64,000 nt of DNA from contig NZ_SPQR01000003.1 of NCBI RefSeq assembly GCF_004766055.1, forward strand, positions 186,001 through 250,000, read 5' to 3'. Of this stretch, positions 1-64,000 are shown piece after piece (the first letter of the stretch is position 1; each line of letters starts with the position of its first letter). Origin of the DNA: Desulfosporosinus sp. Sb-LF. GTDB taxonomy: Bacteria > Bacillota > Desulfitobacteriia > Desulfitobacteriales > Desulfitobacteriaceae. The notes below the pieces were generated by a model. The model had not been told where the DNA came from. It saw only the letters and a list, made by a program, of their open reading frames with translations, and did no database searches. The position numbers and the translations under genes were made by a program.

Positions 1-1
1 C

Positions 2-301
2 ACACGATTTAACTGGGAATATATTTATGACATTATAGATTCAGCTCGCATCGGTAAGAATGGGGACATTTTTATTATCAACAATGATGGCTACGTCATC
101 GCCTGCCGGAGCCGCAAAGGTATTCTTCAGGACAATTTAAAGCACCTTAATGCTGCTCGACTTGCAATGAAAGGAGAAACCTACGGATATATCTTTGTAG
201 AGGACATTTTGGGCAGCAAAATCTACGGTTATGCCCATACACGCGGCTACAACGCTTATAAAGGCAAAAACTGGTCTGCTCTTGTAAGTGAAACCCCCTA
301 A
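2..301 (+). CDS. Cache-type sensor fragment, C-terminal end of a partial gene
   Basis: An open frame enters from the left edge and stops with TAA after about 99 codons. The end reads like the membrane-distal part of a dCache sensor domain, as found in chemoreceptors and diguanylate cyclases: residues such as IGKNGDIFIINNDGYVIA, then GYAHTRGY, then the closing strand KNWSALVSE. In intact proteins a membrane segment and HAMP or other output domain follow. Here the frame stops three residues after that strand, so the gene is probably truncated or broken. The upstream part is outside the window. Calling it a Cache domain is inference from residue pattern only. Confidence 0.5.
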   Translation, partial: TRFNWEYIYDIIDSARIGKNGDIFIINNDGYVIACRSRKGILQDNLKHLNAARLAMKGETYGYIFVEDILGSKIYGYAHTRGYNAYKGKNWSALVSETP

Positions 302-429
302 CAGAATCTTTTCTGCAAGTGAACTCGTCTAGCTAAACTAAGTATAGAGACTTAGGTGAGGGACTCTCCCCCCACAGGAAAGTAGAACTCCTATCTACAA
401 GAAGTGGGAGTCACAGAATTGAATAAAAA

Positions 430-454
430 AAAGTTCGAGTTATGCTCGAACTTT
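430..454. terminator. Stem-loop terminator, possibly bidirectional
   Basis: Arms AAAGTTCGAG and CTCGAACTTT flank a 5-base loop, with A-runs before and T-runs after. It lies between the Cache fragment and the convergent acetate-transporter gene and can serve both. Confidence 0.75.
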
Positions 455-476
455 TCACTACGAAACTAAATTGTCC

Positions 477-1145
477 CTATCTACTAAGCTTTTGGGCTTG
501 AACTTGGACAGGAGCAGGAGCAGCTTTTTTAATAAAATTGAGTGGCTTCCCAAGAGGCAATACTTCACGACCGTAGAAGAATTTGAAGAATATAGCTCCT
601 GAAGCATAGAAACCAAGAAGTGAAATAAAGAATTCGGTCCAACCTGCTAGTTTTGCATACATAGCCACTGGACCCATGTTGAAGGAAACTGCAGCTAGAG
701 AGAAGAATAAGACATCGATGAGAAGTAGCATCCCTATAAAAGGATAGTTGACTTCGAAAGAGGCTATAGTGATAAAAAGTGAGAAGATAAGATAACCGAT
801 ATAGACTACTCCCAACATTTTAGGATCCACTGCAGCTTGCATACCCGCGCCAAACATACCATTCATTGTTCCCATTGAAAAAGCCATTCCCACCCAGAAA
901 AAACCATATGCGCCCAGAACTGTGCCGCCAAATACGTTACCCTTTTTAAAATCAATGCTTGCCGCCATAATCTGAACAAGTCCACCCAACAACGCTGCCC
1001 AAACAACAATCAACGCAGTAGCTTTAGGATTAGTAAATCCTAATTTTGCAGATGAAGCTACGAAACATACCATTGCCAAACCCAAGACTCCGAAAGCCGT
1101 AGGATCTGCACCAGTATAACTAACTTTTACCTCTTGTGCACTCAT
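477..1145 (-). CDS. Acetate uptake transporter, GPR1/FUN34/YaaH (SatP) family
   Basis: A 222-residue protein with about six hydrophobic segments. It carries the family's N-terminal signature in the form DPTAFGVLGLA (residues 14-24) and the AYGFFW motif (79-84). Family members import acetate or succinate with protons across the cytoplasmic membrane. The ATG is preceded by AAGGGGGAG at good spacing. The length is normal for the family. It appears monocistronic, with a terminator just downstream. The substrate is inferred from the family; acetate would fit the CoA-based metabolism of the neighbouring genes. Confidence 0.88.
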   Translation of the reverse strand: MSAQEVKVSYTGADPTAFGVLGLAMVCFVASSAKLGFTNPKATALIVVWAALLGGLVQIMAASIDFKKGNVFGGTVLGAYGFFWVGMAFSMGTMNGMFGAGMQAAVDPKMLGVVYIGYLIFSLFITIASFEVNYPFIGMLLLIDVLFFSLAAVSFNMGPVAMYAKLAGWTEFFISLLGFYASGAIFFKFFYGREVLPLGKPLNFIKKAAPAPVQVQAQKLSR

Positions 1146-1462
1146 TTAATTCTCCCCCTTAATTTTTGCAATAATAATAGTAATAAGTATTAATTAATAA
1201 TAATTACGCATGAATTATTAACTCTCTTCTTCCCTCCTCTCACCTCCCTTAGAGCACAAATAAATACATTTTTGTGTATATATATAGTAACATAAACAAT
1301 TCATATTTGTCTCAATATTTAGAAGTATTTTTGCAATTATTTTTTTGACAGCCTAAGGTTGTAATCGCCAATTTCTATAATTAACGACAATTGGAGAAAA
1401 AAAAGGCGCCCCTTTAACGTCAATCAAAGCGAGAGCCAACAGTGGGATGTCATTAAAACAGA
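1146..1462. other. Intergenic stretch with a weak terminator
   Basis: This AT-rich leader precedes the acetate transporter. A short stem AAAGG-CGCC-CCTTT at 1402-1415, followed by eight Ts on the minus strand, probably ends transcription of the ASKHA-domain gene upstream. No convincing promoter boxes or coding sequence were seen. Confidence 0.45.
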
Positions 1463-3037
1463 TTAGATACGAGTTTCTAACCGTCTTTTGACACTGGGGT
1501 AACGATCGAGGTCCGTGTGAGGAAGAAACTTACTGCCGCTAAATTTCTCCATGAACGTAGAATTTGCATTTAGCTCAAAATAAGTAACCTTGGCGGCAAT
1601 AGCCTCCGCTTCCACCCGCTTTAGGCGGGATAGGAGTACTTGGCGAGCAGCTTCGCCCGAACTATTACCCAGTCGCACGATCGCCGAGCGCGGAAGATCC
1701 GGATATAGACCAATAGTAATGGCTGACTCAATCGGTAAATATTGACCAAATGCCCCGGCAGCATAAAAATGCTTCATCTCCTGCCAGTCACATCCTACAT
1801 TTTCCATCAAAAGATCGGTAGCCGCATTAACTGCTCCTTTAGTGGCCATGAAATTATTAATGTCCACCTGTGAAACAACAATATCTTCTCCCGAGGCTGA
1901 TTCTATGCCAGGAACTACGACAAACACTTCCACGCCATTTTGAAAACGGGCAGTCCGGTCAATGAGGCCATTGAGAAAGAGTTCGGACAGTGTGTCCACC
2001 AGCCCAGAGCCACAGATGCCCCGGGCAGGGATATTGCCCACAGTTGAATACTGCACCTGACCTGTTTCTGGATCTATGCTCACATGATCCACAGCACCCG
2101 GTTCAGCACGCATGCCATAGGTTGTGACCCCACCCTCCAAAGCAGGTCCAGCAGCTCCGGCACACGCGACAAGCCATTCTTCGTTCCCCATCACAATCTC
2201 TCCATTAGTACCGATATCGACGAATAACGAGATATCTGGCTGTTGGTGCATGCCACTGACTAGGATTCCGCCGATGACGTCTCCGCCAAGGTAACTTCCT
2301 ATGCTTGGTAGGCAATAGACTGGTGCTAAAGAATGAATATCCAGCCCAATTTCTCCTGCTGGAATTAGACCTGGGTTATTGACGATCGGGGTATAGGGGG
2401 CACGGCAGATAGAAGCGGGATCCAGGCCTAGCAAAAGGTGGATCATGGTCGTATTTGCCCCTATGGCTGCAGCTGTAATCTTACTTGTCTTCATTGGTAG
2501 CGGGTAAAGGCGCCTAATTAAACGATTAAGGGTATCCAAAACTGCTTTTTGCAAGCGGACCAAACCCCCAGGTTGAGCAGCATGAAGAATTCGGCTCAAA
2601 ATGTCCTCGCCTAAGGTCGTTTGATCATTATAATCGGCAGCGTGACCAAGAACCGTGCCATCAAATAGATCGACAAGATATACAACCACTGTTGTAGTCC
2701 CAATGTCGATTGCTAATCCTAAATGCTCTTTGGTAGTATCGTTGGGTTCTAGCTCTATTAGTTTCCAGCCTTGGTCTGTGTCAGCCAGAGTAGCAGTGAC
2801 CTGCCAATCTGCCTTACGGCAAATTACAGGTATTCTTGACATTAAGGCCAGTGGCACAATAACAGAGCCATATAGGCGTTCCAGTCCTTGCCGAACTTGA
2901 TCGACATCTGCTCGATTATCCAAGGGGCTAGGCGGGGTAAGAGACAGAAACACTTTCCGTGTGAGGGGCTCGAGGTTGGTGATGGATGTTTGAACCTGCT
3001 CTGCAAGGATCACAGGCTTCTCTGTCTGGTTTAACAT
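1463..3037 (-). CDS. RACo-like ASKHA-domain protein (DUF4445), lacking the ferredoxin domain
   Basis: About 524 residues. The linker region (roughly 25-100) leads into an ASKHA ATPase fold: AIDIGTTTVV near residue 112, GANTTM near 194, LFVDIGTNGEI near 275, and ACAGAAGPALEGG. This architecture is that of the reductive activator of corrinoid proteins, which uses ATP to reset inactive Co(II) corrinoid to Co(I). Typical RACo proteins begin with a 2Fe-2S ferredoxin domain of about 90 residues; this protein starts directly at the linker. I prefer the second ATG (3037) because AGAAGGA sits 7 bases from it, whereas the first ATG (3043) abuts the ribosome site. No methyltransferase is adjacent, although a UroD-family protein lies at 25.2 kb. 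Confidence 0.8.
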   Translation of the reverse strand: MLNQTEKPVILAEQVQTSITNLEPLTRKVFLSLTPPSPLDNRADVDQVRQGLERLYGSVIVPLALMSRIPVICRKADWQVTATLADTDQGWKLIELEPNDTTKEHLGLAIDIGTTTVVVYLVDLFDGTVLGHAADYNDQTTLGEDILSRILHAAQPGGLVRLQKAVLDTLNRLIRRLYPLPMKTSKITAAAIGANTTMIHLLLGLDPASICRAPYTPIVNNPGLIPAGEIGLDIHSLAPVYCLPSIGSYLGGDVIGGILVSGMHQQPDISLFVDIGTNGEIVMGNEEWLVACAGAAGPALEGGVTTYGMRAEPGAVDHVSIDPETGQVQYSTVGNIPARGICGSGLVDTLSELFLNGLIDRTARFQNGVEVFVVVPGIESASGEDIVVSQVDINNFMATKGAVNAATDLLMENVGCDWQEMKHFYAAGAFGQYLPIESAITIGLYPDLPRSAIVRLGNSSGEAARQVLLSRLKRVEAEAIAAKVTYFELNANSTFMEKFSGSKFLPHTDLDRYPSVKRRLETRI

Positions 3038-3273
3038 AGTCATGTCCTTCTTTATAGTTTATTTCTTAGAATTCCGAATTTATACACATTTCACATTTTA
3101 ACTAACTATACCATGAGAGTTCACACTTGTAACTATATTAACAATCAATATTTCCCCATCATCTATACTATCTATTCTTATTTCAACTATCGTGTTTTCT
3201 AATATCATTTTTACCATAAGAAGTGTGTCATTCACATACTCCTTTTAAGCTCAAAGGGCATTTTGAATGGCAC

Positions 3274-4044
3274 TTAGTGACTGATATCAAACTCATAATT
3301 CATCTCGCCACAAATGTCCTGACCCAAAATGAAACTTTTCTCCTGAAAAATCACATGGTTATTCTTATCTATTAAAAGTACCGTAGAAGATCGGGTTCCA
3401 TACTCACTCCCCTGGATGAAAATTGAGGATAACATTCTTTCTCGTTCTTGGGCAATTCCGGTATTTGGCAACTCACTGTCCTGCGCAAGTTTCCTATCTC
3501 CCAAAATTTCAAAGAGAGCCTGCGGTTCAATTATCATCTTATCTTCTAAATAATTCGCTAAAACTTGTTTGCTTTTTCGCAGTTTTGGCCACGGAGTATT
3601 CAAATAATGATTACTAAGACCATATATTCCGGGTTCAATCACCTCCACTTCCGATGCTTGTTTGCTGAAATACAAAAATCTTGACAAATCACCCACTAAT
3701 AAATTGAAAGGATTATACAGAGCGCGATTGTTCGCAACATCAATCATGTACTGGTCGGGGGATTCATTAGAACAGAGGAAATTGCCTACCAACATCCCAC
3801 GAGATTTAGCATTTAGGATCTGTGCAGACGGGTCACGGAAATTTGTAAGTGCAGCAAAACGGCCTGATCTCGTAATCCCCATCCAAGTCCCCATCATCTC
3901 TAAATCTCTGCCTGCTAAAACCCTAGGATGAGACGCCCAGAAATGGGCTGGTTCAGTTGGTCGATTGTAATACTCATCCCTATTCGCTGCCAGTATCAAG
4001 CGGTAGCGCGGGTGGCAATCATACGCAAAAAAGATTAAACACAT
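3274..4044 (-). CDS. NRDE-family (TANGO2-like) protein
   Basis: A 256-residue protein starting MCLIFFAYDCHP, with the diagnostic NRDE in AANRDEYYNRPTEPAHFW and a G-T-W-MG segment (MMGTWMGITRSGRFAALTNFRDP). The conserved N-terminal Cys2 resembles an N-terminal-nucleophile arrangement, but the biochemical role of bacterial NRDE/TANGO2 proteins is not settled. The ribosome site GGGAAGGA precedes the ATG. The gene stands alone between the ASKHA gene and the beta-oxidation cluster. Confidence 0.82.
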   Translation of the reverse strand: MCLIFFAYDCHPRYRLILAANRDEYYNRPTEPAHFWASHPRVLAGRDLEMMGTWMGITRSGRFAALTNFRDPSAQILNAKSRGMLVGNFLCSNESPDQYMIDVANNRALYNPFNLLVGDLSRFLYFSKQASEVEVIEPGIYGLSNHYLNTPWPKLRKSKQVLANYLEDKMIIEPQALFEILGDRKLAQDSELPNTGIAQERERMLSSIFIQGSEYGTRSSTVLLIDKNNHVIFQEKSFILGQDICGEMNYEFDISH

Positions 4045-4180
4045 ATTCGATTTTCCTTCCCATTACATTAATTTTTCGGCATTAAAGACAACATATACAC
4101 CGGTAAGTCGGCTCTTGTCACCCAGTCTATCGTAGTATTCGACATCCCCTGAAAACATCCTCGTCATTTTAAGAAAAAGA

Positions 4181-4208
4181 ACCAAGCATAAACTAGGTTA
4201 CGCTTGGT
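4181..4208 (-). terminator. Terminator after the thiolase gene; copy A of a dispersed palindrome
   Basis: Arms ACCAAGC and GCTTGGT, extended inward with one or two mismatches around a central TAG, with a T-rich run on the minus strand at 4171-4180. The core closely resembles the hairpin at 26234-26267. The rest of 4045-4379 shows no gene. Confidence 0.7.
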
Positions 4209-4379
4209 CCGAAAGCCCATCGACTTTATATGCTCAACTATGTGCCTTAATCTGCCCACTAGATAAGAACAGCTTAATACAGATCTCTACTTACTTTTTT
4301 GGATTCCTTAACCTGTTCCCAATAGAGAACTCGGAAGGAAACATCGATTCCGACCAAGAAATCATTAAGAAACTGCCTC

Positions 4380-5573
4380 TTAGGAGACCTTGATAACCAG
4401 AGCTGCACCGGTGTCGCCGGCTGCGCATCCTGTGAATAGACCATAACCGCCGCCTAGAATAGCCAGTTCTTCAATCATTTCCATTATTGCCCGACCGGCA
4501 GTAGGTCCCTGTGGATGCCCGTAAACAAGTGAACAGCCGTAATTATTCATCTTCATGACATCAATACCCATTTCGTTAGCCATGTACAAATCATTGGCCG
4601 TAAATGGATTGTGCGATTTGATAGCCTTTAAGTCCTTTACACCGATCCCGGCTTTTTCCAGCGCCATTCTTGAGCACGGCACTACTGCTGCCGCCATATG
4701 AGCCTTTTCGGCACGAGCATAACCATAGGATAGGATCTGAACTTCAATATTCTTATCAGTACTCAGTTCACGAGCTTTCTCCTTGGTTGTTACAATAAGC
4801 CCACAGTTGCCATCAGCCGGATGAGTTTGAGCACCAAATGAGTGTACCCCACCCGGAATAACTGGTTTTAATGGAGTCAACGTTTCAAGGGTTGTGGGAG
4901 TTATGCCTTCATCCATTTCAACTTTTCCCGTTTTCTTTTTGCTTATGGCATATTCCGCTGGGACCATATAGCGTTTTTGGAACGTCCGCTCATTCGCTAA
5001 AGCATCCTGATATTGTTCGTAACGTCTTGCCGTAACCCGATCCACGTCTTCCTTGGTAATTCCGCCAGCCTTTTTGACCACGTTTTCAGCAGTCTGAATC
5101 ATGGCAACTCCGCCCCAAGGATCTGTGGCAAAGTTATCCATCATCCAACTTTCCTTGATCATTTCACCACCAGGACCCTTTGGATTAGGCCAGAGTGTGT
5201 ATGGACCATTAGAAGCACGGTCTGTTACCAAGCAAAATGATGTTTCGTAAAGACCATTCTCAAGACCTGAAGCCGCTTGACTTAAGACAGTCGTTGAAGT
5301 AGAGCATGCTTGACTAATATGCATGCCAGGAATATCTGGAGCTCCCATTAAAGCCGCTGCCCAAGGGGCATCGTAAAAGGTATGCAATTGTCCAATCGTT
5401 TTACCGAAAACAAGGTATTCGAAAATCTTGGGATCAATTCCCTTTGTAGCAAACCATTTTTTGGCAGTTGACGCTGCCAGTTCAACAGAATGTTCATTTT
5501 GCAAACTTCCCTGCCAGCGAACAAAGGGTGTACTGTAGTAACCACCATATGGAATATAAGCTTTTGAATACAT
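4380..5573 (-). CDS. Thiolase (acetyl-CoA acyltransferase), last gene of the beta-oxidation cluster
   Basis: A 397-residue thiolase. It catalyses CoA-dependent cleavage (or condensation) of 3-ketoacyl-CoA. Active-site elements visible: nucleophilic Cys in HISQACSTSTTVLSQ (about residue 90), a KSHNPF block corresponding to the family's NEAF loop, the catalytic His in YGHPQGPTAGR, and the second Cys in FTGCAAGDTGA near the end. I use the ATG at 5573 because TTGGAGG lies 8 bases before it; a longer frame to 5609 has no ribosome site. It lies 80 bp downstream of the enoyl-CoA hydratase and ends at a terminator, so it is the distal gene of the sigma-54-driven operon starting near 8.2 kb. A decayed second thiolase (7756-8082) lies at the operon's front. 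Confidence 0.9.
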   Translation of the reverse strand: MYSKAYIPYGGYYSTPFVRWQGSLQNEHSVELAASTAKKWFATKGIDPKIFEYLVFGKTIGQLHTFYDAPWAAALMGAPDIPGMHISQACSTSTTVLSQAASGLENGLYETSFCLVTDRASNGPYTLWPNPKGPGGEMIKESWMMDNFATDPWGGVAMIQTAENVVKKAGGITKEDVDRVTARRYEQYQDALANERTFQKRYMVPAEYAISKKKTGKVEMDEGITPTTLETLTPLKPVIPGGVHSFGAQTHPADGNCGLIVTTKEKARELSTDKNIEVQILSYGYARAEKAHMAAAVVPCSRMALEKAGIGVKDLKAIKSHNPFTANDLYMANEMGIDVMKMNNYGCSLVYGHPQGPTAGRAIMEMIEELAILGGGYGLFTGCAAGDTGAALVIKVS

Positions 5574-5653
5574 TTGAATAACCTCCAATTTAGTTAATTT
5601 TGTTTCCAACTCCGGTTATTAAAATAGTACCTTCTAAAATCCCTACCCAATGT

Positions 5654-6436
5654 TTACCGGTTCTTAAACACCGCAGGGCGTTTATTGATAAATGCTTCAA
5701 GACCCTCCTGAAGATCCTCTGTATGGAAGATCTTTTCAACATGCTGCATTTCCATTTCCATCGCATCCTGCAAAGGAAGTTCAGTTCCCTTATTTACGAG
5801 ATGCTTCGCATAAGCCATGGCCACGCCGGCTCCCTTGGCTAGTTTTTTGGCTAGCTTCAGAGCTTCTTCTAACGCTGTACCTTGAGGCACCACTTGATTT
5901 ACCAGACCAATCCGGAAGGCTTCTTCGGCAGAGATAATTGTGCCTGTAAACAGCAGTTCTTTTGCTTTAGACTGCCCGATCAACCTAGCCAATCTTTGCG
6001 TGCCACCCAGTCCTGGAATCAGCCCCAGGGTCACTTCGGGCAAACCGATTTTCACCTTCTCATCGGCTATTCTGAGATCACATGCCAAAACCAACTCACA
6101 CCCTCCACCCAGGGCCAGACCATTCAATGCTGCGATGACAGGCATAGGTGTTTCTTCCAGATAGGTAAACATATCTTTATAGATAGTAGCATTTTCCCGC
6201 GGACCGCTTTCCATCTGTTTAGGAAAATCTTTAATGTCTGCACCTGCAACAAAAAACTTTGGTCCAGCCCCTGTAATCACCAAGGCCCTGATCTCATGAC
6301 TACCCTCTACTTCCTGTAGAACTTGCTTCAATTGTTCTCTGACATCAAGGGTGAGAGCATTGACAGGGGGATTATTTATGGTAATAATTCCCACACTTTC
6401 ATCAATTGTGAGTTCAACAACCTTATTTTCAGCCAT
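5654..6436 (-). CDS. Enoyl-CoA hydratase (crotonase family)
   Basis: 260 residues. It hydrates trans-2-enoyl-CoA in beta-oxidation. Crotonase landmarks: AGADIKDF (about 64-71), the oxyanion-hole segment ALNGLALGGGCELVLACD, and the catalytic-Glu block GLPEVTLGLIPGLGGTQRL with both expected acidic positions. GGAGGAAG precedes the ATG by 5 bases. The gene sits between a 3-hydroxyacyl-CoA dehydrogenase relic and the thiolase, giving the order dehydrogenase, hydratase, thiolase. Chain-length preference cannot be read from the sequence. Confidence 0.92.
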   Translation of the reverse strand: MAENKVVELTIDESVGIITINNPPVNALTLDVREQLKQVLQEVEGSHEIRALVITGAGPKFFVAGADIKDFPKQMESGPRENATIYKDMFTYLEETPMPVIAALNGLALGGGCELVLACDLRIADEKVKIGLPEVTLGLIPGLGGTQRLARLIGQSKAKELLFTGTIISAEEAFRIGLVNQVVPQGTALEEALKLAKKLAKGAGVAMAYAKHLVNKGTELPLQDAMEMEMQHVEKIFHTEDLQEGLEAFINKRPAVFKNR

Positions 6437-6454
6437 TTTTACTTCCTCCCATGT

Positions 6455-6797
6455 CTATTGATTGTAGGTATAGAAGCCTTGCCCTGTTTTCGACCGAGAT
6501 GTCCAGCTTAAACCAACCGCTTATGAAGCGTACGCGGCCAAAACCTCATGTCTCCGGTCCCTTCGTACATAACGTTGAATACGTCCAAGACTGTGTCGAG
6601 GATAATCCAGCCTCGTACGCTGCTACCGCCCCGTTACGTTAGCAACGGAATCTGAAGATAGTTCACCAAAAAGCCAGGGGTTTCTTTAGCCTTGATGCTC
6701 TTTTTGCCAATTTGTTCACAAAAAGCTGCTGCTGCTTAGGTATATCCGTTCCCATGGTGCCGGCTCCACCAAGAACAGCAACTTTCTTGAATTTCAT
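6455..6797 (-). pseudogene. Internally deleted 3-hydroxyacyl-CoA dehydrogenase relic
   Basis: On the minus strand the segment begins with an ATG and MKFKKVAVLGGAGTMG, the Rossmann start of a 3-hydroxyacyl-CoA dehydrogenase. It then jumps, out of frame, to a middle piece reading KETPGFLVNYLQIPLL and ends with AGHLGRKTGQGFYTYNQ and a stop, the family's normal C-terminus. Several frame changes and a large internal deletion (about 60 percent of the gene) separate these blocks. The intact paralogue lies immediately upstream (6834-7694). Both termini survive, so the loss was internal rather than by truncation. Confidence 0.8.
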
Positions 6798-6833
6798 GGA
6801 ATACTTGGTTATTAACTTTTTTTACTAGTAAAT

Positions 6834-7694
6834 CTATTTTTTGTAGTCAAACCACCCTGCACCGGTCTTCTTGCCAAGGCGTCCAGCCCGTACAAGGGCT
6901 TTAATGGGCTCGGGTGAATTCCATTTCATATCTTTTGATTCATTGAATAAATAATCCGCTACATGCACCGAGATTTCTACGCCGGTAAAGTCCATGAGTT
7001 CAAACGGACCCATTGGATAGTTCAGACCCAGTTTAACGGCTGTATCAATATCCTCTGGAGTGGCTATTCCTTCTTCCACAATGCGAATGGCCTCAAGGAA
7101 CTGGGGCATCATAATGCGGTTGACGATGAACCCAGGAGTGTCTTTCTGAACCACTACAGGAGTCTTACCCATACCTTGAGCAGCCTCTGATGCCAACTTC
7201 ACAGTCTCATCACTGGTGTAATAACCCCGAATGACTTCTACCAGCCTCATGATCAGAGGAGGATTAAAGAAATGCAACCCAACAACCTTATCAGGACGGG
7301 TGGTGGCGGAAGCTAAAGCAGTAATTGACATGGAAGACGTGTTAGAACCAAAAATCGTTTCAGGACCGCAAATCTTATCCAGTTTTTCAAAAGCACTTTT
7401 CTTAATTTCAAGATTTTCGAAAATAGCCTCAATTACCAAATCAACTGGAGCAAAATCCTCCATATTAGTGGTGATGCTGATCCGCTTCAAGACCGCCTCT
7501 TTTTCATCGACCGTCATTTTCTTCTTCTCGATGCTCTTGTCCATGAAACCAGCAATACGCTTAACTGCCCCTTCCACAAAACGTTGTTCCACATCACAGA
7601 GTACGACTTCGAAACCCCTCACTGCTGCCAGGTGGGCAATTCCCCCACCCATTGAACCTGCACCTAATACCCCGATTTTCTTAATTGACATCAT
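6834..7694 (-). CDS. 3-hydroxyacyl-CoA (3-hydroxybutyryl-CoA) dehydrogenase
   Basis: 286 residues, the usual length of short single-function enzymes. It oxidises 3-hydroxyacyl-CoA with NAD. N-terminal dinucleotide-binding motif IGVLGAGSMGGGIAHLAA (about 6-23), catalytic His in GLHFFNPP (about 140), VVVQKDTPGFIVNRI (about 182-196) and C-terminal GRLGKKTGAGWFDY. AGGAGG precedes the ATG by 6 bases. It is flanked by relics of a second dehydrogenase (downstream) and of a thiolase (upstream), so it is probably the first functional gene of the operon from the sigma-54 promoter at 8204-8219. Confidence 0.93.
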   Translation of the reverse strand: MMSIKKIGVLGAGSMGGGIAHLAAVRGFEVVLCDVEQRFVEGAVKRIAGFMDKSIEKKKMTVDEKEAVLKRISITTNMEDFAPVDLVIEAIFENLEIKKSAFEKLDKICGPETIFGSNTSSMSITALASATTRPDKVVGLHFFNPPLIMRLVEVIRGYYTSDETVKLASEAAQGMGKTPVVVQKDTPGFIVNRIMMPQFLEAIRIVEEGIATPEDIDTAVKLGLNYPMGPFELMDFTGVEISVHVADYLFNESKDMKWNSPEPIKALVRAGRLGKKTGAGWFDYKK

Positions 7695-7755
7695 TCATAC
7701 CTCCTATGTCTTTTTTCGTTTTTTCCCTATGTTCTTTGGAAGCTTCTTGCCTCTT

Positions 7756-8082
7756 TCAAGCTCTTTCAATCAGCAGCGCAATTTCTTGCCCACCGCCAAC
7801 GCACGCACTTGAAATACCGTAATGACCCTAGCGAAGCTCCAATTCGTAGGCTAAGGTACCCGTAATCCTTGCACCACTGCAGCCTAGGGGATGACCCAAA
7901 GAAACGCCGCCACCATTTGCATTCAGTCGTTGATACGTAATATCCATATTGCTTAATTCAGACCGATTAAGTGCTTCTTTGACAACCAGTGCGGCAAGTT
8001 CTTCAACGGATACTGTCTTTAGTCCACGACAGTACGCGTCAACGGCCGTTCTGGCGAAACTCGTAATTAAAACTTTGTTCAT
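7756..8082 (-). pseudogene. Internally deleted thiolase relic with retained start and ribosome site
   Basis: The reading frame starts with a good ribosome site (GGAGG, 8 bases) and a thiolase N-terminus, [14 protein letters not shown]. After about 50 residues it jumps directly to the C-terminal thiolase block [20 protein letters not shown]. It then meets a stop (about 7828), after which the same frame continues with YGISSACVGGGQEIALLIERA, the family's closing strand with its Cys. Roughly 280 residues, including the nucleophilic Cys region, are missing. It occupies the promoter-proximal position of the beta-oxidation operon. A short translated product of 84 residues is possible but cannot be a thiolase. 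Confidence 0.82.
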
Positions 8083-8203
8083 TCTAGATCCTCCTAAGAT
8101 AAATTCAGCAATTCATGCGATCAAAGTATTGTCTACGTTGAGTACAGCCTCCTTCGACTTATACGAGATTCATATTTTGTATTATTCAGTTAATTATAAT
8201 ACT

Positions 8204-8219
8204 TGCAATTCCTGTGCCA
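8204..8219 (-). promoter_or_regulatory. Sigma-54 promoter P1 for the beta-oxidation operon
   Basis: Minus strand TGGCACAGGAATTGCA matches the -24/-12 consensus TGGCAC-N5-TTGCW exactly. It lies about 120 bp before the thiolase relic and is followed by the conserved AT-rich sequence ATTAACTGAAT that also follows P2 and P3. Confidence 0.88.
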
Positions 8220-8235
8220 GAATACTCAAGTGTGT

Positions 8236-8253
8236 CAACACCCCTTGGTGCAA
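8236..8253. promoter_or_regulatory. CACC/GGTG dyad upstream of P1
   Basis: CAACACCCCTTGGTGCAA is an imperfect inverted repeat 17 bp upstream of the -24 box. Closely similar dyads occur at the same place upstream of P2 (14052-14069) and P3 (17675-17695). It is a candidate protein-binding site; the binding factor is unknown. Confidence 0.55.
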
Positions 8254-8287
8254 CTAACGGAAGACAATATATCTACACAATACGAAT

Positions 8288-8320
8288 AAACTGTAAAAAT
8301 CCTTTCCCTCTCTTGTAAAA
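8288..8320 (-). promoter_or_regulatory. TGTAAA direct repeat, candidate enhancer site for P1
   Basis: Plus-strand TGTAAA occurs twice about 24 bp apart (near 8291 and 8314), 70-100 bp upstream of the -24 box, a normal enhancer distance. The same pair with the same spacing lies upstream of P2 (14107, 14130) and P3 (17733, 17755). Confidence 0.5.
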
Positions 8321-8364
8321 AATTTTGTCTAAAATAATGCTCTGCCAACTAAGCGCACCAAAAA

Positions 8365-8389
8365 AGGCTGCAGAAAACTTACAGCCTTA
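8365..8389 (-). terminator. Terminator behind the activator relic, upstream of P1
   Basis: Arms AAGGCTG and CAGCCTT flank an 11-base loop, with six Ts on the minus strand. Equivalent hairpins close the activator copies at 14176-14196 and 17796-17834. Confidence 0.75.
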
Positions 8390-8407
8390 AAAAACCAATT
8401 TACTACT

Positions 8408-8577
8408 ATTTGTAATTTAACATCTTTGACAGCATTGGCCTGCTAATTCCGAGCTTCAATGCCAGTTCACTATTATTAAGCTTGCCCTTTGCTCTCATTC
8501 TCCGAACGATTTCGATATTCATTTCCACTAAAATGCTAATACCCACGTTGATCTGTTCCTCGGCAGGGCTACCCTTA
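8408..8577 (-). pseudogene. C-terminal relic of a sigma-54 activator (copy 1)
   Basis: On the minus strand this encodes SKGSPAEEQINVGISILVEM followed by NSELALKLGISRPMLSKMLN and a stop. That is nearly identical to the last 55 residues of the intact activator at 17848-19776. Everything upstream of this DNA-binding tail is absent; it abuts the small ORF at 8575-8760. A deletion of the AAA+ and sensor parts of an ancestral activator is the simplest reading. Confidence 0.82.
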
Positions 8578-8760
8578 CTCGGAAAAGCAGTTCATCTGAC
8601 CCGGATGATAGATACATTTTTCTTCGATTTCTTCTATTTCATCATCAATGTCCATCAGTGCCGTTAACCATTTTGCACGGTTATCCTTATCTTCTGCTAA
8701 GTATGTTAAAACCTTTTCACGCTGTAAACGCAGAATTTCAGTTCGATTCATAACGCACAA
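8575..8760 (-). CDS. Small helical protein of unknown function, ahead of an activator relic
   Basis: 61 codons from a TTG start (AGGAG 5 bases upstream; an in-frame ATG follows three codons later). The product MNRTEILRLQREKVLTYLAE and onward is strongly helical and acidic at the end (DIDDEIEEIEEK). I do not recognise the family. A decayed homologue, reading MNWAEVIPLKREKSFN, lies just upstream of the intact sigma-54 activator (19874-19924), so this ORF and that activator probably belonged to one unit. A degenerate sigma-54-like promoter lies about 280 bp upstream. It may itself be a remnant; whether it is translated is unknown. Confidence 0.45.
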   Translation of the reverse strand: MCVMNRTEILRLQREKVLTYLAEDKDNRAKWLTALMDIDDEIEEIEEKCIYHPGQMNCFSE

Positions 8761-9037
8761 TCAAGCTCCTCTCTGAATACTGATTGACAAAAATATTTCC
8801 TCCATAAAGGTAGCAAGTATACCATACCAACTAAGTCGTTAGATTCTATAAACCCTATGATTAATAAAAAGGTCTAAACGACGAGATCCATTTATACGAG
8901 TTTGTGATCTTAAATCACTCATCTCTTTTCTTCCTCTTATCAATACCTGTCCCTTCATGAATAACTACTCTCTTAAACTCAAGTCAATAAACCTTCCTTA
9001 ATAACAGTAATAATTCTACTGTTCAGTTAATTACGTA

Positions 9038-9053
9038 TGCAATTTCCGCACTT
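9038..9053 (-). promoter_or_regulatory. Degenerate sigma-54-like promoter (P4)
   Basis: Minus strand AAGTGCGGAAATTGCA keeps the -12 TTGCA and is followed by GTAATTAACTGAAC, the same downstream block as P1-P3, but the -24 GG is lost. It faces the small ORF at 8575-8760. The remaining bases of 8761-9188 show no gene. Confidence 0.4.
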
Positions 9054-9188
9054 CCTTTTTATAGACACGGAGCGTTGATAAAAAAACCGGCAGTATACTT
9101 CCATCGTAAGATGCCATAGAGATACTATTAACCATAATAATCATTATCAGACTAAAGGAGGCATATAGCACTATCTGTTAAATATAGC

Positions 9189-9227
9189 CTTCAAGGGGGT
9201 AAATGCTTTCTACTACTCCCCCTGAAG
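9189..9227 (-). terminator. Terminator after the acyl-CoA dehydrogenase operon
   Basis: Arms CTTCAAGGGGG and CCCCCTGAAG pair with a single bulge across a 17-18 base loop, about 50 bp beyond the acyl-CoA dehydrogenase stop. The T-run is weak. Confidence 0.6.
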
Positions 9228-9275
9228 ACTCCTATTTCAAGTTTGGTATACCCTATTATCCCTAGACTTCTTTAG

Positions 9276-11030
9276 CTACACCACATACTTACCTTCTCCT
9301 GAGATTGCTGCAGCAATCTCCTGTCTCAACGCCACAGTGTTTCGGGTAGTATACTTGGTTAGTTTTTGCAGATTTTCCAGTAGGTTTGGCAATTCCTCAC
9401 CCTCAGCAAGGGCTGTCAAAGTTTCTTTGGCCGTATATTCCAAAAGGCCGACGGTCGAATTAATGTAGGCCATAGCCATACTAAGCTTAAGTTTTGACTT
9501 GGCCTCGCCCTCATTAGCTAAGGCCTTCTGAGCCCTGAGCCAGGCGCTTTCGATTGCAAAAGCCTGAATAGCTAAATCCGCTAGCCTACCAATAATTTCT
9601 TGCTGTTTTGGCAAGTCTTTCCCATACCTCTGAATCCCGGTATCCATAGTCAGCAGGAAGATATCCTTTGCTGCCTGTACTAAACCTTCTTCCCCTTCTC
9701 TGACCAAACTTCCCGCTGCGATTTCTTCCTTAAGCTTTGCGATGGCTTCCTGAAGAGGCAAATTCCCGTTAGTCGCCCGTCGCAGCAGGGTTACGGGGAT
9801 TATCGTACGGTTAATTTCATTCGTCCCTTCAAAAATACGATAAATTCTAGCATCCCGGTAAAGTCTTTCTATGGTATATTCGGCACTAAACCCATACCCT
9901 CCATGGATTTGTACCCCTTCGTCTACAGCATAGGCCAGAGCTTCCGTGGCAAAAACCTTATTCATTGAGCACTCCAGGGCATATTCCTCAATACCCTTGG
10001 CAGCAACCTGGCCCCCGTCATCACCTGAGGTATCCAGACTGTCCATCATGTTTTCTAACAGGCCTCCAGTACGGTAGACCATGCTCTCGGTCACATAAAT
10101 TTTAATAGCCATTTCAGCCAGTTTTTCCTTAATCAAACCAAAATTCGAAATGGGGGTGCCAAACTGCTTGCGGTCATTGGCATAGGTAGCGGCCAGTTCT
10201 AGGGCAAACTTGGCATTACCCACAGAATTTGCTGCTAGTTTATAGCGACCCAAGTTCAGGATGTTAAAAGCCACTACATGCCCTCGGCCGATTTCAAATA
10301 ACAGGTTTTCCACTGGCACTTTTACATCGTCAAGGATGACAGACCTGGTGGAGGAGCCTTTAATGCCCATTTTGTGTTCTTCTGCCCCGCTAGAAAGGCC
10401 CTCAGAATCTCCATCAACGATAAAAGCAGAAAACTTATCCCCATCTATTTTGGCGTAAACTATGAATATATCTGCCATTGCAGCATTGGTAATAAACTGT
10501 TTGGTTCCATTTAAGGTGTAATATTTACCATCGGGACTTAAATCTGCCCTGGTTTTTGCAGACAAAGCGTCCGACCCCGCTCCTGGTTCAGTCAAAGCAT
10601 AGGCCCCGACTTTTTCGCCTGTGGCTATTCCTGGTAGGTACTTTTTCTTTTGTTCATGGTTACCGAACATTACGATAGGCATACTGCCAATACCTGTCTG
10701 GCCACCCTGAGTCATGGCAAAGGACCCAGACCGCCCCATACACTCAGCAATGATCGTGGTGCTAATTTTATCCATCTCCATGCCGCCATAGTCTTCCGAA
10801 ATATCGGCACCATTAAGGCCCAACTCTCCGGCTGCCTCCAGAAGCTCTCTGATCAGGCCTTCTTTTTTGGCTTCCAGCTCATCCATTCTAGTCAACACAC
10901 TATCAGTAACAAAGCCCGCAGCCGTCCGATAAATCATTTTGTGTTCTAAAGTGAAATCCTCGGGTGTGAAAACATCTTGGGGATTGGTTTGACCAAAGAG
11001 AAAACTTCCTCCTTTAGGTAAGTTACTCAT
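9276..11030 (-). CDS. Acyl-CoA dehydrogenase (long C-terminal-extended type)
   Basis: 584 residues. This FAD enzyme introduces the 2,3-double bond of acyl-CoA, passing electrons to ETF. Core motifs: YALTEPGAGSDALSAKT (about 143-159), GTKQFITNA, DRKQFGTPIS, HGGYGFSAEYTIERLYRDAR and catalytic Glu in YRIFEGTNEINR (about 400). The roughly 180-residue C-terminal helical extension is typical of Firmicute FadE-like members rather than the 380-residue short type. GAGGGTG precedes the ATG. It is third in line after CoA-transferase and MFS genes, so it likely acts on the CoA ester made by that transferase. No ETF genes are in view. Confidence 0.92.
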   Translation of the reverse strand: MSNLPKGGSFLFGQTNPQDVFTPEDFTLEHKMIYRTAAGFVTDSVLTRMDELEAKKEGLIRELLEAAGELGLNGADISEDYGGMEMDKISTTIIAECMGRSGSFAMTQGGQTGIGSMPIVMFGNHEQKKKYLPGIATGEKVGAYALTEPGAGSDALSAKTRADLSPDGKYYTLNGTKQFITNAAMADIFIVYAKIDGDKFSAFIVDGDSEGLSSGAEEHKMGIKGSSTRSVILDDVKVPVENLLFEIGRGHVVAFNILNLGRYKLAANSVGNAKFALELAATYANDRKQFGTPISNFGLIKEKLAEMAIKIYVTESMVYRTGGLLENMMDSLDTSGDDGGQVAAKGIEEYALECSMNKVFATEALAYAVDEGVQIHGGYGFSAEYTIERLYRDARIYRIFEGTNEINRTIIPVTLLRRATNGNLPLQEAIAKLKEEIAAGSLVREGEEGLVQAAKDIFLLTMDTGIQRYGKDLPKQQEIIGRLADLAIQAFAIESAWLRAQKALANEGEAKSKLKLSMAMAYINSTVGLLEYTAKETLTALAEGEELPNLLENLQKLTKYTTRNTVALRQEIAAAISGEGKYVV

Positions 11031-11126
11031 TTAAGTTCACCCTCACTTTCATAGAATTTTTCTAAGGATCTACTTTCTGTCAAGTTAGTTTTTTTCACAA
11101 TTGCCTCTATACCTCTTAAGCGCCTC

Positions 11127-12470
11127 TTAAGCGTTAATTCTGCCAATACTTTCGATACTTCTTCCTTTCGTTTCAACAATAAAGAAAAAGGCTACAATTG
11201 ATGCTAATACTGCTGGAATAGCGAAGAAAACAAACGTACCGGTAAAACCAACACCTAACTGCTGTATATACCCTCCTGCGATGGGGCCGAGAAATCCTCC
11301 AACACGTCCAAATGCCTGAGCCGAGGAAACACCGGTATTTCTAAATTCAGTTGGGTACCCTTCAGCAAGGAGCGGTTGTGTTCCACTTAGACCCCAATTC
11401 ATTGCTAGGCCCACTAACATTCCACAAATAACGACTTGCCATTGATTTGTAGCAACTCCTAGCATGAGAATGGCTACAGCCGTAAAGATCCAACCTAAAA
11501 TCACGTTTGTTCTGCGTCCAATGATGTCTGCTACATAACCAGTGCCCAGGCCACCAACTGCTCCTAAGACATTTTGTAAAACGGCGAAAGAATAACCCTT
11601 CACTAAACCATACCCTTTTCCTACAAGCAGGGTTGGCAACCAACCATTGATTGCATATATTACCACTGAGCCCATGAAGTATATGACCCAAAGAGCCAAC
11701 GTTGCCTGACGATATTCTGGCGAAAATAAAGCACTTACTCCAACTTTCTTTGGGGGAGGTGGTGCAACTAAACTACTTGGGGCCCATTCACCTGCTACAC
11801 CATTTGAAGCTATCTCCATGCGTTTAATTAACTCTATTGCTTCTTTCTCTCGCCCTTTGCCTAAAAGCCAATGCAATGATTCAGGAAGTGCAGCCATCAA
11901 AACAAATGCGTATAAAGCAGGTATCCCTCCTACAAGATAGCAAACTCTCCATCCATATACGGGAACCACATACATTGCCACTATACCCGCCAGCACCCAG
12001 CCTAACACATAAAAGGACATGATCGACGAGGTGAAAAAGCCTCTGTTTTTGGTTGGTACGCTCTCGGACATCATAGTTACGGCAATAGGGATACATGCAC
12101 CAAAACCGATACCACCTAGGATCCTAAGAAGAGCAAACCCTTGGAAACTTTGAACAAAATAAACTGGAAATGTTAACAGGGAAAAAACGATAACAAAGAT
12201 AGCAAGAGTCTTTTTTCTCCCAATGCGATCAGAAATTACTCCTGCACCCATTCCCCCAATCAATAAGCCAATAATGCTCCACGAAGAAAGGCTCCCCATT
12301 TGAATCTTCGTTAAAGTCCATTCCTTAGCCATCTGTGGCATTGTATAGGAAACAATCATGTAGTTATAACCAGCAAAAATAAGGGCAAGCCCAATTAAAA
12401 AGTAAATTCTAAAGGTGTATTTTGATACACCTAATCTATCAACAATCTCGGAAATTGAAGTCTTTTCCAT
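11127..12470 (-). CDS. MFS transporter, probable organic-acid:H+ symporter
   Basis: 447 residues with 12 predicted membrane segments, the MFS motif A GVISDRIGRKKTLAIF after TM2, and its repeat YVADIIGRRTNVILG after TM8, with PESLHWLLGKGR after TM6. The nearest functional class is aromatic/carboxylic acid:H+ symport. I place the start at 12470 (AGGGGAGG 10 bases upstream) rather than at 12500. It lies between a CaiB-type CoA-transferase and an acyl-CoA dehydrogenase, so it probably imports the acid activated by the transferase. A paralogue of similar class (55634-56995) is paired with NiaR. Confidence 0.85.
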   Translation of the reverse strand: MEKTSISEIVDRLGVSKYTFRIYFLIGLALIFAGYNYMIVSYTMPQMAKEWTLTKIQMGSLSSWSIIGLLIGGMGAGVISDRIGRKKTLAIFVIVFSLLTFPVYFVQSFQGFALLRILGGIGFGACIPIAVTMMSESVPTKNRGFFTSSIMSFYVLGWVLAGIVAMYVVPVYGWRVCYLVGGIPALYAFVLMAALPESLHWLLGKGREKEAIELIKRMEIASNGVAGEWAPSSLVAPPPPKKVGVSALFSPEYRQATLALWVIYFMGSVVIYAINGWLPTLLVGKGYGLVKGYSFAVLQNVLGAVGGLGTGYVADIIGRRTNVILGWIFTAVAILMLGVATNQWQVVICGMLVGLAMNWGLSGTQPLLAEGYPTEFRNTGVSSAQAFGRVGGFLGPIAGGYIQQLGVGFTGTFVFFAIPAVLASIVAFFFIVETKGRSIESIGRINA

Positions 12471-12575
12471 TTGTTTGTTGCCTCCCCTATTTTTCTCCAT
12501 TCTGATCCGTTCAGGCTAACAACCCCTGCCCTTAATCTCTGAGCTATTTCCGCATCATTGTTGAAGCACCGCCCT

Positions 12576-13859
12576 CTAGATAATGCCTTTTTCCCTAAAA
12601 GCAGCTATTTCGCTATTACTGTAACCGAGGAGTGTATTAAGAATAACTTCGGTATCCTGCCCAAGGTTCGGAGCCCCCCGCCATACTTGAGCTGGTGTCT
12701 CGCTCATCTTCGGACAGAACCCAAAGGCTTTCACTGTCTCCCCCATGGTCTCATCTTTATACTCAATGAAATTCCCCCTCTTCTGGTAGTGCTCATTGGC
12801 GGCCAAATCAGCAGAGGTCCTCACGATCCCACAGGGAACCTTCAAGCTCAGCAAGTACTGCTTGCCTTCCTCCGCATCGTGCGCTGCTACCCATTCAGAG
12901 GCAATACGATTTAGCTCAAGGCCCATTTCAGAGTTTATCGCTTCTACCGAACCACCTGCCACTTCGTGGGTGTACTTGTTCAGGTCGAGGCCAAGGGCTT
13001 TGACGAATCTCCCGTAAACTGCAGGACCATAGGCGCCAATGTATAAATACTTATCGTCCTTTGTCTTGAACAGGTTACCAGGTTGGAAGATGGCTACCTT
13101 ATTACCCGATCTTTGCCTAATTTTGTCTAGCAGGAAGTACTGTACGAAGGTGTCATTAAGGCACTTACTCATGGCCTCGATCTGAGCAATGTCAATGGCT
13201 TGACCCTGGCCTGTCTTTTGAGCGTGATGGTAGGCCATCAGAATCCCGTTGACTGCGAACATAGCAGTCAAGTAATCGTTGATAAATGTGGCTGCGTGAG
13301 AAGGAGGGGATGGCTCCGGGAAACCATTTAGAAACATATAGCCGCCCTCGGCTTGGCCAATAGGGTCGTACGAAGGCCTGTCGCACTCTGAGGGAACACC
13401 GCCGAACTGTGGCCTCCCAAAGCCGCTGATGTGAGCAATGACAAGCTTCGGGTTTATTTCTAACAACATCTCTTCGGTTATTCCCAACTTCTCAGTCCAA
13501 ACCATATTCTCCACCCAAACATCACAGTTCTTGATCAGGGAAAGAAAGATTTCTTTAGACTCCGGGATTTTGAGATTAATTTCAAGGGTTAAACTGAGCT
13601 TATTCCTTGCCTCCTGAATCCAACCGGCACTAACCTTCCTGTCACCGTGCTTAACTACAGGAGCCTGTTCGCGGTAGGGGTCTCCAACGTTTGGCCGCTC
13701 AACATGAATGACCTCAGCCCCATATTCCGCAAGCATTGATGCTGCAAAAGGAGCCGCAACGATACTTCCAGTCATCAACACTCTCATACCCGTAAGTGGC
13801 CCGTATTTTGGCATTAATGCCGGTGCTGGAATACGTTCAATTTCCTTCCATCTCTCCAT
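12576..13859 (-). CDS. CaiB/BaiF family (class III) CoA-transferase, CaiB-like
   Basis: 427 residues. Class III enzymes move CoA between acids through an aspartyl-CoA thioester. Visible features are PKYGPLTGMRVLMTG, YGAEVIHVERPNVGDPYR, LVIAHISGFG, GQGQAIDIAQIEAM and a C-terminus FCPKMSETPAQVWRGAPNLG that resembles carnitine CoA-transferase CaiB. I choose the ATG at 13859, where the similarity begins; the open frame extends to 13925. It is first in the operon from sigma-54 promoter P2, followed by an MFS transporter and an acyl-CoA dehydrogenase. That set suggests reductive or oxidative use of an imported carboxylic acid as its CoA ester. The substrate is not evident. A broken copy of its 5' end lies at 17310-17494. 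Confidence 0.87.
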   Translation of the reverse strand: MERWKEIERIPAPALMPKYGPLTGMRVLMTGSIVAAPFAASMLAEYGAEVIHVERPNVGDPYREQAPVVKHGDRKVSAGWIQEARNKLSLTLEINLKIPESKEIFLSLIKNCDVWVENMVWTEKLGITEEMLLEINPKLVIAHISGFGRPQFGGVPSECDRPSYDPIGQAEGGYMFLNGFPEPSPPSHAATFINDYLTAMFAVNGILMAYHHAQKTGQGQAIDIAQIEAMSKCLNDTFVQYFLLDKIRQRSGNKVAIFQPGNLFKTKDDKYLYIGAYGPAVYGRFVKALGLDLNKYTHEVAGGSVEAINSEMGLELNRIASEWVAAHDAEEGKQYLLSLKVPCGIVRTSADLAANEHYQKRGNFIEYKDETMGETVKAFGFCPKMSETPAQVWRGAPNLGQDTEVILNTLLGYSNSEIAAFREKGII

Positions 13860-14019
13860 ATTCTTCTTATCCCCTTTCCGTATTTTATCAAAACCAATCT
13901 GCTTTGTTGCCCTGACGACACACACAGTTCAATGTGCTTCCATTGGGTAGATGAGAATACAACCTCCTTTCTATTTCTACAAATTAAATTTTTAAATAAT
14001 TCAGTATATTTGGTTATAA

Positions 14020-14035
14020 TGCAATTGCCGTGCCA
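14020..14035 (-). promoter_or_regulatory. Sigma-54 promoter P2 for the CoA-transferase operon
   Basis: Minus strand TGGCACGGCAATTGCA is a perfect -24/-12 match. The surrounding 250 bp (dyad 14052-14069, TGTAAA pair near 14107 and 14130, hairpin 14176-14196) mirror P1 and P3. Confidence 0.9.
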
Positions 14036-14051
14036 AGATAAACACCTACTC

Positions 14052-14069
14052 CAACACCGCTTGGTGCAA
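14052..14069. promoter_or_regulatory. CACC/GGTG dyad upstream of P2
   Basis: CAACACCGCTTGGTGCAA, 17 bp from the -24 box, is nearly identical in sequence and position to the site before P1. Confidence 0.55.
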
Positions 14070-14175
14070 CTAATCCGAGGTAAAAAGGCTGCACACCAAA
14101 AATAAACTGTAAATATTCTTTTCCTCATATGTAAAATTTTTTATCTAAACAACGCAAACTAAGCGCGCCAAAAAA

Positions 14176-14196
14176 GACTGTAAAAAACTTACAGCC
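14176..14196 (-). terminator. Weak terminator upstream of P2
   Basis: GACTGT and ACAGCC arms with one mismatch are followed on the minus strand by a six-T run. It is equivalent to the hairpins at 8365 and 17796. Confidence 0.55.
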
Positions 14197-14218
14197 TTGA
14201 TAATGTTTAATGTTTTAT

Positions 14219-14337
14219 TTGTAGTTTAACATCTTTGACAACGTGGGCCTGCTAATTTCCGAGCTTCAATGCCAGTTCGCTATTACTAAGCTTAGCCCTC
14301 GCTCTCATTCTGCGGACGATTTCGATATTCATTTGAA
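14219..14337 (-). pseudogene. C-terminal relic of a sigma-54 activator (copy 2), frameshifted
   Basis: The minus strand encodes NIEIVRRMRARAKLSNSELA and then LKLG, matching the C-terminus of the activator at 17848-19776. An extra A at the GGAAATTAGC position shifts the frame before the recognition helix. It overlaps the end of a different sigma-54 regulator (stop at 14329), so recombination joined a foreign regulator to this tail. Confidence 0.8.
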
Positions 14338-15744
14338 TTCATTATTCTTCTTCCGATACAGCATAGTGCGGTGGACCCCTAATCGCCTTGCCGCTTCGTC
14401 TACCCGCCCACCACATTCAGCCAACATTTGATGTATATACTTCTCTTCTACTGCTTTCATAACACTTTTCAAGGTCCCTTGATAGGCTATATCTATTTCT
14501 GGCAAACATTCTAAATCATACTCAAAATATAAAATGTCACTAGTTGACGTAATAACCAACCTCTCTATTACATTACGCAATTCTCGGACATTTCCAGGCC
14601 AACTATAGTCGAGAAACGCCTGAGTCGCTTGCGCAGAGAATGCCTTCTTTAGGGCGTATTTTTTATTCAATTCTTTTAAGAATTTGTGAGCGAAGATAAG
14701 AATATCCTCAGCCCTTTCTTTTAGAGGCGGTAATTTGATGGGTATTACATTAAGCCGATAGTATAAGTCGCTTCTAAACAGTTTTTGGCTAATCATCGCT
14801 TTTAAGTCTTTATTCGTAGCAGCAATAAATCGAACATTGGCCTTGTAAATGCTCGTATCACCCAACCTTTGTACTTCACTGGATTCTAATACTCTTAACA
14901 GCTTAGACTGCATTGCTAAAGGCAATTCGGCAATTTCATCCAAAAACAACGTTCCATTATCGGCAACTTCAATTAGTCCCGGTTTTCCTTGTGGATTTGC
15001 GCCCGAGAAAGCCCCTCGCACATAGCCGAAAAATTCCGACTCTAATAATTCATGGGGAATCGCTGCACAATTTACCGGGATAAACGGTTCCTTCGATCGA
15101 AAACTATTTCGATGTATATGCCTTGCCATTACTTCTTTACCAGTACCGGTCTCTCCAATCAGCATGACAGTACTGTCGGTTTTCGCTATGACATTACTGA
15201 CCTCAATAATTTGTCGCATTTGTTGACTTTCAGCCACTATTTCTTTACTTTCCAAATCCATCTCACTTAAATATTCTACCGCAGTTTTGTAACGATTAAC
15301 GGTTGTTTTTTCTTTTTCTAAAGCTGCGATATACTCATCAATCACATTTTTTTCACGTGCATTAGTGATGACCATAACAATGTCGCCATTTTCATCTATT
15401 AAAGGATTACTGGTAGCCATAGACTGAACTCCACGATTGTTTCTCACATTCCCCGAAACAAGGGAACGTGTTTTTATTGCCTTCATAGTTGGAGACCAGT
15501 CATATAAACCTTCTTTTAGAAGATCTTCTACATTTTTTCCAATAAGTTCTTCAGCCTTATACCCCATAAACTTTCCGGCACCCGCATTAGCAAAAAGCAC
15601 GTTACCGAATTTATCAATGACAAATATCGCATCCGATGAATTGTCAATAATCTGTTGTAAAAACTGCTGTTCGCGTACTTTCCTTAATCCTTGTATAAAT
15701 GGGTGTTGTTGTTTAGAGTTTAGCTGTACGTGTTCAGAAATCAC
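14329..15744 (-). CDS. PAS-domain sigma-54-dependent transcriptional activator
   Basis: 471 residues. A PAS domain (about 30-130; DAIFVIDKFGNVLFANAG) precedes an AAA+ domain: Walker A GETGTGKEV (about 197), the loop GAFSGA (sigma-54-contact GAFTGA with T to S), Walker B GTLFLDEIAELP, and the arginine-finger region. A Fis-type helix-turn-helix ends the protein (RVDEAARRLGVHRTMLYRKK). The start is GTG with GGAGGGG upstream. It lies directly upstream of P2, so control of the CoA-transferase operon is likely, but its helix-turn-helix differs from that of the second activator. No sigma-54 factor gene is in the window. The inducing signal is unknown. Confidence 0.9.
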   Translation of the reverse strand: MISEHVQLNSKQQHPFIQGLRKVREQQFLQQIIDNSSDAIFVIDKFGNVLFANAGAGKFMGYKAEELIGKNVEDLLKEGLYDWSPTMKAIKTRSLVSGNVRNNRGVQSMATSNPLIDENGDIVMVITNAREKNVIDEYIAALEKEKTTVNRYKTAVEYLSEMDLESKEIVAESQQMRQIIEVSNVIAKTDSTVMLIGETGTGKEVMARHIHRNSFRSKEPFIPVNCAAIPHELLESEFFGYVRGAFSGANPQGKPGLIEVADNGTLFLDEIAELPLAMQSKLLRVLESSEVQRLGDTSIYKANVRFIAATNKDLKAMISQKLFRSDLYYRLNVIPIKLPPLKERAEDILIFAHKFLKELNKKYALKKAFSAQATQAFLDYSWPGNVRELRNVIERLVITSTSDILYFEYDLECLPEIDIAYQGTLKSVMKAVEEKYIHQMLAECGGRVDEAARRLGVHRTMLYRKKNNEFK

Positions 15745-15945
15745 TTTATCCCCTCCATTAGTGGCTTAAATAGAAAAAGATAGCGCCTAGCTAAACTAAT
15801 ATCTCTCCGCAAGTAAAATTGTTCGTTAACCATAAATTATCTGAATATACCTATAAATTTATGTTTTAAACCTATTCAACATTAGTTAAAAAATACCTTC
15901 CGAAAAATTCCAAACAATAAATTTGCTTACAATGCTCAAATAAAA

Positions 15946-15982
15946 AGCCGGAATGACGTATAAATACGTATCTATTCCGGCT
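15946..15982 (-). terminator. Terminator after the multi-pass membrane protein
   Basis: Arms AGCCGGAAT and ATTCCGGCT, extended by an ACGTAT/ATACGT inner stem, with TTTTTA following on the minus strand. Confidence 0.85.
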
Positions 15983-16011
15983 AGATTTGAGCGCCACTGC
16001 AGCTTTGGGTT

Positions 16012-17256
16012 CTATAAAACCTTTGTCGCGTTCGATACCCCCTTTGATTCCGCCACGTTCGTGTGCTCATCTGCCAGCTTATAAAAAGGGCCTTTTCCCA
16101 TAAACCAAATATTAAGGACTACCATCATAGCCATCCAAAATAACCAAACCAAGGGTTTGTTAACATGATTAGAAAGTTCAGGTTTCAGTCCTAATAAAGG
16201 AAAACATAGTGCGTAATAAATAAGATAATGGGCCATACCAATAACGAAAACTCCAACTGTACGAACGACCCACCCAACAACGTTTCCCCATTTCTGTGGC
16301 CAGTTGTCAAAGTAATGGTTCCAGATCAAAAACGGTGATAAAGTAAACCCGGCCATGGTGGCGGTATGGTAATAGCGCCATACCAAGGACGTGGGCCCAT
16401 CAGAAGCCTTTGGATCCACGGCACCCCATATCGCTCCCATCCCAAACATTAAAACTTTTACCGTTAGATAGGCCATAAGAATAATTGAAACCAAGGCAAC
16501 CAGCCCAATCCAAGGTTGTTTTCTTGCAAGATGAAACGGTTTTCCGGACCATATATTCCCTGTCATAAAAAGGTAAATGATCATCCATTCCCAAATTCCT
16601 ACGACATAGTTCAAGTGCGAGACGCCATCAATCCCCCCCCACCAAGGTGCAGCCGCTGCAAAAGGTTGCTTTAGAACTACACTAACGTAGAAGGGGTAAA
16701 TAAGCGTTCCATAGGCCAAAAGCGTCACTACAGTGGTGATTCCCCATTCCGCTAAACCTAAGGCAGGCTGGGTCAGTTTACCTCCCCATGGCCACTTATG
16801 GAAAATAAGCGTCCAAAACGCATAGGTGAAAAACCCTATAAGGACGAACATTGTAATCGCCCCACCGACGTATTCTTTAGCTAATTCTTCTGCTATGCCC
16901 CTGTGCACCAAGGCCTCAACACTCCAAAGCGGAAGTATAAGCTTTCCAAGAAAGCCTTGAAAGATATCATAAATAATCACATAGGTCATTATGATATTGA
17001 CCCCAGTTTCCACAACCGCTCGTGTCAGCGGTTTAAGCTTTGCGAAGGGCCAATCCCCAAAAACAATATGTTGCCAAACACCCACCAAAACCATCATGGC
17101 TAAATACTCAAGAATGGGATGTTCATAGTATTTGAAGATTCCATTGGGAGATCCAAAAATGTACCACGTTATCAAAGCGATGATAAAAAAGGAAACTGTT
17201 GCAATAAGACCAGTGATAGGTTGCCCCCAGCGGGATTGTGAACCGTGATTTGACAT
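16012..17256 (-). CDS. Multi-pass membrane protein of unknown function, behind sigma-54 promoter P3
   Basis: 414 residues with about ten hydrophobic segments (approximate spans 15-34, 46-66, 81-103, 133-152, 167-190, 218-235, 248-272, 290-311, 322-350, 360-380). It is rich in Trp and Tyr, with several His in or near membrane segments (HIVFGDWPF, WRYYHTATM, GMAHYLIYYALCF). No soluble domain or transport signature that I recognise is present. GGGAGGAAGG precedes the ATG. Between it and promoter P3 lies a dead CoA-transferase 5' end, so the gene may have been brought under this promoter by rearrangement. A transport or redox role is possible but not shown. Confidence 0.6.
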   Translation of the reverse strand: MSNHGSQSRWGQPITGLIATVSFFIIALITWYIFGSPNGIFKYYEHPILEYLAMMVLVGVWQHIVFGDWPFAKLKPLTRAVVETGVNIIMTYVIIYDIFQGFLGKLILPLWSVEALVHRGIAEELAKEYVGGAITMFVLIGFFTYAFWTLIFHKWPWGGKLTQPALGLAEWGITTVVTLLAYGTLIYPFYVSVVLKQPFAAAAPWWGGIDGVSHLNYVVGIWEWMIIYLFMTGNIWSGKPFHLARKQPWIGLVALVSIILMAYLTVKVLMFGMGAIWGAVDPKASDGPTSLVWRYYHTATMAGFTLSPFLIWNHYFDNWPQKWGNVVGWVVRTVGVFVIGMAHYLIYYALCFPLLGLKPELSNHVNKPLVWLFWMAMMVVLNIWFMGKGPFYKLADEHTNVAESKGVSNATKVL

Positions 17257-17309
17257 TGACCTTCCTCCCTTAAGTTGATTTCAAAAACGATTCAAAGTAA
17301 TCGTGTCCA

Positions 17310-17494
17310 AATGTCAGGTCTCCAACGTTTTGTCGTTCAACAGAATCACCTGAGCCCCATATTCCGCAAGCATAGATTCTGCAAATGAAGCCCGACGATA
17401 CTTCCACTCATCCACACTCTCAAGCCAATAGTGGTTCATAAGTCGGCATTAAAGCTGGCTCAGGAATGTGCTCAATTTCCTTTCATCTTTCCAA
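17310..17494 (-). pseudogene. 5' relic of a CaiB-type CoA-transferase
   Basis: The minus strand reads in shifting frames KEIEHIPEPALMPTYEPL and then QNVGD, aligning with KEIERIPAPALMPKYGPL and RPNVGDPY of the intact CoA-transferase at 12576-13859. Upstream leader DNA is also alike (AAAGGGGATAAGAAG). Stops, a lost start codon and frameshifts make it non-functional. The rest of the gene is gone. Confidence 0.82.
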
Positions 17495-17646
17495 ATGCTT
17501 CTTATCCCCTTTCTGTATTTCTCAAAACTAGTTTGCTTTGTTCTCTGACGACACACAGTTTAATGTCCTTACATGGTGTCAATGAGAAAACAACCTCCTC
17601 TCCATTCCTGGATTTAATTTTTTAATAATTCAGTTATTTGTATAAT

Positions 17647-17662
17647 TGCAATTATCATGCCA
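17647..17662 (-). promoter_or_regulatory. Sigma-54 promoter P3
   Basis: Minus strand TGGCATGATAATTGCA has one departure from the -24/-12 consensus (T for C after TGGCA). It is followed by AATAACTGAATTATT as at P2. It faces the CoA-transferase relic and the membrane-protein gene. Confidence 0.85.
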
Positions 17663-17674
17663 CGATAACAAGAT

Positions 17675-17695
17675 TTGCCACCCCACTAGGTGCAA
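17675..17695. promoter_or_regulatory. Inverted repeat upstream of P3
   Basis: TTGCCACC and GGTGCAA arms, 13 bp from the -24 box, correspond to the dyads before P1 and P2. Confidence 0.5.
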
Positions 17696-17795
17696 CTAAC
17701 TGAGAAAACAAGAGGTAGGCCAACCACACAAACTGTAAATATTCTTTCCTCTGATGTAAAAAATTTTACCTAAAAACACTCAATCAACTAAGCGC

Positions 17796-17834
17796 ACTAA
17801 GAAAGGCCGCAAAACATTTGCAGCCTTTCTTAGT
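17796..17834 (-). terminator. Terminator of the PrpR-type activator gene
   Basis: Arms ACTAAGAAAGGC and GCCTTTCTTAGT form a long stem with an inner GCAAA/TTTGC helix. Confidence 0.85.
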
Positions 17835-17847
17835 ACGTTATCTTCAT

Positions 17848-19776
17848 TTATTTGTAGTTCAACATTTTAGACAGCGTGGGCCTGCTAATTCCCAGCTTCA
17901 ATGCCAGTTCACTATTACTAAGCTTGGCCCTTGCTCTAATTCTGCGGACGATTTCGCTATTCATTTCCGCTAAAGTACTAATACCGACGCTGATTTGGTC
18001 CTCGGTAGGCCTACCCTTACTTTTAACAGAAAAAACAGCTTCAGCGAATTCCTCTTCCAACAGCTCTAACACGATTTCAGATGCATCTCTCTCGCTGTCA
18101 GCCAACACAACACATCTCTCCAAGAAATGTTCCAGCTGCCTGCTGTTACCAGGCCAATCCATATTCGAAAGCTTTTTAATGACCAATGGAGGCAACCTGA
18201 AGATTGACTTGCTATACTTATTAGAAAATCTTTGTAAGAAGAAACCAATCTGGTCAGGGATATCCTCTCTTCTCTCTCGTAGAGGCGGTAATACTAAATT
18301 TAATACGTTTAAGCGGAAATACAGGTCCTCCCGGAAGGGGCCCTTGTTGATTAAATCCTCCAAATTCTCATTAGAGGCGGCGATCACCCGAACATCCACC
18401 GGAATTACACGATCGCTACCTATCCGCCGCACTTCTTTTTCCTGCAACACCCGCAACAAGTTGCCTTGTTGATCCAATTTCATTTTTCCGATTTCGTCCA
18501 AGAACAGGGTGCCTCCATTTGCCAGTTCAAACAAACCAGGTTTTCCGCCTTTACTTGCACCGGTAAAGGAACCTTCAGTATAACCAAAAAGTTCGCTTTT
18601 AAATAAGTTATCGTCCAAGGTAGCACAATTCACAGCAATAAAAGGTCCTTTACTCCTTACGTACTGCTCATTATGAACACTTTGTGCAAGCAATTCTTTC
18701 CCAGTGCCACTCTCTCCCCGGATAAGCACAGTGCAGTCAGTGTTGGCATACTTTCTAGCCTTTGCAATAACAGAAGACATTTTGCTGTTTACGTGGATAA
18801 TATCGTCAAAATAATACCTGGCAACCTGTCCCTTCGTGAATAATTCTTTACGGTTCTTAGTTTCATCTTGGACCTTCGGAATTTCCATAAACGTAACCAA
18901 AATACCTTTTGGACACTGCTGGTCGATAATAGGAATTTTATTTACCAAAACTGTACCATTCAAGACCTGGTGAACGTACCCCAACCTTTTCTCAAGACCC
19001 TCAAATATTTCAACCAAACACCGACAGAAGCTTAATTCTTGCAACGGTCGTCCCACCACTTCAGCTTCACTCAACCCAAAAAGCCTAGAAGCCACCGGGT
19101 TGAAAACTGATACAATATTTTCCTCGTTAACAACTATGATTCCTTCATGCGCATAAGCCGAAATTGCATTCATCTGTTCAACATTTACTTTCTCCCGAAT
19201 TTCGGCCTCTATAATATCTTTAGCCCATGAAAGGGCATTTCTAACCGTGTTTTCCCCAGCCGACACGGAAATAAATTGTAATCCCTCCTTTCTCACCAAA
19301 GCTGAGATTTTTTCGCCAACACCCAACACTACTTTGCAACCATTTCGACGCGCATTTACAACCTGAATTTCAAGTTCCCGCCAGTTGTTATATTCATACA
19401 CTTTTACCTGAAGACCAAGAACACCGCTAAGCTTTTCAATAACAGGAAGATTCTCAGAGCCTGGAAGTAACAGGCCTATTTCTTTTCCGAACATCCTTGC
19501 CTGATCAAGCGCCAGGACTATTTCATGCTCAGTTGGATGGATATCGACCATGTGTGCAGAAGGCAATTCTTTGCGCAAAAGCTTCAGAGTAGCCCCACCA
19601 CAGGCTATTACCCTGATACGGTCAGGGTCCTGGGATATGATATCCTTGACCAGGGTAACAGCTGCTTTAAATGAACTTTCTATAATGAAGACGGAGGAAT
19701 CCATTTCATTCCGGACTTTCTCTACTAGCTGGGTTACTTCTTTGTTCGGTGAAATAAGAACAATCTCTGCCTGCAT
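17848..19776 (-). CDS. PrpR-type sigma-54-dependent transcriptional activator
   Basis: 642 residues from the ATG at 19776 (GGAGGG 8 bases upstream). The N-terminal about 190 residues form a PrpR_N-type sensor (IACGGATLKLLRKELP, GVGEKISALVRKEG). A PAS domain follows (ISAYAHEGIIVVNEENIVSV), then AAA+ with Walker A GESGTGKELLAQ, the loop GSFTGA (usual GAFTGA with A to S), Walker B GTLFLDEIGKM and a final helix-turn-helix NSELALKLGISRPTLSKMLN. PrpR_N proteins sense small acids or CoA-linked metabolites. Two relics of this C-terminus lie at P1 and P2, and the gene sits just upstream of P3, so it is the best candidate to activate P1-P3 through the TGTAAA repeats. The ligand is unknown. Confidence 0.9.
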   Translation of the reverse strand: MQAEIVLISPNKEVTQLVEKVRNEMDSSVFIIESSFKAAVTLVKDIISQDPDRIRVIACGGATLKLLRKELPSAHMVDIHPTEHEIVLALDQARMFGKEIGLLLPGSENLPVIEKLSGVLGLQVKVYEYNNWRELEIQVVNARRNGCKVVLGVGEKISALVRKEGLQFISVSAGENTVRNALSWAKDIIEAEIREKVNVEQMNAISAYAHEGIIVVNEENIVSVFNPVASRLFGLSEAEVVGRPLQELSFCRCLVEIFEGLEKRLGYVHQVLNGTVLVNKIPIIDQQCPKGILVTFMEIPKVQDETKNRKELFTKGQVARYYFDDIIHVNSKMSSVIAKARKYANTDCTVLIRGESGTGKELLAQSVHNEQYVRSKGPFIAVNCATLDDNLFKSELFGYTEGSFTGASKGGKPGLFELANGGTLFLDEIGKMKLDQQGNLLRVLQEKEVRRIGSDRVIPVDVRVIAASNENLEDLINKGPFREDLYFRLNVLNLVLPPLRERREDIPDQIGFFLQRFSNKYSKSIFRLPPLVIKKLSNMDWPGNSRQLEHFLERCVVLADSERDASEIVLELLEEEFAEAVFSVKSKGRPTEDQISVGISTLAEMNSEIVRRIRARAKLSNSELALKLGISRPTLSKMLNYK

Positions 19777-19873
19777 ATATATTCCCTCCAGTTCGACAAA
19801 CAATAACGCCAAGGTTAGTCTGCTTGTTGGTCATCCCAAGTTATAGTGTAATTTTAATTATCTCCTGCCAAAG

Positions 19874-19924
19874 CTAATTAAAACTTTTTTCACGTTTTAG
19901 AGGTATGACTTCAGCCCAGTTCAT
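19874..19924 (-). pseudogene. Relic of the small helical ORF, upstream of the activator
   Basis: MNWAEVIPLKREKSFN then a stop; the leader AAAGGAATTGATATGCGTT resembles the leader of the ORF at 8575-8760. About 40 codons are lost. Further upstream, AAAATTAACCGAATAATT (near 19955-19975) is a decayed copy of the block that follows P1-P3; no intact -24/-12 remains. Confidence 0.6.
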
Positions 19925-20211
19925 AACGCATATCAATTCCTTTCTAATAAAAGATTTTTAATTATTCGGTTAATTTTAAGCCTTAAATGTTGTTTTCACT
20001 TTAGCCAATTGTTTGCGGAAGGCATTCTTGGCGCAAAGTTACATAGTTTACCCCTGTTGGCAATTACCCTGAATATTATACCTTGACACTACTGCTCTAC
20101 TTATGCCCCATGCGCAGTTTTTTGTGCTTCTTCGCGCCTACCTGATTATAAATATAAGCAAGTTCCATACCAAATCACTCAAGAACACAATATAATTATT
20201 TTTAATATTAA

Positions 20212-20254
20212 AATAAGTCCCAATTTACTAAACAATTAGTAAATTGGGACTTAT
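20212..20254 (-). terminator. Strong terminator after the tandem GNAT gene
   Basis: Near-perfect arms ATAAGTCCCAATTTACTAA and TTAGTAAATTGGGACTTAT around a 4-5 base loop. It lies about 120 bp past the GNAT stop. No gene was seen in the remainder of 19925-20376. Confidence 0.85.
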
Positions 20255-20376
20255 CCTAAAGGGATTAATTCATTGGTTTTTTTTTAATCCTTAAGGGTTA
20301 AACCTTAAAAAAAGTCGCATAACCACTACAACTTGATTGCATTTTCAAGACATCCAAGGATCGTGCTTCGACTCTA

Positions 20377-21273
20377 TCACTTCAATAACGCGTCCACATC
20401 TTTTCGATAATACTCATAGGCGACCTCTATCTTAAAACCAAATTTCTTATAAAGCCCCAACGCCTGTACATTGACACTATTTACGTCAAGCGTTATTTCA
20501 GTTTTTCCGCCTTGCCATAAACTATCGACAATCTGATGTAGTAGTTCTTCTCCATATCCCCTGCCCCTATATTCGGGTACTATCCCAAACCCAAATATTG
20601 ACCCTACACCGTCTTCTTGATTTATCGAGCCTAAACCTATAAGTTCACCGTTTAAAGCCGCAAGGTACTGTTCCCGAGTTTCAGATGCAAAACAATTCTC
20701 AATCCGGCTTTTAGCATCTTCGTAAGGCTCATCGAACGTTCTGATACTCGTCTCGATTACCTTTTCAAGGTCTTTCAACTCGGACCGCAAAAGAGATAGT
20801 CGATATGTGTACGCATTTCCCTTCACACTCCCAGATCGATTTCTCGATCCATCCCGATCTAATCTCATAAAATACTCGGTATGCTCATACTCAGCAGCTA
20901 GAGCATCGATTAGCTGTTTACCGGAGCTCGATCGGGATTCGCATACAAACAGCACCTCGGAAATGTCGAATTTTCTAAGTTCCTTGGCTGCTTTCGTTAG
21001 TAACTTTTTAAAATATCCATTTCTTCTATATTCGGGTAAGGTATAACCCGTAATTTCTGCTTCCAGATGTGTAGGGATGAACATGGATAACATACTGATT
21101 AACTCCTGATTCTCGTAGAGCAGAAAGACATTTTTAATATGACAATTGAAATTTAAAGATGGGTCTAAGAACATGCTTCCCTCAAGGTCATCATACTTAT
21201 TACAAATTCTCTCAAGCTTAAGAACTTCATTTAAAGTCTTCTCTTCTAAACTAACATACCCTTTAATAAACAT
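20377..21273 (-). CDS. Tandem GNAT-domain N-acetyltransferase
   Basis: 298 residues, starting at the ATG at 21273 with AAGGAGG 6 bases upstream. Two GNAT folds are visible. The first has a weak acetyl-CoA loop (TGYTLPEYRRNGYFKKLL, about 95-112). The second has a clear one (FGIVPEYRGRGYGEELLHQI, about 228-247) followed by NSVNVQALGLYKKFGF. Tandem GNATs usually keep one active and one degenerate half, which fits. The substrate is unknown. The gene is flanked by terminators on both sides and appears monocistronic. Confidence 0.85.
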   Translation of the reverse strand: MFIKGYVSLEEKTLNEVLKLERICNKYDDLEGSMFLDPSLNFNCHIKNVFLLYENQELISMLSMFIPTHLEAEITGYTLPEYRRNGYFKKLLTKAAKELRKFDISEVLFVCESRSSSGKQLIDALAAEYEHTEYFMRLDRDGSRNRSGSVKGNAYTYRLSLLRSELKDLEKVIETSIRTFDEPYEDAKSRIENCFASETREQYLAALNGELIGLGSINQEDGVGSIFGFGIVPEYRGRGYGEELLHQIVDSLWQGGKTEITLDVNSVNVQALGLYKKFGFKIEVAYEYYRKDVDALLK

Positions 21274-21395
21274 TGATTTCCTCCTTAATGACCGCCCACA
21301 TTTATTATAAGGTTTTTCTAGGTACTCGGACAAGGGCTTTCAAGATTACGATGATGTTATCCCTATTAACGCTTGAACTCAAGCATTCAAATATT

Positions 21396-21433
21396 ACGAG
21401 GCTAGAAGCATATTTACTTGCTTCCAGCCTCGT
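21396..21433. terminator. Terminator downstream of the lactate permease, second hairpin
   Basis: Arms ACGAGGCTAGAAGCA and TGCTTCCAGCCTCGT pair with one mismatch. The core GGCTGGAAGCAA is shared with the terminator at 57710-57757. Confidence 0.75.
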
Positions 21434-21476
21434 CTTTTCCACTTGTAAAAGTCCATTTCAGTTTGCTCTGATCTAA

Positions 21477-21501
21477 AACCGGCCACTCATATTGGCCGGT
21501 T
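21477..21501 (-). terminator. Terminator of the lactate permease gene
   Basis: AACCGGCCA and TGGCCGGTT arms around a 7-base loop, with TTTTAG following on the minus strand, 26 bp past the stop codon. Confidence 0.8.
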
Positions 21502-21526
21502 CTAAAGTTGTGGTTAATGCGATTAG

Positions 21527-23134
21527 TTAGACATAAATCCTTAATAATCCCAGAACTAAAACAGTGGTTACTGCAATTAGGATTAAGGAAAATACGAAGG
21601 CGATTCTAATGACCTTCGTTTCTTCCCCCATCTTATCAATGGCTGCAGCAGCATTTTGCAACTTAGCTGGAGAAATGACACTTGCCAACCCCCCGCCAAA
21701 GGCCAATCCAGCAGTAACAATAAGCATTCCTTGTAATCCCATGTGGAGCAAACTTGTCGTCTTCATGGTATACATCGAGAACATAGCGATCGTAGATGCC
21801 TCACTACCCGTGATGAATCCGCCTAATAAACCAATGAAAGCGACCACAGCTCCGTAGGCATTACTAAAGATCTGGGACGAGAAATTCGCCAAAACCTGCA
21901 CCATGCTTGCGACAGCGAACTTATTGGCTACCATATCGTAGCCGGAAAAATTCATAATCTCCCCAATGCTAAAGAAGATAACGACTGCAAAGACTGGTCT
22001 AGGGGCCCTCCTCCACCATACCTTGAACGTCTCTTTCAACTGAGCAGACGTCGGTTTTATAAAAGGAATAGAAAGAAAGATACTCACGAAAATCCATGTA
22101 TAAGCATTCCACAATGCTCTTGTCATAATTGGCTTACCATCTGCCGACAAGCCGACGATAGGAAGTGTCACTTTTCTGTATAGAAAATTAAACATATCCG
22201 TCGGTAGATTAAGGGCAAGGATTAGAATAATCAGCAGACCCCAAGGGGTTAATGCTTTCCAAAGAGGATAGTTCTTTTCATACTGCAATTCCTCGTCCGT
22301 AAGCTTGCTTTTATCGATGACTTTTTTTCCTGTGGTCACAAGGTAAAGAACCATAGCGATGATAACGGCAGCGCCGCACATAATACCTGTCAGCACCACC
22401 AATCTATCCACCTTGTTCGTAAAGTATGAGACCAAGGTTATCACCGCGCCAGTAATCAGACAAGGTAGCCAGCCGTCCTTGATTCCCTGCCACCTGCCGA
22501 CAATCCAGAGCATGCAAAAACCAATTAAGGTAGAGATAACCGGCAGGAACATGAAAAACACGCTGCCTGCCTGAGATAAGCTAATTTCGTGCCCCTTACC
22601 TAGAAAAGAGTTGGCCATGTCAACAAACACAACCACAGGTGCACCCAACAAAGCATAGGTGCAAAGAGCATCATACCCGATACACGGAAGCGCAATAGAA
22701 ACATAAGTGGAGTAACCCAGCGCCAGCATAATGGGGGGGAGCAAAGAGACAGGGGTTGCTCCAACTGATACCATCAGGGTTCCGAAGCCAATATTGATCA
22801 TCATTATCTGTACAGCCCTGTTTTCACTAGCAATCGTTTTAATAAAAATAATAATTCTTTTTAGAGCCCCCGTCTTCTCCATATAGGCCATCTGTAATAA
22901 AGACGTTGCGACAACCAAGGAAACCGCAAATGACTTTACCCCACCAGCAATGGTAGAGCGAAGGATCACTTCAGGACTTGTTTGAAAAAATAAGAACGCA
23001 ATAACCGAAACAACAATCCATCCTACAACCCCACTTAGATCGGCAGGTTTTTTCCATACGACAAGCATCAATATTATGACTGCAATCGGGGTCAATGTTA
23101 ACAATAGTGAACTAATTAACATCCTTACTACCAC
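21527..23134 (-). CDS. L-lactate permease (LctP/LldP family)
   Basis: 535 residues with about 12-13 membrane segments. The family imports lactate or glycolate with protons. Typical blocks include IAGGVKSFAVSLVVATSLLQ, MMINIGFGTLMVSVGATPVS, GYDALCTYALLGAPVVVF and GLLGGFITGSEASTIAMF. The GTG at 23134 is a possible start; an in-frame ATG at 23122 is an alternative but abuts its AAGG. The gene is alone between the GNAT gene and the PaaK-like ligase, with two terminators behind it. Lactate as substrate is inferred from the family and fits sulfate-reducing or fermentative Firmicutes. Confidence 0.88.
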   Translation of the reverse strand: MVVRMLISSLLLTLTPIAVIILMLVVWKKPADLSGVVGWIVVSVIAFLFFQTSPEVILRSTIAGGVKSFAVSLVVATSLLQMAYMEKTGALKRIIIFIKTIASENRAVQIMMINIGFGTLMVSVGATPVSLLPPIMLALGYSTYVSIALPCIGYDALCTYALLGAPVVVFVDMANSFLGKGHEISLSQAGSVFFMFLPVISTLIGFCMLWIVGRWQGIKDGWLPCLITGAVITLVSYFTNKVDRLVVLTGIMCGAAVIIAMVLYLVTTGKKVIDKSKLTDEELQYEKNYPLWKALTPWGLLIILILALNLPTDMFNFLYRKVTLPIVGLSADGKPIMTRALWNAYTWIFVSIFLSIPFIKPTSAQLKETFKVWWRRAPRPVFAVVIFFSIGEIMNFSGYDMVANKFAVASMVQVLANFSSQIFSNAYGAVVAFIGLLGGFITGSEASTIAMFSMYTMKTTSLLHMGLQGMLIVTAGLAFGGGLASVISPAKLQNAAAAIDKMGEETKVIRIAFVFSLILIAVTTVLVLGLLRIYV

Positions 23135-23196
23135 CCCACTTTAAAATTTAATTCAAGAGTTATACACAATGTTAAGGGATCCGTGTAGGACTTGCC

Positions 23197-24504
23197 CTAT
23201 TCCACACACTGATTGCGAAAATCGAAGACTCTTTTAGCTTTACCGGCACTGCGTTCGAGGGTTCCTGGCTGCACTATTTTCAAGCGGACATTAATAGAAA
23301 GTACGCCGTGGAGCCTCTGACGAATGTGTCCTGTGAAATCCTCAAGCTTGGAATATGGTTCAAGCAAGTCTTCGCGAGTAAGCTCCACCACCACTTCCAG
23401 CTCGTCGAGGAAGTTCCGCCTGTGGACATTGATCACGTAATTAGGTCCGATGCCTTCGATATTCATCAAGACACTTTCAATTTGAGAAGGAAAGACATTA
23501 ACTCCGCGGATAATCAGCATATCATCCGTACGACCAACAACCTTGCGCATACGCGCTGTGGTCCGACCACACTGACAAGGTTCCTGGTTGATACGGGATA
23601 TGTCCTTAGTTCGAAAACGTATCACGGGAAATGCTTCCTTAGTCAAGGAAGTGAAGACTAGTTCACCTTCCTGGCCAGGTTCGAGAACTTCACCAGTCTC
23701 AGGATCAATCGTCTCAACAATAAAATGGTCCTCAGCAATATGATGGCCGCACTTGTATTGACATTCCCCGGCCACTCCAGGTCCCATAACTTCGCTTAGT
23801 CCATAGTTATCTGAGGCAGAGATGTTCAATCTCGATTCAATTTCCTTGCGCATTTCCTCCGTCCAGGGTTCACCCCCGAATAGCCCAATCCTTAGATTCA
23901 AGGAGGAGATATCAATCCCCATCTTCTCGGCAACTTCAGCGATATAGAGCGAATAACTAGGAGTCGAAATCAGAACAGTTGTGCCAAAATCTCTCATTAA
24001 CATCAGCTGTCGTTCTGTATTCCCTCCCGAGACAGGAACGACAAGGGCGCCTGCCCTTTCCAGTCCATAATGAAGGCCAAATCCCCCTGTAAAAAGGCCG
24101 TAGTTAAATGCAATTTGAGCAACATCTTCCGAGGTTATACCCGCCGCAGTGACCATCCTAGCTGTTAGATCTGTCCAGTTATTAAGATCATTAGCTGTAT
24201 AGCCAACGACCACTGGGCGACCCGTAGTGCCCGATGAGGCATGAACACGAACTACTTCCTTTTGGGGCACGGAGAAAAGTCCAAAGGGATAATTGTCCCT
24301 TAAATCAACCTTCGTCGTAAAAGGGAGACGCTTTAAGTCGTCTAAAGATTTGATATCCTCAGGAGTAACATCCAATTCTTCAAATTTGGCTCTATAATGG
24401 GGCACCTTGTTGTACACTCTGTTAACAGTCCACTTCAGTCGCTCAAGCTGTAGTTCTTCCAGCCGACTACGGCTCATACATTCTTTCCCTAAATCCCAAA
24501 TCAC
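23197..24504 (-). CDS. Phenylacetate-CoA ligase (PaaK-type)
   Basis: 435 residues, the normal PaaK length. It is an adenylate-forming enzyme that makes phenylacetyl-CoA or a related aryl-CoA. Motifs: phosphate loop VHASSGTTGRPVVVGYT (about 87-103), YGLHYGLERAGA, GGNTERQLMLMRDF, ASDNYGLSEVMGPGVAGEC, a zinc-type CQCGRTTARM and MLIIRGVNVFPSQIE. The start is GTG with AAAGG upstream. No paa degradation genes are adjacent, so in an anaerobe it may serve indoleacetate/phenylacetate activation linked to amino-acid metabolism. Confidence 0.92.
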   Translation of the reverse strand: MIWDLGKECMSRSRLEELQLERLKWTVNRVYNKVPHYRAKFEELDVTPEDIKSLDDLKRLPFTTKVDLRDNYPFGLFSVPQKEVVRVHASSGTTGRPVVVGYTANDLNNWTDLTARMVTAAGITSEDVAQIAFNYGLFTGGFGLHYGLERAGALVVPVSGGNTERQLMLMRDFGTTVLISTPSYSLYIAEVAEKMGIDISSLNLRIGLFGGEPWTEEMRKEIESRLNISASDNYGLSEVMGPGVAGECQYKCGHHIAEDHFIVETIDPETGEVLEPGQEGELVFTSLTKEAFPVIRFRTKDISRINQEPCQCGRTTARMRKVVGRTDDMLIIRGVNVFPSQIESVLMNIEGIGPNYVINVHRRNFLDELEVVVELTREDLLEPYSKLEDFTGHIRQRLHGVLSINVRLKIVQPGTLERSAGKAKRVFDFRNQCVE

Positions 24505-24540
24505 TATTAACCAACCTTTCTTCGCAAAAATTCAAAACAC

Positions 24541-24575
24541 AAAAAATAGCTACCCAAAAAGGATAGCTACTAAAG
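24541..24575 (-). terminator. Terminator between the CotD-like and ligase genes
   Basis: Minus strand TAGCTATCC and GGGTAGCTA arms with a T5 loop and a T6 tail. It lies 37 bp upstream of the ligase start. Confidence 0.7.
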
Positions 24576-24816
24576 CACAATCACAGAATGCTTCAAATTC
24601 TACCATCCTTCCATTTAGATAAAGATAATGCGGACCAGTTCTACCCTACTACAAACCTGTGAAACAATTCTCAGGTTTCTCTACAGAATCTATTCTAACC
24701 AACTATTGAATAATTGTCTATCAAAAAATTATTGAAACTCGTTTTATCAATAGGCAACTGCACTTTATTATTCAGTACAAAAATTAAAACTAGATTAACA
24801 TATCCCCAATATAGGT

Positions 24817-24872
24817 AACATGGGGTTATAACAGACTTAGCCTTCCAGTTTTGTTGCAACCCCATGTTTTTA
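24817..24872. terminator. Large stem-loop behind the CotD-like gene
   Basis: Arms AACATGGGGTT and AACCCCATGTT are separated by about 30 bases. A T5 run lies on the plus-strand side. Its function as terminator of the minus-strand gene is plausible but not clear. No gene was seen elsewhere in 24576-24907. Confidence 0.5.
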
Positions 24873-24907
24873 AAAATTCCATATAAATTTAAGGATTATT
24901 CATTGCA

Positions 24908-25138
24908 TCAAAAGAATAACCTGTTACGGTTACCAACATAGCCTGGGTTAGCTTGAAAACCTCGGTCGACAACCACATTTCTCGTAGTCTGTTGATAAAT
25001 ATGCTGGGGAACATCGACAATATTTTGGCGTCTAATATTCACAATGGGATGAATAACAGGAACTAACCGTTGAGTGTAATAATCTTGAACAATATATTGT
25101 GGGGGACAGCAAATTGGTCTACATTGAGCACCATACAT
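24908..25138 (-). CDS. CotD-like spore coat protein
   Basis: 76 residues from the ATG at 25138 (AAGGAAGG 9 bases upstream; a TTG one codon earlier is possible). MYGAQCRPICCPPQYIVQ is followed by LVPVIHPIVNIRRQNIVDVP and YQQTTRNVVVDRG. This resembles the coat protein CotD family: a short Cys-rich start, then a V-P-x-I-H-P block and a mother-cell-type composition. It supports an endospore-forming host. The gene is isolated, as coat genes often are. A sigma-K promoter would be expected, but I could not identify one with confidence. Confidence 0.72.
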   Translation of the reverse strand: MYGAQCRPICCPPQYIVQDYYTQRLVPVIHPIVNIRRQNIVDVPQHIYQQTTRNVVVDRGFQANPGYVGNRNRLFF

Positions 25139-25216
25139 CAAAATACACCTTCCTTTCTTTACTTACTATATTCAACGAGAAGGTCATTTGGTATTATATC
25201 CCATTAAATTCCAAAC

Positions 25217-26101
25217 TCATATGTTGAAGTTACTCACGAATTGATACACATCCATTACCTGTTCTACCGACTGATCATTTCCAAGAATCCCAGAACTACT
25301 ACCAAAGATATACCCGCCCCCCTTAGAAGCCACAGCCAATAATTCCAAAGCCCTTTCCTTTCTGTTATCCTTTTCAAACCACCCTAAATCATAGCCCCCC
25401 ATTAAACAGAGACTATTTTTTGTCGCCGTTTTAACACTAGCTATGTCCGTAAGCGAAGAAAAGTCCAAGGAATGCAAACCATTAACCCCTGAACTAACGA
25501 TATCGTCTATGACCGACAATAAATTTCCATCGGCATGGAAGAAAATCGGCGCTTCATGTATTCGTAACCCCTTAACCTGCTCTGAAAGACCTGGGAAAAA
25601 GTTGTTACGCAGAGCCGTAGGGGAAATAAACGTTCCACCTTGATAAGCTATATCATCAGCGATGATTATTCCATTAGCCCCTGAAGCTAGAGCATTTAAG
25701 CCTAGTTCAAGATTGTTAGCGACCGACTCTGCGACCAGGCTAGGTAATATTGGGTCACCTTTTGCGATTGCTATCAAATAATCGCTAAACGACGGAAAAA
25801 GTTTTGCTGTTCCTTGAAATGGACCATTAATTAAAGCAAAAATAAAAAAATCTGTCTCTTCCCGCCATGGTTTGAACCCGTCCCAAACCTTTCCTTTATC
25901 TTTTTGTGAGGAAGAGGAAGAAAACGCTAACGCATCTAACCCACAAAGCTCGCAAGCCTCCACCCTATCCTTAAACGTGACGTTATTGTTTAGGTTTAAT
26001 AATTTGGCCACAAATCCATCGTCAAGATGAAATTCTCCTTTAGGTATGCGATCCACACGCTCAAAGCGTGTAGCCGCCAGGATTCTTTCAATTTTAGTCA
26101 C
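25217..26101 (-). CDS. Uroporphyrinogen-decarboxylase-family protein (possible corrinoid methyltransferase)
   Basis: 294 residues. The start is GTG at 26101 (GGAGGAGG 8 bases upstream); the longer frame to 26119 would begin inside that ribosome site. It has a UroD-type barrel: TRFERVDRIPKGEF at the start, then IIIADDIAYQGG, IFFHADGNLL, GVNGLHSLDF and GGYIFGSSSGIL. In anaerobes this fold is shared by MtaA/CmuA-type methylcobamide:CoM-like methyltransferases and is seldom true heme UroD when isolated. I see no unambiguous zinc His-x-Cys pair, so the reaction is uncertain. No corrinoid protein gene is adjacent. Confidence 0.72.
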   Translation of the reverse strand: MTKIERILAATRFERVDRIPKGEFHLDDGFVAKLLNLNNNVTFKDRVEACELCGLDALAFSSSSSQKDKGKVWDGFKPWREETDFFIFALINGPFQGTAKLFPSFSDYLIAIAKGDPILPSLVAESVANNLELGLNALASGANGIIIADDIAYQGGTFISPTALRNNFFPGLSEQVKGLRIHEAPIFFHADGNLLSVIDDIVSSGVNGLHSLDFSSLTDIASVKTATKNSLCLMGGYDLGWFEKDNRKERALELLAVASKGGGYIFGSSSGILGNDQSVEQVMDVYQFVSNFNI

Positions 26102-26233
26102 GGGGCATGCCTCCTCCACTTACCTAATTGCTTTCGAGAACTTTTGATCGGATAATACCTTTAAACCTCAGTTAAACTGCATTTTTTTCCGACGCATTAA
26201 CAGAAACAATGAATATAACACCCGTTTATAAAT

Positions 26234-26267
26234 AGAACCAAGCACGAACTAGAGTTTGCTTGGTTCT
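26234..26267 (-). terminator. Terminator after the DinB gene; copy B of a dispersed palindrome
   Basis: AGAACCAAGCA and TGCTTGGTTCT arms. Its sequence, including the ACTAG centre, closely matches the hairpin at 4181-4208. Confidence 0.7.
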
Positions 26268-26290
26268 TACCTTATTCATTTTTATTACCT

Positions 26291-26794
26291 TTACACTGAC
26301 GGAGCCGCCATTCCGAATTGACTCCACTCTTCCCGAGAAGGACCCATAATCCCAGGAACTTTTAGCCCTGCCTGTCTCATGAGCACGGTCATTTGCCCTC
26401 GATGATGGATTTGGTGATCAATTAGAACATTTAATGTGGTGCCAATAGTCCAACATTCTCCATACATGTTCCGTTCCTCCAAAAGAGTACTATCATTCCA
26501 GCGACTTTTAATTTCATTTAACATAACTTTATTAGCCGCTCTATAAGCATCAGCTATTTTCTGTGCGGTATTCGGAACAGGAGCGTCCTCTTGGATACCA
26601 TCGAAGACTAAACCGGTTTTCGAAGTCATTTCAGGTATGGTTGTTACGATATGCCAGGCAATTCGCCCTAAGCTACGATCATCCATTGTGACTGATTGAT
26701 CGAGGGAATCATCGGTTAATACATCAAGTATCCGTTGAGTAGATTCCGACTCCTTTTCCCAACTAACTAAAAAAGCAGCTATCGAAGTAAACAT
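26291..26794 (-). CDS. DinB-family putative metal-dependent enzyme
   Basis: 167 residues from the ATG at 26794 (GGGAGGGG 4 bases upstream). It forms a four-helix DinB/YfiT fold with the likely metal-binding His set: LGRIAWHIVTTIPEM (about residue 50) and LIDHQIHHRGQMTVLMRQAG (about 128-147). Some DinB-like enzymes use mycothiol or bacillithiol as cofactor; others have no known activity. The cofactor cannot be told from the sequence. It is monocistronic, with a terminator behind it. Confidence 0.85.
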   Translation of the reverse strand: MFTSIAAFLVSWEKESESTQRILDVLTDDSLDQSVTMDDRSLGRIAWHIVTTIPEMTSKTGLVFDGIQEDAPVPNTAQKIADAYRAANKVMLNEIKSRWNDSTLLEERNMYGECWTIGTTLNVLIDHQIHHRGQMTVLMRQAGLKVPGIMGPSREEWSQFGMAAPSV

Positions 26795-26940
26795 ACTACC
26801 CCTCCCAACCCATAATTTCAACTAATGTTACCAGTCTATACCCATAAAGGTCAAGATTATATTGAACATTATGATTAGTAAGAAGACAATAGCCATATAA
26901 ACAACTTTCTATAAATCTTCAAGATATTGCATGTATGCGT

Positions 26941-28407
26941 TTACTCATCCTCTGATTTGCTTGCAGTATCCATAATATTGTCATCTGCACCTATACTATT
27001 TTCATTACCTACAGGTACTTTCAAGGAGTTAATAAGATTACCTATTTGAACTCCCGTTAGTTGTTCGATAACTTCTGGCATTTGGGCCATCATATCCGTG
27101 ATATCGCGCGTTACTTTTTGCATACCTGAGTTATCTCCACCCGTCGAGATGACTGTGATCTTATCTATGTTTTCTAGAGGGCTAGCAATAGCCTTTGCTA
27201 ACTCTGGGATTCCTGATAAGAGTTTATCAAGAATGGCTGCTTGAGAGTAATTACTGAAGGATTGTGCTTTGGCTAAAATAGTATCTGCTTCGGCTTTGCC
27301 TTTGGCTCGAATGATTTCCGCTTCCGAATTACCAACTGCCCTAGTCGCTTCTGCTTTTGCTTCATTCTCAAGCTTAATAGTAAGAGCGTTGGCTTCGGCT
27401 TTAGCTTGATTTTCTATTTTAATTGCTCTAGCGTGTGCCTCAGCTGGCTTGATAATGTCTGCTTCTAGTTCTTTTTGTTTACGTTCAATTTCTGCATTTG
27501 CGACATTTACTTGCCCTTGTCGTTCAATCTCCTTGATCTTCCATTCCTGTTGGGTCAGGTTTTGTTTGAGTTCGGCTGTACGAAGATTATAGGCATTTTC
27601 CTTATCTGCTCTTGCAGTCTCGACTTCAGTGTCATATTTTGCTTTTTTAAGATTTAGTTCCTTAATATTCTCGGCTTGTTTTGATTGAGATGCTGTTTCC
27701 GCCATAACTCGTTCTTGTTCGGCGTTTGTTTTCGCAATCGCTGCGTCTCTATTGGCAGAAGCTTTGGTTGTTTCTGTCTCTTTCTCGGCAATAGCCTGAG
27801 CAATCTGAGCCTCTTTTAAGACACGCGCAATCTCCGGTTTACCCATATTTTCGATATAACCATTTGCATCTTTAACATTTTTAATGGTGAACGATCTAAC
27901 TTCCAGACCCATTTTAGAGAGATCCAATTGACAAGTGGCAAGCATCCGAGATTGAACCATTTCAGGGTCCTTAACGATTTCTTCAACGGTTAACGTCCCG
28001 ACGATCCCACGAAGATGTCCTTCCATGACCTGTTTTATCATCGCCTCACGTTCTTCAGAATCTTTATTAAGAAACTGGATCGAGGCCGTTTTGATACTAT
28101 CTGAGTTATCCTGAACTTTAATCTGAGAAACCGCTTCAACCGTCACTGCCACCCCTTGGTTTGTATACAAGTCATTTTGTGGCGCGATATCAAAGGACAT
28201 TAACGCTAAAGATAATCGTTTGGAGGTTTGCACAAGTGGCCACACAACTCTACCACCACCCGTTATGACATTACTTCCGCCCATACCGAAAACTACTAAA
28301 GCCTCATCCGGACCTACCTTTTGAAACATCTTAGCCAGAACGGTTACAACTAACAAGAGCCCAATCACTGCTATAAGAATAATTGTGATAACTTGAAATA
28401 AACCCAT
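26941..28407 (-). CDS. Flotillin-like SPFH-domain protein (FloT/YuaG type)
   Basis: 488 residues. An N-terminal hydrophobic segment (about 5-27) anchors it to the membrane. It is followed by an SPFH domain (about 28-200; VGPDEALVVFGMGGS) and a long Ala/Glu/Lys-rich coiled-coil (about 190-370) with repeated EAKAEA-like units. The C-terminal part, AILDKLLSGIPELAKAIASP, is typical for flotillins. Flotillins organise functional membrane microdomains. The gene lies 36 bp downstream of an NfeD-like gene, the same pairing as B. subtilis yuaF-yuaG, so the two probably form one operon. Confidence 0.93.
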   Translation of the reverse strand: MGLFQVITIILIAVIGLLLVVTVLAKMFQKVGPDEALVVFGMGGSNVITGGGRVVWPLVQTSKRLSLALMSFDIAPQNDLYTNQGVAVTVEAVSQIKVQDNSDSIKTASIQFLNKDSEEREAMIKQVMEGHLRGIVGTLTVEEIVKDPEMVQSRMLATCQLDLSKMGLEVRSFTIKNVKDANGYIENMGKPEIARVLKEAQIAQAIAEKETETTKASANRDAAIAKTNAEQERVMAETASQSKQAENIKELNLKKAKYDTEVETARADKENAYNLRTAELKQNLTQQEWKIKEIERQGQVNVANAEIERKQKELEADIIKPAEAHARAIKIENQAKAEANALTIKLENEAKAEATRAVGNSEAEIIRAKGKAEADTILAKAQSFSNYSQAAILDKLLSGIPELAKAIASPLENIDKITVISTGGDNSGMQKVTRDITDMMAQMPEVIEQLTGVQIGNLINSLKVPVGNENSIGADDNIMDTASKSEDE

Positions 28408-28443
28408 ATAACCAACACCCTCCCCTTCGCATTGCCCGTTTCT

Positions 28444-29058
28444 TTAGTATTCCATCTTAAATTTATCTTTCTTAACGATTATGGCGACACCATTAACGAT
28501 ACCAATAATGACGACCTCTTCCCCTTTCTTCACGTCCCCTGTCTGCTTGTGCTTGGCAGTTATTGCCCTTGTATCTCCTTCAAGGGTGTAAATCACCTCT
28601 CCCACCCGATGTTCTGATACTACCGAACTTACCGTACCGGTTACTCCAATAATGTCTTCTAAAGTAGTAGTGAGGAATTTCGACTGTCCTTTCAGCATAG
28701 CAGAAAGCAGTTTCCGTACTGCATACCAGCATAACCACCCAATAGCAAGGGCGGGCATCAATGACAAAATAGCTTCTCTTCTTATTCCATATGAGATTAG
28801 TCCAGTTGCACCAAAACCAATCAGGAAGGCAAATAAAGCATTTATATTTAAGAGTGGAACATTATTACTTGAAGTAGTGTCCTGAGAGACTGCAGCGTGA
28901 TGACCAATATGTACCGCGGTATGGTCAAAGCTTCCTTGTGGCGTGTGCGATGCCCCGTGACCATTTCCGAAGATCAAAGCCGTGATACTAAGTATGACCC
29001 CTAGACTCATACATATTACATAGACTGCATTGATGGTATCAATATAATAATTCCCCAT
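28444..29058 (-). CDS. NfeD-like membrane protein (YuaF type)
   Basis: 204 residues from the ATG at 29058, with the G-rich ribosome site GGGGGGTGG just upstream; the frame can extend to 29073. Membrane segments lie near 10-30, 75-95 and 100-120. A C-terminal OB-fold domain follows (LEDIIGVTGTVSSVVSEHRV to the end; KGEEVVIIGIVNGVAIIVKK). NfeD proteins partner SPFH proteins, and this one precedes a flotillin gene. A His-rich stretch (GNGHGASH, DHTAVHIGHH) lies between the first and second membrane segments. Confidence 0.87.
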   Translation of the reverse strand: MGNYYIDTINAVYVICMSLGVILSITALIFGNGHGASHTPQGSFDHTAVHIGHHAAVSQDTTSSNNVPLLNINALFAFLIGFGATGLISYGIRREAILSLMPALAIGWLCWYAVRKLLSAMLKGQSKFLTTTLEDIIGVTGTVSSVVSEHRVGEVIYTLEGDTRAITAKHKQTGDVKKGEEVVIIGIVNGVAIIVKKDKFKMEY

Positions 29059-29269
29059 TTTTCCACCCCCCATAGTTCCTCAGTTTGGATTAGACGCACA
29101 CCTATCCTAATAACATACTTGCTAGTTACTTAAGTATGTATGTTTCTTCTAGTTTCTCGATCTCTATGATTCGGTAAAATCCAGTATATCCCTTTATTCT
29201 AACGGTCCTAATCTATATTTTCTGAGCTATTCCGGTACACCCTTCGCTATGAGCCCTGAAAGTCAAAAT

Positions 29270-29299
29270 GAGGCCGCCTAACTGATGTTAGGCGACCTC
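29270..29299 (-). terminator. Terminator after the small siroheme reductase gene
   Basis: GAGGCCGCCTAA and TTAGGCGACCTC arms pair with one mismatch around a 6-base loop, about 48 bp past the stop codon. Confidence 0.75.
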
Positions 29300-29346
29300 T
29301 TATTCCGCGATGTAAAATCAAAGATGTTTTCCTCCAGTAAACATGG

Positions 29347-30087
29347 CTACAAACTACTAATTTGACGATTGAATTCTGAGAGTGTAAGACCACAGAGGAA
29401 GCTTCCAACCGTATCAAATCCCATTCTTTCAACCGTTTTGGCAAATCGTTCTTTCGGTGTGCCATTATCTCTATAATAGATAATAGCTTTTTCGACAATA
29501 TCCAGTGCCTCACTTAATGAATAGAGACCTGGCAATACCCTTCCTATCGAGTATTCTTTTCCAGACATTCCCCCAATAAAAATAGCTACTTGGTCTGGTT
29601 TTCTACCCTGTAAGCCAACACATCCGAACCTAGGCTTAGAACAACCATTACCACACCCACTAACTTCGATTCTAAATTTATTAGGGAGTCTTTCATCATA
29701 ATACCCTTTATAAAATCGTGCGTCGATTTCTTTTGTTACATCTTCGGTGTTAAATAAGCTCCTGCTACACACATTCCCTTTACAGGTATGAGCGGGTCTA
29801 ACTCTCAAGCCTGTGCCACCAACAGACAGTCCCACTTCTTTAAGCTCTCTTTTTACATTATCGAGATCTTGATACTGTATCCAGGGAATTTCGACATTTA
29901 ATCTTTGCGTTAGGCTAAAAGAACCCCTGCCATATTTCTCACTAACGTCGGCAATTTTACGCGATTCTTGGGCATTCATTTTACCAGACGGTATGGAAAC
30001 ACGACAGCTAAAGTGCACACCATCCTTCAGTGCAATAAATCCCTGTCCTTGTAAGGATTTCTTCTGTTCATCTGTTAATTCCATCAC
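29347..30087 (-). CDS. Small nitrite/sulfite reductase-like hemoprotein
   Basis: 246 residues, much shorter than full assimilatory reductases (over 500), but near the size of low-molecular-weight sulfite reductases of anaerobes. An N-terminal ferrodoxin-like half (GVHFSCRVSIPSGKMN, RGSFSLTQRLNVEIPW) is followed by the siroheme/4Fe-4S cysteines as HTCKGNVCSRS and then SGCGNGCSKPRFGCVGL. The first pair is spaced CX4C rather than the common CX5C. It probably binds siroheme and one 4Fe-4S cluster and reduces sulfite or nitrite in the cytoplasm. A thiol oxidoreductase gene lies about 120 bp upstream on the same strand. Confidence 0.83.
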   Translation of the reverse strand: MMELTDEQKKSLQGQGFIALKDGVHFSCRVSIPSGKMNAQESRKIADVSEKYGRGSFSLTQRLNVEIPWIQYQDLDNVKRELKEVGLSVGGTGLRVRPAHTCKGNVCSRSLFNTEDVTKEIDARFYKGYYDERLPNKFRIEVSGCGNGCSKPRFGCVGLQGRKPDQVAIFIGGMSGKEYSIGRVLPGLYSLSEALDIVEKAIIYYRDNGTPKERFAKTVERMGFDTVGSFLCGLTLSEFNRQISSL

Positions 30088-30210
30088 TATGGGAGCCTCC
30101 TCTATGTTCTAACAGGACTTAGTTTTCAAATTTCAGCGTACCTTCTTAGGAAGAAGTATGCCATCTTTATACTAAAGGCTATATGAGAGCTACTTAAACG
30201 TTCACGTTAA

Positions 30211-30837
30211 TTACGCCTCTCCATTATCAGGCTTATCTAATAAATTAATTACAGGGCGAGAATCGTACCCTAGAAGAAGTCTTTCCAGATCTTCATAGCT
30301 CTGAGCCCCAAAGGCTGTTCGACCCTCAACGATAAAATAGGGCACACCTGGAATCCCTATTCGCTGGGCTTCTTCAATATCTTGTAAAACTGCTTCCTCA
30401 TATTTTTTAGATACGAGTGCTTGTCGGAATTCTTCTTTATCAAGTCCGCTCTGTACAGCAAGCTCAGTCAAAACATTTAGATCATTAATGTCTTTATATT
30501 CTTGAAACTGAGCGGCAAAAACGACATTATGATATTTATCGCCAAGCCCTTGTTCCTCCGCGAATTTAGCTCCTTCCAAAGCAAATCTGGAGTGTTTACT
30601 CTTCTCATTAAAGGTCATCTGAAGTCCATACTTCTGACCTAAAGTTTCAATACCCAATTTCGCCTGAGCTAGATATTCCGGAGTTTTCTCAGGAATTTCA
30701 AAACCCTCTGGCCTTAGCTCAAAGGATTTCCATTCTACTGTTAGATTTCTGTCCTTGGCCAACTGGTCAAGTGGGACTTTCCCAATCATGCAAAAGGGTC
30801 ATAGAAAATCTGAAAAGATCGTTATTTTGTTTGCCAA
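30211..30837 (-). CDS. DsbA/FrnE-family thiol oxidoreductase with in-frame TGA at the first active-site Cys (candidate selenoprotein)
   Basis: From a TTG at 30837 (GGAGGG 7 bases upstream) the frame reads MANKITIFSDFL, then TGA (30799-30801, codon 13), then PFCMIGKVPLDQLAK and onward to a normal FrnE-type C-terminus (GIPGVPYFIVEGRTAFGAQS). Family members have CPWC/CPFC here, so the TGA replaces the first, nucleophilic Cys, giving UPFC if read as selenocysteine. Two stem-loops follow it: UGGG-AAAGU-CCCA at 15-27 nt, and CUUGACC-AGUU-GGCCAAG at about 28-45 nt with a loop G. The downstream frame is fully intact (about 192 residues). Alternatives are a nonsense mutation, or initiation at the ATG of codon 17 (30789), which would yield a protein without an active site. 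Confidence 0.78.
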
Positions 30838-30890
30838 TGACTTTCCCTCCAAAACACCATTATTACTCAAGCCCTGTTTGCGATAAATCC

Positions 30891-31520
30891 TTACAATTCT
30901 TTATAGTAAGGAAACTGTTCACCTATCATGGCGGCTATTTCCCAAATATAATCATTACCCATTATTTCTCGTCGGTCCACTCCGAATCCTTTTCTTTTTA
31001 AAAGATTCAACATGTTTTTATCAACTGCATATCCCGACAGGAACTTAGCCCCTTGCTCTCTCGCAAACACAGAGATATTATGAAATACCTTATCGAGAAC
31101 ACCATCACTCAATGAATCGAAATCATCATTTTTAACTAATACGATATCATTGATGAAAACTTCAGTCTTGTTAAGTTTTGATAAATGTACGCTAATGACA
31201 GATTCCTCAAAGCCCAGGGTGTCCACCCACTTGATCTGGGGTAATTGTACTCCCAATAGACTTGTAAGTTCGGGGCTATTCTTATAAGGGTCATAGTATT
31301 CCTGTAATAATTCGACCAGTTCCAGATTATGTGCTCTTGCTTGCACTGAGATATTATAAAGACTTGGATAAGCAAGTCTTATCTCATCATCCCGAAGCAC
31401 CTTAATGCCGGGATCCCTTCCAATTTCTGCGGCAATGTCATCCATTGGTAATAAAAGATCAATCTGTTCCTTTGATGGGTTCCATTGTTCTGCAAAGATT
31501 CGCTGCGGCTTAATTGACAT
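30891..31520 (-). CDS. Uncharacterised protein with GNAT-like C-terminal end
   Basis: 209 residues from the ATG at 31520 (GTGAGG 6-7 bases upstream); the frame can extend to 31589 without a ribosome site. I do not recognise the family. The last about 90 residues (NISVFAREQGAKFLSGYAVD, LLKRKGFGVDRREIM) read like the end of an acetyltransferase fold, without a visible acetyl-CoA loop. It is cytoplasmic, with no membrane segment. It sits just upstream (54 bp) of the thiol oxidoreductase on the same strand, but a shared role cannot be claimed. Confidence 0.6.
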   Translation of the reverse strand: MSIKPQRIFAEQWNPSKEQIDLLLPMDDIAAEIGRDPGIKVLRDDEIRLAYPSLYNISVQARAHNLELVELLQEYYDPYKNSPELTSLLGVQLPQIKWVDTLGFEESVISVHLSKLNKTEVFINDIVLVKNDDFDSLSDGVLDKVFHNISVFAREQGAKFLSGYAVDKNMLNLLKRKGFGVDRREIMGNDYIWEIAAMIGEQFPYYKEL

Positions 31521-31642
31521 TTCTACCTCACACCTTTTCAAATACTTAAATTCTTCGAAAACTAATCTAGGGTTGATTGAGCAACACACAATAATAACGC
31601 CTACAATTATTAAATCCTATTATATCTTTACCCTGCCACAAA

Positions 31643-31659
31643 ATCCAATGACATTGGAT
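31643..31659. terminator. Short perfect stem-loop
   Basis: ATCCAATG and CATTGGAT arms separated by a single base, with TTTTG following on the minus strand. It is likely a weak terminator for the SGNH hydrolase gene. Confidence 0.5.
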
Positions 31660-31702
31660 AATTTCAATGTAAAAGCAACTATTGCATAGAGAGAAACAAT
31701 CT

Positions 31703-32269
31703 CTAAGACTGTTTTTTAAAGTTCAAGTTTTTCATCGTTATTAAGGATCGGACAGCGACTTCTCCCATTTCGGCATAACCCTCAATGCTAGGATGGACAT
31801 CGTCAACGAAAAGTCGGGCAGACTGACCAGCTCTTATCCTATTCAGGAATGGCGTATAAAAGTCAATACACTCTATTCTCCTCTCATCGGCATAACTTTT
31901 TAGCCAATCCCTGTATTCCGCCAAAAATTGTTCTTCTTTGGGTAATAAGGACGGCGTTGGTAAGCCAAGAATAGGAGTAATCCCGTGTTGCCCACAAATT
32001 TCCACCATAGCAATAAAGTTAGCGCTTACCGTAATCAAAGGGTACTCTTCGTAAGCATCATTAGCCCCTCCAAGGATAATGACATGGGTAGCGGCATGGG
32101 CAATGACATCCCGCAAAAATCGTTCACGCATCCCCCCCGTAAAATCTCCAGAGATTCCTTGATTTAAAACCTGAACTCTAAAAGCCTTAGCTACATATTC
32201 TACCCAAGACTTCTGATGACTAAAAGGATATCCTTCAGTGATTGAATCTCCTATGGCCACGATTTTCAT
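31703..32269 (-). CDS. SGNH/GDSL-family hydrolase
   Basis: 188 residues. All SGNH blocks are present: Ser nucleophile in KIVAIGDSITEGYP (block I), Gly in NQGISGDFTGG (block II), Asn in ILGGANDAYEEYP (block III) and the Asp-His pair in FVDDVHPSIEGYAEMG (block V). It is an esterase or lipase of the cytoplasm, as no signal peptide is visible. TGAGGTG lies 8 bases before the ATG. The substrate is unknown. Confidence 0.9.
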   Translation of the reverse strand: MKIVAIGDSITEGYPFSHQKSWVEYVAKAFRVQVLNQGISGDFTGGMRERFLRDVIAHAATHVIILGGANDAYEEYPLITVSANFIAMVEICGQHGITPILGLPTPSLLPKEEQFLAEYRDWLKSYADERRIECIDFYTPFLNRIRAGQSARLFVDDVHPSIEGYAEMGEVAVRSLITMKNLNFKKQS

Positions 32270-32329
32270 TAGTTACGCACCTCATTGCTCACATAATAGT
32301 CTTGCTAAGATTAGTCTTGCTAACATAAA

Positions 32330-32518
32330 CACCCCTAACACCGAAGTGCCAGGGGCGTTCCCAAGTTAGCCGAAGTAAGATAAAACTGGAATAAATTCCT
32401 TGGGACGACCACGCTATAATCAAACACATCCGCTATGATTTGGTTCCATATCCGACTTTTGCTCTCACTACCGATCAGAGTAATTCGCCGGATCTGTTTT
32501 TCAGGCAAGAGGATTTCA
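32330..32518 (-). pseudogene. C-terminal relic of an FGGY-family carbohydrate kinase
   Basis: Minus-strand codons downstream of trpA read IRRITLIGSESKSRIWNQII followed by ADVFDYSVVVP. This matches the FGGY kinase signature of xylulokinase-type enzymes (usually GGGAKSPLWRQILADVFGLPV). A shifted C-terminal end follows (SANLGTPLA). The glycine-rich loop is damaged (IGSES), the 5' part is absent, and the frame runs into trpA, so this is a fragment. Its GC-rich end also forms a hairpin (CCCCT/AGGGG with inner CAC/GTG, about 32333-32356) that may terminate trpBA. Confidence 0.65.
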
Positions 32519-33388
32519 TCACTTGACGGAAGAGCATAGAACACCCTCGAGTCTCTTGAAATCGCTAGGAACCCTTTTGAGGCTTGCTAACCATTCAAAG
32601 ATTACTTTTTCCTTCTCAATAAGTTCCTCTTCCTTTAGTTTTCTTTGGTCGAGTCTCGCAAATTTATCGACTAAAGCGCTGCCTACCACGACTCCATCGC
32701 AAACGTTAGCTAAAGTTTGGACTTGCTTTGGTTTCTGAATCCCAAAGCCGACACAACGAGGAATTTGTAAGCTTTTTCCCAAGTTTTCAATGAACTGGCT
32801 AACATTCGCCGGGATTTCAACTTCGCCTCCAGTAATTCCATTCCGCGAAAGAACATAGGCAAATCCTTCCGTTTCGTGAGCAACGGCCTCTATATCCAGC
32901 TCACGACTCGTTTGAGCAATCATCGGAATAAAGACCAATTTGTCGCCGACATGTTTTTTCGTTCTGGCACGAAGAGCCTTTCCTTCTCCCCAAGGCAAAT
33001 CTGGCAAAATGAACCCATCAACCCCTGCGTCAGCAGAATCCTCCATCAAATGGTCCCACCCATAAGTGAGCAACGGATTGAGATAGCTCATTAAGAGAAG
33101 CGGTGTCGTTTCATTGATCTTGCGGAATTCCCGAACAAGATCTAAGGTTCGTTTAACCGTCATTTTCCCGTTTAGGGCCCTCTCGGCGGCAGCTTGAATA
33201 ACCGGTCCATCCGCCATCGGATCACTAAAGGGAACCCCCAGTTCTAATACATCCACTCCATGATCCACTAGCCCTCGTAGGCGACGAAGACTCGTTTCTA
33301 CATTAGGATCTCCTGCCATTAAATAGGAAACAAGACGAGTTACTCCAATAGGAGCACTTCTAAAAACAGCGTTAAGTCTTTCACTCAT
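32519..33388 (-). CDS. trpA: Tryptophan synthase alpha subunit
   Basis: 289 residues. It cleaves indole-3-glycerol phosphate to indole and glyceraldehyde 3-phosphate in the alpha2beta2 complex. Landmarks: [10 protein letters not shown], catalytic Glu and Asp in [19 protein letters not shown] (about 46-64), [24 protein letters not shown] and phosphate loop [11 protein letters not shown]. The start ATG overlaps the trpB stop (ATGA), indicating translational coupling. It is a little longer than usual (about 265), with the extra length at the C-terminus. No other trp biosynthesis genes are in the window. Confidence 0.96.
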
Positions 33389-34614
33389 GATTTGCTCCCC
33401 CCTTCCAAATACTGAGCCAGAGTTTCTACGTCTTTATCTCCCCTTCCCGAAAGATTTACGACGATCACCTGATCTTTTGAGAGCCTAGGGGCAAGTTTCG
33501 CCGCATATGCAACGGCATGCGCGCTTTCCAGGGCCGGTAAAATTCCTTCAGTTTGACAGAGTAAGGTACACGCTTCAAGGGTTTCCCGATCAGATATGCT
33601 GACGTATTCCGCCCGGCCACTCTCTTTGAGATAGCTGTGTTCAGGTCCAACACCTGGATAATCGAGTCCTGCGGAAATAGAGGTCGTAACTACGATCTGG
33701 CCATCCTCATCATGCAACAAAAAACTATAGGCACCATGCAGAACCCCCGGTTCGCCTAGGCATAGACTAGCTGCATTTTCTCCCTTGTTGTTCCCTGTTC
33801 CACCAGCTTCCACTCCGATTAGTTTTACCTCTGTGTCAGCGATAAACGGATGGAAAATTCCAATCGCATTACTTCCTCCGCCGATACAAGCTATAACAAC
33901 ATCCGGAAGCTTTCCTACCTCCTCTATGGCCTGCTCCCTCGTCTCCTGCCCAATCACTGCTTGAAAGTCCCGAACAATGGTTGGATAAGGATGCGGTCCG
34001 GCTGCTGTCCCGAAACAATAAAATGTCTCTCCGACATTCGTCACCCAATCCCGAAGAGCTTCATTAATTGCATCTTTGAGTGTACGCGAACCTAGGGTTA
34101 CTGTACGAACCTCCGCTCCTAGTAACCGCATGCGCAAGACATTTAAGTGTTGTCTTTGAACATCTTCTTCTCCCATATAAACCACGCACGGAAGACCAAA
34201 CAGAGCACAAGCCGTGGCCGTGGCGACTCCATGTTGCCCCGCACCTGTCTCGGCAATCACTCGTTTCTTGCCCATACGTTTTGCAAGGAGAACCTGCCCT
34301 ATCGTGTTGTTAATTTTATGAGCGCCAGTATGATTGAGGTCCTCTCTTTTAAGAAAAACTCGAGCCCCACCCAGATGCTCCGTTAAGCGCTTGGCTTCAT
34401 ATAATAGAGAAGGGCGCCCGACGTACTTTTGTAAATACTCTTTAAATTCTCGTTGGAAACTCTCATCTTGGCGAGACTTATTGTAAGCTTCCTCCAATTC
34501 ACTCAAAGCGGGTACTAGTGTTTCTGGAACATAGGCACCACCATAGGGCCCAAAATGCCCACTTGTTTCGCACCTCTCAGCTGTTAAAACATGTATTTTC
34601 TCGACCATTACCAT
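33385..34614 (-). CDS. trpB: Tryptophan synthase beta subunit
   Basis: 409 residues from the ATG at 34614 (AAAGGAGA 7 bases upstream; an extension to 34674 has no ribosome site and overlaps leader RNA). It is a PLP enzyme joining indole and serine. Features: [16 protein letters not shown] near the start, PLP Lys in [14 protein letters not shown] (about 98), GQHGVATAT and the phosphate-binding [10 protein letters not shown]. This is the classical TrpB1 type that pairs with TrpA. Expression is under the tryptophan T-box leader just upstream. Confidence 0.97.
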
Positions 34615-34689
34615 TGGAAAATCTCCTTTCGTACTTATGAACTTTACAGTCTTCTTTATGCTATTTTGTTTCATGGGATTTTTGATGGG

Positions 34690-35040
34690 TAAAACAAAAG
34701 GAGCCCTCTATCCTAAAAGGACGGAAAGCTCCGTGGTACCACCTTAATTCGTATAGGTAACTCTTTTCTAGTCCAGTCAAAGAAACGTAATTGGACTATA
34801 GAAGTAAAAATTACCTAATACCTCAATCTTTCAGGTACGGAGAAAAAACTCTTTCCTCGATACCCTTGTTTCTATAACGGGAAACCCCCGGAATCACCTA
34901 CTTGCCTCGGAGCGTTCGGATCACACCTCTGAGAACCATTCAGTCAAAGAGATTGTATCAGACTCTCACCACCTCTGACTCGCTAAGACACTCCCATTAA
35001 GACATACTATTTCTCATCATCAGCTACTGTGTATAATTTT
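34690..35040 (-). promoter_or_regulatory. Tryptophan T-box leader of trpBA
   Basis: Minus strand. The antiterminator T-box AAGGTGGTACCACGG lies at 34731-34745. It is followed by a terminator (arms GGAGC and GCTCC with an inner GTCC/GGAT stem, 34700-34732) and a T-rich tail. Upstream is a long Stem I region. A TGG at 34936-34938 occupies the specifier position (context GAATGGTTCTCAGAGG), equivalent to the TGG in the second T-box at 46477-46479. Uncharged tRNA-Trp should stabilise the antiterminator and allow trpBA expression. The specifier assignment is by alignment of the two leaders, not by folding software. Confidence 0.9.
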
Positions 35041-35044
35041 TACT

Positions 35045-35073
35045 ATTATAAGATAGCGGTTCATTGTTGTCAA
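35045..35073 (-). promoter_or_regulatory. Sigma-A promoter of the trpBA leader
   Basis: TTGACA and TATAAT, both perfect, separated by 17 bases. Confidence 0.92.
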
Positions 35074-35204
35074 GGAACTTTCTAGATAACCGAATTGTTC
35101 ATCTTACCTCACATTACAAAATCCCACATAATAATTGCCACCCTAGCATTCAAGTGCGAAATTTTAAGACTAAAATTATGCTTTAATCTTTTAAATAATA
35201 TGTG

Positions 35205-36365
35205 CTAAATTATCCCTTGTTTAGTCCAATCTTCAATCTGACTGGGAGTTGCGCCAAGTAAATTTCGCAAAACTTCTTGGGTGTGTTGGCCCAGCGTCGG
35301 AGGTTCAGTGGCTGTTACGTTACTACCTACACCGCCCACAGAGGTGGCTACCTGTATTAGATTTCCCCAGCTGTCTGTTTTCTGCTCCCATACCAAACTC
35401 TTAGACGCTACGTAGTCATGACTCATCATCTCATCGTTTTCTAAAATGGGCATCAGGCAGCAGTCCACCTTTAGCCCAAACTCTGCCCACTCAGCAAATG
35501 TTCTGCTCTTAAAAAGTTTCATAAGATCAATGTACGTTGCATTAGCCATGTCCGCGGGACTAAAATGATCTTTAATCCAGTCTTCCTGATTAACTGCGCG
35601 ACAGAAATTAACCCAGAATTTCTTCTCCAACGCCCCAAGGCTGAGATAACGACCATCACCCGTTTCATAAATATTGTACGCAATTATTCCCCCTGTAATA
35701 TCAGAAATCCCATAACCCGTTCCCGTCACCTTCTGAATTAAGGAGTGTAAAGTCGTCATCCCAATTAGGGTATCTGTGATAGCATAATCTAAATACGATC
35801 CCTCGTGAGTCAGAGAACGTTTTACTAAGGCCGCCAATATAGCCTCAGAAGCACCAATTCCACCAATCATATCGGCAAACTGAAGACATGGCTGAACAGG
35901 CCTACCTTGCTTATCCTTCATTTGTACCAATACCCCGCTTAGTGCCATATAGTTTAGATCGTGACTTCCTAAATCGCTTAATAGTCCTGATTGTCCAAAA
36001 CCTGTCAGCGAACAGTATATTAAATCTGGTCGTACTTTCTTTAGGGCCTGATAGCCTATACCAAGAGCATCGGCCACGCCTGGTCGGAAACTCTCGATTA
36101 CAACATCCGCCTTACTAGCCAGCATAAAGGCCAACTCTTGACCAGGCTTTTCTTTAAGATTAATTGTGACGCTTTTTTTATCACGGTTGTTGGCCAAGAA
36201 CAATAAACCTGTTCCTCCTAGTTCTCCACCCATTTGGCGGGCAGGATCACCACTCAACGGTGGTTCAACCTTAATTACCTCCGCACCTAAGTCAGCAAGA
36301 CGGAGACTAGCAAATGGTCCTGGTAAGTACCGTGAAAAATCAACCACACATAGCCCTTTTAACAT
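35205..36365 (-). CDS. CaiB/BaiF family (class III) CoA-transferase
   Basis: 386 residues, a compact class III enzyme of the FRC/BaiF type. Landmarks: LKGLCVVDFSRYLPGPFASL, LGAEVIKVEPPLSGDPAR, LANNRDKKSVTINLK, SFRPGVADALGIGY, catalytic Asp in CLQFADMIGGIGASEA (about residue 168) and C-terminal GATPSQIEDWTKQGI. GGAGGGG precedes the ATG. It is only distantly similar to the CaiB-like gene at 12576-13859. A near-identical copy of its last 14 codons lies at 36809-36859. The substrate is unknown. Confidence 0.88.
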   Translation of the reverse strand: MLKGLCVVDFSRYLPGPFASLRLADLGAEVIKVEPPLSGDPARQMGGELGGTGLLFLANNRDKKSVTINLKEKPGQELAFMLASKADVVIESFRPGVADALGIGYQALKKVRPDLIYCSLTGFGQSGLLSDLGSHDLNYMALSGVLVQMKDKQGRPVQPCLQFADMIGGIGASEAILAALVKRSLTHEGSYLDYAITDTLIGMTTLHSLIQKVTGTGYGISDITGGIIAYNIYETGDGRYLSLGALEKKFWVNFCRAVNQEDWIKDHFSPADMANATYIDLMKLFKSRTFAEWAEFGLKVDCCLMPILENDEMMSHDYVASKSLVWEQKTDSWGNLIQVATSVGGVGSNVTATEPPTLGQHTQEVLRNLLGATPSQIEDWTKQGII

Positions 36366-36567
36366 TATTACCCCTCCATACTTAGAAATTATTAGTCCAA
36401 TTTTTCCGAGTCGTTAAAACCCCTAGGTCTTTCCACCCTTTCCTACTAATAATCTAGGTCATGCTAGGCGTTAGATAACCATCCTAATAAGTCTACGTTG
36501 TTAAATCACTTTCTCCATCCGCCATCGAATCCCTCTTTTCTCTTGGAAGAAATTTACTACGCTAAAT

Positions 36568-36594
36568 TTGACTACTATTGCACTTAGTAGTCAA
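36568..36594. repeat. Perfect 10-bp palindrome upstream of the CoA-transferase
   Basis: TTGACTACTA and TAGTAGTCAA arms around 7 bases, about 200 bp upstream of the CoA-transferase start. It could be an operator or a terminator; the T-run is on the wrong side for the minus strand. Confidence 0.5.
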
Positions 36595-36683
36595 AAAACT
36601 AGGTGTTTCTCTTCTCCTTCGCATTTGTAAACTATTTTTCTTTGTTGTGCCATTTAAGCCTACGGAGCTTTCGACTTCATAAT

Positions 36684-36745
36684 AAACAAAAAGAGCCCTC
36701 TGTCCGGAAAGGACGGAAAACTCCATGGTCTCATCTCAATTCGTA
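36684..36745 (-). promoter_or_regulatory. Decayed T-box antiterminator/terminator segment
   Basis: Minus strand keeps ATACGAATT and the terminator (GAG...TTTTCCGTCC / GGACAGAGGGCTC, 36693-36723, then T5) nearly identical to the trpBA leader. The T-box proper has changed from GGTGGTACCACGG to AGATGAGACCATGG, which should abolish tRNA-end pairing. Stem I and the promoter are missing. Confidence 0.72.
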
Positions 36746-36808
36746 TCAACCTTATCTTCTTCCAGGTCTCTTCAATCTAATGAGACTGAAGAAATATTCA
36801 GTTCTAGA

Positions 36809-36859
36809 TTAGCCCCTATTAGTCCAATCTTCAATCTGTGTGGGAGTTGCGCCAAAGTT
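36809..36859 (-). pseudogene. C-terminal tail of a second CaiB/BaiF CoA-transferase
   Basis: Minus strand encodes GATPTQIEDWTNRG then TAA, matching GATPSQIEDWTKQGI of the intact gene at 35205-36365. It lies in front of the decayed T-box, just as the intact gene's 3' end lies in front of the working T-box, indicating a tandem duplication of the pair. No other gene was seen in 36860-37090. Confidence 0.8.
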
Positions 36860-37090
36860 AGTACAATTAAACGCATCTAACCTTGTTTCATTACTCATAA
36901 TATGATTATAGTGAAACATCGTTCTCCACGTTCTCCAATTCACCCCTGACAAGAGAAGCGTATAAATGCCACGAGTACAGCGCAGAGTACAGTTATAGCA
37001 TTGATTTATGACAAGTAGAGATAGTTTTACGGCACAATACTAATAGACCTTAAGAAACCAGATTAACCAAGGAGTTCAAATCAGGAAGGA

Positions 37091-38740
37091 ATGATCACCA
37101 TAAATAACGACAACACCCTTCGCCGAGAAATGGAACGTTCTTACGAGCCACTTAGCCCTTTTGAACTTAAAAACAAATTAATTAGCCTTGCACATAAACA
37201 TGGTGATACTAGCCTTTGGGCAATGCTCAACGCCGGAAGAGGCAACCCCAATTGGATTGCAGCCACTCCACGAGAAGCTTTCTTTACTCTAGGCCAATTT
37301 GCTATGGAGGAAACCCGTAGTGTTTGGAAAGATAAGGATCTCGCCGGCATGCCTGGGAAAAAAAGGATCGCAGAACGTCTGAGAACCTACCTTGAAAAGC
37401 ATCAAGACTCACCCGGAGTCGATTTTCTCCAGGCCAGCCTTGATTATGGCACCACCAATCTGGGGTTTAACCCGGATACATGGGTACATGAACTTGTGGA
37501 TGGGATCATTGGCGATAACTACCCAGTACCGGATCGGATGCTCGTTCACCTCGAACAGGTTGTTCATAGTTATCTAATTCAAGAAATGTGTGATAAAGTT
37601 TCTCCTCCCGGAAAATACGACTTGTTCTCCGTTGAGGGTGGCACTGCAGCGATGTGTTATATATTCGACTCTTTAATTGCTAACAATTTACTGTCCATCG
37701 GAGACAAAGTTGCGCTTATGGTGCCAACTTTTACTCCGTATCTGGAGATTCCACATCTATCACGCTATCAGTTTGATGTTGTCAGGATTAGAGCAAATGA
37801 AATCGATGAACGTGGGTTTAATACTTGGCAATATCCCAATTCAGAGATCGAAAAACTAACCGATCCCAGTATCAAGGCATTATTCGTTGTGAACCCTAGT
37901 AACCCACCCTCTGTAGCAATTAGAACAGAGTCAAAGGACTACCTCTTGAAGGTTCTCAAGGAACACAATCCGAATTTAATGATCATTACGGATGATGTAT
38001 ATGGTACGTTCGTCAATGACTTTCGCTCGCTCATGGCGGATTTGCCGTTTAATACCCTCGGAGTATATTCATTCTCTAAATATTTCGGAGCAACGGGTTG
38101 GCGTCTTGGAGTTATCGCCCTTCATCAAGACAATGTCTTTGATCATTTACTAAAAGAACAGCCGAACGAACAAAAAGCCGCTTTGGCTGAACGCTATGGA
38201 ACCATGACTTTAAATCCTGAACAACTTCGTTTTATTGATCGAATGGTTGCGGATAGCCGTCAAGTCGCTCTGAATCATACGGCAGGTTTATCCACTCCTC
38301 AGCAGGTACAAATGAGTCTTTTTGCGCTCTTTGCATTGCTTGATAAAGAGAACCGTTATAAGAAGCTGACACAGGAAATTTGTCACCATCGACAAGCACT
38401 ACTGTACGAAGGCTTCGGTCTAGAGTTACGCAATGATGTATTTGATGCTGCTTACTATAGTCAGATCGATCTATTAGTATGGGCAAAGATCAAGTACGGT
38501 GACGAATTCGTTCAGTACTTAGAAGAGAACTATGAGCCCACTGACATTCTATTTCGGCTAGCAGAGGAATCTTCTATTGTGCTCCTCAACGGCGGCGGAT
38601 TCGGCGGACCGGAGTGGTCCATTCGAACGTCTCTTGCCAACTTGAACGACGAAGCTTATCGTGAAATCGGGGAAACCGTCCAAAAGACGTTTGAGGAGTA
38701 CGCAGCATCATGGAAAGCTGCGAAAGCAACGCCACAGTAA
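37091..38740 (+). CDS. Aspartate 4-decarboxylase (bifunctional aspartate aminotransferase / L-aspartate beta-decarboxylase)
   Basis: 549 residues, the characteristic length of this fold-type I PLP enzyme, which makes alanine and CO2 from aspartate. Landmarks: LNAGRGNPNWIAATPREAFF near the start, MVPTFTPYLEIPHL, FVVNPSNPPSVAI, IITDDVYGTFV and the PLP Lys in VYSFSKYFGATGWRLGV (about residue 315), then GGGFGGPEWSIRTSLANL. AGGAAGG sits only one base before the ATG, a tight spacing. It is one of few plus-strand genes here and stands alone, next to a TDT-family carboxylate transporter. Aspartate/alanine exchange could help proton balance, but no exchanger is visible. Confidence 0.92.
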   Translation: MITINNDNTLRREMERSYEPLSPFELKNKLISLAHKHGDTSLWAMLNAGRGNPNWIAATPREAFFTLGQFAMEETRSVWKDKDLAGMPGKKRIAERLRTYLEKHQDSPGVDFLQASLDYGTTNLGFNPDTWVHELVDGIIGDNYPVPDRMLVHLEQVVHSYLIQEMCDKVSPPGKYDLFSVEGGTAAMCYIFDSLIANNLLSIGDKVALMVPTFTPYLEIPHLSRYQFDVVRIRANEIDERGFNTWQYPNSEIEKLTDPSIKALFVVNPSNPPSVAIRTESKDYLLKVLKEHNPNLMIITDDVYGTFVNDFRSLMADLPFNTLGVYSFSKYFGATGWRLGVIALHQDNVFDHLLKEQPNEQKAALAERYGTMTLNPEQLRFIDRMVADSRQVALNHTAGLSTPQQVQMSLFALFALLDKENRYKKLTQEICHHRQALLYEGFGLELRNDVFDAAYYSQIDLLVWAKIKYGDEFVQYLEENYEPTDILFRLAEESSIVLLNGGGFGGPEWSIRTSLANLNDEAYREIGETVQKTFEEYAASWKAAKATPQ

Positions 38741-38765
38741 AAGTGACTAGAAAATCGCAATTATG

Positions 38766-39866
38766 TCAATGAAAGTTATTTTTCAGTTGAGAAATCGGAC
38801 TACCCATGAACAGTCTTCCACTGACGACCCCCACAACAGTCTTTAAAAACACATAGAACCATAGAAGAATAAGAAGTATCGTTAAGAAAGCTCCATATCC
38901 ATATGTAAGGGGAGAGTGAAAAATCGCCGCTATTTTCTGGCTGGCTATTGTATAGGCTGCCAGGGGAAAGATAAAGGCCCACCATCCCAAACCGAATGGA
39001 ATCCCTTCTCTACGGGAGTGATAAAAACAAATCATTCCAATGATTCCAACCACCCAAATGCCAAAACCCCAAATAATCGCTGCTCCAATATTAGCTAAAT
39101 CAACGGAGGACAAAACTCCCATGTTTTGAGCATTCTTTGCAATATCAACAATTGCACTTACCGCAAGGCCAATTGCGCTTAGAAAAATGCCGAACGTGGG
39201 AGTCAACCCTGCAGGTGGAAGCGGATGTTGCACGAGACGAACGAAAATCACAGCACTAATAAAGATAAATAAAAAGAAGCCAATACCAAACATGGCTATG
39301 TTCGCCATTAAGATGGACATACTCCATGTCGGTGCATACTTTAAACTTAAATTTAAGACGGGATTACCTATCAACAACAAAGCCATATTGGCAATGGGCG
39401 CCATAATCCAGGAAAAATTCGTTGTTTCTGGATTAGGCGCTACTTCAAGTTGCATGATTCTAAAGGTCGTATAAAAGGTAAAGAATATTACTCCTACATT
39501 CGCTATTATCCAAGCCGAGGTCGTAAGTATAAAGGTCAGAGATCCGCCCAAATATCCGCTCCAGATAGTATAAATATTTGTTCCAACAATGACAGTGGCT
39601 ACGGGCATAGTCACAAAAAAGTTACCAGCAACCGGGTGGTGAAGGTCCCTTTGCGCGTACTCGAAAAAAGAAATCCAGCGGATAATCCAGGGGACAAGAA
39701 CCACGAAATAAAGGACATCCGCTAGTATCGCTAAAACCATTCCTAAAATGTGTCCTGCAAAAAAGACAGTTTGCCATTGATATAAGATATTTGCGAGCCC
39801 CCCTGTGCCCATGATCATAGCAAACCATCCTGGTGCTAAATATTTAATCGCATGACGCTCGAGCAT
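38766..39866 (-). CDS. TDT-family (TehA/SLAC1-like) transporter
   Basis: 366 residues with ten predicted membrane segments. The first carries the family signature YLAPGWFAMIMGTGGLAN. I choose the ATG at 39866 (GAGGGG 10 bases upstream) over 39902. Family members move C4-dicarboxylates, sulfite, tellurite or anions. Given the neighbouring aspartate decarboxylase and DAHP synthase genes, a role in acid or sulfite export is possible, but the sequence does not decide. The stop lies 26 bp from that of the convergent decarboxylase. Confidence 0.85.
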   Translation of the reverse strand: MLERHAIKYLAPGWFAMIMGTGGLANILYQWQTVFFAGHILGMVLAILADVLYFVVLVPWIIRWISFFEYAQRDLHHPVAGNFFVTMPVATVIVGTNIYTIWSGYLGGSLTFILTTSAWIIANVGVIFFTFYTTFRIMQLEVAPNPETTNFSWIMAPIANMALLLIGNPVLNLSLKYAPTWSMSILMANIAMFGIGFFLFIFISAVIFVRLVQHPLPPAGLTPTFGIFLSAIGLAVSAIVDIAKNAQNMGVLSSVDLANIGAAIIWGFGIWVVGIIGMICFYHSRREGIPFGLGWWAFIFPLAAYTIASQKIAAIFHSPLTYGYGAFLTILLILLWFYVFLKTVVGVVSGRLFMGSPISQLKNNFH

Positions 39867-39924
39867 GTTATAGAAACCCCTCTTTTTTTCATTATCTCTC
39901 ATCTTGTATCATTGATGTGGCACA

Positions 39925-41058
39925 TCATTTACTTCCTGTGGGGTAGAACGATAGGTCTAATTTTTTTTCCTGAGCAAGTCTACTTTTAATTTGAGATTGA
40001 ACTCCAAACTCAAAAATTAATGAATAAATTCTTTTTACTAATTCTGAAGGAAGTTGTAGATCTGTGGCCAAGTTAACTAAACGCTGAATAATTTCTTTTT
40101 CCCGGCTTGCATCCTTGACCCGATCCAGTCGTTTTTGAGAGCTTAATTTATTTACGAGCTGCATGCGAGCCGCTAATAGTTCGATGATACTTTGATCAAT
40201 GTCATTAATACTTGTTCGCAGGGATTCGAGGTTACCCTCTCCACCCAAGAAGACTCTCTTGACTGATTCGGCGACCACACCAAGTTCTCGGGCTAATTGG
40301 ACAAACTCTTCTGGGTATAGAGACTGAGGTCCATCGCTTACAGCCTCGATCGGATTAGGGTGCATCTCAATCAACAAACCATCCGCGCCAGCGGCAAGTG
40401 CAGCCTTCGATAAGGATGATATCAAGTCTCTTCTGCCCGCTGCGTGACTTGGATCAACAATAACTGGTAGATGAGAAAGTTCTTTGGCGACTACAACGGC
40501 ACTTAAATCCAAGGTATTCCTGGTACTGGGTTCAAAGGTGCGAATTCCCCGTTCACAAAGGATAACATGAGGATTACCAGCAGCTAAAATATATTCGGCG
40601 GCCAACAACCATTCCTCGATGGTTGCAGACAAGCCCCTTTTCAGGATAATTGGCTTATTGATTTTGCCAGCTAATTTAAGAAGCTCGAAATTCTGCATAT
40701 TTCGGGCACCTATTTGAATTATGTCGACCTTGTCAACCACTAAGTCAAGGCTTGGAGCATCTGTCACTTCAGTTACACACAGTAGGCCCTGTTCTTTAGC
40801 GGCTTGAACCAAATAATTGAGTCCCTCTTGCCCCAAACCTTGGAAACTATAGGGAGAGGTGCGCGGTTTAAAAACCCCACCACGCAGGATCTTTCCTCCT
40901 GCCCTTTTTACCGTCTCGGCAGCCTGGCTCATCTGGATACTCGATTCTACAGCACAAGGCCCACCTATTAGAATAATTTCTTTTCCGCCAATAGTTACCC
41001 CATTAACCTCAATGGTACTCCGCTCAGAATTCAGTCCTGCTAATCTCAAATCTTTCAT
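39925..41058 (-). CDS. DAHP synthase with C-terminal chorismate mutase domain
   Basis: 377 residues from the ATG at 41058 (GGGAGG 8 bases upstream). Residues about 20-265 form a type I-beta DAHP synthase: IGGPCAVESSIQM, GGKILRGGVFKPRTSPYSFQG, IIQIGARNMQNFELL, ILKRGLSATIEEWL, CERGIRTFE, VIVDPSHAAGRRD and GLLIEMHPNP. A linker leads to an all-helical chorismate mutase (about 285-360; LRTSINDIDQSIIELLAARM, KDASREKEIIQRL). This order (synthase first, mutase last) is opposite to the B. subtilis fusion. It starts the shikimate pathway; the mutase part probably serves feedback control or chorismate to prephenate conversion. Confidence 0.93.
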   Translation of the reverse strand: MKDLRLAGLNSERSTIEVNGVTIGGKEIILIGGPCAVESSIQMSQAAETVKRAGGKILRGGVFKPRTSPYSFQGLGQEGLNYLVQAAKEQGLLCVTEVTDAPSLDLVVDKVDIIQIGARNMQNFELLKLAGKINKPIILKRGLSATIEEWLLAAEYILAAGNPHVILCERGIRTFEPSTRNTLDLSAVVVAKELSHLPVIVDPSHAAGRRDLISSLSKAALAAGADGLLIEMHPNPIEAVSDGPQSLYPEEFVQLARELGVVAESVKRVFLGGEGNLESLRTSINDIDQSIIELLAARMQLVNKLSSQKRLDRVKDASREKEIIQRLVNLATDLQLPSELVKRIYSLIFEFGVQSQIKSRLAQEKKLDLSFYPTGSK

Positions 41059-41108
41059 AAAAACAGCCTCCCTCAAATTTAATTAATTTGCGGGTTTCTT
41101 CTCGCATG

Positions 41109-41642
41109 TTACTCATCAAAATTCCTCGCTAAGTGATTTAAAGCTTGATCATCGACCCTGTATACAGTCCACTCATCCATAGGGACCGCTCCTAATTGCT
41201 TGTAAAATTGAATAGAGGGTTTGTTCCAGTCTAGGCACCACCATTCTAATCTACCGCACTTCCGATCAACCGCCAATTTCGCTAGAAAGGAAAGCATAGT
41301 CTTCCCAATCCCCATTCCTCTCATTTCGGGTTTGACATATAAATCTTCTAAGTAAATGCCTGGCCTTCCTAAGAACGTAGAAAAATTGTGAAAGAATAAA
41401 GCAAAACCAATCGGAATACCTTTGTATTCGCCAATAATAACCTCAGCCATTTTCCGTTCAAACAGAGATTCTCTTAAAACTTCTTCTGTTGCTACAACTT
41501 CATTCAGCATTTTTTCATAGTCAGCCAATTCCTTGATGAACCCTAAAATCAGAATAACATCCTTTATCTCCGCGAATCTTAATTTTAAATCATTCAACTT
41601 AGTATCGATTGAACTAACGCATCCTTTTTCATCCATATCCAA
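41109..41642 (-). CDS. GNAT N-acetyltransferase, diamine/spermidine acetyltransferase-like
   Basis: 177 residues with TTG start (AAAGGGTG 8 bases upstream). It resembles the SSAT-type subgroup: IKELADYEKM near the start, GFALFFHNFSTFLGRPGIYL, DLYVKPEMRGMGIGKTMLSF (acetyl-CoA loop, about 103-122) and LEWWCLDWNKPSIQFYKQLG. The length is typical. Polyamine or thialysine as substrate is inferred from the resemblance. It lies 50 bp upstream of the DAHP synthase on the same strand. Confidence 0.87.
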   Translation of the reverse strand: MDMDEKGCVSSIDTKLNDLKLRFAEIKDVILILGFIKELADYEKMLNEVVATEEVLRESLFERKMAEVIIGEYKGIPIGFALFFHNFSTFLGRPGIYLEDLYVKPEMRGMGIGKTMLSFLAKLAVDRKCGRLEWWCLDWNKPSIQFYKQLGAVPMDEWTVYRVDDQALNHLARNFDE

Positions 41643-41798
41643 ATTCTTTCACCCTTTCTACGTAAAAACAAGCTGGGACCAAGTGCCTCCAGCCTTGCCT
41701 AATCTCATCTGATCATAAAGGTAATTTCTCATACCGATCCTCAGTCAAACACCAAGAACTATTATAACTTTTTAAAGTATCCCAAACCAGCATTATAT

Positions 41799-41828
41799 TT
41801 GACACACCTACTATTAATATCATTTAAT
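41799..41828 (+). promoter_or_regulatory. Sigma-A promoter of the Ca2+/H+ antiporter gene
   Basis: TTGACA and TTTAAT separated by 18 bases, about 40 bp upstream of the antiporter start codon. Confidence 0.65.
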
Positions 41829-41870
41829 GATTGTTAGTAAATATTATTGAAGTTAGAGGAGGTTTAAATA

Positions 41871-42905
41871 ATGAAGTTTCTCAATCTATTACTTTTGGCT
41901 ATTCCCATCAGCATTCTTCTGCGATTGATGGACTACTCGCCCGTCTTACTTTTTGTTGCTGCTAGTTTAAGCATAATTCCCCTTTCCGGGTATATGGGTA
42001 AAGCCACAGAAGAAATAGCAATCTATGTTGGTCCTAGAGTTGGAGGCTTGCTTAATGCCACTTTTGGCAACGCGGCAGAACTCATCATCACCATTTTCGC
42101 CTTAAGAGCGGGTCTAGCAGAAGTAGTCAAAGCCTCTATAACAGGATCTATCATCGGTAATCTTCTCCTGGTATTAGGGCTTAGCATGCTTCTAGGTGGT
42201 TTTAAGTTTAAAACTCAGAAATTTAATAGGGCAGCAGCTGGTATGCACACTTCGATGCTACTGATGGCAGTTACCGGACTGATCATTCCTGCAGTCTTTA
42301 TTAACACACACACCAATCCCGCTGCAGAGCCCTTAAGCCTAGGAGTAGCTACAGTGTTGATGCTGATTTACTTACTAAGTCTAATATTTTCTCTTCATAC
42401 ACATAAGGACGTTTTTCGTCCCAGCCTAGACCATTCAGAAACTCCAAAGTGGTCAAAGTTAAAAGCCTTGCTGATTTTACTTATTGCCACGTTTTTTGTG
42501 GTCATTGAAAGTGAATTTCTGGTTGGAGGAATTGAACCTGTCGTAAAAACTCTGGGCATTAGCGAACTTTTCATTGGAGTCATAGTGATCCCCATCATCG
42601 GCAATGCTGCCGAGCACTCCACCAGCGTAATGATGGCCTTAAAAAACAAAATGGAAATCAGTCTAGAAATCGCCATCGGTTCCAGTACTCAAATAGCGCT
42701 CTTCGTTGCCCCCCTGCTGGTATTTATAGGATATTTCATGGGCCGACCTCTTGATTTGCTCTTTACAGGATATGAACTCATCGTCATTATCATGGGTACC
42801 GTGATTACCGCAATGATTAGTATGGATGGGCGCTCCAACTGGCTTGAAGGTGCACAGCTTCTGGCAGCCTACGCTATCATGGCTTTAGCCTTCCTTTTCG
42901 TCTAA
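41871..42905 (+). CDS. Ca2+/H+ antiporter (CaCA superfamily, CAX type)
   Basis: 344 residues with about 11 membrane segments. The two inverted alpha-repeats are clear: [20 protein letters not shown] (about 58-77) and [20 protein letters not shown] (about 241-260), each with the acidic residue that binds Ca2+. An acidic/cytosolic loop separates the halves. AGGAGG lies 8 bases before the ATG. It exports Ca2+ in exchange for protons at the cytoplasmic membrane. It is monocistronic, with a strong terminator behind it. Confidence 0.94.
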
Positions 42906-42956
42906 TACACTTTCAATTTCAATCTGCAAAAAACAAGAATCATTTCCAGACAATAA

Positions 42957-42991
42957 AGAGGCGACCTGTTAAAGATTGTACAGGTCGCCTA
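42957..42991 (+). terminator. Terminator of the antiporter gene
   Basis: AGGCGACCTGT and ACAGGTCGCCT arms around a 12-base loop, 55 bp past the stop. Confidence 0.8.
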
Positions 42992-43469
42992 CATATAAGA
43001 GCACGTAATGATCTCCCTAACACCAATACAGATCACTTATTACGTAACTATGATCTTGCGACCATCAGCAAGCAAGTCATCACCTATATTGATGATTCGT
43101 TCAACCTTTCAAGATATCTACCCAGCCATATACAGCCTCACGGTTATACATGACCAGAAATTCTTACACATGCATATATCAAACGACATATGGTTGGTAA
43201 GAAACCTTCAACACCCTGAAAAATCTTAGCTCGATTCTTTACGGTAAGTTTGAACCCCAAAACAATCGTAAGACTGTATCAAAGCTTTTCCCCACCATAA
43301 AAAATCTTCCCTCTGACTAGATACAAGTGTTTTACCACCTGAACATAATCTTTAGCCCACCCATACACACCCATTAGAGCATATATAAATCTCGGCTCAA
43401 CCAATTACGTACCCTTATGATCATATTATTAACCGTTTCGACCCGCAATATGCACCTTGCAAGACAAAT
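42992..43469. other. Intergenic stretch, nothing recognisable
   Basis: An AT-rich region between the antiporter terminator and the 3' end of the ABC transporter operon. No frame with a ribosome site or protein-like composition, and no clear hairpin, was seen. Confidence 0.5.
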
Positions 43470-44264
43470 TTAACTCAAAAGCATTCTGTCATTATCAAGC
43501 TCTTCTCCGCTTTTTTTCTCAAACTGCTCGATCAGTCGATCCACGGTCATATTGCTTCTCTCCTGACCTTGAAGATCCATGATGATTTTCCCTTCATGCA
43601 TCATAATCGTCCTTGTCCCGAATTCCAACGAAGCTTTCATATTATGGGTGATCATTAATGTACAAAGTTTCTCCTCAGAGACAATTTTACGAGTCAAATC
43701 CAAGACCTTCCGTGCAATTGTCGGATCGAGGGCTGCTGTGTGTTCGTCAAGAAGCAAAAGCTTAGGTTTTACAATCGTCGCCATCAAAAGCGTAAGGGCT
43801 TGCCGCTGTCCACCAGAAAGGAGTCCTACCTTCTGCTTGATTCGATTCTCAAGACCCAGATCAAGGAGCTTTAGTCGCTCCTTGAAATGGATAGTATCCT
43901 TTTTCGTCACCCCTGGACTTAAACCCACCGATTTCCCCTTGGCAAAAGCGATGGCTAAGTTTTCTTCGATTGTCATATCATAGGCCGTTCCCCTCAATGG
44001 ATCTTGAAACACCCTCCCGATATGTTTGGAGCGTTTAAACTCTGGATCGAATGTCATATCCACCGAATTTATGATAATCTTACCCTCATCTATTTCATAT
44101 ACCCCAGAGATACAGTTAAGCAGTGTGGATTTCCCGGCACCATTGCCTCCGATAATCGTCACAAATTCCCCTTCTTGCAGGGCTAGGTTGACTTCATCAA
44201 GAGCCACTTTTTCATTGTTGCTTCCTTGACCAAACGTCTTACGTAACGCTTCTACTCTAAGCAT
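43470..44264 (-). CDS. ABC transporter ATP-binding protein (tryptophan-type TrpZ)
   Basis: 264 residues, start at the ATG at 44264 (AGGAG 11 bases upstream), four bases after the permease stop. Walker A IIGGNGAGKSTLL, Q-loop RVFQDPLRGTAYDM, signature LLSGGQRQALTLLM and Walker B LLLLDEHTAALDP are all intact. With the permease and lipoprotein it forms a PF04392-type uptake system. The T-box leader with a TGG specifier makes tryptophan, or a precursor such as indole or anthranilate, the likely substrate. Confidence 0.9.
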   Translation of the reverse strand: MLRVEALRKTFGQGSNNEKVALDEVNLALQEGEFVTIIGGNGAGKSTLLNCISGVYEIDEGKIIINSVDMTFDPEFKRSKHIGRVFQDPLRGTAYDMTIEENLAIAFAKGKSVGLSPGVTKKDTIHFKERLKLLDLGLENRIKQKVGLLSGGQRQALTLLMATIVKPKLLLLDEHTAALDPTIARKVLDLTRKIVSEEKLCTLMITHNMKASLEFGTRTIMMHEGKIIMDLQGQERSNMTVDRLIEQFEKKSGEELDNDRMLLS

Positions 44265-44268
44265 CAGG

Positions 44269-45177
44269 TTATTTGCTCCTTTCATGATGTGTCACCGTTA
44301 ACTTCCGCTTCACAACAGAAAGGCGCTTCTTAATGATGGGCATAGCCATTGCCAAGGCAACAATAACCGCTGAAACAAGCTTTAAATCTGTCGGGGGCAT
44401 TCCGATTTCAAGTGCAAAGGCGATAATCAATCGATAAAGAATGGACCCCAGAACGACCGCGATAAGCCTTCTAAGCAGAGTCTTTGTGCCAAAAACCACT
44501 TCCCCAATAATCACTGAGGCCAGCCCGATCACGACCATACCAATCCCCATACCAACATCCACGAACGATTGAGACTGAGCTATCAGCGCACCGGACAAGG
44601 CCACTAATCCATTAGAAAGAGCCAACCCCATGAGAATCACTGAATCCGTATTAACGCCTAGCGCTCTTACCATATGGTCATTGTCACCCGTTGCTCTTAA
44701 AACAAACCCAAGTCTCGTGTTTAGAAAGAGGAATAGCAATAGGAGCATTAATAATAACACTGCCAACGAGAAAATTAACTTGCTATAATCACCAAGGGCA
44801 GTTTTCTCTAAGACATTGAAAACTGTTGCCTTATTCATCAGGGGGATGTTGGCTCTGCCCCCCATCACCTTCAAGTTCAAAGAATAGAGAGCCAACATGG
44901 TCAGGATTCCTGCTAAAAGTGGCTGAATCTTTAATTTGGTATGGAGTAATGCCGTGATACACCCTGCTCCACATCCCGCCAAAAATGCGATTCCCAAGCT
45001 AAGAAACGGATGTCCGTTGCTACTCATGACAGCAGAAACCGCAGCTCCAAGGACAAAACTGCCGTCCACACTCAGGTCAGGCATATTGAGCGTTCTAAAG
45101 GATATAAAAACCCCTAGGGCCATGATTGCATAGATTATTCCTAGTTCAAAGGAACCCTGTAACACCATGAAGGTCAT
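44269..45177 (-). CDS. ABC transporter permease (tryptophan-type TrpY)
   Basis: 302 residues from the ATG at 45177 (GAGGT 7 bases upstream; a GTG one codon earlier is possible). It has about nine membrane segments, of the branched-chain-amino-acid/BPD_transp_2 type: LGVFISFRTLNMPDLSVDGS near the start and IGLASVIIGEVVFGTKTLLR near 210. It forms the membrane channel of the TrpXYZ-like system encoded by its neighbours, with 20 bp separating it from the lipoprotein gene. Confidence 0.88.
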   Translation of the reverse strand: MTFMVLQGSFELGIIYAIMALGVFISFRTLNMPDLSVDGSFVLGAAVSAVMSSNGHPFLSLGIAFLAGCGAGCITALLHTKLKIQPLLAGILTMLALYSLNLKVMGGRANIPLMNKATVFNVLEKTALGDYSKLIFSLAVLLLMLLLLFLFLNTRLGFVLRATGDNDHMVRALGVNTDSVILMGLALSNGLVALSGALIAQSQSFVDVGMGIGMVVIGLASVIIGEVVFGTKTLLRRLIAVVLGSILYRLIIAFALEIGMPPTDLKLVSAVIVALAMAMPIIKKRLSVVKRKLTVTHHERSK

Positions 45178-45197
45178 CACTTAAACCTCTTATTTCC

Positions 45198-46205
45198 TTA
45201 ATTTCCAAAAACTTGAGTTGCAGATTTCAAGACATCGTCGGAGAAATTGATTCCGATTTCCTTCGCCGTGCTCTTATTAAGGTAAATATCCATATCTTTC
45301 ATGGTTTTCACTGGAATATCCCCGGCTTTCTTACCGTTCAATATTTCCACGGCCATATCTCCCGTCTCTTTTCCTAAGACATCATAATTAATTCCGTAGG
45401 TGGCAAGCCCTCCATCTTTAACCATGGAATCCGCTCCAACATAAACAGGTAGTTTAGCTTTATTAGCCACTTGCGTCACGACTGGCATTGCTGAGGCTAC
45501 CGTGTTATCAATGGGCGAGAAGATAGCATCGACTTTGCCTACCAGAGACGTGACTGACTGCTGGACGTCCGAGGAGTTTGTGACGGTCGCTTCAACTACC
45601 GACATATTGTTTTTCTTTGCATAGTCCTTTAAGTTATTGATTACGGATACAGAATTGGTTTCACTGGAGTTGTATATTGCACCGATTCTTTTGATATCTG
45701 GAGTAATACGTTTGGCAAGTCCCATAATTTTTTCTGCAGAGACAGCATCCGATGTACCCGTGACATTGGCACCTGGTTTTTCCATATTGGTCACCAAACC
45801 AGATCCCAAGGGATCAGTACACGCCGAGAAAAGAATGGGTATGTCTTTGGTTTCATTCACAACGGCCTGCGCCGAAGGGGTAGCAATTGCAACAATAAGA
45901 TCATATTTATTACTTGCGAATTTTTGAGCAATCGTTTTCAGATTTGTTTGGTCACCTTGGGCATTCTGATAGTCGATCGTAATGTTTTCGCCGTCTTTAA
46001 ATCCCTTAGCCTGTAATTCCTTGATTAGAGACTCTCTAATCGTGTTCAGCGAAGGATGTTCCACAATTTGAACAATCCCTATTTTCTTCTTCGCTACGGA
46101 TGGTTTACTGGTGTCTGCTACCTTATTAGGTGCACAAGCCGTTAAGGAAAACACTAAGGTCAAGGTCATTAGAGCTGAGATGATTACCGCCAATCGTTTT
46201 TTCAT
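45198..46205 (-). CDS. ABC transporter substrate-binding lipoprotein (tryptophan-type TrpX)
   Basis: 335 residues. A lipoprotein signal (MKKRLAVIISALMTLTLVFS then LTAC, Cys about 24) anchors it outside the membrane. The remainder is a PF04392-type binding fold: IGIVQIVEHPSLNTIRESLI, DPLGSGLVTNMEKPGANVTG and GLATYGINYDVLGKETGDMA. GGGGAGG precedes the ATG. It is first in an operon controlled by a Trp T-box, which is the main evidence for tryptophan-related uptake. Confidence 0.9.
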   Translation of the reverse strand: MKKRLAVIISALMTLTLVFSLTACAPNKVADTSKPSVAKKKIGIVQIVEHPSLNTIRESLIKELQAKGFKDGENITIDYQNAQGDQTNLKTIAQKFASNKYDLIVAIATPSAQAVVNETKDIPILFSACTDPLGSGLVTNMEKPGANVTGTSDAVSAEKIMGLAKRITPDIKRIGAIYNSSETNSVSVINNLKDYAKKNNMSVVEATVTNSSDVQQSVTSLVGKVDAIFSPIDNTVASAMPVVTQVANKAKLPVYVGADSMVKDGGLATYGINYDVLGKETGDMAVEILNGKKAGDIPVKTMKDMDIYLNKSTAKEIGINFSDDVLKSATQVFGN

Positions 46206-46299
46206 AGAAGATACCTCCCCATTCTAATTAAAAAATTTGAGGGTTTCCTTCTCTGCACATTCCATTTATCCGCAATAATGAATGGAACGAAGGGTGGAT

Positions 46300-46572
46300 A
46301 CAAAAATAAAACGCCTATCCTTAAAAATAAGGACAGACGTTAATCTGCGGTACCACCTTAGTTGATGCATAAATGCATCCTCTCATGCAGAGTGCCAACA
46401 CACCCTTAGCCCAATAACGCTGGCTTTGCGTTGATAGCTACTAAAGTCTAAGCTTTTTCGCTCCACCCTCAGAGGCCCATTTACCCGCTCCGTTACCTGC
46501 CGAGCTTCCACCTTACTCGACTCTCTTTGAGGCTGGTCTTGCGGTTTTACTTCCCCTTCAACGGTTTACATA
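46300..46572 (-). promoter_or_regulatory. Tryptophan T-box leader of the ABC transporter operon
   Basis: Minus strand. The T-box TAAGGTGGTACCGCAGA lies at 46344-46360. The terminator has arms AACGTCTGTCCTTA and TAAGGATAGGCGTT (46310-46341) and a T-rich tail. The Stem I region contains a TGG at 46477-46479 in the context GTAAATGGGCCTCTGAGG, matching the specifier context of the trpBA leader. It supports control by tRNA-Trp charging. Confidence 0.9.
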
Positions 46573-46601
46573 ATCATAGCACTCCATCCAACGAATTTCA
46601 A
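46573..46601 (-). promoter_or_regulatory. Sigma-A promoter of the ABC transporter T-box leader
   Basis: TTGAAA and TATGAT with a 17-base spacer. Confidence 0.8.
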
Positions 46602-46823
46602 GACCAAATTTTGTGATTGCAAGCTTCTGCATTATCCGTACTACGTTCTCTATCTTTGATACCTAGTCAGTTTATGTATGCCAAGGCCGCTACCCTTTCC
46701 TTTTCTAAATGATTATTGGCGCGATGAAGTGTTTCCGTCAAAAATTTAGTCATTGATACCTCTACTTTATAGTAACTATGATAAAATTAAGAGAAAATTA
46801 CATTTACGATAGGAGATGGAATT

Positions 46824-47570
46824 TTGCTAACCTTAGCTGAAAAAATCACAAGATTAATCAATCACCAAATTGTAACGTCACAGATGATTACCCAATATCG
46901 AAAGCCTCTTGTTGGATTTGCCTCCGCTCATGACCCATTATTTGCACAAATGAAGGAAATCATAGGCCCCCATCATTTGCATCCATCCGACCTCCTCCCT
47001 GATGCTCAAACGGTTATAGCCTTCTTCATCCCTTTCGCCAAATCAATCATAACTGCTAATCGAAAAAGTTCACAAATAGCTTCAGAATGGGCTGTGGCTT
47101 ATATTGAAACGAACCAACTAATCGAAACAATTAGCATAGAACTAAAAAAAGAACTGGCTACTTATGGAATAAATGTAGCGACTCAAAAGGCAACTCATAA
47201 TTTTAATGAACAGGATCTAACTGCCGTTTGGTCACATAAAAGCATGGCCTATGTTGCAGGGTTAGGTACCTTCGGAGTTAACCAATTGCTTATTACCGAA
47301 TCTGGATGCGCCGGTCGTTTTTGCAGTGCCGTCATTTCGGCTGAAATTACACCAACTCCACGACCATCCCGTGAGAGCTGTCACTATAAAAGAGATTCCA
47401 ATTGTCTTTTCTGTGTTAAGAACTGTCCTACTGGAGCCTTAACTATCCATGGGCTGGACAAGCAACGATGTTATTCTCAATTACTTGACGTGGATAAGCA
47501 ATTTCCCGAATTAGGATTATGCGATGTTTGCGGCAAGTGCGCGATGGGACCCTGTGCTACACACATTTAA
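46824..47570 (+). CDS. Epoxyqueuosine-reductase-like 4Fe-4S protein
   Basis: 248 residues with a TTG start (AGGAG 8-9 bases upstream). The N-terminal domain matches QueG-like proteins (HPSDLLPDAQTVIAFFIPFA, SMAYVAGLGTFGVNQLLITE). The ferredoxin-like part has CLFCVKNCPTGAL, a following Cys in KQRCYSQ, and CDVCGKCAMGPC near the end. It is shorter than QueG (about 380) and lacks its HEAT-repeat end, so a queuosine role is doubtful; related short proteins have unknown functions in anaerobes. The 3' end overlaps the convergent Nudix gene by 14 bp. Confidence 0.8.
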   Translation: MLTLAEKITRLINHQIVTSQMITQYRKPLVGFASAHDPLFAQMKEIIGPHHLHPSDLLPDAQTVIAFFIPFAKSIITANRKSSQIASEWAVAYIETNQLIETISIELKKELATYGINVATQKATHNFNEQDLTAVWSHKSMAYVAGLGTFGVNQLLITESGCAGRFCSAVISAEITPTPRPSRESCHYKRDSNCLFCVKNCPTGALTIHGLDKQRCYSQLLDVDKQFPELGLCDVCGKCAMGPCATHI

Positions 47571-48222
47571 TTTTTGCGATAACATCCCTAATTAATCTAG
47601 CTGTTATTCCCCATATTGTTACTTCTTCAACTCTATACACAAAAACATTGCTCGTAATATTTCCCCATGGTTCAGTATACCGTTCTGGTAATCCTAATTC
47701 TTTTGCAGGAAAAATGACAACTTCTTCCCCTGTCTGATTGATGTATGAAGGATGAACAATAATATTCACCTTATAAATCTCTGGTTCAGTGTCCTCAAAA
47801 TATGACACAGGAATCGTAAAAACTCTCTCAACCTCATCAGGACTTATTTGCAAATCATCCAAGCTCTCTATATCTATTAGACCTAAAAATGCATCTACCG
47901 TGGCCCCCATGTTTGCAATCACAGTATCAAGCGTACCAATAATGCTTATCTTCTCTGCGGCAACCCCTAACTCTTCTGTGGTCTCTCTTATGGCTGTTTC
48001 TCGGAAATCAGTATCTTTATCAGGATCAAATTTCCCACCGGGAAAACAAATTTCTCCCGCTTGTCTTATCGTTGCTGCTCTTTTTTGAAAGACGAAATGA
48101 TATTCTTCATTAACCAGAATTAGCAGCACTAGAACAGCCGCATTGAAATATTCTTCTTTTCCACTAACACCGGGCACGATTGGTAACTTCTCTCTTAAAC
48201 CATTTATAACAGATTTATTCAT
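47557..48222 (-). CDS. Nudix hydrolase, CoA pyrophosphatase-like
   Basis: 221 residues. The Nudix box is complete: GGKFDPDKDTDFRETAIRET followed by TEELG. The preceding KRAATIRQAGEICFPGGK resembles the UPF0035 signature of NudL/PCD1-type CoA diphosphatases, which cleave CoA or acyl-CoA to 4'-phosphopantetheine and 3',5'-ADP. That would suit a window rich in acyl-CoA enzymes, but other nucleotides are possible. The ribosome site is weak. Confidence 0.85.
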   Translation of the reverse strand: MNKSVINGLREKLPIVPGVSGKEEYFNAAVLVLLILVNEEYHFVFQKRAATIRQAGEICFPGGKFDPDKDTDFRETAIRETTEELGVAAEKISIIGTLDTVIANMGATVDAFLGLIDIESLDDLQISPDEVERVFTIPVSYFEDTEPEIYKVNIIVHPSYINQTGEEVVIFPAKELGLPERYTEPWGNITSNVFVYRVEEVTIWGITARLIRDVIAKIKCV

Positions 48223-48335
48223 AGTTTTACACCACGTTTCCTTTTCATATGATCATCTTTCTTTTCAAGCTTATTTACCATTACAATTACCGGAAACATT
48301 GATAATATTTCTTCATAACGGAGTATTAAGTTTAC

Positions 48336-49472
48336 CTACACCCTTTCTAGAATTGCTACTCCTTGTACTTCTCCTATTCCACCATTACCGTGAACTAATC
48401 CATATTTCACATTTCCTTTATTCATTGTTTTGCACATTTCAATTAAACCGTTTAACGCAGGGTTATTCCAGGGGGCTCTCGCAAAGTTCATACCTCCTGT
48501 AATAGTAATTTCATAGCTTGATAAAAATTGCGGCAATTCCCTTATACTTCCAACCATCTTTGTTGTTAATAAGAACGCCAAAGGAATAGGAGGATAACAT
48601 GTATATAGTTCTAAGAGTAAATTACTATTTCTAAATTCTTTTATAACATTAATTTTCGCTTGGTGTTGTGCCTCTAAAAATGCATTCCTTAGATGCGAAA
48701 ATATCCCATCTTGATTACCAACTATTTCTCTGATATTTCCAGGTATTCCTTCGACCATATTGTATTTTACACCTGATACTTTTACTTTTTCATTCTTGAT
48801 ATTCAACGAATCAGCTGTTTTATCATTGACAATAATAATACCACCCGCAAAATCAATATTAGGATTGGCACAGTCAGTGATTCTGAATAAATCCCCATTT
48901 AGATCATCCAGCAATCTGCCTCTGACATAAGGAACCTCTTCGTTCAAATTTTTTGCATATGTTTTCAGATAGTTCCTGTAAAGACCATCCGTTAGTTGGA
49001 AAAAAAGTTCTTTAGAAATTCCCATCTCTTCGCACATCCTATGTGATATAAGATTGTAGCACTCCAAAATACTCCTACCGTTAAATATATCCATAGCTTG
49101 TTTTATGACATCTTTTCCATAGAAATGTTTATTTTTAAGCAACGGTTCGTAACCAAAAATGAAAACTGCATCATACAAATTATGATTAATAAGCTCTTTC
49201 GCATCAAAAAGTGCTTGCACAGGGCCTGCTCCACTTTTATAGGTATTTATCTTTTCCATAGATTGGCATCCCATTATTCCAAAATAGAAGTTATTAGCCG
49301 CTTCGAAATTTTCCAAGAGTGGATCGATAAAAAAAAAGGCTACTCTATTATGATTTGATGACAGTCTTTTGTTAATTCTAATTGCATCTTTGAAAACTTC
49401 TTTCAATATCTCACTCGTTATTTGACTTCCTTCTCTATCCGTTAATTTCTCGGAATAAATAATCGTTGCCAC
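48336..49472 (-). CDS. Thiolase-superfamily protein, divergent
   Basis: 378 residues from a GTG at 49472 with AGGAGG 4 bases upstream; the frame continues upstream to 49571 without a ribosome site. The C-terminal half reads like the closing domain of bacterial SCP2/acetyl-CoA-acetyltransferase-like thiolases (TITGGMNFARAPWNNPALNG, then VKYGLVHGNGGIGEVQGVAI). An earlier block (FNGRSILECYNLISHRMCEE) matches the helical linker. I cannot see the normal nucleophilic Cys motif, although GIMGCQSMEKINTYKSGAGP near residue 65-85 may be its counterpart. It is more AT-rich than its neighbours. Catalytic activity is uncertain. Confidence 0.6.
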   Translation of the reverse strand: MATIIYSEKLTDREGSQITSEILKEVFKDAIRINKRLSSNHNRVAFFFIDPLLENFEAANNFYFGIMGCQSMEKINTYKSGAGPVQALFDAKELINHNLYDAVFIFGYEPLLKNKHFYGKDVIKQAMDIFNGRSILECYNLISHRMCEEMGISKELFFQLTDGLYRNYLKTYAKNLNEEVPYVRGRLLDDLNGDLFRITDCANPNIDFAGGIIIVNDKTADSLNIKNEKVKVSGVKYNMVEGIPGNIREIVGNQDGIFSHLRNAFLEAQHQAKINVIKEFRNSNLLLELYTCYPPIPLAFLLTTKMVGSIRELPQFLSSYEITITGGMNFARAPWNNPALNGLIEMCKTMNKGNVKYGLVHGNGGIGEVQGVAILERV

Positions 49473-49784
49473 ATTTCCTCCTGCCTTCCTGTTCCTTTTA
49501 TCCACTTCGAAGATCCGATTTTGTAAGTATTGAATTCCACGCCCTGCTTTGATGGGGTTGTGGGGGCGCACTGGGTCTCTAAAAATACTAAATCTCTATG
49601 AGGAGACCTTGCGTTGGAGGCGGCGGAGATTCATAATATGCATAGTAAGGAATTGTATACATAGCTTCATCAACCTACTTAGGGTTAATTTGTGGAGGAA
49701 ATAACTACTTTAGTGTAGAATCTAGTTGCATAACTAAACAGAAAACAAAAAACGCAATGATAATAGAGCAAGGGAGAAAGATTC
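49473..49784. other. Intergenic stretch with an interrupted inverted repeat
   Basis: GGTCTC and GAGACC arms (about 49575-49608) enclose an AT-rich segment. AGGGAGAAAG before 49785 is the ribosome site of the aminotransferase gene. No further gene was seen. Confidence 0.4.
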
Positions 49785-51089
49785 ATGAATGAGATTGCCC
49801 AAGACTTGAATCGCCAAATTCAACAAGAAAATCCCCATATTTATGACTTATTATCCGATCTCGGAAAGAATTTGTACTATCCAAAGGGGATCTTATCTCA
49901 AAGTTCGGAGGCTAAGCAGAAGGCTTATCGTTTTAACGCAACGATAGGAATTGCGACTGAAGAAGATCTCCCGATGTTCTTACCGGTAATCCAAGAAACA
50001 TTATCCAATTACGATCCTAAGGACCTCTATCCCTATGCCCCCCCTGCAGGAAAGCCTGAGCTGAGAGAGCTTTGGCGAGAAAAGCTGTTAAAGGAAAGCC
50101 CTTCTTTAAAGAATAAATCCTTTAGTAATCCCATTGTTACCAATGCGTTAACCCATGGCTTAAGTATTGTTGCAGATTTATTTATAGATAAAAACGACCC
50201 TTTGGTCTTACCTGACAAGTTATGGGGTAATTACAACCTTATCTTTGGGGTTCGCAGAGGCGCAAAAAGTGTCACCTTCCCTTTCTATTCAGAGAAAGGA
50301 GGCTTTAATACGGTGGGCATGAAAGAGGCCTTACTTTCCAGAAAAGACCATGGAAAGGCAATCCTAGTTCTCAATTTCCCAAATAACCCCACAGGGTATA
50401 CGCCCAATGAACAAGAAGCAACGGCAATCGTTAATGCCCTGCAAGAAGTCGCCCAACAGGGAATGAACTTAGTCGTCGTGACCGATGATGCCTATTTCGG
50501 TTTATTCTATGAGAACTCGATTAAAGAATCACTGTTTGCCAGGATCGCTAATAGTCATCCTAGAATCTTGGCCATCAAAGTAGATGGTGCTACAAAAGAG
50601 GACTATGTATGGGGCTTTCGAGTCGGCTTCATTACCTACGCTTGTGAACATTCAGCGATATTAAATGCCTTGGAAAAAAAGACTTTAGGTATTATTCGAG
50701 GAACAATTTCCAGTGCTTCTCACCCTGCACAAACGTTCGTATTGAATGCCCTTCGATCGACCGATTTTCAAATCCAGAAAAAAAAGAAATTTGAACTCTT
50801 AAAGAACCGTGCTACTAAAGTTAAACAGATACTCGATCATGGAGCCTATAGCGACGCCTGGGATTACTATCCATTTAATTCCGGATACTTCATGTGTCTT
50901 AGACTCAAGGGAGTGAAGGCAGAAGCCTTGCGCATGCACCTGCTTGAACAATATGGTGTGGGAGTTATTGCACTTGGGGAAAACGACGTGCGCGTAGCAT
51001 ACTCGTGTGTTGAGGAACAGAAATTAAACGATCTTTTTGATATCATTTATCAAGGATGTCAGGACTTATTGGACAAAACGATCAAATAG
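49785..51089 (+). CDS. PLP-dependent class I/II aminotransferase
   Basis: 434 residues, fold type I. Landmarks: YAPPAGKPELRELWREKL, VLNFPNNPTGYTPNEQEA (Asn for PLP contact), VVVTDDAYFGLFYENS and the likely PLP Lys in IKVDGATKEDYVWGFRVGF (about residue 270), then the carboxylate-binding Arg in ALGENDVRVAYSC. AGGGAGAAAG precedes the ATG. The neighbours give no pathway context. An aromatic or aspartate-type specificity is possible. Confidence 0.88.
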   Translation: MNEIAQDLNRQIQQENPHIYDLLSDLGKNLYYPKGILSQSSEAKQKAYRFNATIGIATEEDLPMFLPVIQETLSNYDPKDLYPYAPPAGKPELRELWREKLLKESPSLKNKSFSNPIVTNALTHGLSIVADLFIDKNDPLVLPDKLWGNYNLIFGVRRGAKSVTFPFYSEKGGFNTVGMKEALLSRKDHGKAILVLNFPNNPTGYTPNEQEATAIVNALQEVAQQGMNLVVVTDDAYFGLFYENSIKESLFARIANSHPRILAIKVDGATKEDYVWGFRVGFITYACEHSAILNALEKKTLGIIRGTISSASHPAQTFVLNALRSTDFQIQKKKKFELLKNRATKVKQILDHGAYSDAWDYYPFNSGYFMCLRLKGVKAEALRMHLLEQYGVGVIALGENDVRVAYSCVEEQKLNDLFDIIYQGCQDLLDKTIK

Positions 51090-51102
51090 CAACTTTATTT
51101 AT

Positions 51103-51340
51103 TGAGGTGAGCAAAGTTGTTTATTTGAACGGTTTGTTTCTCATTCCCTTATGCGATAATACTCTGTACATTGCCTTTTTCCGTTTCTTCGATTGCTTTC
51201 TTAACTTCTAAAGATAATTCCGCTTTTACCGAAGAATTATAGTTGTAAATGACTATAACACCTTCCCGATAGCCACTACTCCTACTTTTTCACTTAATCA
51301 TTCATTTCCAGCACTGTTGCTACCTCCTTAAAAGTTAATA
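51103..51340 (-). pseudogene. Possible decayed small gene
   Basis: On the minus strand a good ribosome site (AAGGAGG) precedes a GTG, but the frame stops after six codons. Protein-like pieces then appear in other frames (EKVGVVAIGKVL; then YNSSVKAELSLEVKKAIEET and GNVQSIIA, with stop). This could be the C-terminus of a larger gene with frameshifts. I do not recognise it with confidence. Confidence 0.3.
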
Positions 51341-51449
51341 TTATGCGACTATGTTTTTCCCTCCTACTTCGAACAATTCGCGGCAACTTTTACGGCCAAA
51401 TAACAAAAATCTAAAAACCGCAGTTTAGAATCATCGACAAACGGAATCT

Positions 51450-52415
51450 TCATTTAAGCCCATAAAGGAGCATGCCGGTCTCATCTATTCGATTAACAAG
51501 TCCAATATGTACCAAATGCTCCAAATGAGAAAGTGCTTCGCCGGACGCAAACCACTTTTGAGGGTGAGGGAAATCATCCCACTTCTTATGACTTAAATCC
51601 CAGTGCATAGAAGCTGCCATTTCTATAGGGGTCTTTTTGCCATCTCTTAAAATACTCAGAATCTCTTTGAGCCGCTCATCATGATGACCCAGAAGTTCTG
51701 TAATTCTTTTTTGGTGATCTCTAATGATTTTTCTGTGCGCTGTAAATAAATAGTCGATTTCATACTCGTATACCTTGTTTAAGCTATCAAAATAAGTAGC
51801 TAAAATGTCCTGATCAAATCCCCAGAATGTTATATTCGGAGTTATTTGATCCAATATATGATCTCCGCAAAAAAACAGCCGATGGTTTCTTTCATACAAA
51901 CCTAAATGCCCTGGCGTATGACCGGGGATATTCACAACTTCAAAGCAATAGTTTTCTAAGACTATTTCGTTCCCTTCAACCAAAGGAGTGAATTCAAGAG
52001 GCTCGGTCTGCCTAGCCCCGAACTCCTTGCCGAATTTCTGGGTATTCTCATCATTAAAGCCCAAGATTTGATTAACTGATTTATAGAAGCTATCTCTTTT
52101 GGACGTTTGATTTAACAGTTCTCCATCAACTTGACTGAAATAAATCGTTTGTACCCCCTGCTTCTTAAGAAATGGAGCTAGACCGGAGTGATCAACATGC
52201 ATATGTGTAATCAGTAGATCGGTCTTATTAAGATCAATATTTAGTTCATTTAGACCCCTCATTAACTCAGCCTGACATTCCGCAGTGTTGAATCCTGTAT
52301 CAATGATTAAATTCCTACTTTTTGATATGATGATATAACTATTGATAGCTCTTAAGGGATTCTTCGGCAAAGGGATTTCATTCTTAAAAATACCAGGATA
52401 AACTTCTACAATCAT
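51450..52415 (-). CDS. Metallo-beta-lactamase-fold hydrolase
   Basis: 321 residues. Metal ligands are visible: LLITHMHVDHSGLAPFL (HxHxDH, about 67-83), His in IPGHTPGHLGLYE (about 163-175), Asp in LFFCGDHILDQITPN and a late His in YLFTAHRKII. A C-terminal helical/winged-helix extension (about 225-321; MHWDLSHKKWDDFPHPQKWF) is typical of the glyoxalase II-like LACTB2/BLACT-WH group. It probably hydrolyses a thioester or phosphodiester; the substrate is unknown. It is monocistronic. Confidence 0.87.
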   Translation of the reverse strand: MIVEVYPGIFKNEIPLPKNPLRAINSYIIISKSRNLIIDTGFNTAECQAELMRGLNELNIDLNKTDLLITHMHVDHSGLAPFLKKQGVQTIYFSQVDGELLNQTSKRDSFYKSVNQILGFNDENTQKFGKEFGARQTEPLEFTPLVEGNEIVLENYCFEVVNIPGHTPGHLGLYERNHRLFFCGDHILDQITPNITFWGFDQDILATYFDSLNKVYEYEIDYLFTAHRKIIRDHQKRITELLGHHDERLKEILSILRDGKKTPIEMAASMHWDLSHKKWDDFPHPQKWFASGEALSHLEHLVHIGLVNRIDETGMLLYGLK

Positions 52416-52638
52416 AGTAATTCCCCCATTTTAACAAACTGCTATATAAATTTGAATCACATAATATCTCAGAGTAAGTTCTAGTCCTGTGCATTGGAGC
52501 ACAAAAATCTCATCACTTTCCTATACTCTGATATTTCTCTAATAACTGAATATATTCCTTCTCTCTTATTAACTAAAACTTCTGATATTTATACCCATAG
52601 AACGCTAATGTACTGGAAGTTATTGCCTTTCACAATGT

Positions 52639-53424
52639 CTATGTATTCCTAAATTCCGGTTTACGTTTCTCCGCAAATGCCCTACAGCCTTCTTTAAAAT
52701 CATCCGAGGACCAGGTTAATATCTGATACAAAGCCTCCAGCTCAGTTTGTTGATAATAATCATTTTTCCAGGCCGCGCGCAATAGTTTCTTATCTAGACC
52801 CACTGCCATCAAGGGCTGCATAGCCAGCTTCTCTGCCCATCTTATCGCCTCCGGCAGACACTCTTTATGCGGTACTACCTTATTTAGTAATCCCAGTTTC
52901 TCCGCTTCTTCTGCGTCAAGGATTTTACCAAACCACAGTAGTTCTAACGCCTTATGATATCCGACCTTTTGAATTAAAAAATGCGATGTCCCACTATCCG
53001 GGCAAAAGGCCAATTGCATAAAGGTAAAGCCTATGCGAGCTTTTTCAGAGGCAATAATCAGATCGCAAGCCATACATGCAGCTACAGAAGCACCGGCTAC
53101 CACTCCATTTAGCGCCGCTATCACTGGTTTTTTTACTTCATATATTGCCTTTACAAGCTCGCCAGCAGCATCATAGGTAGTTTTGGCACTAATAGGATCC
53201 TTTATTGAAGCTAACATAGAAATATCTCCCCCACTAGACCACCCCTTACCAGAACCGGTAATTACCACAACTTTAACCGCATCATTCTCAGAAGTTTCCT
53301 TACAAGCAGCCTGAACATCATTACAGAACTGATCATTGACAGAATTCATTGTATCAGGGCGATTAAACGTAAGTACAGCCACCCCAGTGTCCATAATGTC
53401 GAGTTTAAGAGTTTCCCAATTCAT
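52639..53424 (-). CDS. Enoyl-CoA hydratase/isomerase (crotonase family)
   Basis: 261 residues. Landmarks: GSGKGWSSGGDISML (about 57-71), oxyanion-hole segment AALNGVVAGASVAACMACDL, and FTFMQLAFCPDSGTSHFLI. The last has Asp in the place of the PaaG-type isomerase acid and lacks the Glu of hydratases such as the one at 5654-6436. A double-bond isomerase or related role is therefore more likely than classical hydration. A FadR-like operator sits about 60 bp upstream, implying repression relieved by acyl-CoA. Confidence 0.88.
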   Translation of the reverse strand: MNWETLKLDIMDTGVAVLTFNRPDTMNSVNDQFCNDVQAACKETSENDAVKVVVITGSGKGWSSGGDISMLASIKDPISAKTTYDAAGELVKAIYEVKKPVIAALNGVVAGASVAACMACDLIIASEKARIGFTFMQLAFCPDSGTSHFLIQKVGYHKALELLWFGKILDAEEAEKLGLLNKVVPHKECLPEAIRWAEKLAMQPLMAVGLDKKLLRAAWKNDYYQQTELEALYQILTWSSDDFKEGCRAFAEKRKPEFRNT

Positions 53425-53472
53425 AATCTCCCGCCTTTCCCCTAGACTAACTTTTTCAACTTGCTCTTCTCT

Positions 53473-53510
53473 CCAAATTATATGAATGATTATTCATCCA
53501 TATAATTTGG
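53473..53510. promoter_or_regulatory. 38-bp palindrome containing a FadR-like (TetR family) operator
   Basis: Outer arms CCAAATTATATG and CATATAATTTGG surround TGAATGATTATTCATCCA (53483-53500). That differs by one base from the B. subtilis FadR box TGAATGANTANTCATTCA as I recall it. It lies about 60 bp before the crotonase start. The regulator gene is not in the window. The rest of 53511-53823 has no gene besides the ribosome site of the next one. Confidence 0.75.
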
Positions 53511-53823
53511 AATTCGCCACAACTTAATATATTCCTCTATTTTGATGTCAGAAAACCAATTCCGTTTATTTTCCAGAAACATATCCGGTTGAACAGCCCT
53601 ATTAGATGTTTTTAGCTGGATTTTCAGAATCTAACACACAATATAACATTCAAAGTTTAATTTATTGTTAATATACAACTCCAAAACCAACCAATGTAGT
53701 TAACCCAAACCTAGTCTAGGGAAGATAGTTCCATTGTATGTTTTGTAATTCTCTGTTAGTCTAACTAAGCGAGAGGAATTATCTGTTGTTTGCTAAGTTT
53801 GGCTAAGGAGGAATAAAGGTAAT

Positions 53824-55050
53824 ATGGTTCGGTCTGTTAAAAAGCTCAGTAAAGCGGGAGTTTTTATAACTCGGAGCGCTTATTTGAGCATATTTGTACT
53901 AATATTAATTTGTTCATCCATAAAACCTGTTTATGCAACCGCACCTTATGATAACCTCAGTGTTTTGGAGAACAAACCGCTTTCTTTCCAAGATGAAGCC
54001 AATTTACAACTACAACTGGAAGCCACAGCAATAACTCAGGCGCAATCAATCCAAGAATCCATTGATGTATTGAAAGGCGCTATTGATCAGGATAACTTAA
54101 CGATAGAGCAACACAAAAAAACCATAGCAGATTTAGAAGCGGAGCAACAAAGGTTAGCTGATGAGCAGAAAAAAGACACAGAAACTCTGGGGAGCTACGT
54201 CAAAGATCTGTACACTGACGGGGACACTCCCGTTTTAACGTATGTGAGTTGGTTGGTTAGTTCGACAAGCGTAGGTGACTTGATAAATAGATATAACTAT
54301 GTTGATACAATTCTTAGCTACTATAGAGATCTTAGAGCCAAGATAGCCGCGAATTCTGATTCAATCAACACAAAACACAGCTTGGAACAAGCTGAAACTA
54401 CAAAACTAACGGATGAAGTAACGTCTAAGCAACAACTTTTAGACGGTCTCAGTGTAGCACTAGCAAAGCAGAATGAGTTCTTAAAATTAATGACTAACGA
54501 TTCATCTCAGACCATGCAGACGCAGAGCCGAGGTCAGCAAACCATGAGTGAGTCTGAGCGCCTAATTGCCGCCGAACAAATGCAAGCTCAACTAGCTAAT
54601 CAAGCAAAGTATCAGCAAATACTGGCCTCACAGCTAGCTTCCGATAGTTCGCAAGGAACATTGAACATGCCTGTTAAAATGGATGGACAAGTAGGGCAGT
54701 TACTATCCTTTGCATCTACGTTTCTCGGGGTACCCTATACTTGGGGCGGAACTTACCCGCAATTTGATTGTTCGAGCTATGTACAGTATGTCTACGGACA
54801 CTTTGGGATCAAGCTTAATAGGGTAACTTGGGATCAATATAATGAAGGACAAAGTGTGTCGAGAGATAACTTACAGGCTGGAGATTTAGTTTTCTTTTCG
54901 ACATATCAGGCGGGTCCCTCTCACGTTGGTATTTATGTCGGTAATGGGATAATGATTAACTCGTCAAATAGTGGTGTTTCCTACGCTAGCATTAATAGTC
55001 AATATTGGTCTAGTAGGTATTATGGTGCAAGACGCGTGATCGCACAATAA
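53824..55050 (+). CDS. Secreted NlpC/P60 cell-wall endopeptidase with coiled-coil
   Basis: 408 residues. A signal peptide (basic start, hydrophobic YLSIFVLILICSS, cleavage about residue 38-40 after VYATA) directs export. Residues about 50-260 form Gln/Ala-rich coiled-coils like those of PcsB/CwlO. The last 120 residues are an NlpC/P60 domain with catalytic Cys in FDCSSYVQYVY and His in GPSHVGIYVGNGIMI. It probably cleaves peptidoglycan stem peptides and needs an activator such as FtsEX. GGAGG lies about 12 bases and AAAGG about 5 bases before the ATG. It ends at a strong terminator. Confidence 0.92.
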   Translation: MVRSVKKLSKAGVFITRSAYLSIFVLILICSSIKPVYATAPYDNLSVLENKPLSFQDEANLQLQLEATAITQAQSIQESIDVLKGAIDQDNLTIEQHKKTIADLEAEQQRLADEQKKDTETLGSYVKDLYTDGDTPVLTYVSWLVSSTSVGDLINRYNYVDTILSYYRDLRAKIAANSDSINTKHSLEQAETTKLTDEVTSKQQLLDGLSVALAKQNEFLKLMTNDSSQTMQTQSRGQQTMSESERLIAAEQMQAQLANQAKYQQILASQLASDSSQGTLNMPVKMDGQVGQLLSFASTFLGVPYTWGGTYPQFDCSSYVQYVYGHFGIKLNRVTWDQYNEGQSVSRDNLQAGDLVFFSTYQAGPSHVGIYVGNGIMINSSNSGVSYASINSQYWSSRYYGARRVIAQ

Positions 55051-55073
55051 TCAATGACACCCGACCGAAAAAG

Positions 55074-55099
55074 GGAGGCATCACCAAGTGATTGCCTCC
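55074..55099 (+). terminator. Terminator of the NlpC/P60 gene
   Basis: GGAGGCATCAC and GTGATTGCCTCC arms (one mismatch) around 3 bases, followed by TTTGATTT. Confidence 0.85.
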
Positions 55100-55194
55100 T
55101 TTGATTTATTCGTTTAAAGTTGGGTGCTCTCTATCATCCTTCGACCATTCTAAGAATAGTTGGTTTTTGCTGCAATCCTTTCAATCGCTCTACT

Positions 55195-55470
55195 TCTTAA
55201 CCATTTATCAAGATAGCCTTTTACACTTTATTTTTCTACCGCTTCCTTATTTACATCAAAATCTAATTTTACGATTTCTACACCGTCTACATTTTTTGGA
55301 ACATCATTGAGTACAAAGCCTAACATCAAGTACCTTTGACTAAATAGTATATGGAATCCACCTTTTCTCCTTGCCGTAATATATGCATTTTTTTAAATTC
55401 GCAGTAAACAACACCAGGCATTTTAAGCAGATCCATACGGGCTCTCCTTACTAAATAATTTCTTCGCATA
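55195..55470 (-). pseudogene. Decayed gene fragments, including a Crp/Fnr-type sensor piece
   Basis: Minus strand from an ATG at 55469: 47 codons reading EFKKMHILRQGEKVDSIYYL and VKGT, which resembles the cyclic-nucleotide-binding fold at the start of Crp/Fnr regulators, then a stop at 55326. Further pieces in other frames follow (VLNDVPKNVDGVEIVKLDFD; VKGYLDKWLRSRAIERIAAK). The pieces may come from more than one gene. None has a complete frame. Confidence 0.4.
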
Positions 55471-55549
55471 ACATGAGTTTTAAGAGCCAACGCATCATAA
55501 ATAGGTCCCTTTATTAGGGAAGCTTAAAAAGGATAGTAAAATCAAATTC

Positions 55550-55612
55550 AGTATGTCGCATAGCAAAAGCCGCTGAGCCTATAACTCCAGCGGCTTTGCT
55601 ATGCGACATACT
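55550..55612 (-). terminator. Very long stem-loop after the NiaP-like gene
   Basis: About 25 bp arms (AGTATGTCGCATAGCAAA and its complement, extended by GCCGCTG/CAGCGGC) around a 12-base loop. It probably terminates the MFS gene at 55634. It is unusually long for an ordinary terminator. Confidence 0.75.
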
Positions 55613-55633
55613 CTTGTCAAGCGCCTCAGCATT

Positions 55634-56995
55634 TTAAACACGAGATTGAACTTTAGTAGTAAGTTCCTCTAAGGACTGTCCTTTTGTCTCTTCTCCCAAA
55701 ATAAGAACATTGAACACGACAGCCACTAAAACGAGAGCGAAGAGGATAAAAACTGATTGTGTTCCCATCTGATATTTCCCGATCATCTTCCCAACTGCGA
55801 TGGGTGCCAAAATGCCTCCGATGCGCCCGAAACCTGCCGCCCAACCTGAACCCGTTGCCCGCGTACGAGTCGGATAAAGTTCAGGGGTGTAGGTGTAAAG
55901 GATCCCCCAAGCCCCTAGGTTAAAGAATGACATCAATGATCCCATGCTAAGAATGACGACCGCTGTGTTTCCTTGACCAAAGAAGTAAGCGGTAACCGCC
56001 GTTCCTAAGACATATAATGCAAGGGTCGGCTTTCGTCCAATCCGATCGACGAAATAAGCAGCACTGAAGTAACCAGGAATCTGGGCGAGCGTCATAATAA
56101 TGACATAACTAAAACTCTTTGTTAGGGAGAAGCCTTTGAGAGCTAAAAGTGAAGGAAGCCAGGTAAAAATCCCATAATACGAAAAGACGATCCCAAACCA
56201 TAAAAGCCAGAGGAAAACAGTTCGACGTAAAAGAGGACGTGAAAATAGCTCACTGAACTTCGCATTATCAGCTTGGACTACCGGCGTTACGTGATTCTTT
56301 TGCATTGTTTTATTTACACGCACATTTGCTACAATTCCACTTTCCCGTTCAATTTTTGCTACGATGGCTTCCGCTTCCTCTACGCGCCCTTTACTTTCAA
56401 GATAGCGCGGGGACTCTGGGATCATCCGCCATAAAAACAAGATATAAAGAGCTGGCAAAAAACCAATAAAAAACGCGAGTGGCCAACCAAACTTGGGAAT
56501 AATCATGTATGAAATAATAGCTGCGAGCAACCAACCGAAGGCCCAGAAACTCTCAAGCAAGACCAGAAATTTCCCCCGATGTTTGACTGGTGAAAATTCA
56601 CTAACCAGGGTAACGACAACAGGAAGTTGTCCACCCAAACCAAACCCCACTATAAAGCGAAAAAATAGCAGAGACGTAAGATTCCAAGAAAGTCCGCATA
56701 ATCCAGTTGCTATACTATAAGTCAGTAGTGTAAATGCAAAAACCTTTCTACGGCCAATTCTGTCCGCAATCGTTCCGGCAATAATGGCCCCAATCGCCAT
56801 GCCGAGTAGACCTATGCTCCCGATATTCCCCACTTGTTCTGGGCTTAAATGCCACTCTTTCATCAACACTGGCAGGACAAAAGACACAATACCAGTATCC
56901 ATGGAATCAAACATCCAGCCTAAACCTGCCGTGAAAAGTAGAACGTAATGAAATTTTGAAACAGGCATTTGCTCCAATCGTTCACTAATCTTCAT
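55634..56995 (-). CDS. niaP: MFS transporter, probable niacin transporter NiaP
   Basis: 453 residues with 12 membrane segments. MFS motifs: AGTIADRIGRRKVFAF after TM2, PESPRYLESKGRVEEAEAIV after TM6, and YFVDRIGRKPTLALY. DSMDTGIVSFVLPVLMKEWH in TM1 resembles the NiaP/aromatic acid:H+ symporter group. The gene is divergent from niaR with a shared palindromic operator, so nicotinate uptake is the best call. Nearby genes do not synthesise NAD. Confidence 0.83.
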   Translation of the reverse strand: MKISERLEQMPVSKFHYVLLFTAGLGWMFDSMDTGIVSFVLPVLMKEWHLSPEQVGNIGSIGLLGMAIGAIIAGTIADRIGRRKVFAFTLLTYSIATGLCGLSWNLTSLLFFRFIVGFGLGGQLPVVVTLVSEFSPVKHRGKFLVLLESFWAFGWLLAAIISYMIIPKFGWPLAFFIGFLPALYILFLWRMIPESPRYLESKGRVEEAEAIVAKIERESGIVANVRVNKTMQKNHVTPVVQADNAKFSELFSRPLLRRTVFLWLLWFGIVFSYYGIFTWLPSLLALKGFSLTKSFSYVIIMTLAQIPGYFSAAYFVDRIGRKPTLALYVLGTAVTAYFFGQGNTAVVILSMGSLMSFFNLGAWGILYTYTPELYPTRTRATGSGWAAGFGRIGGILAPIAVGKMIGKYQMGTQSVFILFALVLVAVVFNVLILGEETKGQSLEELTTKVQSRV

Positions 56996-57096
56996 AACTT
57001 GCTCCTTTTCTATTTCTCTCTCTTTCTCAATAATTACAGGAACCTTTAGTCCAAATCCTTGCTTGTCTATCTTGTTTTACCATGATGACTATACAT

Positions 57097-57108
57097 GTGT
57101 CAAGACAC
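57097..57108. promoter_or_regulatory. Palindromic operator, probable NiaR site
   Basis: GTGTCAAGACAC is a perfect palindrome in the niaP-niaR intergenic region. On the minus strand it overlaps the -35 TTGACA of a niaP promoter (spacer 18, extended -10 TGGTAAAAC). It sits just upstream of the niaR promoter at 57113-57142. Confidence 0.7.
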
Positions 57109-57112
57109 CAGT

Positions 57113-57142
57113 TTGACAATCTCTTAAAGTTCGTATTAAAAT
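57113..57142 (+). promoter_or_regulatory. Sigma-A promoter of niaR
   Basis: TTGACA and TAAAAT with an 18-base spacer, about 25 bp before the niaR start. Confidence 0.7.
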
Positions 57143-57165
57143 CATCTCAAAGTAGGTGATCGTCA

Positions 57166-57711
57166 ATGACACAAAAAGAAGGACAATCCGGTCGGGAACG
57201 CCGGGAATACTTATTAAACATCTTAAAGAACCGCAAAGAACCAGTCAAAGCCGCCTCCTTAGCCAAACTCACAGGAGTGAGTCGTCAGGTTATTGTTCAA
57301 GATATGGCCCTTCTCAGAGCATCTGAGCAACCGGTCATCGCCACTCCGCAAGGATATCTCTATTTCACGGATATTCGTGCCAAAGGTATGCAGAGAATCA
57401 TCTACAGTCGCCATGCTCCAGCAGACACAGAAAAGGAACTAAATATCTTGGTAGATCATGGGGTTAGTGTGCTCGACGTCGGGGTTGAACATTCGGTTTA
57501 TGGCAAAATTTTTCGACCCCTTAAACTCAAAAGCCGTCTTGATGTCAAAAAGTTCATAGCTCAAATGGCAGAAAATGATGCTCATTTACTGTCCTCTCTA
57601 ACTGGTGGCCTCCATCTTCATACGATAGAGGCCGCAACTGAAGAGGTATTAAACGAAGTTTGTGATGCTCTTACCCATGAAGGATTTTTGCTTGATCCAA
57701 AGACGATTTAA
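57166..57711 (+). CDS. niaR: Niacin-responsive transcriptional repressor NiaR
   Basis: 181 residues. An N-terminal HTH_11 domain (RREYLLNILKNRKEPVKAAS, TGVSRQVIVQDMALLRAS) is followed by a 3H domain (about 80-175) whose three conserved His are in IIYSRHAPADTEKEL, VGVEHSVYGKIF and GGLHLHTIEA. NiaR binds nicotinic acid with a metal ion and represses niacin uptake and NAD synthesis genes. It is divergent from the NiaP-like transporter. AGTAGGTG lies 7 bases before the ATG. Confidence 0.93.
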   Translation: MTQKEGQSGRERREYLLNILKNRKEPVKAASLAKLTGVSRQVIVQDMALLRASEQPVIATPQGYLYFTDIRAKGMQRIIYSRHAPADTEKELNILVDHGVSVLDVGVEHSVYGKIFRPLKLKSRLDVKKFIAQMAENDAHLLSSLTGGLHLHTIEAATEEVLNEVCDALTHEGFLLDPKTI

Positions 57712-57757
57712 TAGAAACAAGGCTGGAAGCAATATTACTTCCAGCCTTGTTTCTATT
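57710..57757. terminator. Bidirectional terminator between niaR and hisIE
   Basis: A perfect 20-bp stem (arms AATAGAAACAAGGCTGGAAG and its complement) around 8 bases. The core GGCTGGAAGCAA is shared with the hairpin at 21396-21433. Confidence 0.9.
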
Positions 57758-57767
57758 AAATCCGCCT

Positions 57768-58439
57768 CTATTTCCGTCGTTTAAGCAGTTCCCTACCAAC
57801 TTCTTCAATCCCAACTCCGCGCTCTTCAAGCATCACTAAGACATGATAAAACAAATCAGATACTTCACATCTCAGTTCATCAGGATCGGCATTCTTGGCA
57901 GCGATAATCACTTCAGCACTTTCTTCGCCGACCTTTTTGAGGATCTTATCAATCCCCTTTTCGAATAGATAGGTCGTATAAGCTCCTTCCGGTCGTTCAA
58001 GATTCCGGGAATGAATCACCTCGGTCAACAGCTCTAAAGTTCTTCCCAGGGCCGGTTCAGTCCTTACTTCGGGTTCCCCAATGGCCTCAAACCCTTGGTT
58101 CGTCAAATCATAATGAAAACAAGAGAAATAGTTTTCATGGCAAGCCATCCCTGTCTGTTTCACCGTCAACAGAAGTGCATCTTGATCACAATCAAACTTG
58201 ATGTCAACGATCTCTTGGAAATGGCCAGAGGTTTCTCCTTTTAGCCACAGAGATTGCCGACTCCGGCTGAAATAACAAGCCTTACGCTCGCGCAAAGTCC
58301 TACGCAAAGATTCTTCGTTCATATAGGCCAGCATTAAGACCTCTTTAGTCTCCACATCCTGAACAATTGCGGGAACCAAACCTTGAGCATCCCAACGTAT
58401 TCCTTTTAAGTCTACAGTTTCTATCATAGTTGCATCCAT
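57768..58439 (-). CDS. hisIE: Phosphoribosyl-AMP cyclohydrolase / phosphoribosyl-ATP pyrophosphatase
   Basis: Fused HisI-HisE protein catalysing steps 2 and 3 of histidine synthesis. HisI part: EVLMLAYMNEESLRRTL, SRQSLWLKGETSGH, FDCDQDALLLTVKQTGMACH (metal ligands Asp and Cys). HisE part: YLFEKGIDKILKKVGEESAE, VIIAAKN, DLFYHVLVMLEERGV. Several ATGs are possible; I use 58439, where AGGAAGG lies about 11 bases upstream. The open frame reaches 58466 and another candidate is 58427. It is the last gene of the his operon, followed by a strong terminator. Confidence 0.92.
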   Translation of the reverse strand: MDATMIETVDLKGIRWDAQGLVPAIVQDVETKEVLMLAYMNEESLRRTLRERKACYFSRSRQSLWLKGETSGHFQEIVDIKFDCDQDALLLTVKQTGMACHENYFSCFHYDLTNQGFEAIGEPEVRTEPALGRTLELLTEVIHSRNLERPEGAYTTYLFEKGIDKILKKVGEESAEVIIAAKNADPDELRCEVSDLFYHVLVMLEERGVGIEEVGRELLKRRK

Positions 58440-58483
58440 ACGTATCTCTACCTTCCTGTCCATCATCTATCGCTAGCGCTATG

Positions 58484-59248
58484 TCATACAAGTCTCCGAA
58501 CTAAAATCCCCCGCTCTGCTAGATAGCGTTTAGCTTCCTCTATGCTATATTCTTTGTAGTGAAAGATTGACGCCGCTAAAACGGCGTCCGCTTCACCAAG
58601 GGTTAGGCCTTCAGCCAAATGTTCTAAAGTGCCTACCCCACCGCTCGCTATAACAGGCAGTGATACAGCGCGGCTCACAGCCCTGGTCAGGTCTAGTTCA
58701 TAGCCCACCTTAGTTCCATCTCTGTCCATGGAAGTTAGAAGGATCTCTCCTGCACCTAACTCTTCCGCCTCCGCGGCCCACTCTAAGACATCTTTCCCCG
58801 TCGCCGTTCTTCCTCCGTGAATATACACTTCCCATTTACCCGGCGACGTGCTTCGGGCATCGATAGCGACCACTATGCACTGGCTTCCGAAGGCATGTGC
58901 CCCTTCTTGAATAAGTCGTGGGTTCTGAACAGCCGAAGTGTTGAGCGAAACCTTGTCCGCTCCTGCCCTAAGCATTCTTCGAATATCCTCGATAGTCCGC
59001 AGCCCGCCCCCGATCGTAAAAGGGATAAAGACCTGTTCAGCCGTTCGTCGGACTACTTCAACCATAGTATCTCGCTTATCTGATGACGCGGTTATATCCA
59101 GGAAAATCAACTCATCAGCACCCTCTTTATCATAAAGAGCTGCCAATTCCACCGGATCCCCTGCATCACGCAACTGCACAAAATTGGTCCCCTTGACCAC
59201 ACGCCCATCGTGAACGTCTAAACAGGGAATGATCCGCTTACTTAACAT
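58484..59248 (-). CDS. hisF: Imidazole glycerol phosphate synthase, cyclase subunit
   Basis: 254 residues from the ATG at 59248 (AAAGGAG 9 bases upstream; an extension to 59287 is unsupported). It is a TIM barrel with the catalytic Asps: [19 protein letters not shown] (Asp11-type) and [18 protein letters not shown] (Asp130-type). Others are [29 protein letters not shown] and [17 protein letters not shown]. It works with HisH to make IGP and AICAR. Confidence 0.96.
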
Positions 59249-59333
59249 GTCATTCCGCTCCTTTATCCTAACTAAGAACTGTACCAATGCTAAATAGGTT
59301 ACCGCCTACCAAACGTTCTCTTTCGTTCAACAT

Positions 59334-60068
59334 CTAACGAGCGGCCTCTAACGCTTCCTTTAAGGTAAAAGCTCCACTATAAAGTGCTTTTCCCGTAATG
59401 GCCCCTTCTATCGAAACTCCCTTTAAGACTTCAACTTGCAAGTTACGAAGATCAGCTAAGGTGGAGATCCCGCCAGAAGCGATTACAGCCAGGCCCGTTT
59501 CCTGAGCCATCTGAACTGTGCTCTCAATGTTCGGTCCCTGGAGCATTCCATCTCTTGCAATATCTGTAAAGACCACGCTCTGGATTCCCACAGCTTTCAT
59601 GGCCTTGCCTAGGTCAATGGCACGCATTTCAGTCGTTTCTGCCCATCCTTGAACTGCGACTAAGCCTTCCTTAGCATCAATGCCCACAATGACTTTTTTA
59701 CCATACCGTCGCGCTGCTTCAGCGACTAATGCTGGGTTTTTGACGGCGATTGTTCCAAGAATTACCCTCTCGACCCCTAGCTCTAATAGTTCCGTAATTC
59801 GTTCCATCGTCCGAATTCCCCCGCCTACCTGAATCTTTAGGGAAACACTTCCTACAATATTACGGATTGTTTCATCATTCACAGGTTTTCCGGAAAACGC
59901 GCCGTTCAGATCAACGATATGTAAGTACTCCGCACCTTGTTTTTCAAAGTCCTTCGCCACTTCAACAGGGTTCTCGGCATAAATCGTAGAATCCTCCATC
60001 CGCCCCTGTAACAGACGTACCGCTTTCCCTTCTTTTAAGTCAATTGCTGGAAAGAGCAGCATCATCAT
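59334..60068 (-). CDS. hisA: Phosphoribosylformimino-AICAR ribotide isomerase
   Basis: 244 residues, TIM-barrel isomerase for step 4 of histidine synthesis. Landmarks: LLFPAIDLKEGKAVRLLQGR (first catalytic Asp), IQVGGGIRTMERITELLELG, RVILGTIAV, FTDIARDGMLQGPN (second catalytic Asp) and VIASGGISTLADLRNLQ. The start overlaps the hisH 3' end by 29 bp, indicating coupled translation. Like hisF it is intact and of standard length. Confidence 0.96.
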   Translation of the reverse strand: MMMLLFPAIDLKEGKAVRLLQGRMEDSTIYAENPVEVAKDFEKQGAEYLHIVDLNGAFSGKPVNDETIRNIVGSVSLKIQVGGGIRTMERITELLELGVERVILGTIAVKNPALVAEAARRYGKKVIVGIDAKEGLVAVQGWAETTEMRAIDLGKAMKAVGIQSVVFTDIARDGMLQGPNIESTVQMAQETGLAVIASGGISTLADLRNLQVEVLKGVSIEGAITGKALYSGAFTLKEALEAAR

Positions 60069-60669
60069 TCACCCACTTTCCGAAATTCGTCAGAAGTTGC
60101 AACCCCCATGGACTTGATTTTTCAGGGTGAAATTGAGCCCCCCAGATATTGTTCTTACCTACAACTGCCGGAAAAACAACCCCATAATCACTCGTCCCTA
60201 TAATATCACGTTTTTCGCTAGGCACTGCATAATACGAATGGACGAAATAAAAATAAGATTCGTTGGGAATCCCTTCTAATAAACGAGATGGTTGTTCTAG
60301 ATTCAAGCTGTTCCAGCCCATATGCGGAACCTTTCCGCCAGGCGGAAATTTGACAACTCGACCGGCTAATAGTCCTAACCCTGCATGCTCACCATGTTCT
60401 TCTCCCACTTCAAAAAGCACTTGCATTCCCAAGCAGATCCCAAGAAAAGGACGACCTGAACGAGCAAATTGGATGATCGGCTCGATCCATCCTCCACTGT
60501 TTAAAGCTTCCATCGCATCAGCAAAGGCACCAACACCCGGAAGAATCAGCCCATCCACTCCATCCAGGTCCTTCGGTGACGTCATAATTGAAGCAGCAAA
60601 GCCGACCTTTTCCAACGCCTTTTCGACGCTTCTTAAATTCCCACGTCCATAATCAACAATACCTATCAC
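60040..60669 (-). CDS. hisH: Imidazole glycerol phosphate synthase, glutaminase subunit
   Basis: 209 residues from a GTG at 60669 (GGGAGGAA 7 bases upstream; extension to 60699 is unsupported). It is a class I glutamine amidotransferase: GIVDYGRGNLRSVEKALEKV, LILPGVGAFADAME, nucleophile Cys in FLGICLGMQVLFE (about 80) and the His-Glu pair in WGAQFHPEKSSPWG. It feeds ammonia to HisF. It overlaps hisA downstream. Confidence 0.95.
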   Translation of the reverse strand: MIGIVDYGRGNLRSVEKALEKVGFAASIMTSPKDLDGVDGLILPGVGAFADAMEALNSGGWIEPIIQFARSGRPFLGICLGMQVLFEVGEEHGEHAGLGLLAGRVVKFPPGGKVPHMGWNSLNLEQPSRLLEGIPNESYFYFVHSYYAVPSEKRDIIGTSDYGVVFPAVVGKNNIWGAQFHPEKSSPWGLQLLTNFGKWVNDDAALSSN

Positions 60670-60781
60670 TCTGATTCCTCCCGGAATGTTCAATCGCATT
60701 ATTTATCCAAAACTAATTTGCTGCAAGAATCTTCTCTTTAAACCCTTAGCTCAAAACTACAACACTACACCTCGAATTAAT

Positions 60782-61366
60782 CTACAAAACTCCTTTAGTG
60801 GAGAGAATACCGCTATATCGAGTGTTCGTGCGTAGGGCCAAACCCAAACCTCTCCCAACCCCTTTGAAAGCAGCTTCCAGAATATGATGACGATTCTTAC
60901 CTGAGAGCTGTCTGACATGCAAGGTGAGTCCGCTTTGTACTGCCAACGCCCGAAAGAATTCCTCCGCCATCTCAACTGGAAACTCGCCGACCATGCCGTC
61001 TGGGCAATTTACATCCCAAATGAGATAGGCACGATTAGAGAGATCTAAAGCCACCTGAACTAGGGCTTCATCCATAGGAAGAAGGGCCTCCCCGAGTCGT
61101 TCGATCCCCATCTTATCGCCACAAGCTTCCCTAAGAGCTTGCCCCAAGACAATACCACAATCCTCGATCGTATGGTGAGCATCCACCTCTAAATCACCAC
61201 TAGCCCGAAGAATCAGATCGAAATAAGCAAAACGAGCAAATGCCGTCAGCATATGATCAAAGAAACCAATTCCTGTCTCCACTTGGGATTCTCCCGACCC
61301 ATCAAGGTTCAGGCGGACGCTGATTTCCGTTTCTTTAGTTTTGCGTTCGATATAAGCTTCACGCAT
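60782..61366 (-). CDS. hisB: Imidazoleglycerol-phosphate dehydratase
   Basis: 194 residues, monofunctional (no phosphatase domain), from the ATG at 61366 (GAGGAG 6 bases upstream; the frame reaches 61480). Metal-binding His/Glu motifs: GIGFFDHMLTAFARF, DLEVDAHHTIEDCGIVLG, RNRAY-like SNRAYLIWDVN, FFRALAVQSGLTLHVRQLSG and NRHHILEAAFKGVGRGLGLA. Its start overlaps the hisC stop by 8 bp. Confidence 0.96.
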   Translation of the reverse strand: MREAYIERKTKETEISVRLNLDGSGESQVETGIGFFDHMLTAFARFAYFDLILRASGDLEVDAHHTIEDCGIVLGQALREACGDKMGIERLGEALLPMDEALVQVALDLSNRAYLIWDVNCPDGMVGEFPVEMAEEFFRALAVQSGLTLHVRQLSGKNRHHILEAAFKGVGRGLGLALRTNTRYSGILSTKGVL

Positions 61367-62453
61367 GATTTTCTCCTCTCGAACCTGCACTAATCTCTCG
61401 AATTGCTCGCATAAACCCTTCATTTTCCTCAGGAAGCCCCGCACTGATACGCAGGCATTTCCCCAGAGTTGGGAGGTCACCCATATTGCGAACCAGGAAC
61501 CCCCGTTTTAACAACTCAGCTGCCCAGCTGTCCGAGTTCGTGGGTTTAAAGAGAATAAAGTTCGCTCGGGTCGGATAAACCAAGACATCTGGAACGGTCG
61601 CTAATTCTTCTTGCAATTTTTGCGTTTCTGCCTTGATCTGTTGAATTTGCAGTTGGTACTCATCTAAGTAATCGAGGGCTAATATCCCCGCTTTTTGACT
61701 TAGAGAATTAACATTAAATGGTTGACGCACCCGATTGATTAACGAAATAGTCTCTAGTTGCCCGAGCAAATACCCCAAGCGGAGACCTGCCATTCCAAAG
61801 GCCTTAGAAAAGGTCCGCAGAATGATCAAGTTGGGATACCTCTCAATTTCAGGAATGAGCGTCTCCTCCGAAAACTCGGCATACGCCTCATCCACCACGA
61901 CGATTTTGCCGCTTTCTCGAACCAGCCTTAGAATTTCTTCTCGGGGGAATAGTGAACCGGTGGGGTTATTGGGATTACAAACAATCATCACATGAGCCTC
62001 TGGAGCTTGTGCTGCCTTTAACATCTTCTCCATGTCTAAATCTAAACCGTTCGAGAGCGGAACTTGTACGACCGTTGTATCTGTTAGGCGAGCGGCGATC
62101 TGATACATGACGAACGTTGGAGTATGGATAATCAACGATTTTCCCAAACCGCCGAACGTGAGTAAGACCAGCTGGATCAGTTCATCCGATCCATTGCCTA
62201 TCAAAATTCCTTCTGGAGATGTTTTCGTATAAGTAGCAATAGCCTTCTTAAGATCCTTGCCCATCCCATCTGGATATCGATTAAACGCCAGTTCCTCAGA
62301 AAACAGCGCTTCATACATTCCCTTTGGCCAAGGAAAAGGATTTTCATTGGCATCCAGTTTAACACACTGGGGTACAACCTTCGCCTCATAAGGAGCGAGC
62401 TTACGAACTTCAGGTCGAACGAACCTCTCAGGATTATTTGACATTCTTTCCAT
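61359..62453 (-). CDS. hisC: Histidinol-phosphate aminotransferase
   Basis: 364 residues, fold-type I PLP enzyme. Landmarks: VKLDANENPFPWPKGMYEAL, GILIGNGSDELIQL, VCNPNNPTGSLFPREEIL, IVVDEAYAEFSEETLIP, PLP Lys in ILRTFSKAFGMAGLRLGYLL (about 223) and LVRNMGDLPTLGKCLRISAG. The ATG at 62453 has a short ribosome site (CAGGGA). A hairpin at 62460-62491 sits just before it. It lies 180 bp downstream of hisD. Confidence 0.95.
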   Translation of the reverse strand: MERMSNNPERFVRPEVRKLAPYEAKVVPQCVKLDANENPFPWPKGMYEALFSEELAFNRYPDGMGKDLKKAIATYTKTSPEGILIGNGSDELIQLVLLTFGGLGKSLIIHTPTFVMYQIAARLTDTTVVQVPLSNGLDLDMEKMLKAAQAPEAHVMIVCNPNNPTGSLFPREEILRLVRESGKIVVVDEAYAEFSEETLIPEIERYPNLIILRTFSKAFGMAGLRLGYLLGQLETISLINRVRQPFNVNSLSQKAGILALDYLDEYQLQIQQIKAETQKLQEELATVPDVLVYPTRANFILFKPTNSDSWAAELLKRGFLVRNMGDLPTLGKCLRISAGLPEENEGFMRAIREISAGSRGENHA

Positions 62454-62459
62454 CGTTCC

Positions 62460-62491
62460 CTGGTTTCTATGTCGTACGATTAAACCAGGTT
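62460..62491 (-). promoter_or_regulatory. Hairpin just before hisC
   Basis: CCTGGTTT and AAACCAGG arms around 16 bases, ending next to the hisC ribosome site on the minus strand, with no T-run. It may affect hisC translation or stabilise processed mRNA; this is inference. Confidence 0.45.
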
Positions 62492-62633
62492 TTCACATCC
62501 TTTCACATTTACAACTAATCGGAATTGCTCTTATCCTAATTCACCTGACGTTTATCATTCTTTATATAATCACTCATTCTATATAAGATCACCTGCTGTT
62601 ATAAATGTAATCCGATCAACTAATTGATAACGA

Positions 62634-63911
62634 CTACTTAAACCGAACTTCTACAGCCCTCGCATGAGCTTCCAGCCCTTCACTACGGGCAAGTAAAGCG
62701 ATCTGCTTGGCATCTCGTTTTAGAGCTGCTTCCGAATACCCGATTACACTAACTTTTTTCATGAACGTATCGACATTAAGCGGTGAATAAAACCGCGCCG
62801 TCCCACCGGTTGGCAAAACGTGATTCGGCCCAGCAAAGTAATCCCCGACTGGTTCGGGTGAATACCGTCCCAGAAAAACCGCACCAACATTTCGAACTTT
62901 TCCTAACCAAGAGTAGGGATCCTGAACAACCAGCTCGAAATGTTCTGGAGCAATTTTGTTCGCCAAGTCCATCCCTTCCTGGAGATCCGCCACCAAAATC
63001 GCCGCACCATACGTTTCCCAGGAAGCTCTGGCAATTTCGGCACGGGGTAATTCTTCGAGCTGCCGCTCCACTTCAGAGATAGTCTCTTCAAGAAGTCGAC
63101 GAGAGGGAGAGACTAAAATAGCCGAAGCCAAACGATCATGCTCAGCTTGAGAAAGCAAATCCGCAGCTAATTCTTCTGGACTTCCACTCTCATCTACTAA
63201 GATCAAGATCTCACTTGGCCCAGCAAGCATATCTATATCCACCGTTCCAAAAACCTGTTTTTTGGCTAAAGTCACATAAATATTCCCTGGTCCGGTGATT
63301 TTGTCCACGGGGGAAATCATCTCCGTCCCATAGGCCAACGCAGCTATTGCCTGAGCCCCTCCAACCTTGTACACTTCGGTCACACCTGCCTCGGCTGCCG
63401 CCACCAAAACCTCTGGAAGAAGCGTGCCGTCCGCCCTCGGCGGGCTGACCATCACAATTTCGTCAACCCCTGCCACAACCGCGGGTAAAGCGTTCATCAA
63501 AACAGACGATGGATAGGAAGCCGTTCCTCCAGGAACATAAATTCCCACACGTTTGAGCGGAAGTAAGAGTTGCCCAAGCATACTCCCGTCCAAATTAGGT
63601 TCCAACCAAGAAGTTCGCTTCTGCTTCTCGTGAAAGCTGAAAATATTTCTTTTAGCAGTCCGTAAAGCCTCCAAGAAATCCTCACCCACGTCTCGATAGG
63701 CTCCTTGAATTTCTTCCTCGGTGACCCTCAATCCGCTCTGACGCAGGTTAACATGATCAAATTCCTCGGTCATCTGAAAGATCCCCTCATCCCCATCCTC
63801 CTGGATCCGTTTGAGAATCTCAGCAACACGCCGCTCTAATGTTTCATCGTCTCCATACGATTTCCGTGTGAGGCGATTTAAATCAATCGTCTTTAAGTCC
63901 TCTACCTTCAC
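62634..63911 (-). CDS. hisD: Histidinol dehydrogenase
   Basis: 425 residues with GTG start (GAGGGGAG 7 bases upstream). It carries out the last two oxidations of histidine synthesis with NAD and Zn. Landmarks: VGIYVPGGTASYPSSVLMNA, VYKVGGAQAIAALAYGTEMI, VDKITGPGNIYVTLAKKQVF, DIDMLAGPSEILILVDESG, LLSQAEHDRLASAILV and IAPEHFELV, followed by GAVFLGRYSPEPVGDYFAGP and NHVLPTGGTARF. It is the first his gene visible; hisG, which often precedes it, is not within the window. Confidence 0.97.
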   Translation of the reverse strand: MKVEDLKTIDLNRLTRKSYGDDETLERRVAEILKRIQEDGDEGIFQMTEEFDHVNLRQSGLRVTEEEIQGAYRDVGEDFLEALRTAKRNIFSFHEKQKRTSWLEPNLDGSMLGQLLLPLKRVGIYVPGGTASYPSSVLMNALPAVVAGVDEIVMVSPPRADGTLLPEVLVAAAEAGVTEVYKVGGAQAIAALAYGTEMISPVDKITGPGNIYVTLAKKQVFGTVDIDMLAGPSEILILVDESGSPEELAADLLSQAEHDRLASAILVSPSRRLLEETISEVERQLEELPRAEIARASWETYGAAILVADLQEGMDLANKIAPEHFELVVQDPYSWLGKVRNVGAVFLGRYSPEPVGDYFAGPNHVLPTGGTARFYSPLNVDTFMKKVSVIGYSEAALKRDAKQIALLARSEGLEAHARAVEVRFK

Positions 63912-64000
63912 GACATTCTCCCCTCGCTCTGCTCTTAAATAAGTCTCTGGTCAGCCCTTATCAAACTTTTGAATTATAATCTTTAAAACAACGACGATAC

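Follow-up and report, generated by a model that had tools for sequence, protein, structure and literature searches.

Selenocysteine (Sec)-containing DsbA-like proteins of COG2761, which carry a UxxC motif, were reported from the Sargasso Sea selenoproteome in 2005, in a paper that describes a SECIS whose small apical loop contains a guanosine (PMC1088965). A genome survey of 2006 lists a DsbA-like selenoprotein with Desulfotomaculum reducens among its carriers (PMC1794560), a marine survey of 2008 (PMC2398784) and a review of 2026 (PMC13188914) include Sec DsbA-like proteins as well, and the DsbA-like row of a 2016 survey reads 41 and 45, apparently organisms and genes (PMC5029168). Given that such proteins have been in print since 2005, the Sec form of this family is already known. 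In a table of organisms with multiple tRNA-Sec, the entry of D. orientis reads 2 and 13, apparently tRNA-Sec genes and selenoproteins (PMC5330540). Desulfosporosinus is not named in the main text of the 2006 and 2016 surveys, of the 2026 review or of the deep-Sep paper (PMC12013277), and the main text of the last does not name DsbA either. Searching the literature by title, we found no Desulfosporosinus FrnE with Sec, a gene that the supplementary lists of the surveys may include, and among papers combining FrnE with selenoprotein, two concern selenoproteins of algae and animals and none, by title, a bacterial FrnE.

Exploring 64,000 nucleotides of Desulfosporosinus sp. Sb-LF (the window), we found a gene of this family, here termed Sec-FrnE, on the minus strand at 30211..30837. 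It reads from a TTG start (30837-30835) to a TAA stop (30213-30211) through an in-frame TGA at 30801-30799 and encodes 208 residues, LANKITIFSDFL-U-PFCMIGKVPLDQL, in which the TGA, as residue 13, occupies the first active-site position of the motif UPFC. An earlier note, made from the letters of this DNA only, had proposed that a good ribosome site and a TTG start lead into the N-terminus of a DsbA/FrnE-family oxidoreductase, that TGA stands where the first active-site Cys belongs, followed by PFC and a long intact frame, and that a gene caller would annotate the gene short and miss the active site. The points on the sequence were borne out. The Shine-Dalgarno-like GGAGG lies at 30850-30846 on the minus strand, 8 nt ahead of the TTG, at whose place 23 of 26 orthologs have ATG, and 195 codons are open downstream of the TGA. 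The mechanical table-11 list starts the ORF at the ATG at 30789 (30211..30789, minus strand), leaving 192 aa from which the UPFC motif is missing. Like the DsbA-like selenoproteins of COG2761, the gene encodes a DsbA/FrnE-type protein with predicted Sec replacing the first Cys of CxxC and has a SECIS-like hairpin right after the UGA; unlike them, compared by description, it has two near-invariant tandem hairpins and a neighbourhood of its own. It resembles the D. reducens protein, compared by table entry, in being predicted to contain Sec and in coming from a clostridial anaerobe (PMC1794560).

The read-through translation (P0001) matched Pfam DSBA (PF01323) over residues 26-209 with 127.1 bits against a cut-off of 25.6, as expected from the family named in the earlier note. 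In an alignment of 14 sequences, UPFC falls on the invariant CPFC of the family, and V162-P163 is likewise invariant; the conserved Pro in a late loop of the DsbA/FrnE family is the cis-Pro. The nearest sequence of known structure was Deinococcus FrnE (7e-20), followed by the DsbA-like protein SCO1869 of Streptomyces (3.5e-13). An AlphaFold2 model built from the 14 sequences was of modest confidence (mean pLDDT 63, pTM 0.61), and its helix 11-26 begins inside UPFC, residues 10-13 of the modelled sequence. The best fold match of the model was again Deinococcus FrnE (Z 21.0 over 189 residues, 3.1 A, 31% identity), which also accounts for all five best entries (Z 19.9-21.0). Since kappa-class GST, SCO1869 and HCCA isomerase come next, with Z 18.9-19.8 and thus about 1-2 Z units below, fold alone does not separate FrnE from these families, and it is the sequence comparison that favours the FrnE assignment. 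D. radiodurans FrnE (PDB 5cp1, 5cnw, 5xwh) thus is the closest solved relative by both sequence and fold, with Cys-x-x-Cys at the aligned place; unlike Sec-FrnE, it has Cys instead of Sec and a longer chain of 260 residues. No NCBIfam model scored above its cut-off for Sec-FrnE, the best being the Rcas_1661 (seleno)lipoprotein family with 49.8 against 190 bits, and a PHROGs search gave one match, to a family of unknown function. As the ORF list starts past the motif and NCBIfam offers no model above cut-off, annotations across this genus of sulfate reducers are likely to give the gene in a form that lacks the active site.

Orthologs of Sec-FrnE were found in 26 of 29 Desulfosporosinus genomes, with no match in G021, which is listed as 98% complete, G027 and G029. 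All 26 (L018-L043) carry TGA at the active-site codon, far more than chance would give, and none carries TGC or TGT; two named matches, L048 (Desulfosporosinus sp. I2) and L049 (same genus name), also have TGA. Two of the genomes, G015 and G026, carry in addition a distant second TGA-containing FrnE paralog (L046, L047) with a single, different SECIS-like hairpin. Comparing the 26 orthologs codon by codon, we found a mean pN/pS of 0.18 over the 11 codons upstream of the TGA and of 0.20 over codons +18 to +100, indicating that the sequence is constrained at the protein level on either side of the TGA. Codons +6 to +17 had a mean pS of only 0.18, compared with 0.72 ahead of the TGA, 0.65 in codons +1 to +5 and 0.74 further downstream, and pN over the same regions ranged from 0.03 to 0.23. 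The synonymous-diversity ratio, 0.76 overall, dropped in codons +6 to +17 to 0.17, a value reached by none of 5000 column shuffles (lowest shuffle 0.288); upon removal of three near-copies, the remaining 23 rows gave 0.18, again with 0 of 5000 shuffles. This dip indicates constraint on the nucleotides themselves, over and above that of the protein. The orthologs are an unusually clean sequence set for measuring nucleotide constraint after a UGA. If the TGA were instead a true stop, a short leader would be followed by a restart at the ATG at 30789, from which an ORF of 192 aa is indeed open. The product of such a restart would, however, lack UPFC and, in terms of the modelled fold, strand 1 and the beginning of helix 1, and the 11 codons ahead of the TGA not only evolve as protein but match the N-terminus of the family, so that we consider this explanation very unlikely.

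The host genome (99.99% complete, 30 contigs) encodes the machinery for Sec insertion, a check that the earlier note had proposed alongside a search for homologues with Cys or Sec at codon 13. It carries selA (560.5 bits), selB above cut-off, one tRNA-Sec gene (selC) with the anticodon TCA, and selD above cut-off, whose own active site, GUGCK, contains an in-frame TGA. A second match to the tRNA-Sec model scored 48.4 against a gathering score of 47 and was called tRNA-Ser by ARAGORN, leaving a single tRNA-Sec. Across the genus, selB was above cut-off in 27 of 29 genomes and was not found at that level in G026 and G027, which are 85% and 79% complete, respectively; G026 still carries the TGA gene. 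Of 14 named matches, 12 have Cys at the position, those 12 being Flavobacteriales or Bacteroidia by title or genus. Among 398 genomes drawn from the phylum, 52 had a match to Sec-FrnE, and 30 of these, a set with no genus members and few of the partial matches, were used to compare the active-site codon with selB. This selB was above cut-off in all 12 carriers of TGA and in 5 of the 18 carriers of Cys (Fisher p = 8.7e-5, in a test that ignores relatedness).

These data bear on the possibility that near-cognate or reassigned decoding inserts Trp or Cys at the TGA in place of Sec. We regard this as highly improbable given that homologs have Cys at this position, the genome holds selA, selB, tRNA-Sec and selD, and TGA tracks selB across the 30 genomes. 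Furthermore, TGA is an ordinary stop elsewhere in the window, ending 11 of 45 ORFs that were hand-picked from the ORF list as likely genes, and reading through these 11 stops adds 0 to 59 codons. The weakest alternative, a pseudogene or a sequencing error, might be entertained from an in-frame TGA taken alone, and we give it almost no weight in view of the same TGA codon throughout the genus orthologs, purifying selection on both sides and nucleotide constraint after the TGA. We thus rejected pseudogene, sequencing error, re-initiation and a change of the code on the basis of the conserved TGA, the constraint and the normal TGA stops.

Together, the conserved TGA, the sel genes, the nucleotide constraint and the link to selB argue strongly for the Sec reading of the earlier note, which remains a prediction, and for its view that the gene is not dead. 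Very probably, Sec-FrnE is an intact enzyme of the DsbA family, a thiol-disulfide oxidoreductase of the FrnE type, predicted to use Sec for the first active-site Cys, with the UGA decoded via SelB and a downstream RNA element; its location is probably the cytosol. Beyond the earlier note, our analysis shows that the gene is genus-wide, that the split between TGA and Cys follows selB and that DsbA-like selenoproteins have already been published. In the mechanism we propose, an RNA element within the 48 nt that follow the UGA would position SelB, with its Sec-tRNA(UCA), at that codon. The element is most likely the second of two hairpins, whose loop is AGUU, and the first hairpin would serve as a spacer or helper. 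In the finished protein, the selenolate would be the nucleophile acting on disulfides or selenylsulfides, with Cys16 as the resolving residue.

To characterize the stretch following the TGA, we aligned 27 sequences, the 26 genus orthologs and L071, the closest homolog outside the genus in the draw from the phylum. RNAalifold, supplied with no structure, returned GGGA-NNN-UCCC followed by CUUG-A-CC-AGUU-GG-N-CAAG. Stem-loop 1 of the window (GGGA-AAG-UCCC, 30773..30783, minus strand) places a variable loop on four pairs that are invariant in the 27 sequences. Stem-loop 2 (CUUGACC-AGUU-GGCCAAG, 30754..30771, minus strand) has a loop, AGUU, that is itself invariant. The rule for a bacterial SECIS is a G among the first two loop positions. 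As the earlier note had pointed out, only the second of the two stem-loops has such a G, at position 2; both were found to be present and conserved beyond the needs of the protein, and together with the synonymous constraint this makes stem-loop 2 the better candidate for a SECIS.

Among the 25 distinct sequences, pair 32-47 changes from U-A to U-G in four, pair 34-45 is G-U in one and broken in another, and positions 35 and 44 oppose A to C, a mismatch, in 21 and pair as A-U in four; no pair of the tandem hairpins changes on both sides. In a letter-shuffling control, 500 of 500 shuffles scored as high, a control that lends no support because the element hardly varies, and hence the 27-sequence alignment cannot prove the fold by covariation. 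In register, 92.0% of the cells paired, versus at most 59.6% with the partners slid by 1 to 3 columns. Folded singly at minimum energy, the window's own sequence forms another hairpin, longer than these (-15.2 kcal/mol, z -1.73), a stability equalled or exceeded by 12 of 200 shuffles; the lowest-energy fold of L071 is the two hairpins (-15 kcal/mol, z -2.13).

Distant TGA-containing homologs offer independent support for a SECIS at this place. We counted 11 of 13 such homologs; the other two, L072 and L095, appear to fold differently at lowest energy. Common to the 11 is one hairpin that spans columns 17-35 from the TGA and in which the G at column 25 is invariant. In this hairpin 98.7% of the cells are paired and four cells are changed on both sides; its covariation score was reached by 0 of 500 shuffles and its number of pairs changed on both sides by 14 of 500. 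Comparing the single hairpin with the tandem pair of the window, it seems that the window's lineage replaced or extended the former. It is conceivable, although we consider it rather doubtful, that the Desulfosporosinus lineage has a two-part SECIS of adjacent, near-invariant hairpins at columns 19-48 from the UGA in place of the earlier single hairpin of the distant genes. Were this so, the loop read by SelB would have moved downstream, and hairpin 1, or else the long hairpin of the alternative fold, might modulate read-through. The element is an unusually well-conserved candidate SECIS, possibly in two parts.

Outside the genus the distribution of the gene was patchy. In the rest of the class we obtained matches in 4 of 53 genomes, of which L044 and L045 have Cys at the site and the other two stop short of it. 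L071, which belongs to another family and is kin at the phylum level only, is 55% identical to Sec-FrnE and carries TGA and both hairpins. This patchiness suggests transfer or loss. In a quick tree of 56 rows, TGA requires four changes, of which the starred branches force at least three; 17 of the 53 inner branches are open. The tree was built without four genus rows (L027, L030, L039, L041), two TGA rows (L047, L096), the duplicates L048 and L049 and 8 of the 12 Cys-containing named matches. These changes imply either that Sec and Cys were exchanged more than once or that the tree is imprecise, and with this proviso we rejected a single origin of the Sec form. L095 (codon at 1555 on the plus strand in G461) is an active-site TGA homolog, MQIEMWTDFAUPFCYIGKRRL, that lies among Cys-type proteins on the tree; given this position and the selB above cut-off in G461, its TGA may represent a separate gain of Sec. 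Two other homologs were unusual. In L105 / L072 (G118, from 1239, plus strand) the active-site TGA is followed by an in-frame TAG 22 codons on, and the gene is possibly decaying. The TGA-type homolog L096 (G194, minus strand, from 1175) is unusually short and matches only residues 21-66 and 120-209 of the query.

In the window, Sec-FrnE is flanked upstream by an ORF listed with 232 aa (30891..31589, minus strand), which matched neither Pfam nor NCBIfam at E 0.001 and adjoins Sec-FrnE in 25 of the 26 genus loci; in the remaining one, L037, the sequence stops a short way upstream. Downstream lies a nitrite/sulfite reductase-like (NIR_SIR) gene (29347..30087, minus strand), present in 19 of the 26 loci as counted within the available flanking sequence, L043 ending before its position. 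The locus thereby adds a probable Sec-dependent thiol oxidoreductase next to a sulfite-reductase-like gene, and a tie of Sec-FrnE to sulfite chemistry is our guess from this neighbourhood. Past the NIR_SIR gene, a terminator-like hairpin at 29270..29299 (minus strand) is a possible operon end; the region has two such hairpins versus 1.9 expected by chance. The only family returned by Rfam at gathering scores over the window lies away from the gene, a T-box leader (RF00230, 99.3 bits) at 46570-46326 on the minus strand. It is located upstream of the gene at 46205-45198, which looks like an ABC-type substrate-binding protein.
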